Part shown: one piece after another, positions 1 through 64,000 of the stretch | How the letters are laid out: each line of letters begins with the position of its first letter | Position numbering within the stretch: position 1 is the first letter of the stretch | DNA from: Odiellus spinosus | Taxonomy: Eukaryota > Arthropoda > Arachnida > Opiliones > Phalangiidae | NCBI GenBank assembly: GCA_963920705.1 | Contig: OY987233.1 | Coordinates: 3,090,001 to 3,154,000, forward strand | Reading direction: 5' to 3' | DNA length: 64,000 nt | Notes under the pieces: model-generated | Databases searched by the model: none | What the model was told of the DNA's origin: nothing | What the model saw: only the letters and a program-made list of their open reading frames with translations | Position numbers and translations under genes: made by a program

Positions 1-400
1 CATTGTAAGCAACTATACATTAACAATTATTTAAACAGCAGATTCTAATGTATTTCAGTCTTAAATTCGATATATGTTTAATTTGCGGCCTTGAAAAATT
101 TATGTACACGCAAAATTTAACTTTTTTTGTAACTTAAGAGCGGATGACATTAAGTAGATTGTCTAATATTCGATTAGAAGTTATCAACATAACGAAATAT
201 CAAATTACATTACAGTGAAATTAAAGAATATTTTCCTAAAGAGTGTGATTTATTTCGGAATAAACCGAGTTGGGACGAAGACCTATGAGAAAAACAAGGT
301 ATAGAACTTTTCTATTATTTTAGGAAGATTTGGCTAATTTTATTGTAATACAACTTCAGTACCTTAAAATCGTTATAATTTGAACTTTTATTCTTTCAGA

Positions 401-3400
401 ATGAATATTTTTGGGATTTTAGCTTTGTTCGTTATTTTGGTAATTATAATTTTTTTGTAATTTAGTCAGGTGTACTTTGGATTTATTGAGAATATTTAAG
501 AGCAGACAAAGCTATAGGCTGTGTGCGAGGTAAGGTTCCAATTGCGCAGTTCCCACAAGCGCAGTTTTTCATTTGCGCAGTTTTCCATTTCCGCAGGTTT
601 CCATTTGCGCTTTTTCATTTGCGCAGTGTTCATTAGCAGATTATGTTAGGTTAGGTTAGTTAATCACTCGAACTAGCCTGTCCCTCTTGTGGACTGCTCG
701 AGTGGCAAACTGCGCAACTGGAAAACTGTGCAAATGGGAACCGCGCAAAATGGGAAACCGCGCAAATGGCTACTCTCTCATTCCATCTCAAATCATCAAA
801 CCCATGCTGGTCGAAAATTACGGATTTCCATGAAACTTTTTTCTATGGTCCATTACCATAAGTAATGAAGACTCCGGAAGTTTAGCGACTTTAAATAGAA
901 AATTTTTAAAGTTATGATTTTTTAAAGTTTTTGGCCCATTTTCCAATCTTCACTTACTTGGCTCATATATTTAGTTATATTATCAACTTATATATCTTGG
1001 CCGGTATTATTTTTAAACATCTGAACTTGGTTAACCCTAGCTAAAAACGTGTCCCGAGTCTGAATTTGAAATCCGTTTATCTATATACACTCAAGTTTTT
1101 GAGTTAAAAGCTAATTAGGGGGGTGGCAATTAACAATTAATGCCGAAAAAGGTCCACCTCCAATTTTAGTGAAATTTTTAGGGAATCACCTATACCAAAA
1201 GGGGATAGAAAGTAAAAAGGGCGCTACTGGACTTTGAGTCTAGAACCTGTAATATGGAGAACTACTGATCTCCCCTCTGAATTCCCAGCCCCCCTTATTG
1301 GCGTAAGATCTTTTTGTGCCGTAGCACTAAAATATGAGCGAAGAGGCCGAAAAATAGTTCTAACGCCACCCAAGAAGTACAGCGTCAAGAAGTAGTTTCT
1401 CTAGTGAATATATTTTAATAATCTACAGTTTTAAAGAAATAAATATAAAAACTTAATAACATAAACTATAATTTTAATATTTTTGTCCCAAAAATAAATA
1501 TCCTTATGGTAAATCCACTTGGGCCACGAATGGAAAAAGCTAGAATAGCCACCAGGCGCATCATCTTCATGTTTTCTAAAGTATATTAAACTGGCCATTC
1601 GTATTAATAATTAAGTTTTTCAAAGTAACTTTAGCCTCCATCAGATTTAATATATTTTTCCTTAGACCAGATTGATCAATCACACAATTAACACAATTCC
1701 TAATCACTTCCCCGAGGTCGGGACTTCCATGTTTAACCGCCTATGCAAAATGCTTCTCTGTAAACTAGCAGACGATATTAACCTTTCCGGTTCGCTACAA
1801 TCGGAGAACTACTTACGGGAGAGGAAAAAATCGATATCGTAGTGAGGACCTGTGAGGTTAGAGTCATCGTGATTGGCCAAAATATAGGGGGGAATGGGGG
1901 TAAGTATTTTGTTCTCCATATTTCAGGAACTCTGCAGGTAAAGTCTTGTAGTTTAGGGAGAGGCGCCCTTTTTACTTTCTATCCCCTTTTGCCTATACGT
2001 ATACATAGAGTGAATTTTGGTGCGCAAGTGGGAAACTGCGCAAGCGGACGCAAACCGTGTGCGATAGGAAAAATTGTTTCAATGGAGCAGATATGGCTTT
2101 AAATAGTATCTTGTAATATGGTTTTTTTAAACCGTAACGAAACAGTTTCTTAGTCAACATTTTAAAATGGAAATTCCCCGCAATACTACGTCATCACTAT
2201 GATTGCGTGGCTGTCGTTGAAAAGTCGATTCTAGCTCGTGATAAGGTTACTTTCGCGCTGTCTTTTTCCTAAAAGTACTACGAAAAGTTCTACGAATTTT
2301 TATAGTTATTTTAATGAAGTTCTAAGAATAAGTATTACAAATTGAGTCTACTTTTCAGAACTCATCACTGGTTAGCTCTGATAATAAAGACGAACAACTA
2401 TTAGAGGCCGCTACAAATGGAAACACTCAAAAGATTCAATCCTTATTGACTGAAGGTGCCAATATTAACACGGTTAACCGTTACGGAGAAACCCCTTTGT
2501 TCTTGGCGTGTAGCCACGATAATACTGAAGCCGCTTTGCTTCTAATCGAAAAGGGGGCTGACGTCAAGGTTAAAAATCAATTTGGAGGATCCGCTTTAGA
2601 ACGAGCAGTGGCCCATGATCTGTCCACAGTCGCCATTTCATTGATAAAGAATGGAGCCGACGTTAACGGCGTAGACAACGAAGGCAACGCCCCTTTATTC
2701 GTAGCTTGTAGGCAGAGGAAGGAAGGAATGGTACAACTATTACTCGCGCACGGAGCCAACCCTAATATTGCCAACTACGTTGGAAGGACGCCTCTAATGA
2801 AGGCCTCTAGTTACGGTCTTGTTGATAGCGTAAAACTTCTAATTGAAAAAGGGGCCAATATTAACGCCACAAATAGAATGAATCAAACAGCCTTACACGC
2901 AGTTGCCACGAGTAAACACGATTCAACTTCTAGGCAACAGTACGAAATTATAAAGATTCTACTGGAAAATCGTGTGGATGTTAACGCTAAGGACAATGAA
3001 GGACGAACGGCGTACGAGTTGGCCAAAGCCCTTGGTTATGGAGAAATTTCGGAAATAAAACCAAAGTATGTATTAAAGGGAGAATGAAAGGCCGAAACAA
3101 GCTATTTTTAATCGATTAAGAATGCTAAAATAATGAGAAAAACAATAATATAACTCACCAAAAATATTTCGTTATTTTATAATCAATTTCCAAAGATCCG
3201 ATGCTAAGCCTAGGCTATTCGCGGCTGTTCTTTTCGCCAATCACGAGCGAGTACGCGTATTTTTAAAATACGCGTAGTCGCTCGTGATTGGCGACTAGAT
3301 CAGACGGGAATATAAAAACAAAATAAGGCTCGTGCTCGCCTAGTTCGCCGAGCTAGGCAGCCAAGGCTTAGCATCTGCATGTTTCGGAACTTTGGAAATT

Positions 3401-4473
3401 GATTATAAAATAACGAAATATTTTTGGTGAGTTATATTATTGTTTTTCTCATTATTTTAGCATTCTTAATCGATTAAAAATAGATTGTTTCGGTCTTTTA
3501 TTCTCCCTTTAACATTTTGATATTGTTTATTTTAGTTTTTGTAGGGAATTCAATGATATCCCACGACAGGTAGCCACGAAAAGGGCTTGACGAAAATAGA
3601 CACGCGAAAAAAAACTTGAAAGTCCTCTTCTCAATTAGAGCGTGGGCCAGAAAATAGGCAGATAGGATGAGGGAAGGATTGTAATAAAGATGGTAGTTCA
3701 ATCCGTATTGAATTTAAATATAACGTATCAAATTGGAATAGACGATGGAAGTTAAATGGGATCAATTGCAATTGGTAGAACTGACGATGTATCTAGGTTG
3801 AAATTTGTAATATATCAATGAGCTAAAACATCGGAGGCCAAAAATAAGTTTAGTAAAGTGTATCGTACAATGAATTTAATTTTTTAACCTTTCCTTTGTT
3901 TCGAACGCGTAACTGTGAACAACGCAACAGCTAACACGCACTCAATCTTCCCAAGTTTAATTCAAAAACATTAGTTTCAAACCTAATTATTATTTTCGTT
4001 CTTTAAACAGGGCTCCATCGGTAATTGATCAATCCGAAATTGCTCATATGAAAGAGGATATTTCATATTTGAAGGAGAAAATACGAGAAGAAGAAGCCGG
4101 AACTAATATCGCGAAGAAGCTTAGTTCCGGTTTGTTATCTGGATTGGAAGATGCTGAAAATTTGATCAAAAAGTTTCAATCCCAATTAAGATCACTTATT
4201 AACGAAAATGACGCTCCAATTAGGCATCCGTATTCCCCTTCAGTAACGCCACATACGACCCATCACGATACGGATATTCCAAAAGGGTTCCATCCTGGGG
4301 GAACTGGTGAACCCAATTTGAATAAAGATATAGGAAATGAAGATAGATACGAATTTGATGAAAGAAATGGAGATGGTAGTAGGATGGCTATGTCTGGTAC
4401 CTCATCTAATTTCGCTCTATACTTTAGTAATTGTATCTTGTTAATCGCGATTCAAATGTTTGTTAACGCTTGA
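401..4473 (+). CDS. Ankyrin-repeat protein with predicted secretion signal and GPI-anchor-like tail
   Basis: Three exons join in frame: 401-439, 2359-3065, 4011-4473 (1209 nt, 402 aa). Exon 1 encodes a hydrophobic start (MNIFGILALFVIL), read as a signal peptide with cleavage probably after LVSS. Exon 2 holds about seven ankyrin repeats (TPLFLA, APLFVA, TPLMKA, TALHAV motifs with GADV/GANI turns). Exon 3 adds an acidic, coiled-coil-prone stretch, a Pro/His/Gly-rich spacer, then a small-residue region (MSGTSSN) and an 18-residue hydrophobic end with no polar tail, as in GPI signals. Donors are GTAATT (440) and GTATGT (3066); acceptors TTTTCAG and TAAACAG. A CAG acceptor just before the ATG suggests a 5' UTR intron. 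Ankyrin repeats are normally cytosolic, so this topology is unusual. The splice model is inference; the whole-length frame agreement supports it. Partner and function unknown. Confidence 0.72.
534..772. repeat. Palindromic element built of GCGCAGTTTTCCATTT sub-repeats
   Basis: The left half carries several copies of GCGCAGTTTTCCATTT-like words; the right half carries the inverse (AACTGCGCAACTGGAAAACT, then AAATGGGAACCGCGC). This looks like a small foldback or MITE with sub-terminal repeats. It lies in intron 1 of the ankyrin gene. A diverged GCGCAAGTGGGAAACTGCGC word recurs at about 2022-2041. Confidence 0.5.
1187..2005. mobile_element. Element with diverged inverted arms of about 100 bp
   Basis: The words CCAAAAGGGGATAGAAAGT and AAAAAGGGCGC at 1196-1234 return inverted at about 1961-2005, and the arms also share an AATATGGAGAAC block. 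It lies in intron 1 of the ankyrin gene. A compact palindrome with the same terminal word is at about 10148-10183. No coding capacity seen. Confidence 0.45.
2150..2215 (+). repeat. Dispersed repeat with CCCCGCAATACTACGTCATC core
   Basis: The word CCCCGCAATACTACGTCATC followed by ACTATG occurs here and at about 9886-9911, and inverted and diverged at about 16353-16380 and 31314-31340. At least the 9.8 kb and 31.3 kb copies share a further 100 bp or more of flank. Confidence 0.5.
3077..3508. mobile_element. MITE family B, copy 1 (TTAA flanks)
   Basis: Starts AGGGAGAATGAAAGGCCGAA and ends with its inverse TTCTCCCT. TTAA lies on both sides (3073-3076 and 3509-3512). The arms are over 150 bp. It begins 11 bp after the donor of ankyrin exon 2; an unspliced transcript would read into the terminus and stop at its TGA. 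Confidence 0.85.
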
Positions 4474-4639
4474 AATATTAATCAAAAATATTAAAGATGG
4501 TATGCAAAGATGAATTTGATTTTGATGTTTCTAATATAATCGATTTGAGTTTGATGATTTTCGAATAGACAGTTCAATTACAGTTCGTCTAATTATTCCT
4601 CTTCTTAGTCGCGATTAAAAATTATGTTATTCCTTGCGT

Positions 4640-4751
4640 CCGCTAGAGTGTCTCGAATCAGAATCTGCCTGTACATTTACCCGGACCTTTGCTGATAGTA
4701 TGAAGCTACGGGGCCTTGTTCACTTTCATGGAATAAAGTGATAGACTTTTG
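4640..4751. mobile_element. MITE family D fragment (right end)
   Basis: Contains GACCTTTGCTGATAGTATGA and ends GGAATAAAGTGATAGACTTT plus TG, the right terminus of family D; the left part is missing. It lies between the ankyrin and acyltransferase genes. I see nothing else recognisable in 4474-5353. Confidence 0.7.
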
Positions 4752-5353
4752 CTTCCGTACATTTACTTTTGGCCGTAATTAAAAGAAATATTTTCTTTTC
4801 GGTATCAAACTCCAAAAGCTCATAACACGTACATCGATCATTAACATTTGAGGAAAACTAATTAACCACCGTTTTTAAGAGTCAGCTCAGATAAATTTAA
4901 AGAGAGGGTGAAGATTCTCCTTCAGAATTGTACGAAAAATCTTAAAACTGATTTGGCGAAGGTTTTCAGCAATCGTATAGTCTGAACGGGCCTTAATACA
5001 AGCTTTGAATCGCGCTAAATCTCGTGCTTGATTAATTCCTCGCGCTAAATTGCGCGTACAACAGCGGATATTTTACGAAGAAAAAGGTAGGGTATCTTTT
5101 GATTGGTCGGAGGTTCTTCTTTTAAATCTGAATATTTCCGATTTTTTGCGCAATTTTTCGAATGTTTAAACGTAAATCAAGTCAAATTTTGAATACCAGA
5201 ATCGATAAAAAAAAAACACCTGAATTTCTTCTTCACACTCCCTTTAAAATAATTAGATTTTATCACAGAATATTACGAGATAATCACAATTTGAAGAATA
5301 TGTTAAAATATTTCAAGTAACTTTATCAAAAAAGGTTTCCTGTTTGAATCGAT

Positions 5354-8300
5354 ATGAAGTCTTTTGCTAGAATCAACGTAGTAATAGTATTAGTTTTAGG
5401 AATTTTGCCAAATGTTTTGTTGGGTCCTTCAACGATCCCGAAAGCGGAAACGGAACTTACTGCCCAAGCGGCTTTCGACAAATTACTGGAAATTGAAAGC
5501 ATTTTGCAACAAGGTTTAGATAAACTTATAAACAATGTTCTGAGGAAAGTAACCCAGTTGGTAAACATTGGTAGCAACGAAGCTCCGAGTCAAAAGTGTT
5601 TGATTGCGCTACTTAAACTTGCAGGTGGAATTAAAAAAATGAAAATCGAAGCAATAAAAAGTAAGTTTTAGCAGAAGCCGATGAAACCCTCCTTTGAAGT
5701 CTATTACTCCCGGGTCTCTGTATGGGTTAGTTTCAAAAAGCGCGATTCGTACGCCTCCTAACGGTAAATATTTTCGGAGCGGGAGTTCGTCGAGTGAATA
5801 TCTCTAGCAGCCGTGGAGATCGTCAAAAAAACGAGAAGTAGGGCCCCTCCGATCTCGTAAAATCGTGAATTTTACCCATACAGAGGCGCGCTATATGGAA
5901 CATTAGAGTAGTAGACTTCAAAGGAGGGTTTCATCGGCTTCTGGTTTCAAATATATTATCAATTAATTCGCTGAAATGATTTAGGTTAAATTACAAGTTT
6001 CTTCTAGTATGACAATCTTTGGGGTCAATATCGTCTATTAAAGGGAGAATGCAACCTAAACTTTTGATTTGTTTATCGATTCCTTATCGTTTAAATAGGC
6101 CTAATCCAAAAGTATTTACAAACAAATATTAAACTAGAAATAAATAGGCTTAGCTGGATTCATGGACATCCTGAATTTCTTCGCATTGATCGAATGTTAT
6201 TGTAAGACTCATGGAGATCTCGCCTTAACAACGGGCCTGAATTTCAGCGACCAATGAGCAAAGACTTCTAATAACAAATAACAATTGGTTGGTCGCCATC
6301 AATGCGAAGTAATTTAAATTTCTAGTTTAATATTTCTTTTTAAATTACTTTACTGGTGGATTAGGCTTATTTAAATGATAAGAAATCCGATAAAAAAAAT
6401 AGTTTATTAGGCTGCTGTTGTAGTTTGTTTTAGACAGTTTAATCCATTTGTACTCAATTAATAACTACGTCTTTATTGCCGCTTTCTCCGATGAGTTTAC
6501 AATCACTCATGACTAATATTAGTCTGGTAGGTCGAAGGTCAGCTTCTATCAGGGAGGGGGAGGTATAAATAGAACTTTAGATTGTTTATCTTTGTCTCCC
6601 TTATCTTATCTGACCTACGCCTAGCCAGACCTATACAACAGCTGCATTTTCCAAATAGTAAGCAAAAAGGCTTACTTTTGGGCCGACGTCTCAAATTATA
6701 GACCCCATTCAATAGGTAAATATATAAAAGGGAGGAGTCCTTTTTCGTAAGTTGAGCGTCGACGTCACCTGTGACGTTTCTTGTACAGAAACACGGCGCC
6801 CGCAGTCAGAATGACAAAATTCTTAAGATCTCTAGTTTTACTCTCAAGCTTAACGGCTGCTTTCTCGCGCCTGCGTTTTTTTTTACATCCGGAACTGTAG
6901 GGGATGAGTGACGTCTACAGTGACGCGGCCGCTAAACTAACAAGTTGATCAAGCCGAACTGAGCTTTTTATATATTTACCTATTCAAGAGAGCCAATAAG
7001 ATATGTCTAGGCCAACATTACTTCTATATTTATAATGCCCGATTTAATAAAACGTTCCTTTCAATAGTCTAATGCTTTTTCAACTCGATTTAACAGTCGT
7101 CGACGCGTTTGGAAAAATCTCGAGCGGTTTTTTATCTGGAACTTTGGGATGGTTTGGCAATTACGACGAATGTTTGAACGAAATAGAGTACAATTGGAAG
7201 ACAACTGACTCTGGTTCTGAACTTTCGAAAACAAGATATTGCTTAGTTGATATCAGGCCACCACTTCCTCCTAAACCAAAAAGTGTCGTTCTATTTCACA
7301 ACTTATTTTCTAAAGTGAATGTCACATTTAAAACAGAAGTATGAACTTTTGTTACTATTCGGATCTTATAATGGTCACACTTAATCGATTTGAACGGTAA
7401 AATCAAACCGATATTCAAATCGCCAAGAATCGTTTTAATAGCGTTCACGGGTTATCTTTATAAATCGATTTATCGTAGCTTCATCTATCGGTTGTTGAAA
7501 CCGTATCGGTATGAAACTGGTTCCCGAAGCAGTTTCGAGAAATCGAATCAAATCGATTCGAGTAAAAGACGGTTTCCCGTTCACACGAAACGGTTTAAAT
7601 CGATTCCAAGTCCTAATATGAACGCGGCTAATTACTTAATTGCAGTTTATGGAATATCTGATCAATATGCTATTCTTTCTTTATGACAATCCGATTCGTA
7701 TTGGAGTGTGTGTTCCACAAGCATGCTCGCAAGATGACGTTGAAATAATGGCTAAAGCGGGTAACGATAGAGATATACTTCTAAGATAGGATTTTTACTT
7801 AATTTGAATATTTTCAGCCGTAAGCAAAATACAATTTAATTCGCAAATTTATAGTTGCGAGACACGCAGGGAATTTTCATTCAGTCAGGCGCAGCTTATT
7901 GTGACGTAAGCATTCGTGTAATTATTTAGTTTAGTAATATACCGGTTTAATTGGTTGGTTTTTTCCAATTACCGTGCTATTTCGGACATTTTTAGACACG
8001 TTTTTGGTGTTTAAATTAATTTCTAAAGTTTGGTCAAATTTGAATTCGGACCGTCAACGGAGCTTGTAATGTCATAACATTAAAAGAATAGGTCGGCGTT
8101 TGATGTCCAAGGTCTTAGGCATTAAACGTCGGCCTATTCTTTTAATGTTGAGACAAGACATTACAAGCACTGCTGAAGGCTGAAATAATATGATTGGCCA
8201 GAATTTATATTTATTTTTATTCAAATTTTACCAAGAAATTAATTTAAACACCAAAAACGTGTCTAAAAATTGTAAAAAAATTCTAGAATACGTTTTTAGG

Positions 8301-11300
8301 CATGGTTCAATTTTTAGCTCCAAGTTTCCCTTTTAATCAATTTCATTTTAGTGGCGGTTTCGGAGCGCTGATGATCTTAACTGTTATATGTACACTTTGG
8401 TCATATTTTTCTCAGAGTTGTAAGTTAAAGAAAAACTCTCATAGTATGTGTTTCTTTCCGTGTTAACATATTTTATATTTTGAATATAGCGACGGTTTTC
8501 TTCAAAATCATAAAGTGTTTTTCGGTCGTCGAGAATTTTGGGCTGATATCCAGTATTGAAAGAAAAGAAAAGAAACCTTTGGATTTTCTCGATGGTTTAA
8601 GATGTTTAAGTTTGTTTTGGATTATACTAGGGCACTCTTACATGTTCAATGATCATCACGCGCTAAGTATATAAATTTAATTTAATTAGTGGCAAAATTC
8701 TAGCACTTTATTCCATAAAAATAAACAGCGCCCGTAACTTACTTAATACTATCAGCAAAGGTCGTGGTAAATGTACCGACAGATTCTGCAGGATTCGAGA
8801 CACTCTAGCGGCCGCTAGTGTAAATAGTGAACGGAGGAAGCGACACTTTGGGAGGGAAGACAATATAACAAAGCGTGGCCCGCCTAAATTCCGTCCCTCT
8901 CTCCTGTGTCAAAATATTGAGGAAGAGTCCAAATCACTCGAGCGTGACAGGGGTGATGACTTTTTTGGCTATTTTTAAGTGATGGGCTATGACGTAAAGC
9001 TGGACCTTTGCTGATATAGTATTAAGCTACGGGGCGTTGCTTACTTTTATGGAATAACGTGATAGACTTTTGTATGCCGTCTTGGGAATGATTTACTTGT
9101 GGTTAGAGCAAAAGTTTGGATATAATTGTTTCATTAACTATCATTTATTATAGATAATCCGTTAGATATGCATACGATGAGAAAATATCCCATCTTTACT
9201 ATGATTGTAAGCGCTTTTCTTGGAATTGACACATTCTTTTTCATAGGGTTTGTATTTTAAAATGTTTCCAAGATAAAAAATAAACCAACTAGAACTATTT
9301 GTTTGCATTGAAGGGAGAATGCAACTTAATTACAAGTGATTTTTTATCGATTCCTTATCTTTTAAATAGGCCTAATCCATCAATAAAAAGTTTACAATAC
9401 AAACATTAAACTAGAAATAAATTTAAAACTTACCCTGAAAATAAGCTTAGCGGGATTCATGGAGGTCCTGAATTGCGTCCGTGTAAGGTATAACGACCAA
9501 TGAGCAAAGGCCCGTCGTTCTCCACGAGACTTACGTCGCGTTCGATTGGTCGCTAAACCTTACACGCGAGGAAAACAGGACCTCCATGAATCCCACTAAG
9601 CCTATTTTCAGGTAAGTTTTAAATTTATTTCTAGTTAAATATTTGTTTGTAAATATTCTCAGTAGTGGATTAGGCCTATTTAAACAATAAGGAATCGATA
9701 AAAAAATAACTTCTTGTTAGGTTGCACTCTCCCTTTAATCATAATACGGAGAGAGAGAAACAGAAAACACACGCGCATAAGCGTCGTAATTTTTCAATGA
9801 CTTCAAATGGAAATTGAGTAGCATTTTGGAAAGATCGTTAAAAATACAAATTTTATAATAGCTATTTTCGAAATTTTTAAAATAATCCCCGCAATACTAC
9901 GTCATCACTATGGTGGCGCGATTTCGCTATTGTAAAGAGCTTACAGTTGATTTTCGCTGTATATCTTTCCCTATTGAAATAAGTGCCCGTTGCAAATAGT
10001 TCAGAACATACCAAAATATCCTTTACATTGTAATTGTATTTACAGCGCGTTCCTACTTGCCTATATCTCGGTTAAGAAATTTGATCAAAGATTATCGTTT
10101 AAACCGATTATTTCAACACTAAAACGATTCTGGAGGTAAGAATAACCAAAAGGGGATAGAAAGTACTTTCTATCCCCTTTTGAAATAACGTTTCCTAGTT
10201 ATATTTTCAATATTATACAATTGATATTGGCCGTTATCGCCGAGGGGTCCGACACTCTCTTATTCGCTGTACACCTGAGTTCAACTTTGACAGTGCATTG
10301 AATCCGAACTCTTATGAACTCTGAGTTCAGCTTTGATAGTGCAAAGAGTTCAAACATTTTGTACACCCGAGTTATCGCGGCTAATTTCTTCAAATTGTCG
10401 CTAATGGACTAAAGCGACGCTTGTGTTCAGTGGTGGTGGTTCTATGCCACATAGCTACGGTCACACTAGCATATCTTAATCGGTTCGAAACGGTAAAATC
10501 AAATTGATATTCGAATCGCCATGAATCGATTTAAGCGTCACGCGTTCACGCATTTTCTTTATAAATCGATTTATTGTAGCTTCATCTGTCGGTTGTTGAA
10601 ACCGAATCGGTATGAAACTGGTTCGCGAATCAGTTTCGAGAAATCCAATCTAATCGATTCGAGTACAGACTGTTTCATGTTCACAAGACTCTAGCGAAAC
10701 GTTTTGAAACAGTTTAAATCGATTCCAAGGCCTAGTATGAACACAGCTAAGGATTTTCCACTAGGGCGGCTTTCCGAACTCGAGACAGGCTACACAGAGG
10801 GCGAAATATCGCTGGGTCTAGGCACTGTCACGGAGGAGAGAGATAAAATTTCGGGAAGGTGTGAGAGTGGGAACGTTTGGTCGTGGCAGAAATGGAGGTT
10901 CGAGAGGAATCTCCTAAAGCTGCGTTCACACTACAGACTTCGAAACCGTTTTGTAAAGGTCAAATTATAAAATTTTGAAGTCACCTGTCTAGACCTTTGA
11001 TCAAGGAACCAAATTAATATCTTAAAAAATAGATTTGAACATCCGAAACGGTTTGAAAAGTGTCAAGTGTGAACGTATCTTAAGTGATCCGCTTATGCAG
11101 TTTTTGTGCATAGAAGAAAAGTTTTAGCCTTCTCTCAAACTTGGGTATCTCTACTTCCGGTAGCTCTCCTGTTGACACCGAATGAACTAATAGAAGTCGC
11201 TAAAAGCTGTGAAGACGAAATAATAGACTTTGAGCTTTTATAGTCTTTGCAAGACACGCACAATCGTGTTGGCAATGACTTCCGGAAGTTGAATACACCC

Positions 11301-14300
11301 AGTTTGAATTAGGACACCTGTCGCTGAAGCTTCTATTCCTTTAACTATATTTTCTACGATGCGAGAAGTGTTGTTGCTATATAATTTAAATAGTTCTTGT
11401 ATTATAAATTATAATATTTAATAATTAAATAATTGCAGGCTTCAACCTCCGCATATATTTCTAATATTTTTCACCGTTATTCTTCCGTTATTTGGATCCG
11501 GTCCACTCTGGAACGATCATTTTGAAACTATGTCAAATAAGTGTTTAGAAAATGGTTGGCTGAGCATGCTTCTTATTTCCAACTTAGTAAAGCCATTTAA
11601 AACCAAGGTAATTAACTTTAAAAAAACATTAAATATAAACTAGTTAATTAATATATCTACTTTGCAGTGTCTCTTGCACACGTGGTACATCGAAGCTGAT
11701 TTTCAATTATATCTAATAGGACTTTTATATTTGTACATTTTCTACAAGTTAGTAATCACGTGACACTTAAAGGGAAAATGCAACCTAACAACAATTGAAT
11801 TTTTTTAATCGATTCATTATCGTTTAAATAGTTTTAATCCAACAGTAAAAATAACTACAAAACAAATATTAAACTTGAAATAAAATTAAAACCTACCATC
11901 AAAATAGGCTTAGCTGGATTCATGGAGATCACCTGAACTCCCAGTATAAGAACTAGCGACCAATGACATTGATCACGATGGCACTTATATGGGAAATGCA
12001 AGATCTCCATGATCAATGTAGACGGGGAGTTCAGATGATCTGCCTATTTTGATGGCAAGTTTTAAATTTATTTCTAGTTTAATACTTGTTTGTAAATTTA
12101 TTCAGTGGTGGATTAGGCCTATTTAAACTATAAGGAATCGATAAAAAAATCACTTGTTGTTAGGTTGCATCCTCCCTTTAAAAAATATAAAATAATATGC
12201 TTGCGTCTAACTTTGTTCTTTGTCAATTTATGTAAAGAAATCGAATTTACGGCTACTTATTTTTGGTATTTCTAATATTTGCGTCCACATTATCGATTGG
12301 CCTAATGACGTATATCTTTGACTATCCACCGACATTTCTTCTGGGAAATCTGGTTGCTACAGACGCGGCGTAAGTAATCATAATGGTTTGAAATATTTAT
12401 TTACTATTATTTACTATTGATAAGTTTATATGCAAGTACCGGGTTCATTGATTAATTTTATCTTAGAAGAAAAAAATAATATTTTAGTTCAAATCTCAAC
12501 CGCTAGAGAGGGCTATTTCGAATTCCTCTTCTCAGTCTTTTAGAATTTTTTACACTTTTCCTCACTCGATCTCACGGGAAAGCTATGACGTATGAACTTT
12601 CAGTACCACAGACCAATCGTAATACGTCTTCCTGGCTACTTGTAATCTTGGCAGATGTGCTGATAATCATTAAATTAATTTAATCAAATCGTTTTAAAGG
12701 GCTGATAATGAATATACTTCAAAGCTTTATCAGCAAGCTTATACGCATCTTGTTCCCTATGCCTTGGGATTGCTACTAGGAACATACATTGCTCGAAATC
12801 CCAAAGTGGAATTTTCAAAAGTATGATGAATATAAAATTGAAACTTTCCAAATAATTTCTCTAATACTATACTAATATATTTAAAGGGGGAATGCAACCA
12901 AACAACAACTTTTTTTTTATCGATTTCTTATCGTGTTTAAATAGGCCTAATGCAACAGTAAAAAAAATTACAAACAAATATTAAACTAGAAATAAATTTA
13001 AAATTTACCATCAAAATTTAACTTAGCTGGATTCATGGAGATCCTAATGGGTCATCGACCAAATATTAGCAAAGCCCCGTTGTTAAGGCGAGATCTATAC
13101 GAGACTCCCAATAACATTCGATTGGTCACTGACCGTTTAATGCGAAGAAACTCAGGATCTCCATGAATCCAGCTAAGCCTATTTTCTGGGTAAGTTTTTT
13201 AAGTTTAACATCCGTTTGTAATTTTATTGATGTTAGGCCAATTTAAAGAAAAGGAATCGATTTCAAATCACTTGTTAGGTTGCATTCTCCCTTTAAAGAT
13301 TTATATCACGAAATATTTCGACTTGAAACAAGTTGTTTAACTGATATCATTAATTTTCATAATATAATAACACTATTAATTTTAGAAAACAAGGCTATTT
13401 GGTTGGGTTTTTGCACTCCCAGCTGGACTCGCGGCTACATTGGGCCAATTTCCATGGAATCGTGGTGAAGAGTACACAACAGTTTCAAGCGCTTTATTCG
13501 CTTCAACGTTCAGGGCTGGGTGGTCTTTATTTCTCGTTTGGTTCTTTCTAAGCTGTTACAGCGATAGAAATGGTAGGTATAAAGCAATTTGATATCGATG
13601 AAAAAAAGTATCAATGGATTTATATTACAGGCGTTTTGGCTCGTCTACTTTCGTGGGGTTTGTTTAAACCGCTTTCACAACTGTCGTACCTTTTCTACCT
13701 GATTCAATTTCTTGTCATTTACATTTATGTGGCAACAAGGAGATCGCTAATGGATTTTAACCACGTTTCAGTCGTGAGTTTTTTTTTACACATAATTCTT
13801 TACAATTAAAACCAGAAGCCGATGAAACCCTCCTTTGAAGTCTACTACTCTAATGTTCCATATAGCGCTCCTCTCTGTATGGGTAAAATTCCCAATTTTG
13901 CGAAATCGGAGGGGTCTTACTTCATACCCCCCTGTCTACGCAAAATTGGAAATTCTCTCTCTCCACAAACGACGACGTTTTTTTGACGAACTCCAAGGCT
14001 GCTAGAGATATTCGCTCGACGAACTCCCGCTCCGAAAATATCTACCGTTAAGAGGCGTACGAATCGCGCTTTTTGAAACTAACCCATACAGAGAGGGGTA
14101 GACAACACCCGGGAGTAATAGACTTCAAAGGAGGGTTTCATCGGCTTCTGTTAAAACTTAGAAAGTATTTTAAAGAGTTTAGTTGTAGCACCCTTCACAC
14201 ATGCACTTTTAATTGTTAGTATCAAAAGTCTATCACTTTATTTCATAAAAGTAAACAGTATCCCGTAGCTTAATACTATCAGCAAAGGTCCAGTTTTACG

Positions 14301-15060
14301 TCATATCCCATGACTTAAAATTAGACAAAAAAGTCATCACCTATGTCTGGCTCGAGTGATTAAGACTCTTCCTCGATATTTTGAGTCAGGAGAGAGAGGC
14401 AGAATTTAGGCGGGCCGCGTTTGACTATACTAAAATTCAATTTACAATGGGTGTGTCCCTGTAAAAGGTTCTTGGATTATTTAATATTAAACGGATCTGT
14501 CTACACGCTATATACTTGAGCAAAAAAAAAAAAGTGGTGTACTTTTGAACACCCTAACTTTTGCTCGAATTAAATGTTTTAATAGTCCTGGTCGATTTGC
14601 CGGAAATGGGCGCTTATCTCATAGCAGCGCCGCCATCTTTTTGTAGTAACAGGCTGCCAGACTATTTCTAATTTTATTTCCCACAAGTTGTTAGTCTGTC
14701 GCTCTCCACTAGAACAGATCACTAGAGCAGACGAAAATTTCACACTACAAAAAGATGTCCCCGCCAAAATTTTCGCGAGGCTCTCTAGACTTCCGGTTTT
14801 GGAAATCGACCAGGACTATTACTATTGTGTTTATTTTAGAAGTTAAATTAGCATATTTTGAAATTATTTTTCAGATTTGGTCATTTTTTGGCTCAATGTG
14901 CATAACTCAAATTGCATCTATAATCGCTTTTATTCTGGTTGATTCACCAATGAGCCAGCTTGGGAAAATATTTTTCAATTGGCTAGAGGCCGAGAAAACA
15001 ACCAATAAAAATGAAAAGAGACCAGAATTACAATTGTCCGTATTGAATAATGAAAAATGA
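5354..15060 (+). CDS. Nose-resistant-to-fluoxetine (NRF-6)-like multipass acyltransferase
   Basis: Predicted multipass membrane acyltransferase (NRF N-terminal domain plus acyltransferase_3 fold); worm relatives affect lipid transport and drug response, but the substrate here is unknown. Exons: 5354-5660, 7068-7338, 7646-7760, 7818-7905, 8352-8419, 8490-8666, 9154-9247, 10046-10135, 11439-11607, 11668-11747, 12238-12369, 12700-12820, 13386-13572, 13631-13773, 14875-15060. Signal peptide (MKSFARINVVIVLVLG); NRF domain with SQKC, DAFGKISSGFLSG, YDECL and RIGVCVPQACS; then the diagnostic DFLDGLRCLSLFWIILGHSY (exon 6), an FFFIGGAFLLAY helix, and LVPYALGLLLGTYIA (exon 12). Exons 2-15 agree in phase. 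Exon 1 to 2 does not: the GTAAGT donor at 5661 leaves one base where two are needed, so a small exon is missed, another donor is used, or the gene is damaged. About 740 aa. Introns carry MITEs of families A, C, D, E, G and others. Confidence 0.9.
5672..5943. mobile_element. MITE family G, copy 1
   Basis: Termini CAGAAGCCGATGAAACCCTC and its inverse, with long palindromic arms. It starts 11 bp after the GTAAGT donor of acyltransferase exon 1. Flanks GTTTTAG and GTTTCAA are only partly alike. Confidence 0.8.
6042..6421. mobile_element. MITE family A, copy 1 (decayed right end)
   Basis: Preceded by TTAA and starting AGGGAGAATGCAACCTAAAC; contains the family core GGCTTAGCTGGATTCATGGA. The right terminus is decayed. 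Confidence 0.75.
6706..6990. mobile_element. MITE-like element, inverted ends TTCAATAGGTAAATATATAA
   Basis: TTCAATAGGTAAATATATAA near 6708 is matched by its inverse ending near 6987. The interior is GC-richer, with several GACGT words. It lies in intron 1 of the acyltransferase gene. Confidence 0.5.
7373..7629. mobile_element. MITE family E, copy 1
   Basis: Starts GGTCACACTTAATCGATTTG and ends AATATGAACGCGGCT. Its right end is 16 bp before the exon at 7646. The open frame inside it is not a gene. Confidence 0.75.
7988..8331. mobile_element. MITE family C, copy 1
   Basis: Contains the family core (TTAGACACGTTTTTGGTGTT, AATTCGGACC, palindrome around TTAAAAGAATAGGTCGGCGT) and ends CAAGTTTCCCT with TTAA at 8333-8336. 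The left terminus is missing. The right end is 20 bp before the exon at 8352. Confidence 0.75.
8693..9072. mobile_element. MITE family D, copy 2
   Basis: Left end CAAAATTCTAGCACTTTATT (diverged), right end AAGTGATAGACTTTTG; interior with GCGGCCGC and CACTCGAGCG words. In intron 6 of the acyltransferase gene. Confidence 0.8.
9312..9734. mobile_element. MITE family A, copy 2
   Basis: Starts AGGGAGAATGCAACTTAATT, ends ACTCTCCCT. Flanks TTGA and TTAA (one mutated). The inner palindrome holds CCTGAATTGCGTCCGTGTAAG. The 9735-9885 interval holds nothing recognisable. Confidence 0.85.
9790..9925 (+). repeat. Dispersed repeat with CCCCGCAATACTACGTCATC core, copy 2
   Basis: Shares AATGGAAA.TGAGTAGCATTT, the spacing, and the terminal CCCCGCAATACTACGTCATC word with an inverted copy at 31312-31485. 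In intron 7 of the acyltransferase gene. Confidence 0.55.
10459..10748. mobile_element. MITE family E, copy 2
   Basis: Starts GGTCACACTAGCATATCTTA, ends CCTAGTATGAACACAGCT. The overlapping open frame at 10704-10970 is an accident of this element and the next. Confidence 0.75.
10918..11081. mobile_element. Short relative of family E (ends AGCTGCGTTCACACT)
   Basis: A 164-bp element starting AGCTGCGTTCACACTACAGA and ending AGTGTCAAGTGTGAACGTAT. The same element, inverted, lies inside family E copy 6 at 60484-60666. Both carry TAGACCTTTGATCAAGGAAC or its inverse. Confidence 0.7.
11771..12177. mobile_element. MITE family A, copy 3
   Basis: TTAA on both sides (11767-11770, 12178-12181); starts AGGGAAAATGCAACCTAACA, ends ATCCTCCCT. 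In intron 10 of the acyltransferase gene, 23 bp after that donor. Confidence 0.88.
12885..13292. mobile_element. MITE family A, copy 4
   Basis: TTAA on both sides (12881-12884, 13293-13296); starts AGGGGGAATGCAACCAAACA, ends ATTCTCCCT. In intron 12 of the acyltransferase gene. Confidence 0.88.
13813..14150. mobile_element. MITE family G, copy 2, with 7-bp TSD TTAAAAC
   Basis: Termini CAGAAGCCGATGAAACCCTC and inverse, flanked by an exact duplication TTAAAAC (13806-13812 and 14151-14157). It lies in intron 14 of the acyltransferase gene, 39 bp after the donor. Confidence 0.9.
14223..14441. mobile_element. MITE family D, copy 3 (left part)
   Basis: Starts CAAAAGTCTATCACTTTATT and runs through the interior words; the right terminus is absent. 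Confidence 0.7.
14581..14820. mobile_element. MITE-like element, ends AATAGTCCTGGTCGATTT
   Basis: AATAGTCCTGGTCGATTTGC at the left and AAATCGACCAGGACTATT at the right are inverse; the arms extend through CTTTTTGTAGT / ACTACAAAAAG. It ends about 55 bp before the last acyltransferase exon. Confidence 0.65.
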
Positions 15061-15128
15061 ATTATTAATAAAATAAAACACGGGCAAGGCTTTAAATTAA
15101 ATTCCACCCTAAATATGGCTTAATTTAA

Positions 15129-15462
15129 ATTTTTTCGAGTGGCGAGGCAGGATTTTATTATTTTACAATAATCTAGGAAATATCTACTTTCTAATTGTGC
15201 AATCGGTTTATGCCTAGGAGGTCGCGGAGAAAAGTTACTGCCATTTTAAAATACGAGTAATTTTTGGAAATTTTGCTCGATTTCAATTAGTGGCGAGGCA
15301 TCTTTTTCGAGTGGTGAGGCAGGATTTTATTATTTTAAAATAATCTAGGGAATGTCTACATTCAAATGGTACAATCAGTTTATGCCTAGAAGGTCGCGGA
15401 GAAAAGTTACGGCCATTTGAATATTAATATAGGGCTCATTTTTGGACTTTTGCTCGATATCT
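15129..15462. repeat. Two-copy tandem duplication, about 172-bp period
   Basis: TTTTTCGAGTGGCGAGGCAG (15131) and TTTTTCGAGTGGTGAGGCAG (15303) begin two similar units that also share AGGTCGCGGAGAAAAGTTAC. It lies just 3' of the acyltransferase gene, so part may be 3' UTR. Nothing else is recognised in 15463-16033. Confidence 0.7.
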
Positions 15463-16033
15463 GTTTATTATTCATCCTTAATCATTTGACCTTAATCATT
15501 TTGTTACCTTACAAAACTTCCACAAGTTTTTGCGTAGCTTAAAACCAGTTTTTGCATAATTAAAAACCAAACCTTTTTTTTCCCTCTTAAAGTAGACATG
15601 AAACCAAAAACATTCGAGGTTCTTTGGGGTTTATAGAATTCAGACTCTGCTGGATTAGTTAACTGGATTAGGCCTAATTTAATTATTATATCTTTTGAAG
15701 ATTAGATACTTGAAGATTATTACTGTTTAACAAAGGAAGAACTAGAACACTAGAGAAATTACAGCGTATGATTATGCCACGTAACTAATAACCAATTCAT
15801 ATTAAAAAAGTAATATTATAGCTAGTGATGTCATACTTTTAACTATTTAATTCTATTATTATAAATTTAACCTTCATCGAAAGAAACCTTGACTTTAAGC
15901 GGATCTTCTGGTCATTAGAAGAAGAAAGAGTGGTTCCCTCCTCAAACCAGTTTTCAATTTGGAATTTCTAGTCTTTTTCATCTTTCATCTTTACAAGTCG
16001 CGACTACGGGATAGTTTTTTTTACTCGCCAAAA

Positions 16034-18751
16034 ATGTCTACCAATAAGTCGGAAAATATTCACATTATAACGCTAGCTCAATACGAAATTCTTAAACCAA
16101 TGATTTACGACCGGAATAGATTACAATTAATAATTATCGGAATTCCAATTTGGGTTAATATCGCGTTACTCGTATTGGGTATCATTTTTAACAGTTTAAA
16201 CGTAATGGTATTTACTAGACCTTCAATGAAATCAGTCTTCAACTTTCTACTGACCATTTTAGAAGGTAATATTTTTCTTTAATTTCAAAGATTGTAAAAG
16301 TGAGGCTGTCACTCGTGCCACTTGAGGCTCTACAATATAGCCAGCCGATCACAGATAGTGATGACGTAGTATTGCGTGGAATTTTTATTACAAAAATTCA
16401 GAAAATAGCGATTATAGAATAACATTTTCTACTACATATCAAACACAATTAATTAACAATGTCTATACTTTTCCAAGAATGTTCCAGAAAACTCTGGAAA
16501 GGGCTTTCTAGAAAACCAAAGATCTGGAAAGTTCTGGAAAAATCTAGAAAATTCTGAAAAATTCAAAAAAAAAAAAATTTTCCACGGGTTTTTGCTAGTG
16601 TATATCCACGCTCTGGAAATCAAGCCTGGCACGGCTTGTCAGTAGAGGTCGGGGTTTGAACAATATTATCCACAAATATTTGGTTAATCAGTTAATCATA
16701 AAAAATAATCGGTTAATTATTCGCGATTACATTGCGTTTATCCAGAGGTATATAATAACCCCCTTCGGGGGGAAGTATGAAAGCCCCTATACTACCAATG
16801 CTAAAAATCACGAACAACAAGAGCCCGCTGCTGACTATCTAGGCCACTAGCTCGCGCTGGACTTCTTAATGTCGCTACTCTAGTAAATGGTCTTTGTATA
16901 AACAAGACGGCTCGATTTGTGTTTAGAACTTCCTGTCTCAGGAGTCAGGCTGTCTGTTAAATTGGAGTCGAAGGTTGACTTCAGCTCGCAAGTTCCCGGA
17001 AGTGTGCGTAGGGAAAATTTAGTGAGGTTCAAAATGGTGTAACTATTTTTTGGGAGTAAAGCGGTGTGTCGATCCGCCGCGATTTACGCCGGGCACTTGT
17101 TGTTCGTCGATTTTGCCTACCTTTCATACTTCCCCCCGAAGGGGGTTATTATATACCTCTGATTTATCATAGACTTCCCGTGAATAATTTCAAAATATGA
17201 ATAAAGATAAAACAGAAATTATCTTAACCAAACCCCGACCTCTACTTGTCAGAGGTCTGTTTAAAGGGGCTATCTGCTATTTTTTAAATCCCCTTTAAAG
17301 TCGACTTCTTTTCTAGCTTAGCAGACGACGTTGACCATAACCAATTGCACAGTCAAAGCTAGGCTGCTGTGTAAAAAAAGAGCATTTTAAAGGTGTACAT
17401 TTTTGAGCAGATAGTGCCTCTAATAACCTCTAAGATGATAGCCAGCGAAACGTTTAGAAGGTGTTTTTTAAACCCAACATTCTTTTCAAAATGTTGATGG
17501 AAACGTCAATATTTATTTCTTATTTTCTTTCCCACAGGCATCAACATCGTATTATATCTGACGATGATACCTGGAATAACTGTATATTTGTTTCCAATCC
17601 TAATACCTAACTATTACTTCATGATAGTTCATCACATCAACCAATGTCTCCTTATCTGTTCGGCTTGCGTTTCTAATTGGTTAACAGTCACGGTTAGCGT
17701 GTTTAGATTCATAGCGGTCACGTGGCCTCTAGCATCGGTATCATTGTGTTCTAAAAGAAGGGCATGGTACGCCGTCATCGCCTTAGTCCTTGTATCATTG
17801 GTTATTACTATAATTTGTTTAACGTTGTATCGCGTTGTCGAAACCAAAATCAAGGTCGTCGAGAATTCTACTGTCATCGAAGAATTTCAATTGTATTCGC
17901 ACGGAATTAATTTGAATTTGATTTCAAAACCTGCAGCTTTTACGTTGGTTTCTATTCTACATTTGATGGTTTACACAGTACCTTGTATGGTAACAATAGT
18001 AGCGATTCTTTCGCTATTGGTTAATTTATGGAATGCAAGGAAAAAAAGAAAATCCTTGATGTCGGAAACTCGCTCGTCGGTAAATATGTTTAAATTATTA
18101 AAGAGAAACTTGGAAAATTGAATTTATTTTCGGAATCACCATGCCAAAAAACGTATTCGAGAATTTTTTTGCAATTTTTAGACGCATTTTTGGTGTTTAA
18201 ATTAATTTTTAAAGTTAAAATGTCTATAAAATTAAATATAAATTCGGACCAATCATATTATTTCAGCCTTCAACAGTGCTTGTAATGTCTTAACATTAAA
18301 AGAATAGGTCGGCGTTTGATGCCTAAGACCTTGGCCATCAAACGCCGGCCTATTCTTTTAATTTTGAATTGTTAATTTCGCTCAGGTACTCAGCGCATCC
18401 GTTTCAACAAAAAGTTTAACAAACGTACGAAATAGTGAAGAGAAAATTACTTTGACCCTGTTAATCGTCATTGTCCTTCAACTAGTGGCTCACGTCCCTT
18501 CTTCGATTGCCTACGGCATAATACTCATTTACTCAAATACAACAATAGTACCGAGGGGGTTAATGGAATTGGAATCCTCGAAATTCTTGGTTCTCGTTTC
18601 AAACTTCTCTACGTTTATAGTTTATTTCGCTATGAGCAAAAGGTTTCGCGTCACGTTAACGAGTGTATTTTGTGGCAAAGATAAATTGCGAAGAAAAGAC
18701 GCAAATTCCACGATATACGTTAGTAACACGACAATGACGTCACACATGTAA
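16034..18751 (+). CDS. Rhodopsin-like peptide GPCR, FMRFamide-receptor-like
   Basis: Exons 16034-16265, 17538-18079 and 18386-18751 join in frame to 379 aa. Expected seven-helix plasma-membrane neuropeptide receptor coupling to G proteins; the ligand is not predictable. TM1 is IWVNIALLVLGIIFNSLNVM (conserved Asn kept, preceding Gly replaced), followed by the intracellular FTRPSMKS turn. TM3 ends VSVFRFIAVTWPL, so the DRY position reads FRF: the Arg is kept, the acid lost. TM6 keeps Pro (VAHVPSS); TM7 has NFSTFIVYF then SKRFR, like the NSSxNFxIY..xxxRFR end of FMRFamide receptors. Start chosen at an ATG with A at -3. Intron 1 carries a nested hAT/MITE pair, intron 2 a family C MITE. The nematode srw family is the main alternative. 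Confidence 0.85.
16352..16450 (-). repeat. Dispersed TACGTCATCACTAT repeat, inverted diverged copy
   Basis: ATAGTGATGACGTAGTATTG is the inverse of the core word at 2177 and 9886. In GPCR intron 1. Confidence 0.45.
16477..16554. repeat. GAA/TTC pentamer cluster (heat-shock-element-like)
   Basis: GAA at 16477, TTC at 16482, GAA at 16487 and GAA at 16497 keep a 5-bp phase. A second phased group has GAA at 16527, TTC at 16532, GAA at 16537, GAA at 16547 and TTC at 16552. In GPCR intron 1. Confidence 0.4.
16643..17244. mobile_element. hAT-like MITE with TSD CTTGTCAG, host of a family F insertion
   Basis: Inverted ends TAGAGGTCGGGGTTTG / CAAACCCCGACCTCTA flanked by a perfect 8-bp duplication CTTGTCAG (16635-16642 and 17245-17252), typical of hAT elements. 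It contains family F copy 1; without it the host is about 180 bp. Confidence 0.85.
16743..17161. mobile_element. MITE family F, copy 1
   Basis: Ends CAGAGGTATATAATAACCCC and inverse, with internal inverted arms (CACGAACAACAAG / CTTGTTGTTCGTCG). Flanks GTTTATC and ATTTATC suggest a 7-bp duplication. Nearly identical to 55984-56394. Confidence 0.88.
18122..18365. mobile_element. MITE family C, copy 2 (both ends worn)
   Basis: Carries TTTTCGGAATCACCATGCC, GACGCATTTTTGGTGTTTAA, TCGGACCAATCATATTATTT and the GGTCGGCGTTTGATGCC palindrome. It fills GPCR intron 2 to about 20 bp before the acceptor. Confidence 0.7.
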
Positions 18752-19104
18752 AACGCGATTAAACTCGCAATGAAGTTTAAACGTATAGTCAAGGCTTAAA
18801 AAAATATACTAAGATGGCCTTGGAACTCGTCTATATAGCTAAAACTGACGTGTAAATTTCAAAGGGCCTTAGAAAACAAACGAAAGGGACCTCAAACTCC
18901 TCTCAAAAGGGGGCCCTCACAAATTACTTCATATAACACTCTATTCTCAACCGTGGGTATTAAATTATTCAATATCAAAACACACAAACAAGGAATTTTT
19001 ATAAAAAAAACTTACCAGTTTGAAGGTCTACGATGAAAGCTGTTTGAGTTTATTATATCCAAAATACCGCGTAGGTCTTGAAGGTTCACACGTCACGCGA
19101 TTCG

Positions 19105-19133
19105 AAAAAAAAAAAAAAAAAAAAAAAAAAAAA
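19105..19133 (+). repeat. Poly(A) tract
   Basis: A run of about 29 A. The 18752-20542 interval between the convergent GPCR and ACSF2 genes is otherwise unrecognised apart from three small repeats listed here. Confidence 0.9.
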
Positions 19134-19917
19134 CACGCGCACAACGCGAAAATTTCACAAACGCGAATCAACTCACACGTTAGGCCTTCCAAGGTACTAG
19201 GTACTAGAGCTTGTTGGTAACTTTTGCCCTAATATTAACGTAGCCTGGGTTGAATATTTTTACGCGAATGGTCTTTCAGACGCGTAACCGAATTTGACCT
19301 TGCTCCACCGATTTTATACTTATTAAAACATAAATAGTGTATTTCTGGTATTATGAATGCAAAGAAATATTTAGTAAAGTGTATTGAACTCCATACCAAT
19401 AAGATACTTTTACGCCCGCGGACGAATTGCCTGTTGTTAGCCCTTGGTCAAAACAAAAGAAGCGAATGCCTTTCTCAAAGTCCCACGCAGCATACTCGGA
19501 AAATGTTTTTGAGATTATTTGTAGGGATTAGATACTCAAAATTACCTTTAAGACTTGAATAATGAATCAACATCACAACTGAAAACGCAATCCTCAAAAT
19601 ACACCATTCCTATCTACGTCACACAATTAACGACTTTGCAGCCCTAAACATAGCTTGTATCTCTTACCAAGAAATTAAAGTTGAATACTTATTACGTTAT
19701 CCTACGCCTGATAATTACTGTAATATACCTTCGCAATTAGGTTTACAAAAGTTAAAACTAAACCACGACGCAAATGGACGCTACCAACGACAGTCATTTA
19801 CTGTTATTCGTAAAAGGGAAGCAACTACCTCTACCTTATGTTGCCTCCACGTCCGCTGGACTCGCGACTATATCTATAATTGATTTCAGAGTCATTTCAA
19901 ATTGTTTTTATTTACAG

Positions 19918-19986
19918 TTCAGTGACAAGTACCGGAAATACCGCCCCCATAGGAAATACATTAAGCGTTTCGGTATGCGTCACTGA
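19918..19986. mobile_element. Miniature element, TTCAGTGAC...GTCACTGA ends
   Basis: TTCAGTGACAAGTACCGGAA at the left and TTTCGGTATGCGTCACTGA at the right are near-inverse. Similar termini occur at 25753/26632 and 40822/40895. Confidence 0.45.
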
Positions 19987-20207
19987 TAAAATGATCTGAA
20001 ATTTGGCAGGGAGAATGAATTAATGGAGTGAATCCGTGTAGAAGTCGTTGCCATTCCCATCTTTACCAATACATTTTTGTATCTTTCGAGCCTCGGGCTT
20101 TTGAGTTTTTATTTCAGAAAAACGCGCCGAGTTTGAATTTGGTTTTCGTACGCTTACGCGTAATATCGCGAGACTCAAATCACGCGCTTTATTTCAAACG
20201 ACCATTA

Positions 20208-20272
20208 AGCCTAATGTATTAAGCCTAATGTATTAGGCCTAATGTATTAGGCCTAATGTACTAGGCCTAATT
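20208..20272 (+). repeat. Minisatellite, GCCTAATGTATTAAG unit
   Basis: About four to five copies of a 15-bp unit related to TTAGGCCTAATGTA. Confidence 0.8.
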
Positions 20273-20333
20273 AATAAATTATATGCTTTGGACTTTTGAG
20301 ATTTGGAGACTAACGTTTTTACTATGTTTAACA

Positions 20334-20392
20334 AAGAAAGTAGGAGAAACGCCAGTAATATTAATATTACTGACGTTTCTCCTACTTTCTGA
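20334..20392. repeat. Near-perfect hairpin
   Basis: AGAAAGTAGGAGAAACG and CGTTTCTCCTACTTTCT face each other around AGTAATATTAATATTACT. It lies about 150 bp 3' of the ACSF2 stop. Confidence 0.7.
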
Positions 20393-20542
20393 TTATGTCA
20401 CTTAACCAATAACTAATTAATATTAAAAATATTTGTCATATTTTTATTTGTTCGTCATTTGTGACTCGGGTAATACATGATTGTTATGTAACAGCTTATT
20501 CATTAAAAGGCTTAAACTGTATCACTTTTGCGTAGAAAAAAA

Positions 20543-23500
20543 TTATTTTTGATTAATTTTTAGTCTATCGAAAACGATCTTCAACACTTCGTACTTTTTA
20601 ACCTTTCCACTTATGGTTTTCGGCAAATAATCGAGAAACAAACAATATTTTGGTACCTTAAAATACGCAATCTGAAACAAAACGGTCATTACATTTCTAG
20701 AGGAGTTCAAAAACGTTTATGCAGAACGTATATGAAGAAATAGGATTGTCTTCGGAAAATTGTTTGTATAGGCCCTAGTTACCTTTTCTTTTAAAAATGA
20801 CCTGATGTCTTCTGTAGTTATATTAGCCTTGGCATCGGTAACGACGCAGGCGCACATTTCTTCGCCCATTTTTGAATCAGGAACACCAACTACCTTCGTA
20901 TTTTAAAAATTTTTGAATTGAATTGGCATATTTAATCAAATGATGTCAGAATTGTGGCTGTAAAATGTAGGGGCATAACTTTGAAGGCTATTTTGCAAGA
21001 CACTTCAAAGGAGTTCCGATTGGAGGGTATTAGTGTTAGAACACGTTAAGGAAAAAACACATAAAAGTATACCGCGACGTCTAGAACAGCTGCATGCTTC
21101 AATATGTAATCTTCAACCTCAGCGGGGTAAATATTGACACCACCTCTGATTATCATGTCTTTCAACCTACATACAACATGAAGAAAGCCATCCTCATCGA
21201 AGTAGCCAGTATCACTGATAAAAAAACGTAATACATGTTGTTGCATTATCCTTTTAAGAATTCCCATTGCAATCTTGTCTTGATTATACCTTACCAAAGG
21301 TCTATCACTTTATTCCATAAAAGTAAACAACGCCCCGTAGCTTAATACCATCAGCAAAGGTCCATGCTTAGTCCATGGTAAATGCACCAGCAGATTCAGA
21401 TTCGAGACACTCTAGCGGCCTAACCACTCGATCTAGACAGGGGTGCTGACTTTGTCTATTTTCAAGTGATGAGCTAGTACGTTTTGCTGATTGTATTTAC
21501 TTTTACGGAATAAAGTGATTGACTTTTGATTATACCTTACCCAGTGTGATACCACCCATACTTATCAAGAACTTCTTTCGTGTTTTTATCTTGGCAGTAA
21601 TAGCCCATAAACACGTGAAATCCTCTGACCAATATTTCACCACTGTGGCATAACGGTACAATTCCATCTTCGTTAACAATTTTCATCTATTTTGATTAGA
21701 GTTTCAATCATTGACGGTCAAAATAGATGTAATTTAATCAGTATTTACCTCCGTGTGATCTATAATACGACCGCAGATTCCTTCGGAACTTAAATCTATT
21801 TTGTCGTAATAATCCATATTGGTCACTGCACCACTTGTTTCGGTAATTCCGTACCCAACCTGAATGGAAGTTTGAAAAACAAAATATATTTTGGTGTGAT
21901 CATAATCCAATTAGATTCTATTGGGGATAAAATACTGAAATTGGTCAGTGTGGATTTTCCTTTACGTGTCAAATGTTACTTTCTAGCGCGCGATTTTACA
22001 CGCTTTGATAGAATCAGTAATCTACGTAACCATGAGTTAATTGTCTCCTATATCGTGACGTAATTTTCCACGTATCTTATATTAAAAATCCTCAGCAACT
22101 CTCAGGACATAATCACGAACACATTTACTCACCAATGGCTTGGCTCCAAAGAATTTCTGAACTTTCTCCAACACTTCAGGATGACATATGGAACCACCTA
22201 AGGAAACTATAAAGGAAATGTATATAATAATCTTAATAATTGTATGTATATATAAATTTATCAGTCCTCCTCAGCTTTGAACCTGAGTGAAGGATTATCC
22301 TTTTAAAGAGGTAGTTTCGGCCAAGGATTACATGAAGAGTAACCACTCCCCTCTGAGACTCTGTCAAAAGTTGTACAGCCCCCTCCAACCAAATTATACG
22401 AAGTCTGAAGTCAAAGCACTTCGTCTATCTCTTTTAAAGTCTTCTCTGTGCTTTTATTACTTCTATTTAATTTTTTCATGACTCACGACTCGCAAATGTA
22501 TGTATCTGATATAAAAGTTACCAATTTTTAAAGATGATAGATCTAAGATTCGTTTAGTCGGTTTATTCATCATATTAATTAGCATAGCCTCCACACTTAG
22601 AAGAACGCTACAACTGAAACATGTTTTAGTATAAATTGTAGAAGATTTTTTTATTCAAATCCTAAATCAAGGGGGGGGGGATACATACCGTTCAGTTTCT
22701 ATAGAATCGAGAGTTAGATGAGGGTCAAAGTGGGCGGAAGGAAGTACTAGTGTCCCACGGAGACTCACACTCCCCAATGTCGCCGCAAGACCGAACATGT
22801 GATAAAGTGGCGCGGGACAACAGAAAATCAAGTTCTGTGAACGGAAAAAAGTGATAATTACAAACATTCACATTCTTCAAAAAAAGTGCGATTTTTATCA
22901 TATATTTTTGACAGATAATTTTGATTAAATAATATACAGAAGGCGCAGTTGGGTCAGGGTCAATTTTCATTCTCTTAAATTGAAACTTCATGGCGCCAAT
23001 ATTAATACTTACATCCTCCATATGATATCTCTCAAAAAACAAGCGACTAGTGTTAATAATAGAGAAATGGCAAATCATTGCAGGCTTTGGTAGCCCAGTA
23101 GTTCCCTATAATAAATTGTACTAGTTTCAAGTTAAGGCGAAAAGTAAACAAAAACCCGAAAAATAGAAAATATATGAAACATATTATTGGATATTATAGG
23201 AATTCATCTAAAGATAGCGCCAAAAGTCTATCACTTTACTCGATAAAAGTAAACAACGCCCCGTACGTCCCGGTAAATGTACAGGCAGATTCTGATTCGA
23301 GACACTCTAGCGGCCGCAGTCGCCACGTGTAAATAGTGAACGGAGGGAGGGAAGACAATATAGCCAAGCGCGGTCCGCCTAAATTCAGTCCTCTCCCGAC
23401 TTAAAATATCGAGGAAGAGTCCAAATCACTCGAGCCAGAAGGGGGTGATGACTTTTTTTTTAAGTGATGTGCTATGACGTAAAACTCGACCTTTGATGAT

Positions 23501-26500
23501 GGTATTAAGCTACAGGGCGTTGTTCACTTTTATGGAATAAAGTGGTAGACTTTTGGTTTTATAAAATAGAACGTTTGTAAGTCTGTGTATCTTTTTTCTA
23601 TATCTTTAAGAATAATGCTCTCTTACGGAATAAAGTGATACACTTTTGCAATACACCAAGCAAATTCCTTTAGTAGAATAATTGTTAATTTACCGAAGTA
23701 AACTGAATACATATTATGTCATCTGGAGTTACGAGATTGTCCACTTCTTTGCTGTGTACCACTTTTGATGTAGTTAGAAATTCATGAAATTTAATTGTAC
23801 CTCTGAAAACAGGAGTAGGTCGAAATAATAGAATTATTAAGAGCTACTATTTGCCGTGAGCTCATCATTATAGGAAAAACTTACTTCTCGCTTTGTTTCC
23901 CACTACAGATTACTGTTTTCAGGTGAGGCAGTTTTGGGAGATTTAAAACAGGGCCATCGGCGTTCGCGAGAGAAGGATCTATTCGACAGAGAATGTCGTA
24001 GAAGTTCTCCTGAGCCCCTTCTTGGTGAATTAATAGGGCTTTGCATTCCACCTATATTCAATCATAAGTTAACAGTACAATTACATTTTGGGAAAAATTA
24101 ACTAAACCTTTTTATCTAAAATTTCACTTACAGTTTCAAGAATGTATTTCACTTCTGATTCTTTGAAAGCTGGACAAACTGCAACCTGAAAGGCAACATA
24201 CACCATCTTTTAAAGGGAGAATGAAAGGATAAAACAACCTATTTTTAATCGATTAAGAATGCTAAAACAATGAGAAAAACAATAATATAACTAACCAAAA
24301 ATATTTCGTTATTTTATAATCAATTTCCAAAGTTCCGATGCTAAGTCTAGGCTGCCTAGCTCGGTGAACTAGGTTAGCACGACCTGTATTTTTTTTTTTT
24401 AATATTCGCGGCTGTTCTTGTCGCCAATCACGAGCGAGTACGCGTATTTTAAAAATACGCGTATATTTTAAAAAATACGAAATATTTTTGGTGAGTTATA
24501 TTATTGCTTTTCTCATTATTTTAGCATTCTGAATCGATTGAAAATAGGTTGTTTCGGCCTTTCATTCTCCCTTTAATCTTTTATTACCATCTTATTTTGC
24601 TCTTTGCTTTGCGAAGGCAGCCTTAGGGATATTAGAGAAAATGGCAAGAACAAGTAACAAACTAACTACATATAAGGCATTTAATGGATCAATACCCAGA
24701 CCTTTGCTGATAGTATTAAACTACGGGGCGTTGTTTACTTTTATGGAATAAAGTGATTGACTTTTGTTATCCTAAGAACGGTTTTCATACGCTTTTAGTT
24801 TTAAACGCGGTCTTTTGGGTAATATCTTACCAGTATAATCCCGGATTTCGCCAGGGCAAACGAGGACAAAATCCATTCGTAAGAATTTTTGCCCCATAAT
24901 GCGACCCTATCTCCTTTGACAAGACCCAACTTTTGGAAGCTTGACACAAGATAATTAACCTGAATATTTAAATAGATTAAAATATTTGTTAATAAATATG
25001 ATATTTAACTTTCATTCTAAATTAATTCACGTTGTTCTTGTACCAGAAAATAAATCAAATTAGTAAGTTTTAATTTTGGCGCCTAAAGATATTTTTGAGT
25101 TGAGAAATTAATGGACGAGATCATTTGAACTGTTAGTAGTTCACCTCAACCGCGAAACACTACAGCAATATCAGGATAGTTTGTTAAAAACGTCACCAGA
25201 TGGCGAAAGCGACACTTTGAGAATAAATTGGGATATCTGTACCGTTGGGTTCATCTGATTGGTTCAATTTTATACTTCACTCATTCCCAAACTTAACCGA
25301 ACTTTAGGAATTAATTTAAACACTTAAAACGTGTCCAATAATTGTTAAATATTCCAATACGTTTTATGGGATGGTGATTCCGAAAATAAATTAAAAAGCT
25401 GTTCCATTTTTAGCTCAGTTTTTCACTTTAAGATATTATTTAATTGGTTCTGGATTGTTTCAAAATATGCACTTTGTTTACCCACTTATAAATATAACTC
25501 CACTTAAATATAGAAAAAAAGTTGGATAACATACTTCAGTATTTAGCTCTAGGTAGGTTTTTTTAATTGACTGATGACAGGAAATCACGGCTAATCGCTT
25601 CGGAAACTCTAACGCTGCTCTAACAATTTCCTCACCAATCGTAGTGTATCGCAGTGGTTTATCACTGCAATTATGAACGTAACTTTTTCTCGATCTGAAA
25701 AATTACAATTATGTTGTGAAAATTAATGTTGATTGCCAGATATCAGGGTATGTTCAACGACGCATACCGGAGGGTATAGGGTAAATCCAAGTGAATTCGA
25801 CTTGAGAAAAAAGGGCAAGAAACACTGAGACAGATAAATAAATTAGGGAAGGGGGGTGGGGTAGTTTTCATATACATGTATAAAACTATTTTTTGGAAAA
25901 TCCAGTCTCATTGATCCCATTTATAATTTGAAGTAGAAATAGACTCTTGGGCCCAAAATATTAAATTTTCAGAATTTTCGAAGTCTCAAATTTGGTCCCT
26001 TCCTAAATTTATTAATCTGTCTTAGTATTTCTTAACTAGGGTTTTAGGTTTCAAATTAGGATTGAGCTCATTTTCTATGCCTTAATTACGAGTTTAGAGT
26101 AGATTGCCCAAAAACCTCAAATGGGAAGCAGTAATAGTTCCAAAAAACAAATGTTTGAATGACGTAAAATATATTTTTTTTAAGAAATTCAACATAATTA
26201 ATATAGGCCTAGTATAATTTTGAAAAATAAAAAATAAAAAAAATGCACTTTAAAATTGTTTCTCATTGGTCCCGTTTATAATTCAAAGTAGATAGCCTGT
26301 TGGACGAAAAATATTAAATTTCCCAGTGTTTTCGTCATCAAATTCATATTTAGCACCATTTTTTCGTCTATAATATGAATTTTTATTAATTTAAGTCTAT
26401 TAATTCTAAAGATATTAGAGAAAATCCAATTTGAAAATTTAAAATCCAAATTTATGCAAAAAATATTTTTTTTTTGGAGTCTGAAACTTGGTAAATATCA

Positions 26501-26756
26501 GTTTCTTACGCTTATATATCCGTAGAAAAATAATGGTTGAAATTAGGCCCTTTTTCATCAAGTCGAATTCACATGGATTGACCCTATACTTATTGAGTAG
26601 CCCACTGGACGCTTCGGTATGTGTCGCTGAATACACAATATGATTATTAACGTGTTATGTTCTATAATTAGAATCAATAGTAATGTAAAATTTTTAAACA
26701 TTTTCTGACTATATAAACTTGTAAACCTACTGTCGAATCAGACTGACGAAGATCAT
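20543..26756 (-). CDS. ACSF2: Medium-chain acyl-CoA synthetase, ACSF2 family
   Basis: Activates a fatty acid with ATP to acyl-AMP, then acyl-CoA; family members are usually mitochondrial. Coding exons in transcript order: 26756-26731, 25694-25535, 24959-24831, 24185-24132, 24051-23885, 23802-23694, 23105-23013, 22834-22689, 22613-22522, 22206-22133, 21859-21749, 21686-21541, 21214-21073, 20893-20783, 20671-20543. All phases agree (562 aa). Motifs: SYVHN start of the mature region, [12 protein letters not shown] phosphate loop across a splice, [13 protein letters not shown] (A5), [13 protein letters not shown] (A7) across a splice, [20 protein letters not shown] (A8), and [10 protein letters not shown] with the catalytic Lys (A10). 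Start ATG (MIFVSLIRQ) was chosen because its donor leaves the two bases exon 2 needs; the ATG 4 bases upstream is in the wrong phase. The short N-terminus is a weak targeting candidate. Introns hold several MITEs. Confidence 0.93.
21295..21528. mobile_element. MITE family D, copy 4, duplicating a splice donor
   Basis: Starts CAAAGGTCTATCACTTTATT, ends TAAAGTGATTGACTTTTG. The flanks repeat ATTATACCTTAC (21283-21294 and 21529-21540), which on the minus strand is the GTAAGGTATAAT donor of the ACSF2 exon ending at 21541. Confidence 0.85.
23221..23555. mobile_element. MITE family D, copy 5
   Basis: Starts CAAAAGTCTATCACTTTACT, ends AAAGTGGTAGACTTTTG; in an ACSF2 intron. A remnant end (ACGGAATAAAGTGATACACT) follows at about 23616-23650. 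Confidence 0.85.
24214..24572. mobile_element. MITE family B, copy 2
   Basis: TTAA on both sides (24210-24213, 24573-24576); AGGGAGAATGAAAGGATAAA to TTTCATTCTCCCT. In an ACSF2 intron 24 bp from an acceptor. Part of the right inner arm is deleted. Confidence 0.85.
24700..24766. mobile_element. MITE family D fragment (right end only)
   Basis: GACCTTTGCTGATAGTATTA to AAGTGATTGACTTTTG; no left end. Confidence 0.7.
25250..25430. mobile_element. MITE family C fragment
   Basis: Contains AATTAATTTAAACACTTAAA, ATACGTTTTATGGGATGGTG, CCGAAAATAAATT and a worn terminus. Lies between ACSF2 coding exons 2 and 3. Confidence 0.6.
25753..26632. mobile_element. 880-bp element with long inverted ends (TTCAACGACGCATACCG)
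   Basis: The left end TTCAACGACGCATACCGGAG plus TATAGGGTAAATCCAAGTGA is inverse to the right end (AATTCACATGGATTGACCCT ... TTCGGTATGTGTCGCTGAA). The interior repeats ATTGATCCCATTTATAATTT-like blocks. It fills ACSF2 intron 1. No coding capacity seen. Confidence 0.65.
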
Positions 26757-27433
26757 ACGCCATAGTCACAGTTTTTTAAAAAATAATAAAAACTTAACTC
26801 TACTCCATCCGTTTCTTAATTTAATAAATAAAAAAAAAAGTCTATGATATCTTAAATTGTATTTACCTTATTGCTAACCAATCAGGTTCATTCAAAATAT
26901 CCATTTTGGGTAAGATTTTGTTAACAGATATATTTCGAAGCAAACTCGTGGAACTAAATATCCTATTTTTTCACGAGTATTATCGTTTAACGTTTTTCTT
27001 AATGATTTAATTATATAAAACAGATTAATTTTACATTTCGAAGCCAATTAATCTGTGGACCGAGACTTATTATTTGCTGATAACTTATTTAAATGTTCTC
27101 AAATTCCAAAGGTTCCAGGTACAAGATCCTTACATTAAGGAGTTGTTTCTGAATATTTGTGGTATATCTTAAAGGGTTACGCGCAGACAAGATTTAGTGC
27201 TCAAAAGTGGGGAGGAAGAAAAAATGAATGTACATTTAAAACATGTTTTCTATGTCAAAACAAAAATTTTGCAAATAAAAATCTCCTTGAGATTCTTAGT
27301 TAAAATGGAGCCAACACGTGGTAAAAATCGGAAATATCACGAGATTTGGCGCGACTCGCGAGCTATCGAAAACATGAATTAATAATCAAGATTGGAAATT
27401 CGCGCGCTTCTTCCGAAAGATAGAATCATAGCC

Positions 27434-27494
27434 TACTCGATCACGCGCTTCCTCGGCTATAACAGCCGAAGCGCGTGATAGAGGAGGCTAAGGA
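27434..27494. repeat. GC-rich hairpin
   Basis: AGCCTACTCGATCACGCGCT and the inverse-related AGCGCGTGATAGAGGAGGCT flank a short loop. Upstream of ACSF2; the rest of 26757-27870 shows nothing recognisable. Confidence 0.55.
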
Positions 27495-27870
27495 TATGGA
27501 AGATTATAAAAACTCCTATTACATTTACAGCGCGAGATAAAAATGGCGCGAAAATTTGGCCACGAACAGAGTATATACGCGAATTTCAAATCCTCTTTCC
27601 GAGAAAACGGTTGAATATGTTTGATACTTTTTATATCATACTACAACCATTTCAACAGTTTCACACAATTTACTTTCTGCATTTCATCCTTTACGGGGGA
27701 AATAGGGTGGGGGAAGGTTAATTCTGAAATTATGGTGTTTTCTGAACCTGCTGATAGTTACCTCTCTGAGTAAACCTAAAGTTCACGGATAGGTTTTGTA
27801 ATCGACCTTCTGTCTGTGTGTCCGTTTGTTGTTCACGATTTTTTTTTATCTAGAATTGGAACTCACACTG

Positions 27871-28242
27871 AGGGAGAATTCAACTTAAAAACAAGTGATT
27901 TTTTTATCGATTCACTATCGTTTAAATAGGCCTAATCCAACAGTGAATAAATTTTCAAACAAATATTAAACTAGAAATAAACAACAAAATAGACTTAGCT
28001 GGATTCATGGAGATCGCCTAAACTCCCTATATAAGGGCTAGCGAACAATGACATTGATCAATGGCTCTTCAATGGGGAATGCATCATCTCCATGATCAAT
28101 GCCATTGGTCCTTATACCGGGACCGAAGCCTATTTTGATAGTTTTCAATTTTATTTTAATATTTGTTTGTTAACTTTTTATTGGTGGATTAGACCAATTT
28201 AAAGGATAAGAAATCGATAAAAAAATCAATTGCATTCTCCCT
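27871..28242. mobile_element. MITE family A, copy 5
   Basis: AGGGAGAATTCAACTTAAAA to GCATTCTCCCT with the TTAGCTGGATTCATGGAGAT core. The flanking TTAA is eroded on both sides. The 28243-28793 stretch is AT-rich with no feature I can name. Confidence 0.8.
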
Positions 28243-28932
28243 TTCGTAATTAACTGAGCAATAAAAATATTATTGGATTTGAGGTTTATTCGAATTGGTC
28301 CTTGTTATTTTTATTTATACAACTAGAAATGTTAGCTCGCAAGTGGATTAATAAAGTAATGAAAACGATGGTTTTTCATTCAATATTTTCTCGACTCTAA
28401 AACTGCTTGGGTTTTAGAATACAACAATTCATTAACAATAAATAAACTAATATTCTTTTTTGGTTTTTTTGGGGGGTTTGTTTTTTTTTAAATATAAATA
28501 AGAATTAAATATTTTAAACACCCTAAATTCATGCAAAATTTTTCTATAAACCTATATACACTACATATATCAACTCTTTATTTTTTTGGCTTTCAACGTA
28601 ATACTTCGGAATAAAAAAGACTAGATTTTTTTTTTTCCTATTTAAAGCTATTAACATTAAAAAATGTTAGCGCTACTTTAAGAAGAATTTTGCATTTTTA
28701 ATAAAATAATTCGATGATTCTAATAATAAATAAGGAGGGCTGAAATATATTACAATCAATTGCACTTAGAATATAGTTTGGTCTATTTTTTTTAAAGTAA
28801 GCGCGTAACTTGTTGCTCGATTTGGGCCTTTGTCAAATTGATCTCGAGCCAAACTCGCGAATTTAATGGCGATTTAAAATTAACCGAAGCTGTTTTTACA
28901 TACGCGTGACGTCGGTTTTACTTATTTCAATA

Positions 28933-29163
28933 GGCGTGTTCATACTAAGCCTTGGAATCGATTTAAACCGTTTCAAAACGTTTCGCTAGACTCGTGTGAA
29001 CGAGAAACAGAAGCTACGATAAATCCTCCTTTTAAATAGCCTCCTTTTAATTACGATAAATCAATTTATAAAGATAACGCGTGACGCTTAAAACGTTTCT
29101 TAGCCATTTGAATATCGGTTTGATTTTAACGTTTCAAATCGATTAAGAAATGCGAGTGTGACC
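28933..29163. mobile_element. MITE family E, copy 3 (inverted, internal gap)
   Basis: GCGTGTTCATACTAAGCCTT to GAAATGCGAGTGTGACC, the reverse orientation of copies 1 and 2. Confidence 0.7.
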
Positions 29164-29387
29164 AAAACTAAAGAGAAAGAATCTTATAATTTGGTCAAAA
29201 ATGGTCGAAATTGGACCAAATAAACCAAATGAAATAACCTGAAGTGGGCCAAAACTTAAAATGTCTTTGCTCCAGGTGGTATCGTCTAAGAAGCGGGAAA
29301 TTGAGAACTAGTGCTTACTGATCTGCTCGAATTCTGTTCCAATTTCGACCATTTTTGACCAAATAACATTTTTCCCTGATTGGTTAA

Positions 29388-29845
29388 AGGGAGAATGAAA
29401 GGCCGAAACAACTTATTTTAAGTTGATAAAGAATGCTAAAATAATGAGAAAAACAATAATATAACTCACCAAAAATATATGCTTATTTTATAATCAATTT
29501 CCAACGTTCCGAAACTTGCAGATGCTAAGCCTTGGCTGCCTAGTTCGGTGAAATCGGCGAGCACGACCTGTATTTTTTTAAAATTAGCATAATAACTATT
29601 TTTAAAATAGACGTACTCGCTCGTGATTGGCTACTAGTTATTATGCGAATTTTAAAAAAATACAGGTCGTGCTCGCCGATTTCACCAAGCTAAGCAGCCA
29701 AGGCTTGGCATCTGTAAGTTTCGTAACTTTGGAAATTAATTATAAAATAACGAAATATTTTTGGTGAGTTATATTATTGTTTTTCTCATTATTTTAGCAT
29801 TCTTTATCGCTTTAAAATTAGTGGTTTCGGCCTTTCATTCTCCCT
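29388..29845. mobile_element. MITE family B, copy 3
   Basis: TTAA on both sides (29384-29387, 29846-29849); AGGGAGAATGAAAGGCCGAA to TTCATTCTCCCT with a long inner palindrome. Confidence 0.88.
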
Positions 29846-30245
29846 TTAAGTCGATTTCTTTGGGTGGCTATTGAAATTTAAAGTAAAAGCAACGTCACGC
29901 GTGTAAAAACAGCCTCACGTTATTTTCAAATATCTTGCGATTGAATTCGCGAACTTCACGCGAGATCAATTTGACAAGGCCCCAATTGAGCGACAGATTG
30001 CGTGTCTACCTTAAAATATTAAAAACAACGAGTAAAAATTATAAAACAACAGTTTGAGAAACGTATTTCCAAACAAAACGAGACTAGGTGACATTTTTAA
30101 ATAAAATATTACGAGGCAATAACTAATGTATAAAAAAATAAAATTGTCATTTAAAAAGATCTTACCGACTCGAACTAAAAGAAAATGCTCTTCTTCAAAG
30201 TGATTATTTTTAAACGAGGGTCATTTGTTTTTAAATTAAAAGCAA

Positions 30246-30392
30246 ATTCCTTTTTTTTTTTTTTTTTTACTACTACGGCGCTTCTGTAGTTGTTGGGAGA
30301 GTCCGCAGTAAATGCCTTAGTAGAGATCATATTGAAACACGCTATACACGGATGAGTGCTTGATGAGGCGTATTTTTTTTTTTTTTTTTTTT
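30246..30392. repeat. Two poly(T) tracts
   Basis: T runs of about 19-24 bases at 30249-30270 and 30370-30392, just 3' of the Gbeta5 stop on the minus strand. Confidence 0.85.
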
Positions 30393-30435
30393 GGAAAAGA
30401 AATGTGGATGGTTTTCTCACGCTTTTCAAATATTC

Positions 30436-33400
30436 CTAGGCCCACACCTGTTGTAATAATAATAAATTTCACGATAAGATATTAATTGGCTTCAAAACAT
30501 TTAAATGAAATCAAGAATCGAGTGGGCGAGTACTCGAAAAACGCGAGTCGAGTACTCGAAAAACGCGAGTCGAGTACTCGAAAAACGCGAGTCGAGTACT
30601 CGAAAAACGCGAGTCGAGTACTCGAAAAACGCGAGTCGAGTACTCGAAAAACGCGAGTCGAGTACTCGAAAAACGCGAGTCGAGTACTCGAACTCGAAAC
30701 CCCTTTTTCCAGGACTCAAACGAGTCATCCACCAAGGCTTAAAAAATACTCATAAGGACTTGTAAATAACTATAATTACCAAAAGGGGGCCATATTTTTG
30801 AACGAGTCTAGCAGGGTGACCAGGGAAAAACTTCAAATTTTATAGGAAAAATAGGAAATAAAGGCGAATTATAGGAGAAAATTTAAAATTATACGGAAAA
30901 TATAATAAATAATAACGAAAATTTAGGATAAATAACAGCTAATTTATAGGAAAAAATAGGATACCTTTCAATATCCGTTGATTTAACATTTTTACCACAT
31001 ATTTATTGCTTTTTGATTTTAATCTCTCCCGTTTTTGACTTTACGCCATTGGTGGGAATTTTTCAATTTTGAGAAATTTTTAATTGTTCTTTTATTTGAA
31101 AATGAATAACCTGATAACCGAAAAAAGGGAAAAAAAAAAAAAAAAAGGAAAATATAGGAGAAAAAGATCAATTATAGGAATTTATAGGAAAAAATTGGAA
31201 ATATAGGAAGTCTGGTCACCCTGGTTTAGATTTTTCGAACGATTTCTATACTTTTAGTTAACTACCACCTTTTTCTCGCACCAGAATGAACGTAATCAAC
31301 CGTGAACTACTCTACCATAGTGATGACGTGTTATTATGGGGAATTTATGTTAAAATTTCGAAAATGTTGTGATAATTGTGTCTATTACATATGCATATAT
31401 ATTTTGAATCGGTTTTTAACGATCCTTCCAAAAATGCTACTCATTTTCCATTTGAAGCGCATGAAAAATCCGTAACAGCCTCGATTTAACAAGTATTAAC
31501 AATTAAAAGTTTTCCTACCCGTAATGTAAAATCCCAACTTCCCGTAGAAAGCGCTGTTCCATCGGGAGATACTTTTAAACATGTCACTCGATTTTCGTGA
31601 CCGTATAAGACGCTCATCCGTACACATTTTAAGCTATCCCATACGTTTACAGTATAGTCATTGTAGCCAGCGAATAAAAGACGACCTACAAAGAAAATAT
31701 ACACAGCATTATCTAGCAAAAATCGCAGCTTCGGGGAATAATTAAAAAGAAATGGATAAAAATTTGGAAAGAGTGTCAAGTTCTTTGAACTGTATACTGA
31801 GAGTTTAGTGACGGGTCTGATAACCACGTTGTTGGGGTTTGGACAAGTGGACAAGATATTTCCGATTATTTTTATTCAAAATTTGAGATTATCCAAGGGG
31901 ATTCAATGATAAATCCAACGTAATGGAAACATTTGTGGATTAATTAACTGATTATCCAAATATTTGAGGATAATTTTGTCCAAACCATGACATTTACCAA
32001 TGCTCCCAGAGCATAGCCCAAAAAAATTATAGGTAATATAGGTTTTAAAAGCCAAAAATATAGGTTATTTATAGGTCCAAAAATATCCATTTATAGGACT
32101 TTTTATAGGTTTTTAGTGTCAAAAAAATAGGGGTTTTATAAGTAGGTTAGGCTGACATGTAATGCAACATACTACATAGGTTCTTTAGCCTCTAGACCAG
32201 ACTGCGAAATAAGCTCAATTTTTCAAGCAGTCCTGGGGACCAGTGGCCCCTCATGTCTCGAATAATTAAACTAGTCCTTGGGACCAGTGACCTTATTCTT
32301 ATTTTTATTTAAATGGTCCTACAGTTTCAGTAGAGAGTAATTAGAAGGGAGTGTATGGCTGGGAGTGTAATATAGGTTAAAAAATCATGACATTAAAATT
32401 GAATTTGAAATTTTAACTCCTTTATTGGTGTAAAAAACAAACATTTAGCACCAATGAAGGAGTTAATTTTATTCACGTGTCTCCTTCGTTTTTTAAAAAT
32501 TAAAATTTCTAATTATTAATTACCATGGATAATAGGTTTTTTATTTATTAAAATTGAAGTTGTTCAGGACCTATTGATGATTATCAAGATCTTTTTTATT
32601 GGTTATCAAATAGGCAACTTTAGCATATATCACATATTATCTTAAAATGACTTCTGATATTGCGTGTTATTTTATCACAAAAAAGTCACATTTCTAGGGC
32701 CTTCTTTAAAAGAGTCAGTTTAGACTCAGGGTAGGGGATGGAGGGGAGTAAGCGTCTAAGCGCAGTCTTTTAGCGGATTCAGCGCCGCGCAGTAAGTGAT
32801 AGTTAAAGTAGACTACTACTAGGAGTGTATACTTAATAATGTATAACTGGAGTTGAAATGGCATATATTAAACTGGTCCCGATTATAATTTTTATTAAAT
32901 GTTATAATTAATAAACTAGTCCCCAGGAACCAGTGACCCTCTGATTTTGAATTAAAAAAGTGGTCCAAGTAATAAATAAGCTGGTTTTTGACCTCTGGAC
33001 TTGTCTTATTTGGCAGTCTGCTCTAGACCTGTCTCTCTGCCTTTCTTTGGCACTACTACCTAGTCACGCCCCCTCCCGAAAGTCTACCTAACCTCTAATA
33101 AAATAGAGTAATAATTTCCAGTGACCTAGGAGAGGAAACCTTTCTGCCACAGCTTTGGGTTTTGCGAAGATTTGCACTTTTTCAAGCAAAAGAATAATTT
33201 TTATAGTTATACTGATCATTCATTTCGAATTTTATCAGCGAAATTGAACAAATTACCCAAAAAATAGGTATTATAGGTTTTTATAGGATCACTTCAGAAT
33301 TATAGGTATTATAGGTGGTTTGGGAGCCCTGACTGCCCAAAATTGTGAAGGCATGCATCGAATGTTCCTTACATGGGTTTCAATGAGAAATATCCTAATA

Positions 33401-36400
33401 ATTGAAGATTCATTATTTTTCATGTAACTACTTCTGGCTAAAACTAATCATATGACGTCATTCCTCACTATTTATAGTACGCGTGTTAAAAGCTATCCAT
33501 AAATCAGTCTATCCAGAACTATGTTCTGTCCAAAATTGTGAAAGCATGCATTGAATCTTCGTTAAATGGGTTTCAATGAGAAATATCCTAATAATTGAAG
33601 ATTCCTAATTTTTGATGTAACTAATTCTGGTTAAAACTAATCATATGATGTCATTCCTCACTATTTACAGTACGAGAGTTAAAAGTTATCCATAAATCAG
33701 TCTATCCAGAACTATGTTCTGTCCAAAATTGTGAAGGCATGCATTGAATCTTCTTTACATGGGTTTCAATGAGAAATATCCTAATAATTGAAGATTCCTA
33801 ATTTTTGATGTAACTACTTCTGGTTAAAACTAATCATATGACGTCATTCCTCACTATTTACAGTACGCGTGTTAAAAGTTATCCATAAATCAGTCTATCC
33901 AGAACTATGCCTATGTTCTGTCCAAAATTGTGAAGGCATGCATTGAATCTTCTTTACATGGGTTTCAATGAGGAATATCCTAATAATTGAAAATTAATAA
34001 TTTTTGAAGTAACTACTTCTGGTTAAAACTAATCATATGACGTCATTCCTCACTATCTACAGCACGTGTGTTAATTATCCATAAATCCGTCTATCCAGAG
34101 CTATGTTCCAGGGCTCCCAGTGCATAGCCCAAAAAAATAGTATTACAGTTTTTAAAAGCCAAAATATAAGTTATTTGTAGGTCCAAAAATATCAATTTAG
34201 GACTTTTTATAGTTTTTTAGTGTCAAAAAATATGGGTTTGGCTGACATGTAATGCAATATAGGGTCTATAGCCTGTGGACTTGTCTTATTTCGCAGTCTG
34301 CTCTAGACCTGTCCCTCTGCCTTTCTTAGGCACTACTAGCTACTTGCGCCCTCTCCCGAAAGTCTACCTAACCTCTAATAAAATAGAGTAATAATTACCA
34401 GTGACCTAGGAGAGGAAACCTTTCTGCCACAGCTTTGGTTTTTGCGAACACTTGCACTTTTTCAAGCAAAAGTATAATTTTTATAGTTATATGGATCATT
34501 CATTTCGAATTTTATCAGCGAAATTGAACAAATACCCAAAAAATAGGTATTATAGGTTAAAAAGTGAAATTATAGGTTTTCATAGGATCACTTCAGAATT
34601 ATGGGTAATTATAGGTAATATAGGTGGTCTGGGAGCCCTGCATTTACGATTACTTATCACTTGGTACTGATAACTTTAAACACTGAAGACTAAATACTTA
34701 CCACTAACGGAGAAATCTACAGAATTGACACCAAATATAATGCTTGGTTTAGTGTAAACAGCCACTTCCCTATTGGCTCTCAGGTCAAATAAACGACACT
34801 GAAAATAAAAGGCTAAGTTCGAAATAAATTCTCTAATAGAAATGCAACGTTCACGAGATTACCGTGGAATCATCAGAGCCGGTGGCGATCGCGTCTCCAC
34901 TTGGGTAGAATTTAACAGTGTTTATATCGGATTCGTGACCCTCAAACGCTTGAACGCATTGTCCCGTTCTCATATCCCATATTAAAGCTTGACGGTCACA
35001 GCCCTGTTTGGAAAACGGGTGCAATTTTTTAATTACACACTTTTCCAAGTAACAATCGGGTAATTATAGTTAAAGTAGACACGTAATCTAACTAGATTTG
35101 GTCCCTTTTCAAATTGATCTTGTTATTCTATGGGAGGGCATTTTAAATATTAAATCGCGGTTCCTTACAGCCGACACAAAAGTGTTCCCAGTTTCAGATG
35201 GACACTGGTCAATGGCCATAACGTCGCCAGTATGGCCGTGGAAACTTTGCAAGAGTTGGGAACATTCAACATCCCAAAGAGCGCATGTACTGTCACCGCT
35301 ACCAGTCAATATCTGCGAATAAAAATAAATATATGGCGAATATGAAACCCAGTGAGAAGCATATGTATTGTTAATAACGTTAAGCTAGGGTTAATCATCG
35401 CTTAAAGGGATTAGGAAACCTAGGTTTGAAAACTAAGAGTTAAAACAGTTTTTAGGGTTTAAAATACTTTCGTCCAATCTATTTCGATTTTGTACATACT
35501 TAGGCTATGGTGTCCAAAGTAAGACAACCCTATCCAATCTTCCCCAATAAAGAATGTCTAAGTGCGGTTTCTCAAAGTTTTCTTTCTTCTACCACATTCA
35601 TTAAATAATGGAGAAATATTTATCTCAAAAATGTTCAAACCTAGCTGCCCTAAAACCTCCACAAGCAGTCTTATAGACTGAAGCGCATTTGTCTCGAAAA
35701 TGAACACTTAAATAGGAATATTTAGGTCTTCAAAAACTCAAATTTACTGAATCTAGGTCATTTTAGCCGTGACACAGTCAAAGAAATAATAAAAAAGGTT
35801 ATTCAAATACTTGTTGGTCCGAATTTGGAAACAAGCAACAGGACATGTAACTCGTATGTGTGCCAACAGCTTTTTTCTTGGAGGATACATCTTCGTCTAA
35901 ACTTAAAGGATAAACTGTCACTTTATTGTCGAGACCGCCGCAAGCCACCATTGTGCCTGAAGGAGCGTAAGCGCAAGCCATAACCCAAGTTGTGGGCATA
36001 GTAACTGCGTGTTCCTGCGAATTGAGAAATTGGACCAAAATATGAAACATATTAGGATTAGAGTTGTCAATTGGTAATTTGCGCGTTAAATTACCAGAGT
36101 AATGGTAAATTATTGTTTTCACATGTGCTTTTACTTTCAATTTTAATGTGCTCCCATAAAATAACCAAAAAAATTGGCTGTCGCAATTTTTTGGTCAAAA
36201 ATGATTCAAATTGGAAAATTCCAATGAAAAAACCCAAATTCAAAGCATTTTCCACTTTGGTTAACTTTTGTGCAATTCCATTTATTTCATTTGATTGAAT
36301 TCTGTTGAAATTTTTGACCAAAATATATATATACATATATATTTTTTTGGTTATTCTACGCAAGCACATTGAAATTAAAAGTAAAACAGATGTATTACCG

Positions 36401-37507
36401 TAATTTAAAAACTTTAATTATGATATCAAACAATTCATACCTTATTTGTCGTAAAGGCATCCCATATAATCATTTTTCCATCCTGCGACGAACTGACAAT
36501 GTGTCGCTTGTCTAGTGACCAGTCAGAACATAAAACTTTTCCTTGATGCCCTTTTAAAACCCTTCTGGGTTTGATATTTAGATTGGGTAAATTTTCCAGT
36601 CGTTGTGCTACGGTAGCCACTATAATTTTTAATGAAAAATATACTTTATGAGTGTCAAATCACTTTATTGTAGGGTGATCACAACAGAAACTCAAAACGG
36701 ATAATAGGAAAACTAGAATTTTCCATCGATTTATAGGAAATTGGTGCAGCAAATTTAGCACCGGATAAGGGTTATCAATAAAACTGTGGGAGCGTGGGGG
36801 ATATGGTTGTATAAAGAACTATCCTTCTTTATACATCCATGGTGGGGACCTTCCAACAAGAAATAAAGCCTTGATTGTCATATTTACATGATTCCAAAGA
36901 CATTCACTAATACCCTCTTCAGACGAGGCGTAACTAGGCATGGTTTAATCAGATTTAACCGAGGTTTACATAGCCTTCTCAGTTCAATAAACCTCGGTTA
37001 ATTGTCATTAAACCTCGGCTAAATCTAATTAAACCGGATAGTTATGCCTCGTCTGAAAAGGGTATAATGCAAGCACTACAGCCTCTAAAGGAGCAGTATA
37101 AAAATAATTACAATAAAACGATATAACGATTTTTCTCTATGTATAACTAAGAGCATCGGGATTTACTTTAAAAATTGGTAGGCTAATCGAACTTCGTTGT
37201 TTAAAATTTAGGTGGTAGGAGCACCTAGTCGCCTAATGATTTAGAAATTAAAAGATTCCAAAAGAGAAGGGTTGTTTGAGGGACAAAGGCTTATAATTTC
37301 TTTCGCATATCGAAAAGACACAAGTGTAGTAAAAAACAAGAAAGAATGGGAAAACATACAGGCTACATCGTTGAGTTTCTTTCTTTCTTCGTCTAATCGA
37401 CCTTTTAAATTTTCCAGTTCCTTGTTTAGGGTATCTAAAGATTCAACGGGGTTATCTATTTTCAACCCCCCCTCGGTCGCCATACTATTGGCACCTCGAA
37501 CGCCCAT
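30436..37507 (-). CDS. GNB5: G-protein beta subunit 5 (Gbeta5), seven-bladed WD40 propeller
   Basis: Gbeta5 pairs with the GGL domain of R7-class RGS proteins and speeds G-alpha shut-off in neurons. Coding exons in order: 37507-37360, 36619-36441, 36014-35811, 35312-35169, 35003-34863, 34798-34702, 31685-31519, 30447-30436; all phases agree. The Gbeta5 signature MATEGG begins at the ATG at 37483 (355 aa); an in-frame ATG at 37507 would add MGVRGANS (363 aa). Further family marks: [121 protein letters not shown]-like YGHENRV. The last exon is only GTG TGG GCC TAG, giving the conserved end LRVWA. Intron 6 is 3 kb, filled by a composite hAT-like element. Length matches the short vertebrate isoform. 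Confidence 0.96.
30527..30690. repeat. 22-bp minisatellite, CGAGTACTCGAAAAACGCGAGT
   Basis: About seven and a half near-perfect copies in the last intron of Gbeta5, 80 bp from the 12-nt exon. Each unit contains the palindrome CGAGTACTCG. A 22-bp unit shifts frame each copy and lacks stops on either strand, so several long open frames here are artefacts. Confidence 0.95.
30812..31223. mobile_element. hAT-like MITE, ends CAGGGTGACCAG
   Basis: Left CAGGGTGACCAGGGAAAAAC, right GAAGTCTGGTCACCCTG. The interior is rich in ATAGGAAAATATAGG words. Target duplication imperfect (GTCTAG versus GTTTAG). In Gbeta5 intron 7. Confidence 0.65.
31312..31485 (-). repeat. Dispersed TACGTCATCACTAT repeat, inverted copy
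   Basis: ACCATAGTGATGACGTGTTA to AAATGCTACTCATTTTCCAT matches 9790-9925 in inverse. In Gbeta5 intron 7, ending about 30 bp from exon 7. Confidence 0.55.
32198..33020. mobile_element. Nested hAT-like element with 8-bp TSD CTCTAGAC
   Basis: Inverted ends CAGACTGCGAAATAAG / CTTATTTGGCAGTCTG, flanked by CTCTAGAC (32190-32197, 33021-33028). Interior GGGACCAGTG words recur in 37945-38890. In the right copy of the composite only the last 20-30 bp of this insertion remains, at about 34279-34298. Confidence 0.82.
33332..34108 (+). repeat. 193-bp tandem repeat, four copies
   Basis: AAAATTGTGAAGGCATGCAT begins units at about 33339, 33532, 33725 and 33924; each contains AAACTAATCATATGACGTCA. They sit exactly between the two copies of the composite element. 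Confidence 0.92.
36090..36400. repeat. Inverted-repeat element in Gbeta5 intron 2
   Basis: GTAATGGTAAATTATTGTTT...CTTTTACTTTCAATTTTAAT is inverse to ATTGAAATTAAAAGTAAAAC...ATTACCGTAATTTA. Frames overlapping it on both strands are shadows. Confidence 0.5.
36911..37066. mobile_element. Palindromic MITE, ends ATACCCTCTTCAGACGAGGC
   Basis: Left ATACCCTCTTCAGACGAGGC, right GCCTCGTCTGAAAAGGGTAT; the arms carry TTTAACCGAGGTTTA. In Gbeta5 intron 1, length 156 bp. The rest of this intron shows only a remnant of an AGGGTGATCAC end near 36674. Confidence 0.75.
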
Positions 37508-37759
37508 GTAAGAGGCTTCTGCCAGTGTGTCGTCTTTTTAGTTTTGATTTCGTTCCACACCTCAGGAGGCCAAAATTTACTTCACAAAATTTGGAAAAGT
37601 TACCGAAACTGTTAATTAAGGATAGATAATGTAAAAAAACAGTTACCCCCAACCATAAACTTCGATGACAATTAGGGGGGAGGCTCTAATTTGCACATTT
37701 ATTTCTTGCAAACTGAGTCAGTTTTACAAACTGCACACGATCGGCTATTATGCCCAGTA

Positions 37760-39258
37760 GCAGCGTTGCCAGATCAAAAGTCTAAAATTATAGTACCTGG
37801 TTCCAAAAATTATCGATTTTTCTAGAAAATTATAGTACGCTATATTTTTGGCGCGAATTTTGAATTCAAATGCAAATATATATGACGTCGCCCACGAAAA
37901 TGTTATTTTGTTATGAACAAACTCTTGAGCAGCCTAAACTTCACCAGTCTGGGAAATAAGGGTGGTTTGCTGGTCAAAAACCAGTTTTTTAATTGCATGG
38001 ACCAGTTTATTAATTCAAAATATGGGGGTCAGTGGTCCCTGGGACCAGTTAATTAATTCAATATTTTCATAAAAATTGATGGTGTGACCACATTATTAAT
38101 TCAAGCTTTCCCAATTCCATAACAAAAATACCAAAAAACTATTTTCGACTCCAGAGCTTAACACTCCTAGTCCTAGCTTAAAGGAAGTTAGGGGAGGGGG
38201 CTCGGTCAACGTTACCTTACACCTTGAGCAGAGAATTAAATGAGAATCCTAGCCTTTGGTAGTGGTGTTAGGTTAGTTAGTAATAGATGATAATATAAAG
38301 TCTGACTACGTCCCAACCTTGAAAAAACGGAACATCTTCCGTAGAAACGGGTTCTATTTAACGGCTTTTTTTGTAACTAGTTTCAAGGTTGGAAAAAGTA
38401 TAGAAAATCCTATACTTTGTACCAGCCTTGAAAAAACGCTACATCTTCGATACAAACGGGTGCTTTTTAATAGCTATTTTATTCGTTTCCAAGGTTATTT
38501 TATAGAAAGGCCTATTAATCATTGTGGTAGGAATACTGAGCTGATGCTGTTCCTGTAACAGAACTTTTCCGAAGACATTTATTATTGATATTTAAATGTC
38601 TTACTCGTTTTCAAGGGGAATTGACAATGACTACGAGAATAAACATTCATTGTTTATCAAATTGCCACAACAATGGTTGAATTGTAAACTCCTCATGATT
38701 CATGAACCGATTCACCGATCTATTACAGGGTAGGGTAAGAAACAAGTCTACAACTAAATTTAGAATGTGACCAGTGAAATAATAATTAGGCCAAGGGTCA
38801 CTGGTCCTAATGACCAGTTTCATAATAGGATATGGCAGGGGTCAGTGGTTCCAAGGACCAGTTCAAAAAAAAACCTTATTTCCCAGACTGAACTTCACTG
38901 GTAGTGGCACGCGGGGAACCTAGCGGCAGTTAAAACACAACTTATATCCCTATTGCCAAGGCAACTCGGAGCTCTCGGGCTAGCCTATCACACGCTTTGC
39001 CTCTACGGAAATACAAAAGCAGTAGGCTGTGGATCATTGTCATAAGAGTGGGCCATGTGACGAAGTACAAAGTTGACTAAAATTAAAGTTTTCGATATAA
39101 AATCTACCATTTAAAAATTATCGCACAATTATCGGAAAAATGCACAAATTATCGCAAAAAGCGTACTATATAGTACGCCGTTGAAATTATAGTACGCCCA
39201 GAAATTTTTCTTGAAATTATCGAAATGTACTATAATTATAGTACGTCTGGCAACGCTG
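37760..39258. mobile_element. hAT-like element with TSD CCCAGTAG
   Basis: Inverted ends CAGCGTTGCCAGA / TCTGGCAACGCTG, flanked by CCCAGTAG (37752-37759, 39259-39266). Sub-terminal ATTATAGTAC words repeat in both halves. No transposase frame; it hosts another hAT-like element. Confidence 0.9.
37945..38890. mobile_element. Second-level nested hAT-like element with TSD AACTTCAC
   Basis: Ends CAGTCTGGGAAATAAGG / CCTTATTTCCCAGACTG, flanked by AACTTCAC (37937-37944, 38891-38898). Interior contains a twofold repeat (ACCTTGAAAAAACGGAACAT near 38317, CCTTGAAAAAACGCTACATC near 38427). Related to the element at 32198-33020. Confidence 0.88.
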
Positions 39259-39554
39259 CCCAGTAGCCAAAGTTTGCAGACCCGATACTATTCGACACAA
39301 CATTTTACAAACTACACACGACTTTAATACTGGTATATTGAATCCAGTATTATTTCGAACGAGTAAAAGACAATGAGAATTAAGCTAAATAATTTATTTC
39401 ACGAATGTTCTAAATAACATTAAACTCTATCTAAGGTATTTAAAGTGATGGTTTTCATTGAGTTTAATTTTCCTTGCGGAATTTTTTTTGCATTCTTCAA
39501 AATTAGGTTTTTTCGCTTGAAAATGGTAAGAAATATTAAAGTATTATATTCTGT

Positions 39555-40100
39555 AATTATTACGTTTTGGCGAGACCGCCTCCCCTCTGATATATTTACC
39601 ACAATCAAAGCCAATTTTCCAGGAATTTCCTCCGCCCTCCTCACTCGCCTCTTCCAGTGCTATATTCGCCCCCTTCTTGAATTTGGAAGTCAAATCTGGA
39701 GTCCTTATATGGTCAAGGATCTGAAGCTTTTGGACGATGTCCAGGGTCGCGCATCTCGTATCCCCTTCCATCTTCGCTCTAAGCCCCGTAAAATGAGATT
39801 GTCTTCCCTGGGTTCAAGGGTTGGGCCCCTCTTTCCCAACGACGTATTTACCTAGACCTAGTTAGTCTCTTCAAACTATTGCTCCAGCCGAAGCAGGCTT
39901 ATTTCGCTCCAGCCCCTCCCTCTACTATCACTCGAGGGCATCACCGGAAACTTTTCCATAAGTCATCCCACAAGGACCCTATGAAGCACTCCTTTTTCAG
40001 AAGAACGATACCAGTTTGGAATTCCCTCCCCTCTGATATAGTTTCTCTTCGATCTATTAGCCAATTTAAATCTAAACTCCGTGGGCATCTGCAAATTTAG
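39555..40100 (+). pseudogene. 3' remnant of a non-LTR retrotransposon reverse transcriptase
   Basis: The translated region resembles the C-terminal part of a Jockey/CR1-type reverse transcriptase: LLTRLFQCYIRPLLEFGSQI, WSPYMVKDLKLLDDVQ, RIYLDLVSLFKLLL and FFRRTIPVWNSLPSDIV. It needs a frameshift near 39830 (frame ending VFT then stop; the next frame resumes at QRRIYLDL). The catalytic fingers and palm are absent, so it is a dead 5'-truncated copy. Its 3' side runs to an A-rich tract near 40262-40272. It sits inside the 37680-40440 element. Confidence 0.85.
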
Positions 40101-40821
40101 TCTATATCAGGAGCTGCATGACTTGTACTACCATCAGTATTTAATTGTCGCCACCACCCAGTTTAATTGTCGATACAACCCTGAGTTTAAATATGTTTGT
40201 TCATCTTTTTTGTAATTTTCAGCTGTAAGGCTTTACAAGCCCTAGCTCGTCTTTTTAAAGGAGAAAAAAAAAATATGTATATATATACCAGTTTTAAAGT
40301 CGTGTGCAGTTTGTAAAATGTTGTGTCGAATAGTATCGGGTTTGGAAACTTTGGCTATTGGGCATAATAGCCGATCGTGTGCAGTTTCTAAAACTGAGTT
40401 TTGCAAGAAATAAATGTGCAAACTAGAACCTCCCAAAGCGCCCCCTTGAACAGGGTGGCCAGAAAAATCGCCCAATCAATTTATTAAAGTCGCCAAATGG
40501 CTTTCTTAAAATAGCCAAAATCCTTTCTCAAATCGACAAAATTATTCTTTTTGTAATAAAAGTATATAATTATCAGTTTATTACCTATTTCTTGTAGTTT
40601 CCTAAATAGGGAACCTAAATTAAAAAAAATCGCGCACTGAAGTTGGCGAAGCACCATGCACAAGCAGACAAACATCAGGACAATCGTCTGCTACAGCTAA
40701 TATCAAACCAACGTACTTTGAAATTTACTTATAATTCCTCAAATGAGTATAAATCTGGCGCTTAGTATGCTCTGGGCTTCTGGGCGTAATTTTTAAATTA
40801 AATTTGCCTTTTAGTTAAAAA

Positions 40822-40895
40822 TTCAGCGACGCAAAACAAAGCGCCTCCACTGAAAATAGTAGTAGTCTATCGGACCTTTCGGTATGTGTCTCTGA
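40822..40895. mobile_element. Miniature element, TTCAGCGACGC ends
   Basis: TTCAGCGACGCAAAAC and TTTCGGTATGTGTCTCTGAA are near-inverse; related to 25753-26632. Otherwise 40441-41406 shows nothing I can identify. Confidence 0.4.
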
Positions 40896-41406
40896 ACGTG
40901 GCCAAAGGAGCAACGGACAACGGAGGTTTCCATCGCTAAGACTAGTTATATATATGGAAATATTTCCAGTTCATTAAGTTGAAATTTAAAATGGATCGAA
41001 GAAGGATGCAGATTTTATTCTAAACTAAATAGGCCTAATTAATTTTGAGCCAAAAAAACACAAATTATAGTTTTAAATTTTCATAAATTAGCAAAGAAAG
41101 TGATACATTTTATTAATGCCTATACGCTATGTCAAAATATTTACATTTTTGGCACTGATATCTTCCTTATATTAAAAAAAAAAACGAAAAAGGCAACAGT
41201 GTTATTTTACAGCATGTTTACACCAACCGGCTTTTTGAAATATAAGCAATTAGTGATTTCGATATTTATATAAACACTTAATTTAGTTTCCGTATAAAAC
41301 ATTTTTTGATAACCAAAGTTATTTTTTCAATTCCAATTATATCGAACAACATGGTTTTAATATAACTTTTTAAAGCTTTGTAAAAATATTTCTATACTTT
41401 TCTTTA

Positions 41407-41802
41407 TTGTCATCATTAACAGCAGAAATAGATGAACCGAAATTATCAACGAGCTATTCCTCTAACGCCACAGGCAAGTTCTCCGTTTCCCCTCTCTTAG
41501 ACGACAGTTGTAGCCCCCTCCCCCGCGGAATTTCGCCTAGCCGAGAAACGTTGAATGCGCCACCTGGCTTGGTTTGCAGCCGTCGCTACGTGGGGCGATC
41601 AGTTTCCCAAGATCCTCCTCGGTATTTCATTGAGGCCGAGGAAGCCCATTCCCCCAGTGCTTACCCTCCCCATTCACTCCAAATAAAATGCATTTCCCAA
41701 TCTAGGCTCTCGTTGATAATTTCGGTTCATCTATTTCTGTTAACAGTCTATCTTTTGAGGTTCGAGTTACACTTGAGATTATTTTGGGAGAATGATACGT
41801 AA
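41407..41802 (+). other. GC-richer open segment, possible exon or old insertion, unidentified
   Basis: An open frame of about 130 codons begins after a ATTAACAG acceptor-like site; its first 90 residues are Ser/Pro-rich (SVSPLLDDSCSPLPRG, PPRYFIEAEEAHSPSA) and GC-richer than the surroundings. I see no family match, no good ATG and no convincing donor. It could be a stray exon, a retrocopy fragment or chance. Confidence 0.25.
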
Positions 41803-41950
41803 CCATTCTTTAGAGGAAGGATAGATAGAGTCAATGACAGTTTACACAGAGATGATTTTAAAGACCCTAAAATATTCATAAAGTTTCTCATCTCTCCCCT
41901 TTCCACCATTTTTGTTCGTATCTACTCGCGTAACTAAAGTTTAGCTTTAA

Positions 41951-42148
41951 AGGGAGAATGCAACCTAACAAGTGATTTTTTTTATAGTTTAAATAGACCT
42001 AATCCACCAGTAAAAAAATTACAAACAAATATTAAACTAGAAATCAATTTAAAACTTACCCGGAAAATAGGCTTAGCTGGATTCATGGAGATCCTGCATA
42101 CCCAATATAAAGGGCTATCGACCAATGACATTGATCAACTTAGTATGC
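41951..42148. mobile_element. MITE family A, copy 6 (left half only)
   Basis: TTAA at 41947-41950, then AGGGAGAATGCAACCTAACA and the GGCTTAGCTGGATTCATGGA core; breaks off after GACATTGATCAACTTAG. It lies 3' of CSPG4. Confidence 0.8.
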
Positions 42149-42589
42149 AACTAAAACTATAGTATTTTTTAATTATTTGTAAAAGCTTCGCTGCGCATAA
42201 ATATATCATGGGAAATTCACTGGTAAAACCTGGAAAAATCAGGGAAACTGTTGTAAAATCAATTACCGCTTTGGGAAAGACCAGAAAACATCCATTCATA
42301 AAGGGAACCCTAAATTTTACAGTGCAATTACCAAGCAGAGTCTGGTCTGCAGCTAAGGGGAAATACGTAAATTTTGAGCTTTCCGTTCCTTAATTTGAAT
42401 CGCGGAGCTAAAAATTTGGAAATCGGTGACCACCACATGATTTGTATAACCAAGGGTAGTTGACGCGACTGTGGTACTACCAACATGTACCAACAACATG
42501 ACGGCCGTCGGCTTTGGTGACTCTCTCTGTCCTTCCTCCAAGTCTAGAGTTTCAACAAAAAAAAATCCCAAACGAAAAGGGGGAATGTA

Positions 42590-45500
42590 TTAAACCCAAT
42601 ATTGATTTTTTCCTAAAAGTGGATTGACGGGTACACCGAATCTCATGTCTCCCGGAGCCCCAACCCCACCGTCGTAATGCTGCCAATCGTCACTTTCGCT
42701 AACCTCGGAAGGCTCGTGTTTTAAAAATTCTCCTTTAAGTTCGGCCGAGTTGTCGGCTCCCAATTCACCGTGTCCTAACAAAGGAGTAACTTTACACGTT
42801 GGCACCGAACCACTCACTTCTGTCCAATCACCAACGTCGGTAAGATAGGGTAGCGGAGGAGGTGGTGGGGGAATATTAGAGTCGATTTCCATCCTTCGAC
42901 TCTTGTTGGCCATCGCTCTAGGTCTAGGGGAAGCGCAAGTACCGCTTCCGGTACTTGACGGAGACGTTGGTGGTGGTGGAGGTGGAAGATCATCCGACAG
43001 CGATATGCTACCGTTGGATGGAAGTCTGTCTGGGATTCCGAGGTCAGTCTGAGCCGTTAATGACCCTGGGAATTTACTGGTCGCGTCAATTTGTGACGAC
43101 CGTTTTTCCCGCTTTTTTCTTTTGTTATTGGAGACCCGACATTTTATGGAAGCCACTACCACGATGGTTAAGACTAGTATCACCGCGACTACGACTATAA
43201 TCAGTACTTCGTCGTTACCTATTATATTGGGACTAAAAAATCCGGAGTTTTGAGTTGTAGAGACGGCGGTGGACGTTGGCATAGGGAAAGAAAAAGGTGT
43301 AGAGGTGAAACCGAGAGTATCGTGGGGCGGGGAAAAACCTATTGGAATTTCCGGAAGGAAATGGCGATAAGTGTATTCGAATCTTCCATTGGCTGGTTGA
43401 ACGTTTGGTGCCGTTATTCTGTAATCGAATCCGTCCTCGATGACGACATTGTCAGTCGAGTTCATATCGGGTGCCACGATCACGACGAAGCCGCGAACCA
43501 CATCCTCGTGAGTGAATTCCGAAACGGATTCAATCGCGTCCCTCGGGAACCGATCCGAATTTTTGCGCAAAGCTAGATATCCGTAAGAAGGTGATTTAAT
43601 CACCGTGTATTTAGGATTACTATTCGTCTGTTCAGCTAACTTAGAAGCGTCCAGACAGTCTAAAGTTAAAACGGTAACGCTCCCGAAGATTAAATTTGCG
43701 ACTTTTTGTTTAACCAAAGGCACGACAGATACGTTGACTACGTGATTGGCTATAACGTTCTCTGGATTGTATACCGTAACCGTAAAATGATCCTCAGAGT
43801 TGGTGAAATTATATTGCATATACATAACAACTTCGTTATCAATGTCTAATTGGCGAAATCTGTAGGTTATGTCGTCATTCATAAATATTCGCCCGTAGAG
43901 TGGAGGAACTGTTACGTTATACCAGATCTCGCTGGGGTCACCGTTTGTGGATGCCCCTAAGTTACGGGACTGCAAGAAGACAGCAGCTTGACCCTGTACT
44001 AGATGGACATCAGACGCGTTAACTAATTCCAATGATAATGGAACAACGTGAATGTTGAAAACATTGTAGAATGGTTTGTGTTTTCCGTCGCTAACTTTAA
44101 AATGGAACGTCCCGTGGCCTCTAGTCTTATCGTGAACGAAATAAACGTTACCTTTATCAACGTCATCTTGGGAAAAGGTGTACAAAGGTACTGTCATGTT
44201 TGATTTAAAAACAATCAACCCGTTCGTTGGTTTTTCGATGATTTCGTAAATTATATCTTCCGGTATGCCGTCATTATCCGTCGTGTTCAATTGACTGGCT
44301 AGTATTTCTACCGTTTGACCCTGAATTACTTTTAATTTTGGAGCTAGCGTTTGTAATTCGAATGGTTGATCATTGATAGGGATAACGGTGACGTTTATGG
44401 TTCCATTCATGAAAAGAAGATCCTGGTTACCGTTCGCTCCCGCGATGAAAAAGTTTAGAGAGAAATCATCCTCAAATGTTTCAGAATTATCGTGATGATA
44501 ACGAAACAATTTCTTTCGCAATTGTTGCCTACCGAAAGTGACTTTGTTCGTCTCCGTAATGTTCTCACCATCGAGTTCTAACCAACCATTTCTCGGCAAC
44601 GTTTGAATAGCAATTTTCAAAATTTCAGACACTTCGTTTTTACTTTTTCTCTGCCACATTTCCAATAGTTTGGTTACATTGACGTATTTTTGATTAACGA
44701 CTATCTCACCTCCTTCTTCTACTTCCAAATTTTTCAACACCACTAATTGTTCTAGGTTAGTGTTTCCGATGTTTCCAACGGATATTTCAATTTTAAATTG
44801 GAAATTTCTCATTATTTCGGCGTAAGCCGTTTCAATGTCGAAAACAACAGCGTCTGTGGCTGAAACTCCGGCCAAAGGATGAGTTTGTTCGTAAAGAACC
44901 AAGTTTTTGTCAATTTGTTGTTGGGTAAATTGCGTTACGGGGTTTAGTGATCCATCTGGACTTTCTAATAAGATTCTACCCAATTGCGGAGGTTGCGTAA
45001 CGTGAAACACAATTTCACGATCATTTTCTTGGTCGTTAGTTCGAAGGCTTAAGTGGTCTTTAGTAATAGATTGCTGCATTCGTGGAAATATGTACAATTT
45101 TTCATTCACAAGAACAACGAGCTTCAAGGGACTAGCAGTAACTGTAAAAACATGGGGCGAATCATAGTTCGTACCGTCGTTTACTTGAAATCGAAAACCA
45201 CCAGCGCTATCTCCTATTGGAAGAAAGACGAGGGAAAAAAATGTTTAAAATGGATAGGGCATAGTTTAGATGGAGAATAAATTTTCAGTCCTTTTTTCCG
45301 ATTTATTACGAATAAAAGGAAAGGCCGATAGGAATCAAAATATGTCAAAAATTGATTCAAAAAAAAAAAACTTCACTGTTTCCGATATAAAGATCTTAAA
45401 GTAGACACGCAAACTGACTCGATTTGGGCCTTGTCAAATTCATATCGCACCAAACTCGCAAGAATTTAATCAAAAGAAATTTTAAAAACTCGCGAGGCTG

Positions 45501-48500
45501 TTTTAACCTGGTATGTGACGTCGGTTTTTACTTTACGAAGCATTTTTGATCAAATTTGAAGATTTTTCACCAAATTAGAAGATTTTTTACCAAATTTGAA
45601 GATTTTTTTACCAAATTAGAAGATTTTAATCAAATTAGAAGATTTTAACCCAACTAGAAGATTTTTAACCAAATTCAAAGATTTTTCACCAAATTTAAAG
45701 ATTTTTGACCGAATTAGAAGATTTTTAACCAAATTTAAAGATTTTTCACCAAATTTAAAGATTTTTCACCAAATTTAAAGATTTTCACCAAATTTAAAGA
45801 TTTTTGACCAAATTAGAAGATTTTTCACCAATTGGAAGGTTTTTCACCAAATTAGAAGATTTTTCTTATTGGATAAGCCGATTTCGATCGTTATTCTATG
45901 GTAGCACATTGAAATGAAAGTAAAACGCACGTCACGCGTATGTAAAAAACAGCTTGGCGAATTTTATCAATTTCTAAAGATTAAATTCGCCAGCTTGGAG
46001 ACAATTCTCGAATCGAGTCAGGTTGCGTATCTACTTTAAATCAAAACGCTTTCCTTTATAAAGGGAAACAATCCTGTTCTCATCCCATCCGCAATATTTC
46101 ACAATGACTTATAGATCTGACATTATCAAGTGGTGGATGAAGTATATCGATCTAAGTATCGAAACTCTAAAGATGCCTTTCCATTCGCTTACAAAAATAA
46201 TGATGTGTCTTCGGGGGTAGAGGGGGTTTCTTCCTATCTATAACTTTTACTCCCACCATATCAGTAAAACTAGATTCTATCTGAAAATACCCCCAGATGA
46301 AAAACCGTAAGAACTCTTTTTATTACGTCCAAGTTAGAGTGACACGATTGAAAAGGAAAAAAAAAAAAAGAATTTCCTTAGATGGTGGTACCTACTATTC
46401 AGTGCCACAAACGATTCAATCATTATTATTAAGCCCTATAGTATAAGAATGTCAGCCAAGTTGCTTTATCTTTTCCACCACCGTTACAAATACCTATATA
46501 ACGTAACAATAGCGCAATTACGTTACTTCTTAGACTATTTTATAAGAAAAAAATGTTATAACAATAAGCCATAATTTATCAGTTGTAAATTACGCACTAG
46601 GGCTACCCAAAATCAGTGTTGATGTTGCCAAAAGTGTGAAACCATAAGTCTATTATTATCTCTAAGTAGCCAGCTAACAATGCTATCTATGGGAGGTATC
46701 TCTGTATACTTCAGACCTATACCACGTATCACGTTAACTTTAACATAAACTTGAACGCCGATGCCGACATTTCTTTTATCTCGTATAGTACCAGGCACGC
46801 CTGAACACCAACAAAGGGGGATATTTGGTTTTCAGTTAAAAAATGCGTCCCCCCACCACTCTATACAAGGGGCTAAATCCCGAAAATTTTCCTATTCCAA
46901 GAAATATTTAATTTTTTAGACCACCCTGACGGTCAGAATCACTCTAGCCTTTCATACCTTATGAATCTATTCCCACGTCTATCTCATAGAAAGCGACTTA
47001 CGGAGGTGCAGGTGTATAATTGGCATTAGACGTTCAGAAATCAGGGACTGGGGTCTGATAAAAGAGATAGCTTCGTCTTCTTTATTGATACAATAAATGG
47101 GGAGTTGTTGAAAAAGAAAAAACCTGTTCTGTAAAGCCATTTCGGCGATAGAAAAAATAAAATAAACTGGTTTATTTTCCTTTATACTCAACCAGTGGCG
47201 CTGGCTTCGAGAATATTTTCAAAATCGCTAGCCCTGACGAAACGTTTTGTAGACATAGATGCCCAATCGAGAGGCCTTATTTGGCTACTTAGGGATAATA
47301 ATAGACTTATGGTGAAACCTAGGACAATTACCAATGGGCAGCTATGTACGAGGTTCCTACTTCTGCCCCTAGGTGTGTCCATTGTTAATAGTTCTAGGTG
47401 AGATTGTTACTTTAATCATTACCTGTGTGAAGATAAACGACTAAGCCTTGGTTGATTTGTTCCTGGGTAAAACTGAGAATAGGTGTCATAGTATCATTCT
47501 TGTAAGCGACGTAGCCATTGTTTGAATTTGATATAACGAATGTCACTTCGAAAGCCGTCGAATCATCATCGAGAGCGGATAGATGGTTATTGGTAATCGT
47601 GGCAACCGATCCTTCCCACAGAACTAACCCAGTGTTGTTGACCAAATGCGGTGATTCGTCGTTGACTGGTTCAACGGCGACGTGAATGGTGCTTGGCGCG
47701 CTTTCCTTACCGAGTGTTTCCGCTTTGGCAACGAGCGTAAACCAGTCCCGGGATGTTTCGCTACCATCGTGAACGTATCTCACTTGTCCAGCGTTGAGTT
47801 GCGACGGAGCGAACGCTGCTAATTTAAAGCCAAGAAGGTTTCCATTCGTTAAATGTCCGTGATGAGGTTGTTCCACGATTAAATATTCAGTTATCCAGAA
47901 AGTGTAGTAAGTATTAGCGGCTCCAATTTCTTCGGGAGTTAATTTCGCTTCTTTACCTTCGAAAACCGATAAATTTCCAGTTCGCAATAGTATTATTTTC
48001 GATATAATGTTAATAGTTAATTTTAAATCTGTCACGCTAGTAATTCCGTTAGTTACATCGACAACGAAACAATCTTCAGTAATGTTTTGTTCCGTTTGAA
48101 CGTAATAAAGTTTTCCTTCGTTAATAGTAGCTTGATTGAAGCTTTTAACAGATTCTTTCGTATCTTCTTCGAAGTCGTTTTTATGTTTTACGGGATTGCT
48201 ATCTTCAATTTCAAGATATCCGAAACTTGGAGCGACTTTTAGATGATAAGTGATATTTGAAGGATTAACATTAGCGTGAGCAACGTTTAATACACGGGCG
48301 TCTAACGTAATTCGTTGTCCTTCGTCGACATACAATGTTTTGTTACAGAAAACGCTTAAAGGTTGCCAGTAACTGTCCGGAAAAATTCGTAAATTAAACA
48401 CGTTCTCGACATTAATGTTTCCAAAATATGCCACGAATTTAAAAGAATCGGCGAAACTCAAACTATTATCGTTTTCATACTCGACGTTATCGGAGTCTAG

Positions 48501-51500
48501 ATCTTTCTGCGAAAATTGATTGCCTTCTTTACCATTAATTAGAATTTCACCGAATTTAGGTTTTGAAATGATCTTGTAACTAATTTCACTTGGACTGGCG
48601 TTTTCGTTCGTCTCAACAGTTAGATTGTAAGACGTGATAAATTGACTTTCTCCTCTTCTAACGGTTATACCGGTGCTACGTGAAACGTTGATGAAAGGTT
48701 TCGAAGCTTGAATCTCTAAAATACCGGTGGCGTAAAATTGACCATCAGTAATCCATAGAACTACTTTCGAATAGTCGGCGCCCAAATGCCGGAAGAAGAT
48801 ACGTCCACGATTCAAATCTTCTTGGGTAAATTGATAAACTTGAGTATTTTGGTTGTCAACGTGAAAAAGAGCCCCGTTTGGAATACCTCTCCTTGTATAT
48901 TGAATATCGGATGGTTTGGAATCGATATCGGCGTCCACGTACATCAAATCTTTTCCAGTTAGTTTTCTTTCACCTCCTTGTACGATGTTAAAGACCTTAT
49001 CCACGATTCTAATCGGAGGATTATCATTCTTCATAATAATCCCGATATGAAACACTCCGCTGTAAACGAAATCTTCCTCACCGAGTTTAGCGAAAGCAGT
49101 GAAATGAAACGAATCGTGTTCAGTTTCGGAGTCATCGTGGGCGTAAGAAACGCGACCACTAACTAACTCTTCGTTGGTAAAAAAATTAAGAGAATGATTC
49201 TCGATTTGGGTAAGAGACGGCGTCATTAGTCTAAGAAAACCATTAATTGGTGGTGTGGATATATTGTAGAATAATGGCGCGTCACCTGGGGTTCGTACGA
49301 AGAGATACTTCGGAGTAATGGCGGTCGCGTCTCCTTCGGCTACTTCGAGCTTTTCGTTGGTTATGACGGCATTCGATTCACTTGGAACGTGTTTAATCTT
49401 GAAGACGCGATTATCCATTACGAAACCATCAGGCGAACTAACTTGAAACACGAATTGATCATTGACTAAGGTGTGAGATTTACGATGAATTTTGTACTTA
49501 AGGTGCTTGTTATCAATATCTTGTTGCGTAAATAACGAATTCGCGTCTAAACGTCGATGCATACGATTCTCCGAAGGTTGAAACAAAACTAAATTTCCAA
49601 ATAATGTCGGTGAAGTTATTGTGTACGTAATTTGATCGGCTGGTGTCGAGACTGGTGATGTCTTGTACTTCAAATCAGCCTCCGTGATATGTCCTTCGAC
49701 TACGTTTTCTAAAACTAATTCTTTATTGGCTACTTCTACTAAATCTATCGTCGTGAAACTAATCCGAAAATCATAAATGGTTGGTACCGTGATGTTGAGA
49801 CACGATATTGAGAATTTAAATTCATCAAAAGCTGGTCTTCCGGTGGTATGTTCGTAACGTATCTTACCCTTGTTGATTTGTCTCTGTGTAAAATGATTAA
49901 TAGGGTGCCATTTGTTGTTCATACGCAGTTTTTTTAAAGTACCGAATTGTGGAAGTTTGGTTAATTCGTATCTAATTTCTAGATTTTGTTCCAAAGCGTT
50001 GGTACCGAAAGTTAAGTTATCAGGGTGAATTATGGCGTGAGAATTATATGGAATCACTAAACCAGTGTTGTTTACGAGAGATATTACCAAATCAAACGTG
50101 GCAACACGAATCACCGCCGTTTGACCCGTTTCCACGCCGTCAGAAACGCTTAGAGCTAATTTAGAATCAGCTGGTCCACGATGCACGAAATTAATGACGC
50201 GATTTTCGACCTCTTCTTGAGTAAATCGTTCTATGGGTTCGCCAGGTTTCTTAGCACTCTCGATGTAACCTCCTTCACCAGACGATCCTAGATTAAGAAC
50301 AGTGTAGACCAAGTCCTTCGGCTTAGTGTCTGCGTCTTCTGTTTTTAGAATGTCCGGCGTTAAAGTTTTCTTGGTGTACCTATTAAATTAAAAGCAAAAG
50401 TCTATCACTTTATTGTACAATAAAAATAAACAACGCCCCGTAGTTTAATACTATCAGCAAAGGTTCAGTTTTACGTCATATCCCATCATTTAAAAATAGC
50501 AAAAAAAGTCATCACCCCTGTCTAGCTGCTGTGATTTGGACTTTTCCACGATATTTTGAGTTCTGGAGAGAGGGAGTGAATTTAGGCGGGCCGCGCTTGG
50601 CTATATTGTCTTCCCCCCAACTTGGCGCTTCCGATGTCACTATTTACACGGCGACTGCAACCGCTAGAGTGTCTAGAATCGTGCAGAATCTGGCTTTACA
50701 TTTACCCGGACCTTTGTTGATAGTTTTAAGCTAAGGGGCGTTGTTTACTTTTATGGAATAAAGTGATAGACTTTTGTTAAATTTATTTCCCCCTACCCCC
50801 TAAAAAAAGGCCCAACAATAGCTTTCTAATAAGTATTCTAGTAAAAGAAGCGAAAAGGTTTTTTACCTGGCTAAACGAAAAACTTTATTCGCTGGTACTT
50901 GTAACGTTGGCGGATCGTTGACAGGAATTATATGAATGTGGAATACGAATTGGTGTCTTTGTTCCATGAAAGTTGGTAGACGATAATTTCTAGCTTGAAA
51001 TTCAAGCTCGATAACCATGGAATCTTTATGGTTTTCAGATCCATCGTGTGAATAACGAATTTTATCAGTATTAAGATCCAACAGACTAAAAACGTTCTCC
51101 CCAGTTTTCCTCCATATTTCAATCTCAAGAGTTCCGTGCTTTGGTGGTTCGATGATGTGGAAAAGAACGTTACTTTCTCGAAGTCCATACTTCTGATAAT
51201 CCATTATAATTCTGAAAAGATACAACGAAATAAATAAGATTTCACGATATCGTCTGTCAATTTTGTCTAAACTTCCACTTGAAACAGCTAATAAAACACA
51301 GCAGAAAAAAATTAATAGTTTAAAGGGAAACTTGGAGCTTTTAAATTTATTTTCGGAATCACCGTGCCTAAAAACGTATTCCAGAATTTTCAAACAATTT
51401 TTAGACACATTTTCGGTGTTTAAATTAATTTCTGAAGTTTGGTAAAATTTGAATAAAAGTGAATATAAATTCGGACCAATCATATTATTTCAGCCTTCAA

Positions 51501-54500
51501 CAATGCTAGTAATGTCTTGGGTATCAAACGCCGGCCTATTCTTTTAATGTTAACAGGACATTAGAAGAACTGTTGAAGGCTGAAATAATATGATTGGCCC
51601 GAATTTATATTTCAAATTTTTACCAAGCTTTAGAAATTAATTTAAACACCAAAAACGTGTCTAAAAATATAGAGAAAATTCTGGAATACGTTTCTTGGCA
51701 TCCAAGTTTCCCTTTAAATATACTTTTAACCATACTACACCCGTTTCGATAGAATTGGATAGAATTTATTTTATCGCTTGTTTTACATTTAAATTAATTT
51801 ATAAATTAAAAGTATTTCACCTGATATGAGTGGGCGTGATCAAATCACTTCCGCCCTCTTTCACTTCCAAGGGATTGAGAGATAAAATCTCCATATCGAT
51901 GGGCAAAGTTGACTTTGTGTAAAGTTTGTAGCCGGAAGTAAAGTTACTACGGATGCAAATAGTTTCGGCACACATACAACGAAACGAATCAACTCCTTCT
52001 TGAAAACATTCCGCTCCATTCACGCAAGGATTTTGTAGGCAAGTGTACTGCCAGACGCAATTTCCTCGAACCCCTTGAGTCACTTCGGCTTCCCTAAGCC
52101 CTACCACTTCGTCGTTAACCTAGAAACGAAATGTTCGGACCACAATATAACGAATTACAATCGAGGAAGAGAAATATAAGGAAATATGGGTGTGAAGTAA
52201 AGCCGCGTTCATACTAGGCCTTGGAATCGATTTAAATCCTTTCAAAACGTTTCGCTCGAATCGATTAAATTCGATTTCTCAAAACTGCTTCGGGAACCAG
52301 TTTCGTACCGATTCGGTTTCAACAACCGATCGATGAAGCTACGATGAATCGTTCACGTTACGCTTAAAACGATTCCTGGCGATTTGAATATCGGTTTGAT
52401 TTTACCGTTTCAAATCGATTAAGAAACGCCACGGTATTTGTTAATCGATTTGAAACGGTAAAATCAAACCGTTATTCAAATGTGTTCACGCATTATCTTT
52501 ATAAATCAATTTATTGTAGCTTCATCTATCGGTTGTTGAAACCGAATCGGTACGAAACTGGTTCCCGAAGCAGTTTCGAGAAATCGAGTCAAATCGATTA
52601 GAGAACAGACGGTTTCCTTTTCAAACGACTCTAGCGAAACGTTTTGAAACGATTTAAATCGATTCCAAGGCCTAGTATGAACGAGGCTTAATGCTAGCTG
52701 AAATGGAATAAAAAGAGAAGTAGCGACGTGTGTCACCTTGATGTTTTTCAGGCAACCCTTGAGGAAGCTCTCGGCGCCTTCTGTCAACACCGATTGCAAT
52801 CCCTGCTGAAACGCTCGAGATTGTTTATTTAGTTCGATTCCTCCCGCGTACAAATATCCCGCTAAATCGAAATATCGATTTTCGCCCAATCCTTGGCGAA
52901 CGTTTTTGACGCTACCGTCCGTGGTTAGTTCGACATTTGAAGCGCCGAATTGTATATCCACCTGATGCCATTGGCCGTCGTTTACCGTGGAATCGGATTT
53001 CAAGACGACAACTCCGTTTCCCTCGTTGACTGATAGGGTAACGCGACCTTGAACCAACTCGACAGCGACAAAATCGTTTTTGGAAGAAGGACCCGCGTGA
53101 TAAAACAAGACAGCGTTGTGTGACTGTGATTTTACGCTGAAAGATAGCGTACCTCCGCCGCGAGCGTTCCAGCTAGGGAGTGCCACGAAAGCACCACGAC
53201 CGACGAAACTTATAGACTGATACGAAGACGCTTCGAATTCTTCGCTACAGTCCCAAGTGACGCCATAGACGTTTCTCTGGTCCGGAGACTCGGCTGCCAT
53301 CGTTAATATATTATGGTCGTTGAAGGTTACGACTTCCATACAACCGCGAAAACTTTCTAGATTACCCAGAAAGATCTCCTAAAAATATTTTAAGTATTCA
53401 AAAATTATATTTTTGGGGAATTTCGATTCCTTAACAAATTTGAATTTCAGTTTTTTGAACAACAACGATTTAGTAGCAAAAGTCTATCACTTTATTCTAT
53501 AAAAGTAAACAGTTTCCCGTAGCTTAATACTGTCAGCAAAGGTCCTGGTAAATGTACAGGCAGATTCTGCAGGATTCGAGACACTCTAACGGTCGCAGTC
53601 GCCGTGTAAATAGTGAAACTGGAAGCGCCACTCTTTGGAAAAATTCCGGAGTTGGGAGGGAAGACAATATAGGCCCGCCTAAATTACGTCCCTCTCTCCC
53701 GACTCAAATTATCGATGAAGAGTCCAAATCGCTCGAGACAGACAGGGGTGATAACATTTTTGGCTAGTCTTAAGTGATGGGCTAAGACCTTGGCTGATAG
53801 TATTAAGCTACGGGGCGTAGTTTACTTTTATGGAATAAAGTGATAGACTTTTGATAGTAACCTTTCCCATCTTTTAATTGCGGGCGTGTTGATTTAATGA
53901 ACAATAGGTAACAATTTTGTAAGGAATCGAAAACAAAATATAACTAACACTTACCTTAAAACCTCCTAAACTACCAACGTAAACCCCGTATTTGATATTT
54001 AGCTCGAAAAATCGACCAGGAATATCCAAATAGGTTGTATGAATATTATCAATCGTCATAGATAATTCAGCGTCTGTTCTTTGAATTTGAATATCGTGCC
54101 AAGCTAAATCGTCTAGCCTTAAGCCGGGCGATGATGTAAGAATGGCTTCTCCCGAACCCAAATTGATACGAACCTTCATATAAAATTGACATAAATAGTT
54201 TAGTTGCAGTTAGTGGATACTTCATTAAGGAAGGTAAACCTAAATGTGCCTGGATTCAGTGAGTTTCTGTTTATCAGCCTAACGTTTCTATTCAAGGTGC
54301 AGTAGACTATATTTGGGATTTAACTATAAGAGAAAAAATAGGTATTTTTACCTTAATACCACCGCGCTCCATAAGCACAACGCAATAATCGATGGTTCCC
54401 GCTGCCAGCAATAATACGCCATCGGATCGGTGCGTTTTCAGTCTGATGAGAATTTCAGTCGAGCTTCGAGAGTCTTCGAAGGGTATCGACACGTAACTGG

Positions 54501-54515
54501 CTCCGTAGAAAGACG
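42590..54515 (-). CDS. CSPG4: CSPG4/NG2-type transmembrane proteoglycan core protein (kon-tiki-like), 5' exon unseen
   Basis: Single-pass adhesion and signalling protein; fly relatives act in muscle attachment. Exons in order: 54515-54352, 54173-53955, 53378-52737, 52119-51821, 51211-50867, 50379-47423, 45213-42590; all phases agree (about 2415 aa before a signal peptide). Visible: a first laminin G domain from ASFYGASYVSIPFED; a second ending LKGCLKNIK; an EGF-like cysteine block (CLQNPCVNGAECF); about a dozen CSPG repeats (FTQEDLNRGRIFFRH and similar); a transmembrane helix (VLIIVVVAVILVLTIVVVA) and basic stop; a tail with polyproline runs; C-terminus QYWV, the PDZ-binding end of vertebrate CSPG4. 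An extra EGF block between LamG and CSPG repeats is worth comparing with homologues. The signal-peptide exon should lie above 54516 and was not found. Confidence 0.94.
45397..46045. mobile_element. MITE of the AAAGTAGACACGCAA family with an internal minisatellite
   Basis: The left TTAAAGTAGACACGCAAACT and right AGGTTGCGTATCTACTTTAA arms are inverse; shared words with 28794-30020 include GATTTGGGCCTTGTCAAATT. In the last CSPG4 intron. Confidence 0.7.
45543..45868. repeat. Minisatellite, AGATTTTTCACCAAATTAGA unit
   Basis: About 17 imperfect copies of an 18-20 bp unit filling the middle of the preceding MITE. Confidence 0.9.
46605..47400. mobile_element. Diverged inverted-repeat element in the last CSPG4 intron
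   Basis: CATAAGTCTATTATTATCTC with TAAGTAGCC at about 46648-46682 is inverse to GGCTACTTAGGGATAATAAT with AGACTTATGG at 47283-47312. Boundaries are estimates. Confidence 0.4.
50395..50776. mobile_element. MITE family D, copy 7
   Basis: CAAAAGTCTATCACTTTATT to AAGTGATAGACTTTTG, 15 bp from the acceptor of the CSPG4 exon at 50379. Fills most of that intron. Confidence 0.9.
51324..51713. mobile_element. MITE family C, copy 4 (complete)
   Basis: TTAA on both sides (51320-51323, 51714-51717); AGGGAAACTTGGAGCTTTTA to ATCCAAGTTTCCCT. The best-preserved family C copy here; in a CSPG4 intron. Confidence 0.9.
52201..52688. mobile_element. MITE family E, copy 4 (complete palindrome)
   Basis: AGCCGCGTTCATACTAGGCC to CCTAGTATGAACGAGGCT with arms of about 230 bp meeting near 52435. 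In the CSPG4 intron after the second LamG exon, 48 bp from its donor; frames running out of that exon into the element are artefacts. Confidence 0.88.
53477..53853. mobile_element. MITE family D, copy 8
   Basis: CAAAAGTCTATCACTTTATT to AAGTGATAGACTTTTG, in the CSPG4 intron between exons starting 54173 and 53378. Confidence 0.9.
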
Positions 54516-54689
54516 CTGCGTATGGTAGGGGAGAAAGAAAAACAAGCAATAAGAAAATAATAATGCATGGACGATTCGAGGAGAGCCCGAAACCATAGAG
54601 GGATATATTTTTATATTAATATTGTATTTTTCCCCGTATTTGGAAATGTAAGCGGAAAAAACGGTACTAGACAAGGAGGAAATACCCTA

Positions 54690-55110
54690 GTATCTCAGTT
54701 CTTGTAAGACGCGTACTGTGTTGGGCACCAGATAATAGCGTAGCCCCAAGAGAACACGGAAATCAAAGCGTGGAAAGGGATCTAAGGCACAAAACAGCCA
54801 GGATGTCACTCACCCCATGAGTGGAGACTAAGCCAATAGAACAGGGTATGTGGATGTGAGGTCCCTGGTTTACCCGCGAGACACATTAGACGGACAGCGA
54901 GAGACGGGAGTGGTCCAATTGTTCGCAGGAACGGACTGAAGCGGTCAGAACAGGTGCTTAAAGAAAGAAGCCAAACTTCAACCCGGGCCCCCGAACCCCT
55001 CTCAAGGTGACCTACCCATCCACAACGACACCGTGAGATCGGCATGGTCCGCTTGTGGTTCGTGGGCGGAAATGCCCACCATTGCATTGTACAAAAGATT
55101 GAAAGCATTG
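54690..55110. other. GC-richer block of unknown origin
   Basis: Noticeably GC-richer than its surroundings, with no intact frame I recognise; on the plus strand it ends in an A-rich stretch (GATGAATAAAGATAAT), as a retroelement 3' end might. The remainder of 54516-55935 is unrecognised; the missing CSPG4 signal-peptide exon could be here. Confidence 0.3.
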
Positions 55111-55935
55111 TATAAAAATCTTGCAAATGATGAATAAAGATAATCAAAGTAATCAGCGAAATTATTGCTTCATGAGGTTAGGTTTACAATGCAAGATGTC
55201 AAAAACTGTCGAATCTTATTACAACTAAATAAAAGAAGATCCTCAATGTTCCAAATAAACTATTGCAGTTCGACCAGGTCTACAACTAGATCTCTGTAGT
55301 GGTAAAAAATATAGGTACGGCTCTCTCGGAAAATTGAATAAGATAATACTTCTTCCAGGCTGTTGTCGACTGAGGGCCGCCATTACTTTCGAGCCAATGG
55401 GATAAAGATTTCATTAGTGACGTCAGTCACATTTTCTAGCTTTACGCCGCGTAGAATTTCTTTCCTTTACTCGAAAAAACGGGTGTGAGGTCAAACCCAG
55501 TCGGAAAAAGTCTATAAGACAAAACAACGAAGCCCAGTATCTTTTTCTAACAGAAAACCTCCCTATTAACGTATTTATGAGATATCCAAGAAAGGTTCGT
55601 AGTAACAAAAGAGAAGCGCGTGGATTCTATTCCGTACACGAGTGTTTCCCATTAATTCGACTTGCCTCTCTCTAAACCCCAAGTCTAAACTAAGTTGTCA
55701 GCAGCTACAAAACTACGCTTTAAGAGTTTTCTCAATGATTTTTACATTTAGAATATAGATATCCTAGATATTTGCGTGCTGACATACGCTATTGAAATAT
55801 AGAAGTCATGTCGGGGCTATTATAGGGTTAAATTGCCACCCAAAAACTAAAAAATGTTTTGATAAAAAGAAACGACAAAATTATGGGATACACTATACCC
55901 TCTCGGATCGAGCCGTACAGTCACCTGGAGGTTAA

Positions 55936-56480
55936 AGGGAAAATGCAACCTCATAACAAGTGATTTTTATCGATTCCTTGTACCAGAGGTATATAATAAC
56001 CCCCTTCGGGGCTAAGTATGAAAGCCCCTATACTACCAATGCTAAAAATCACGAACAACAAGAGCCCGCTGCTGACTATCTAGGCCACTAGCTCGCGCTG
56101 GACTTCTCAATGTCGCTACTCTAGTAAATGGTCTTTGTATAAACAAGACGGCTCGATTTGTGTTTAGAACTTCCTGTCTCAGGCTGTCTGTTAAAATGGA
56201 GTCGAAGGTTGACTTCAGCTCGCAAGTTCCGGAAGTGTACGTAGGGAAAATTTAGTGAGGTTCAAAATGGTGTAACTATTTTTTGGGAGTAAAGCGGTGT
56301 GTCGATCCGCCGCGATTTACGCCGGGCACTTGTTGTTCGTCGATTTTGCTTACCTTTCATACTTCCCCCCGAAGGGGGTTATTTTATACCTCTGCTTATA
56401 CCTAATCCAAACCAATATTTAACTAGAAATAAATTTAAAACTCGGAAATAGGCTTATCTGGATTTATGGAGATCCCGGTA
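55936..56480. mobile_element. MITE family A, copy 7, split by family F copy 2
   Basis: TTAA (55932-55935) then AGGGAAAATGCAACCTCATA; interrupted at 55984; resumes CTAATCCAAACCAATATTTA to GGATTTATGGAGATCCC, then truncated. Confidence 0.8.
55984..56394. mobile_element. MITE family F, copy 2
   Basis: CAGAGGTATATAATAACCCC to inverse; flanks CTTGTAC and CTTATAC. It differs from copy 1 at only a handful of bases and one 7-8 bp indel. Confidence 0.9.
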
Positions 56481-56483
56481 AAG

Positions 56484-56554
56484 AGGTACCTTTGTTGATA
56501 GTATTAAGCTACGGGGCGTTGTTTACTTTCATGGAATAAAGTGATAGACTTTTG
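56484..56554. mobile_element. MITE family D fragment (right end)
   Basis: ACCTTTGTTGATAGTATTAA to AAGTGATAGACTTTTG, abutting the truncated family A copy. Nothing recognised in 56555-57228. Confidence 0.7.
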
Positions 56555-57228
56555 ATATAACTTATAATCAGAGTCCAGTATCCCTTTAAGAGTTGAATCT
56601 CATTTCCCCTCTATAAAAAGTTGACATTTAAAATAACTTTGGACTCTCAAGGAATGAACTAATGGAAAAAAAAGGAATGTCTTGAAAGTTAAAGGCGAAT
56701 TATATACAGAATGCAACGTGAGGAAAGGTGATATTGGACAGGAATCCAATACCACAGAACTAAGAGAGAAGGTTCTTTATACTTTTAAGAAACTTTGAAA
56801 ATTATGTTCAGTAGAGATTCACATTTTTATGTGACATTTTTTCTCTTCCGAACTCGTATCCCAAGAGACCTCTTTTTAAAGTTTATTTTTAAAGAATTTA
56901 TTTTGGCGCTCTAGGGAGTTAAAAAATAGTGCAAAAATATGTAAGATAGTACCTTATATATCTCACCAACAAAGTACAATACGTATACTACCGCAGCTTA
57001 CACGGCAATGTACTTGAAAAACAATCTTTGCGCGAGGATTCTTAGGTTGCATTCGTTGAATCCTACAGTTGTTCTGAGATTTGGTAGAAATCTTTTTCTC
57101 AAAAATCCTTCATTTTATGAGCTTATACGGAAAAGAGGAAACCATCACGGTAAGTTTCGGTACAATTGAATTCGTTTTTAGATACCCACACAATTTATCT
57201 CGAAGTAAAATATTCATTTATTTTTTAA

Positions 57229-57515
57229 AGGGAGAATGCAACCTAATAAATAGTTTAAATAGGCCTAATTCCTTTACAAATATTTGGAAATCAAATTACC
57301 TGGAAAATAGGCTTAGCTGGATTCGTGGAGATCTCGCCTTAACGGCGGGCCTTTGCTCATTGGTTGATGGACCATTCAATGCGAAGAAATTTAGGATCTC
57401 CATGAATCCAGCTAAGCCTATTTTTAGGGTTTTAATTTATTTCTAGTTGAATATTTGCTTGTATTTTTTTTTACTGGTGGATTAGGCTTAAGGAATCGAT
57501 AAAACATCATTTGTT
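57229..57515. mobile_element. MITE family A, copy 8 (shortened)
   Basis: TTAA (57225-57228) then AGGGAGAATGCAACCTAATA; the TTAGCTGGATTCGTGGAGAT core and its inverse are present; right terminus lost. Confidence 0.8.
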
Positions 57516-57894
57516 AAAAAGAATATGGAATTGTTTTTCCTTTTCCGTTAAATTATACGAAAAATTGCTCAAAATTCGCCCATTATATAAAATAAAAATA
57601 GCAAGCGTCAGACCCATGTTAAATCATTAGAGTGCAAGGTAATGTAAATGTATAAACACGCAATGCGGCGTGCTTTAATGATGAAGTAATCCTTTTACAT
57701 ATTCGTTCGTTGACGTGAGAATCACTCATTTGGGCAATATACTGTACATAATTAAAAGCATCATGCGATTTTATTGTAGATTACCGTTACTATAGTTTGA
57801 TTCATTATTAATGAGTCTGATATCACTTTTATGACTGCTGAATGTTTCGTGATAAGCGACTGCATCTAAGTTGGGAAAAACAAAACGTTGTGAC

Positions 57895-58158
57895 TAAGCC
57901 TAATTTCAAACGTGGATTAAGTCTAATTTCAAACCTCGTTTAAACATAACTTCAAACCTCGTTTAAACCTAACTTCAAACCTCGTTTAAGCCTAATTTCA
58001 AACGTCAATTAAGCCTAATTTCAAACGTCATTAAGCCTAATTTCAAACGTCATTAAGCCTAATTTCAAACGTCGATTAAGCCTAATTTCAAACGTCGATT
58101 GAGCTTAATTTCAAACGTCGATTAAGCCTAATTTCAAACTTCGATTAAGCCTTATTTT
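57895..58158 (+). repeat. Minisatellite, TAAGCCTAATTTCAAACGTC unit
   Basis: About a dozen copies of a 19-22 bp unit with length variants (GTCAT, GTCGAT, CTCGTT). The GCCTAAT word also makes up the array at 20208. Confidence 0.92.
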
Positions 58159-58865
58159 TGCTAAGACTATTTTCCAAGTTAGTTTTAAATTGATCTGCAG
58201 TAGGCACCTGCGGCGGCGGACTTGAGAATGAACACTATAGTGACTCAAAACTAGCTCTGAGTAACTAAAAAAGAAAGAAGTGAAAATATAGGTATCTAGG
58301 CTATCTCGGTGGGGCATCGCGGTTGACGCGTCCATTCTACTTAGAAGCTTAATAGCCGGTGCAGACATTAAAGCTTCTAAGTATCCTTTCTGGCTGAAAT
58401 ATGGCGGATTGGTTTAAGGATAAAGGGAGGAACTAAGTCTAGCTATAAAACAGATTGGTGGCCAACCGAGAGAGACCGTTACAACCGGCGACTTTTGTTT
58501 CCACGAAAGAAAAATGGCCTAGGAAGCATTAGGTGGGAAATTGACTCGTCTAAAAGAACTACTCTCTTGAAGGAATCGTGGTTTCTAATGCACGACCGTG
58601 GAAATCTTAAGTACCTTTCACACCACCCAATTTCCCCCTCCAACCAATTAATTGTAGCAACTAGTTGGCCCAACTCCACCGTTCACACGCTAATCAATAA
58701 TAATATACTTCATCTAGCAATTATCACGAACGAACAAACATTACGGGTTTTGCGACGTGACGTCACGTCGTTTCCTTTCGAATGAAATTCAGATTTGAAA
58801 GTTTTTCAGTCCGTTTCAGAATTAAATAATTTTATTCTTTTCAGTCGCTTTACGAATATTTTTAA

Positions 58866-59116
58866 ATCAAACCGATATTCGAATCGCCATGAATCGTTCT
58901 AAGCGTCGCGTGTTCACGCGTTATCTTCATAAATCGATTTATTGTAGCTTCATCTATCGGTTGTTGAAACCGAATCGGTAAGAAACTGGTCCCCGAAGCA
59001 GTTTCGAGAAATCGAACCAAATCGATTCGAGAAAAGACGGTTTCCCGTTCACACGACTCTAGCGAAACGTTTTGAAACAGTTTAAATCGTTTCCAAGGCC
59101 TAGTATGAACGCGGCT
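58866..59116. mobile_element. MITE family E, copy 5 (left end missing)
   Basis: AAACCGATATTCGAATCGCC to CCTAGTATGAACGCGGCT. The minus-strand frame across it is an artefact. The 58159-58865 stretch shows only unsupported open frames. Confidence 0.75.
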
Positions 59117-59508
59117 TATGATCAAACCGATCAACTAGTTGGGGATAAAAATTAGCCGTTGTGAAAGTCCCTTTACAAAGCCAAAATTCTGGAAACCTAG
59201 TGGCAAAAATAATCGAGAGATGTGCGGAATAGAGGAAGGCGAGACAAGAGAAAAGGACAATTTATCACCTACGATTAAGGGTCGTGATTTAATATTACAT
59301 AAGATTGAAGAAAAAGATGAATTACTTATGAGAATCAACGTGTTAAAATAGTACGCTATTAGTAGTTCCTATTACTTTAACCATAGCATGAATAATTAGT
59401 GCACAGAATCAGATAACCATTGTAGCTGTCAGATTATATCAGATATTTCAATTTCGGATTAATTTATTGTGATTAAAAATGTAATTTAGTAATCTTGATA
59501 GTAGTTAA

Positions 59509-59775
59509 AGGGAAACTTGGAGCTAAAAATGAACCAGCTTTTGAATTTGTTTTCGGAATCACCAAGACAAAAAATGTATTACTTTTAGACACGTTTTTTG
59601 TTTTTAAATTAATTTCTAAAGTTTGGTAAAATTTGAATAAAACTAAATATAAATTCGGACCAATCATATTATTTCAGCCTTCAACAACGCTTGAATGTCT
59701 TAACATTAAAACAATAGGCTGGCTATTAAAAGAATAGGTAAAGGCTGAAATAATATGATTAGTCGAAATTTATTT
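59509..59775. mobile_element. MITE family C, copy 5 (right end worn)
   Basis: TTAA (59505-59508) then AGGGAAACTTGGAGCTAAAA; the usual core; right part shortened. Confidence 0.8.
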
Positions 59776-60018
59776 AATTCAATAGATCTATCCAATTAAT
59801 ATTAAAGTTAAACAATCTTCACGCGTACTTTGATGTGACTGATTAGTTCAGACCTAGAGTTCGAAAATTACCGTAAATTACTGGTAATTTTTTTTATTTT
59901 TTCCTTTTCGCCGCGAAAATACTCATAATTCATTTTTCGAAACTTTAACGAGAATATGCTTTCTTCAATTGGAAATCGAATAAAAAAAGGTTATTGTCTT
60001 TTTTTTTTCGTTTTAGAC

Positions 60019-60149
60019 TCTTGAGCCTCTCATCCGAAACCATCAACGGGGTGGAAAAAGGAGAGCTAGTAGCAGTAGTTCAAAGCCGAAATCGATACGA
60101 AGAAGTAGGGGGTATTTCGATTCTTTGACGATATCGAAAGTGATATGAT
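60019..60149 (+). other. Candidate terminal exon, unidentified
   Basis: A strong pyrimidine tract and TTTTAG acceptor precede about 42 open codons rich in Ser/Arg/Lys (GGKRRASSSSSKPKSIRRSR) ending in TGA. No upstream partner exon is evident, so this is weak. Confidence 0.2.
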
Positions 60150-60284
60150 CTCTTTACTTCACAAGTCTGTTGAAATCCTCGTCCAGCTATCATCTCGCGT
60201 TACAGAGATCTCTTTAAACAATGGTATTAATTTTACGTCGTGTATACGACACTCTAACAAGAGCCACGTTCACGCTCAAGCTCC

Positions 60285-60762
60285 GGTCACACTAGAGCAT
60301 TTCTTAATGGGTTTGAAACGGTAAAATCAAACCGATATTCAAATCGCCAGGAATCGTTTTAAGCGCCATGCGTTCACGCGTTATCTTTATAAATCGATTT
60401 ATCGTAGCTTCATCTATCGGTTGTTGAAACCGAATCGGTACGAAATTGGTTCCCGAAGCAGTTTCGAGAAATCAAATCAAATAAGCTACGTTCACACTTG
60501 ACACTTTGGAACCGTTTTCAAACCGTTTCGAATGTGCAAATCGACTTTTTAAGATATTACTTGCGTTCCTTGATCAAAGGTCTACACTTGTGACCCCAAA
60601 ATTTTATGATTTGACCTTTCCAAAACGGTTCAAAACGGTTTCAAAGTCTGTAGTGTGAACGCAGCTATAGATTCAAGAAACGACGGTTACCTGATCTCAC
60701 GATTCTAGCGAAACGTTTTGAAACGGTTTAAATCGATTCTTAGGTCTAGTATGAACGCGGCT
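60285..60762. mobile_element. MITE family E, copy 6, with nested short relative
   Basis: GGTCACACTAGAGCATTTCT to TCTAGTATGAACGCGGCT; interrupted by the 183-bp element at 60484-60666. Confidence 0.8.
60484..60666. mobile_element. Short relative of family E, copy 2
   Basis: AGCTACGTTCACACTTGACA to AGTCTGTAGTGTGAACGCAG plus CT; ATA flanks both sides. Inverse of 10918-11081. Confidence 0.75.
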
Positions 60763-60786
60763 AAAGAGACTTTGAGCGGTTTTTAA

Positions 60787-61094
60787 AGGGAGAATGCAAC
60801 CTAAGTGATTTCTTTTATCAATTCCTTATCGTTTAAATAGTACTAATCAAACAGTATATAAATTTACAAACAAATATTAAACTAGAAATAAATTTAAAAC
60901 TTACCATCAAAATAGGCTTAGCTGGATTGACAAGAAAATCTTAAATTTCTTCGCATTGATTAATCAGAAACCAATCGAATGTTATTGGAACTCTCATGGA
61001 AATCTCGCCTTAACTACGGGCCTTTACTCATTGGTTGATGACTCTTCAATGCGAAAAAATTCGGAATCTCCATGAATCCAGCTAAACCTATTTT
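60787..61094. mobile_element. MITE family A, copy 9 (right end lost)
   Basis: TTAA (60783-60786) then AGGGAGAATGCAACCTAAGT; the core and inner palindrome; joins a family C fragment at about 61095. Confidence 0.78.
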
Positions 61095-61535
61095 AGGAAT
61101 AGGCCGGCGTTTGATGCCTATGACCTTAGCCATTAAACCATAGAGGTTAGAAAGAAGAGGAGTAGAAGGCTTGGCTTGGAGGTTTCTCGCTTGAAAATTT
61201 ACATCTCAACTTCCGGTATGCGCGCGACGTTTTCGATGACATCATAGAGGCTCTGATTAATTGAAAACCAGTCAATGGCGGATGAACCGGATGTAAAGGG
61301 ACAAATTTTTCAAATGCATAACACAAAGCCAGGCCTTCTACTCCTCTTCTTTCTACCCTCTATGATCAAACGCTGGCCTATTAATTTAATGTTAGGTCAT
61401 TAAAAGCACTGTTGAAGGCTGAAATAATATGATTAGTCCGAATTTATAATTTAACCAACTAAAAATTGTGAAAAATGTATGGTGATTCCGAAAATAAATT
61501 CAAAAGCTGTTCCAACTTTAGCTATAAGTTTCCCT
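61095..61535. mobile_element. MITE family C, copy 6, host of a nested MITE
   Basis: Begins within the AATAGGCCGGCGTTTGATGC palindrome; ends AAGTTTCCCT, followed by TTAA at 61536-61539. Split by the element at 61138-61364. Confidence 0.78.
61138..61364. mobile_element. Nested MITE, ends CATAGAGGTTAGAAAGAAGA
   Basis: CATAGAGGTTAGAAAGAAGA...TAGAAGGC is inverse to GCCTTCTACTCCTCTTCTTT...CCTCTATG. Flanks ATTAAAC and ATCAAAC suggest a 7-bp target duplication with one change. Confidence 0.8.
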
Positions 61536-61539
61536 TTAA

Positions 61540-61975
61540 AGGGAGAATGCAACGTAATTACAAGTGATTTTTTTATCGATTCCTTATCGTTTAAATAGGC
61601 CTAATCCATCGATAAAAAGTTTACAATACAAATATTAAACTAAAAATAAATTTAAAACTTACCCTGAAAATAGGCTTAGCGGGATTCATGGAGATCCTGA
61701 ATTGCGTCCGTGTAAGGTCTAGCGACCAATGAGCAAAGGCCCCTCGTTCACGCGAGACCTCCACTAGACTTACGTCGCGTGCGATTGGTCGCTAGACCTT
61801 ACACGCGAGGAAATCAGGAGCTCCATGAATTCCACTAAGCCTATTTTCAGGGTAAGTTTTAAATTTATTTCTAGTTTAATATTTGTTTGTAAATTTTTTA
61901 AATAGTGGATTAGGCCTATTTAAACAAGAAGGAATCGATAAAAAATCACTTGTTGTTAGGTTGCATCCTCCCTTT
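61540..61975. mobile_element. MITE family A, copy 10
   Basis: Shares its left TTAA (61536-61539) with family C copy 6 and has TTAA at the right (61976-61979). Closest to copy 2 at 9312-9734 by its GCGTCCGTGTAAGGT core. Confidence 0.88.
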
Positions 61976-62165
61976 AAGTTGAAATAAGTCAAAGTTAAAT
62001 AAGGTTATAATAAAAGGAAATTTTTATCGTATAGCTCTCAGTTTGAGATGGGTCGAGCTCGGTGGAATTGTTTTTACACTGTATATGTATTTATTATGTA
62101 AAACAGTTTGAAGATAAATTGAAGGGTAAACCACGAAAGTTTATTTTCTGTTTTTCGGTGAAAAG

Positions 62166-62411
62166 GTGAAACTAGTAATGTCCTTTTTACTGGATATGGT
62201 AAAAGCTTCGGATGAAAGGAAACGTGCGTGCGGCTTTAGTGTTCAAAACATAAATTCTCATCTAAGAAAGAAAGCAGCTGCTTCTGACACTTTTTTGGCT
62301 ACCTCTTTACCCACACCACAAATTTTTACTTCGGGAAGTTTTCAAAAACCCTTTTTCTACAGTCGAATCACGCGTTATATGGAGGCCCATATTTTTAAAG
62401 AAAGAAATTAA
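62166..62411 (+). other. Open frame of 81 codons, possible exon, unidentified
   Basis: Reads VKLVMSFLLDMVKASDE... to ...MEAHIFKERN then stop; preceded by a pyrimidine-rich stretch and AAAAG. No recognisable domain and no supporting neighbour, so it may be chance. Confidence 0.18.
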
Positions 62412-62560
62412 GACCCAAATAGAAAATAATTACGCTTAAAGCTACTAAAACAGGCGCGTAAACGTTACAGGTACACATCTTAATCAAACCTTTATGTTTC
62501 GTGAAAATAAAAATATATTTCGTTGAAACTCTTAAATAATTTCATTTCAAATTACGGGAT

Positions 62561-62766
62561 AGAATTTTCTAGAAGGTTCTAGAATTTTCCAGAAGGTTCT
62601 AGAATTTTCCAGAAGATTCTAGAATTTTCCAGAAGGTTTTAGAATTTTCCAGAAGGCTCTAAAATTTCCCAGAAGGTTCCAAAATTTTTGAGAAGGTTCC
62701 AGAATTTTCCAGAAAGTTCCAGAATTTTCTAGAACGTTCCAGACTCTTCCAGAACATTCTAGAATT
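62561..62766. repeat. Phased GAA/TTC array: 41 heat-shock-element pentamers
   Basis: GAA occurs every 10 bp from 62562 to 62762 (18 of 21 exact) and TTC every 10 bp from 62567 to 62757 (16 of 20 exact), giving unbroken alternating nGAAn/nTTCn units. The consensus is a 10-20 bp unit, TTCTAGAATTTTCCAGAAGG. HSF trimers bind three or more such units. Function is inference. Confidence 0.9.
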
Positions 62767-63420
62767 GTGTAAATCAATTAAAAACTGTCTAAATCAATCA
62801 AAAATTGTCTAAATCAATTAAAAATTGTCCAAATCAATTAAAAACTGTCTAAATCAATTAAAAAACTGTCTAAATCAATTTAAAACTGTCTAAATCAATT
62901 AAAAAATGTCTAAATCAATTAAAAAATGTCTAAATCAATTTAAAACTGTCTAAATCAATTAAAAACAGTCTAAAACAGTTAAAAACTGTCTAAATCAATT
63001 AAAAACTGTCTAAATCAATTAAAAACTGTCTAAATCAATTAAAAACTGTCTAAATCAATTAAAAACTATCAATCAATTAAAAACTGTCTACATCAATTAA
63101 AAACTGTCTAAATCAATTAAAAACTGTCTACATCAATTAAAAACTGTCTAAATCAATTAAAAACTATCAATCAATTAAAAACTATCAATCAATTACAAAC
63201 TATCAATCAAAAACTGTCTTCATCAATTAAAAACTGTCCTCATCAATTAAAAACTGTCTTCATCAATTAAAAACTGTCTTCATCAATTAAAAACTGTCTA
63301 AATCAATTAAAAACTATCAATCAATTAAAAACTGTCTATATCAATTAAAAACTGTCTAAATCAATTAAAAACGGTCTAAATCAATTAAAAACTGTATAAA
63401 TCAATTAAAAATTGTCTAAA
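62767..63420 (+). repeat. 19-bp satellite, AAATCAATTAAAAACTGTCT
   Basis: More than 30 copies, with shortened variants (ACTATCAATCAATTAAAA) in the 3' half. It directly follows the GAA/TTC array. I see nothing further in 63421-63977. Confidence 0.95.
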
Positions 63421-63977
63421 TTATCAAAAACAACTTTTTAATCATTTTCTTTATGTTCTATTCTTAAATAAGAAAATGTAAAATAACTCGGAGATATATT
63501 TACATAAAACCAGTCTGTAAATCGTCTTTTCATTCTCAAAAATAAAAAAAAAAATCGAAAATTGACTTTATATATCTCCTGCAATCTGTTATTTGCATCA
63601 TTTCTGAATCTCAAAGTATAATAAGATAAAATAAATAAACTTTGTTGCTCGAAAAGTGAACTGTACAAAATTTAAAATGTCGATTTTGCCAATTTTTTTT
63701 TTTCTTTTTTTCGTTATAGGTTTGTTTTGATACGTCAAAAAGGTAATTAGGCAGAGTTCTATCTGTTCAGTGGCTCGTGTTTTCCCTTAAAATCAATATT
63801 TTTGCTTTTGATACGACCGGAACAATAGAGGTAGAGAGGAAAACGTGCTTCTATAGAGTAACGAGAGACACGGGGTCATCACTCTTCCAAATAACGTACG
63901 CTACAAGTTTACAAATTATTCAAGTCATCTAAACCATTTACTTAAATAACAGTAAAAAATACGTATTTCATAATTTC

Positions 63978-64000
63978 CAAAAGTCTATTATTTTATTCCA
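63978..64000. mobile_element. MITE family D, left end cut by the window
   Basis: CAAAAGTCTATTATTTTATT plus CCA, matching the family D left terminus. Confidence 0.6.

Follow-up and report, generated by a model that had tools for sequence, protein, structure and literature searches.

Phased heat-shock-element arrays in a 443-Mb animal genome: most likely a minisatellite spread by Helitrons, with predicted HSF binding

The flagged array and its surroundings

Heat-shock elements (HSEs) that keep a single phase across a whole 206-bp array raise the question of whether such a locus stands alone, how it arose and whether HSF might bind it. The array was flagged by an initial annotation within a window of 64,000 nucleotides, the whole stretch of DNA analysed here (C11:3090001-3154000 of a 443-Mb assembly), and was described as holding 34 exact pentamers out of 41 in one register. 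Our recount of positions 62561-62765 as pentamers returned the same 34/41 exact matches to nGAAn/nTTCn, all 34 strictly alternating in the order GAA, TTC, GAA, and at seven further start positions 0 or 1 pentamers fell in alternating order. With an HSE defined as at least three alternating nGAAn/nTTCn units in a 5-bp phase, the flagged array is of this type.

A tandem-repeat scan delimited the repeat at 62560-62766, with a period of 20, 10.4 copies and 86% matches. The 5-bp phase over 200 bp is real, as originally described, but it comes from one 20-bp tandem unit repeated along the array, so that the 41 sites do not represent 41 independent observations. Deviations of the array from its own unit were found at 7/123 triplet positions as against 13/82 spacer positions (Fisher p = 0.028).

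The array had also been tied to the satellite beside it as a special locus, a link that we reject. The adjoining repeat is a separate, local minisatellite, for which 29 other matches were reported at only 66-78% identity (in a search that skips simple repeats and leaves its rarity unproven), and the 80 bases on either side of 20 other arrays contained no repeat of this type.

Elsewhere in the window (Table 1), the reading frames with Cadherin_3 and laminin-G domains are presumably CSPG4-like, and an Rfam scan returned nothing at gathering score. A large foldback element occupies 61569-61945, with 162-nt arms that are 86% complementary and lie 53 nt apart; two further array loci (L010, L018) contain sequence related to it. 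Genome-wide, (TTAGG)5 gave 7381+2915 matches, the first 100 listed being spread along C1, which suggests interstitial telomere-like repeats or telomere-targeting elements. (TTAGG)n is the telomere motif of arthropods, and its abundance here suggests that the host is an arthropod rather than a nematode.

Table 1. Positions of the features found in the window.
Feature	Position	Strand	Remarks
Complete copy (160 bp) of the HSE-carrying non-autonomous Helitron family	16439..16598	+	between A16438 and T16599
Short phased HSE cluster inside this Helitron copy	16527..16564	.	6/8 pentamers; also in tandem-repeat scan
Srw-like GPCR	17498-18118	+	
Tandem array	30527-30692		perfect 22-bp repeat, 7.5 copies
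WD40 (G-beta-like) exon	31486-31875	-	
Tandem array	33333-34108		193-bp repeat, 4 copies
Cadherin_3 and laminin-G reading frames	42590-53378	-	
Tandem array	57895-58157		23-bp repeat, 11.5 copies
Candidate Helitron 3' hairpin remnant, weak	62549..62559	-	TCCCGTAATTT on minus strand, compared with TCCCGTGATTT
Phased HSE array	62561..62766	.	20-bp unit AGAATTTTCCAGAAGGTTCY, 34/41 pentamers exact
20-bp minisatellite, separate, not HSE	62766..63421	.	unit TGTCTAAATCAATTAAAAAC, tandem-repeat scan

Arrays across the genome and the drift of their units

Used as a query, the flagged array gave 278 matches in the genome, lying on 12 contigs among the matches listed. Twenty of the matched array loci were fetched for comparison, and a phased array was present in all 20, the longest with 191 of 237 pentamers. 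The genome-wide count of similar arrays that the initial annotation had proposed was run with an exact pattern of six units (three occurrences of GAANNTTC at intervals of 10 bp), which occurs 392 times in 443 Mb when overlapping matches are counted, as against 0 matches with the letters reversed and 1 with an 11-bp phase. These controls, together with shuffled sequence, rule out pure chance and AT-rich composition. The flagged array is real, far from chance and not a lone locus; rather than being a single special site, it belongs to a large set of dispersed arrays, of which many lie inside a Helitron-type transposon. In a prokaryote collection of 257 Gb, the same six-unit pattern was found in 83 stretches; HSF is not known from prokaryotes. 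On a viral-labelled contig with GC-rich surroundings (IMGVR_UViG_3300007770_000813, positions 4004-4051), ten phased HSE pentamers (GAATTTTCTAGAATTTTCTGGAATATTC...) look, by sequence, like a strong heat-shock promoter.

Two loci differ in architecture. At C8:4396603-4416664, HSE-like matches span about 20 kb, and the 1.4 kb read from this block (4404000-4405400) consists of a 21-bp unit, GAATATTCTAGAATTTTTCCA, that is 97% self-similar at 21 bp and supplies 57 four-unit HSEs for about 67 units; because the unit measures 21 bp, the 5-bp phase slips with every repeat. At C5:4569000-4573400, an HSE array without Helitron ends (1943-2436 of the fetched locus) lies between inverted repeats, with 46 nt at 100% plus another stretch at 90%, which looks like the capture of an array by some other foldback or TIR element.

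Equal drift of triplets and spacers in the other copies, which the initial annotation had named as evidence against its reading, was not what we found. Between arrays (one unit per locus, each compared with the window unit), 11/240 triplet positions and 45/160 spacer positions differ (Fisher p = 6e-11), so that spacer differences are six times as frequent as GAA/TTC differences, in loci that were selected with the flagged array as BLAST query and whose array frames require >60% GAA/TTC, a choice that leans towards triplets. The alignment was chosen in favour of the spacers, and the excess conservation of triplets was still present. Likewise, within arrays, triplet deviation was lower than spacer deviation in 23/26 comparisons, equal in two (L010, where both are 0, and L016) and higher in one, a block of L025. 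The lower drift of the triplets argues for maintenance of the HSE motif. By sequence, the arrays are heat-shock elements. In the inner spacer, TTC[xy]GAA, the two bases are almost always TA, CA or TG; the outer one, GAA[xy]TTC, is variable. At 11/20 loci, one triplet change is fixed in the array unit, so that only three of the four sites per 20 bp are intact there.

Helitron-like ends around HSE-rich interiors

Alignment of the DNA beside ten arrays revealed one sharp boundary, TCAAACACTATTAATTTACAATGTCCGTACGT or a variant of it, usually preceded by A and followed by HSE-like sequence and then by the array. Beyond several arrays lie variants of CCCGTGATTTTTCACGGGTTTTTGCTAG and then T, a hairpin with CTRR typical of a Helitron-like 3' end. 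Helitrons have been described with a 5'-TC after a host A, a 3' CTRR before a host T and a palindrome of 16-20 bp near the 3' end (PMC6544945), and it is because of these termini that we assign the family to the Helitrons. In idealised form the family reads A|TCAAACACTATTAATTTACAATG...HSE-rich body...CCCGTGATTTTTCACGGGTTTTTGCTAG|T. Genome-wide, 136+122 = 258 5' ends were found with at most 3 mismatches (control 0) and 105+89 = 194 3' ends with at most 1 mismatch (control 2); the exact 5' end was absent from the viral contigs.

The best 30 of the 258 5'-end matches, two of which (L043, L047) are the same copies as array loci L009 and L023, were examined for their surroundings. A host A precedes the end in 27/30, and a three-unit HSE follows in 29/30, counted to the 3' end or over the first 400 bp. 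In total, 284 three-unit HSEs were present in 30 kb downstream of these ends, compared with 6 in 30 kb upstream. A readable 3' end was obtained in ten copies, giving lengths of 182-404 bp, and none in the other 20. Within these ten, paired HSE pentamers make up 0.27-0.72 of the interior, about half. They are arranged as HSE decamers of 10 bp, for the most part TTC-YR-GAA-nn, in tandem expansions of differing length. Across the 30 interiors, GAA and TTC spaced by exactly 2,2 bases gave 175 motifs, as against 0 to 14 for seven other spacings and 20 for the reversed motif; 200 shuffles gave a mean of 0.5 and a maximum of 4.

The ten readable 3' ends terminate in CTAG (6), TTAG (3) or CTAT (1), with T next in 8/10, a count that leans towards CTAG/T because the ends were found with a pattern containing CTAGT (at most 4 mismatches). 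The palindrome near this end consists of CCCGTGATTTTTCACGGG variants before TTTTTGCTAG. Folded as DNA, four of five ends (L065, L062, L012 and L051) form the hairpin, with at most 3/200 shuffles folding as well; the fifth, that of the window copy (z +1.06), folds no better than shuffles, and neither does a further end, that of L027 (z -0.56).

This window copy is bounded by A16438|TC at its 5' end and CTAG|T at its 3' end. It matched the 5' profile at E = 2e-5 and the 3' profile at E = 1.1e-5, being a training row in both, and gave E = 0.0012 with a 5' profile built without it. Its 3' hairpin is degenerate, and its last 31 bases fold no better than shuffled ones.

Association of the arrays with such ends was assessed from both directions. 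An end profile matched at E < 0.05 in 12/20 array loci, of which three (L009, L023, L012) depend on copies that had served as training rows and one (L017) has its end about 590 bp away from the array; the other 8/20 showed no Helitron end at this threshold. Moreover, over C1, C2 and C3 up to 10.7 Mb, and with 3-mismatch 5' ends excluded, 6/17 listed HSE clusters have a listed end no more than 1.5 kb away, where random placement gave a mean of 0.044 and a maximum of 2. When 13 flank pairs were joined, no spanning (empty-site) copy was present among the fetched DNA. The genome gave 150 Rep-domain matches, and 13 Rep-encoding loci showed no HSE array and no matching ends in the DNA fetched (12 at about 3.5 kb, three of these again plus one new at about 9.5 kb, covering parts of the elements rather than their whole length).

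Around the flagged array itself, motif, profile and local-alignment searches gave no support for an enclosing Helitron. The 5' and 3' end profiles had no significant match there, and end-profile searches of 62549-62559 likewise gave none; the TCCCGTAATTT sequence just to the left of the array resembles the start of the hairpin, at a score equalled by 41/1000 random 100-mers of the window. Since significant ends are lacking and the left-flank match is weak, we infer, rather than observe, that the flagged array derives from an HSE-carrying Helitron as a copy without ends.

The genome contains one HSF-domain match, and the pieces around it are what we take to be the DNA-binding and coiled-coil segments of HSF. 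Upstream regions were read for four of the five strongest hsp70 matches among 29, the strongest (C7) being left out. All four contain TTCTAGAA sites, with TTCTAGAGCTTTCTAGAA close to a TATA-like sequence; an exact three-unit HSE is present in three. In two of these, that second site is TTC-GA-GAA, which is not the favourite spacer of the arrays, so the likeness in spacers is partial. In C. elegans, HSF-1 is reported to bind cooperatively with up to five DNA-binding domains (PMC9148306).

Competing explanations and known systems

The explanation that we consider probable is that the array is an HSE tandem block of, or derived from, a short non-autonomous Helitron family, which HSF would bind on stress and whose spread would scatter heat-responsive sites. 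Anatomy, dispersal, phase, triplet bias, the HSF-domain match and the presence of TTCTAGAA in hsp70 upstream regions can all be read in the DNA. An intact copy comprises the 5' end TCAAACACTATTAATTTACAATGTCCGTACGT..., an interior made up to about half of HSE decamers, and a CTAG-bearing 3' hairpin, and it lies between A and T. Under heat or proteotoxic stress, HSF trimers would bind its arrays cooperatively, and the bound HSF could recruit transcription across or beside the element. Such stress transcription may in turn aid the movement of the element or of its autonomous partner, and Helitron spread would leave heat-responsive sites near genes.

It is rather unlikely, though worth serious consideration, that the arrays are a neutral minisatellite, in which a TTCTAGAA-like palindromic decamer inside the element multiplied through slippage and Helitron replication, and the HSE likeness reflects descent from one captured motif that is not used. 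Tandem copying can spread and homogenise a unit without its being used, and the units are strongly homogeneous within arrays, so that repeat number alone is no proof of function. Helitrons with internal tandem repeats are known, such as HelitronY4_CE with its 15- and 40-base repeats (PMC4039745), and both the triplet change fixed in the unit at 11/20 loci and the phase-breaking 21-bp unit of the C8 block are consistent with the absence of use. However, neutral descent accounts poorly for spacers that differ between arrays far more than triplets do, for the exact 2-base spacing kept in the interiors (175 motifs against 14 at most) and for the recurrence of TTCTAGAA upstream of hsp70, even with TTC-GA-GAA at two of the four second sites there.

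The initial annotation had likened the array to human satellite III, as an HSF sink or stress-transcribed nucleator, a role in which extensive HSE arrays would hold back HSF and initiate stress bodies. For the flagged array this appears very unlikely, as it measures only 206 bp, belongs to a dispersed family and adjoins a minisatellite with a different unit; the idea fits better with the C8 block, given that its matches span about 20 kb and that four-unit HSEs are dense in the 1.4 kb read. We regard it as about equally improbable that a DNA-binding protein other than HSF, or the Helitron transposase itself, is what uses the motif. The repeats do sit between the element ends, where transposase binding could act, but motif and phase are those of an HSE, TTCTAGAA recurs upstream of hsp70, and four Rep-encoding Helitron loci read over about 9.5 kb carry no such array. 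An HSE-bearing tandem block spread by Helitrons and predicted to be bound by HSF remains our preferred reading.

Human satellite III is a tandem repeat whose unit includes GAA and which recruits HSF1; it is pericentromeric and built of direct GGAAT units. Unlike the arrays described here, it has no alternating GAA/TTC and is not borne by a transposon. The ONSEN LTR has few HSEs and no long arrays. ONSEN (COPIA78) of Arabidopsis resembles the present family as a transposon with heat-responsive sites, and is itself heat-activated (PMC6927752), but it is a plant LTR retrotransposon.

The closest likeness is with the Helitrons of Caenorhabditis. Helitron1_CE, HelitronY4_CE and others carry, like the family described here, dense tandem overlapping HSEs in mostly non-autonomous, dispersed copies (PMC6927752), and a 40-base HSE-like repeat, AAAATTCTGGAATGTTCCAGAACTTTCTAGAAAAATTGGG, has been reported from HelitronY4_CE (PMC4039745). 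These HSE clusters gained HSF-1 and Pol II on heat shock (Garrigues 2019, PMC6927752), so that HSF-1 binding and expression data stand behind the C. elegans precedent, whereas the likeness here is one of anatomy, from sequence alone, and the host has a 443-Mb genome with (TTAGG)n. Of the UCSC genomes with annotated Helitrons that Garrigues 2019 scanned, enrichment was reported for the three Caenorhabditis species only, and HSE-bearing Helitrons were considered possibly restricted to that genus (PMC6927752). Our literature search, which covered few subscription papers and is weak evidence, found no HSE-array Helitron outside Caenorhabditis.

Most likely, then, the arrays represent an HSE minisatellite that a Helitron has spread in a host other than Caenorhabditis and that HSF is predicted to bind. 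We propose more tentatively, as somewhat short of an even prospect, that Helitrons acquired HSEs a second time, independently, in another animal phylum, through an arthropod family with about half of its interior given over to HSF-binding arrays. This family would be under the control of the host heat-shock response and would have scattered hundreds of heat-responsive sites, with one block expanded over about 20 kb. In such genomes, transposon copies may account for most of the HSEs counted and most of the HSF peaks, and the question arises of whether genes became heat-responsive where these elements landed. If the proposal is true, HSE capture would be a recurring Helitron strategy and not a peculiarity of Caenorhabditis, and its occurrence for a second time, now in a (TTAGG)n animal, would point to repeated takeovers of the heat-shock switch by transposons.
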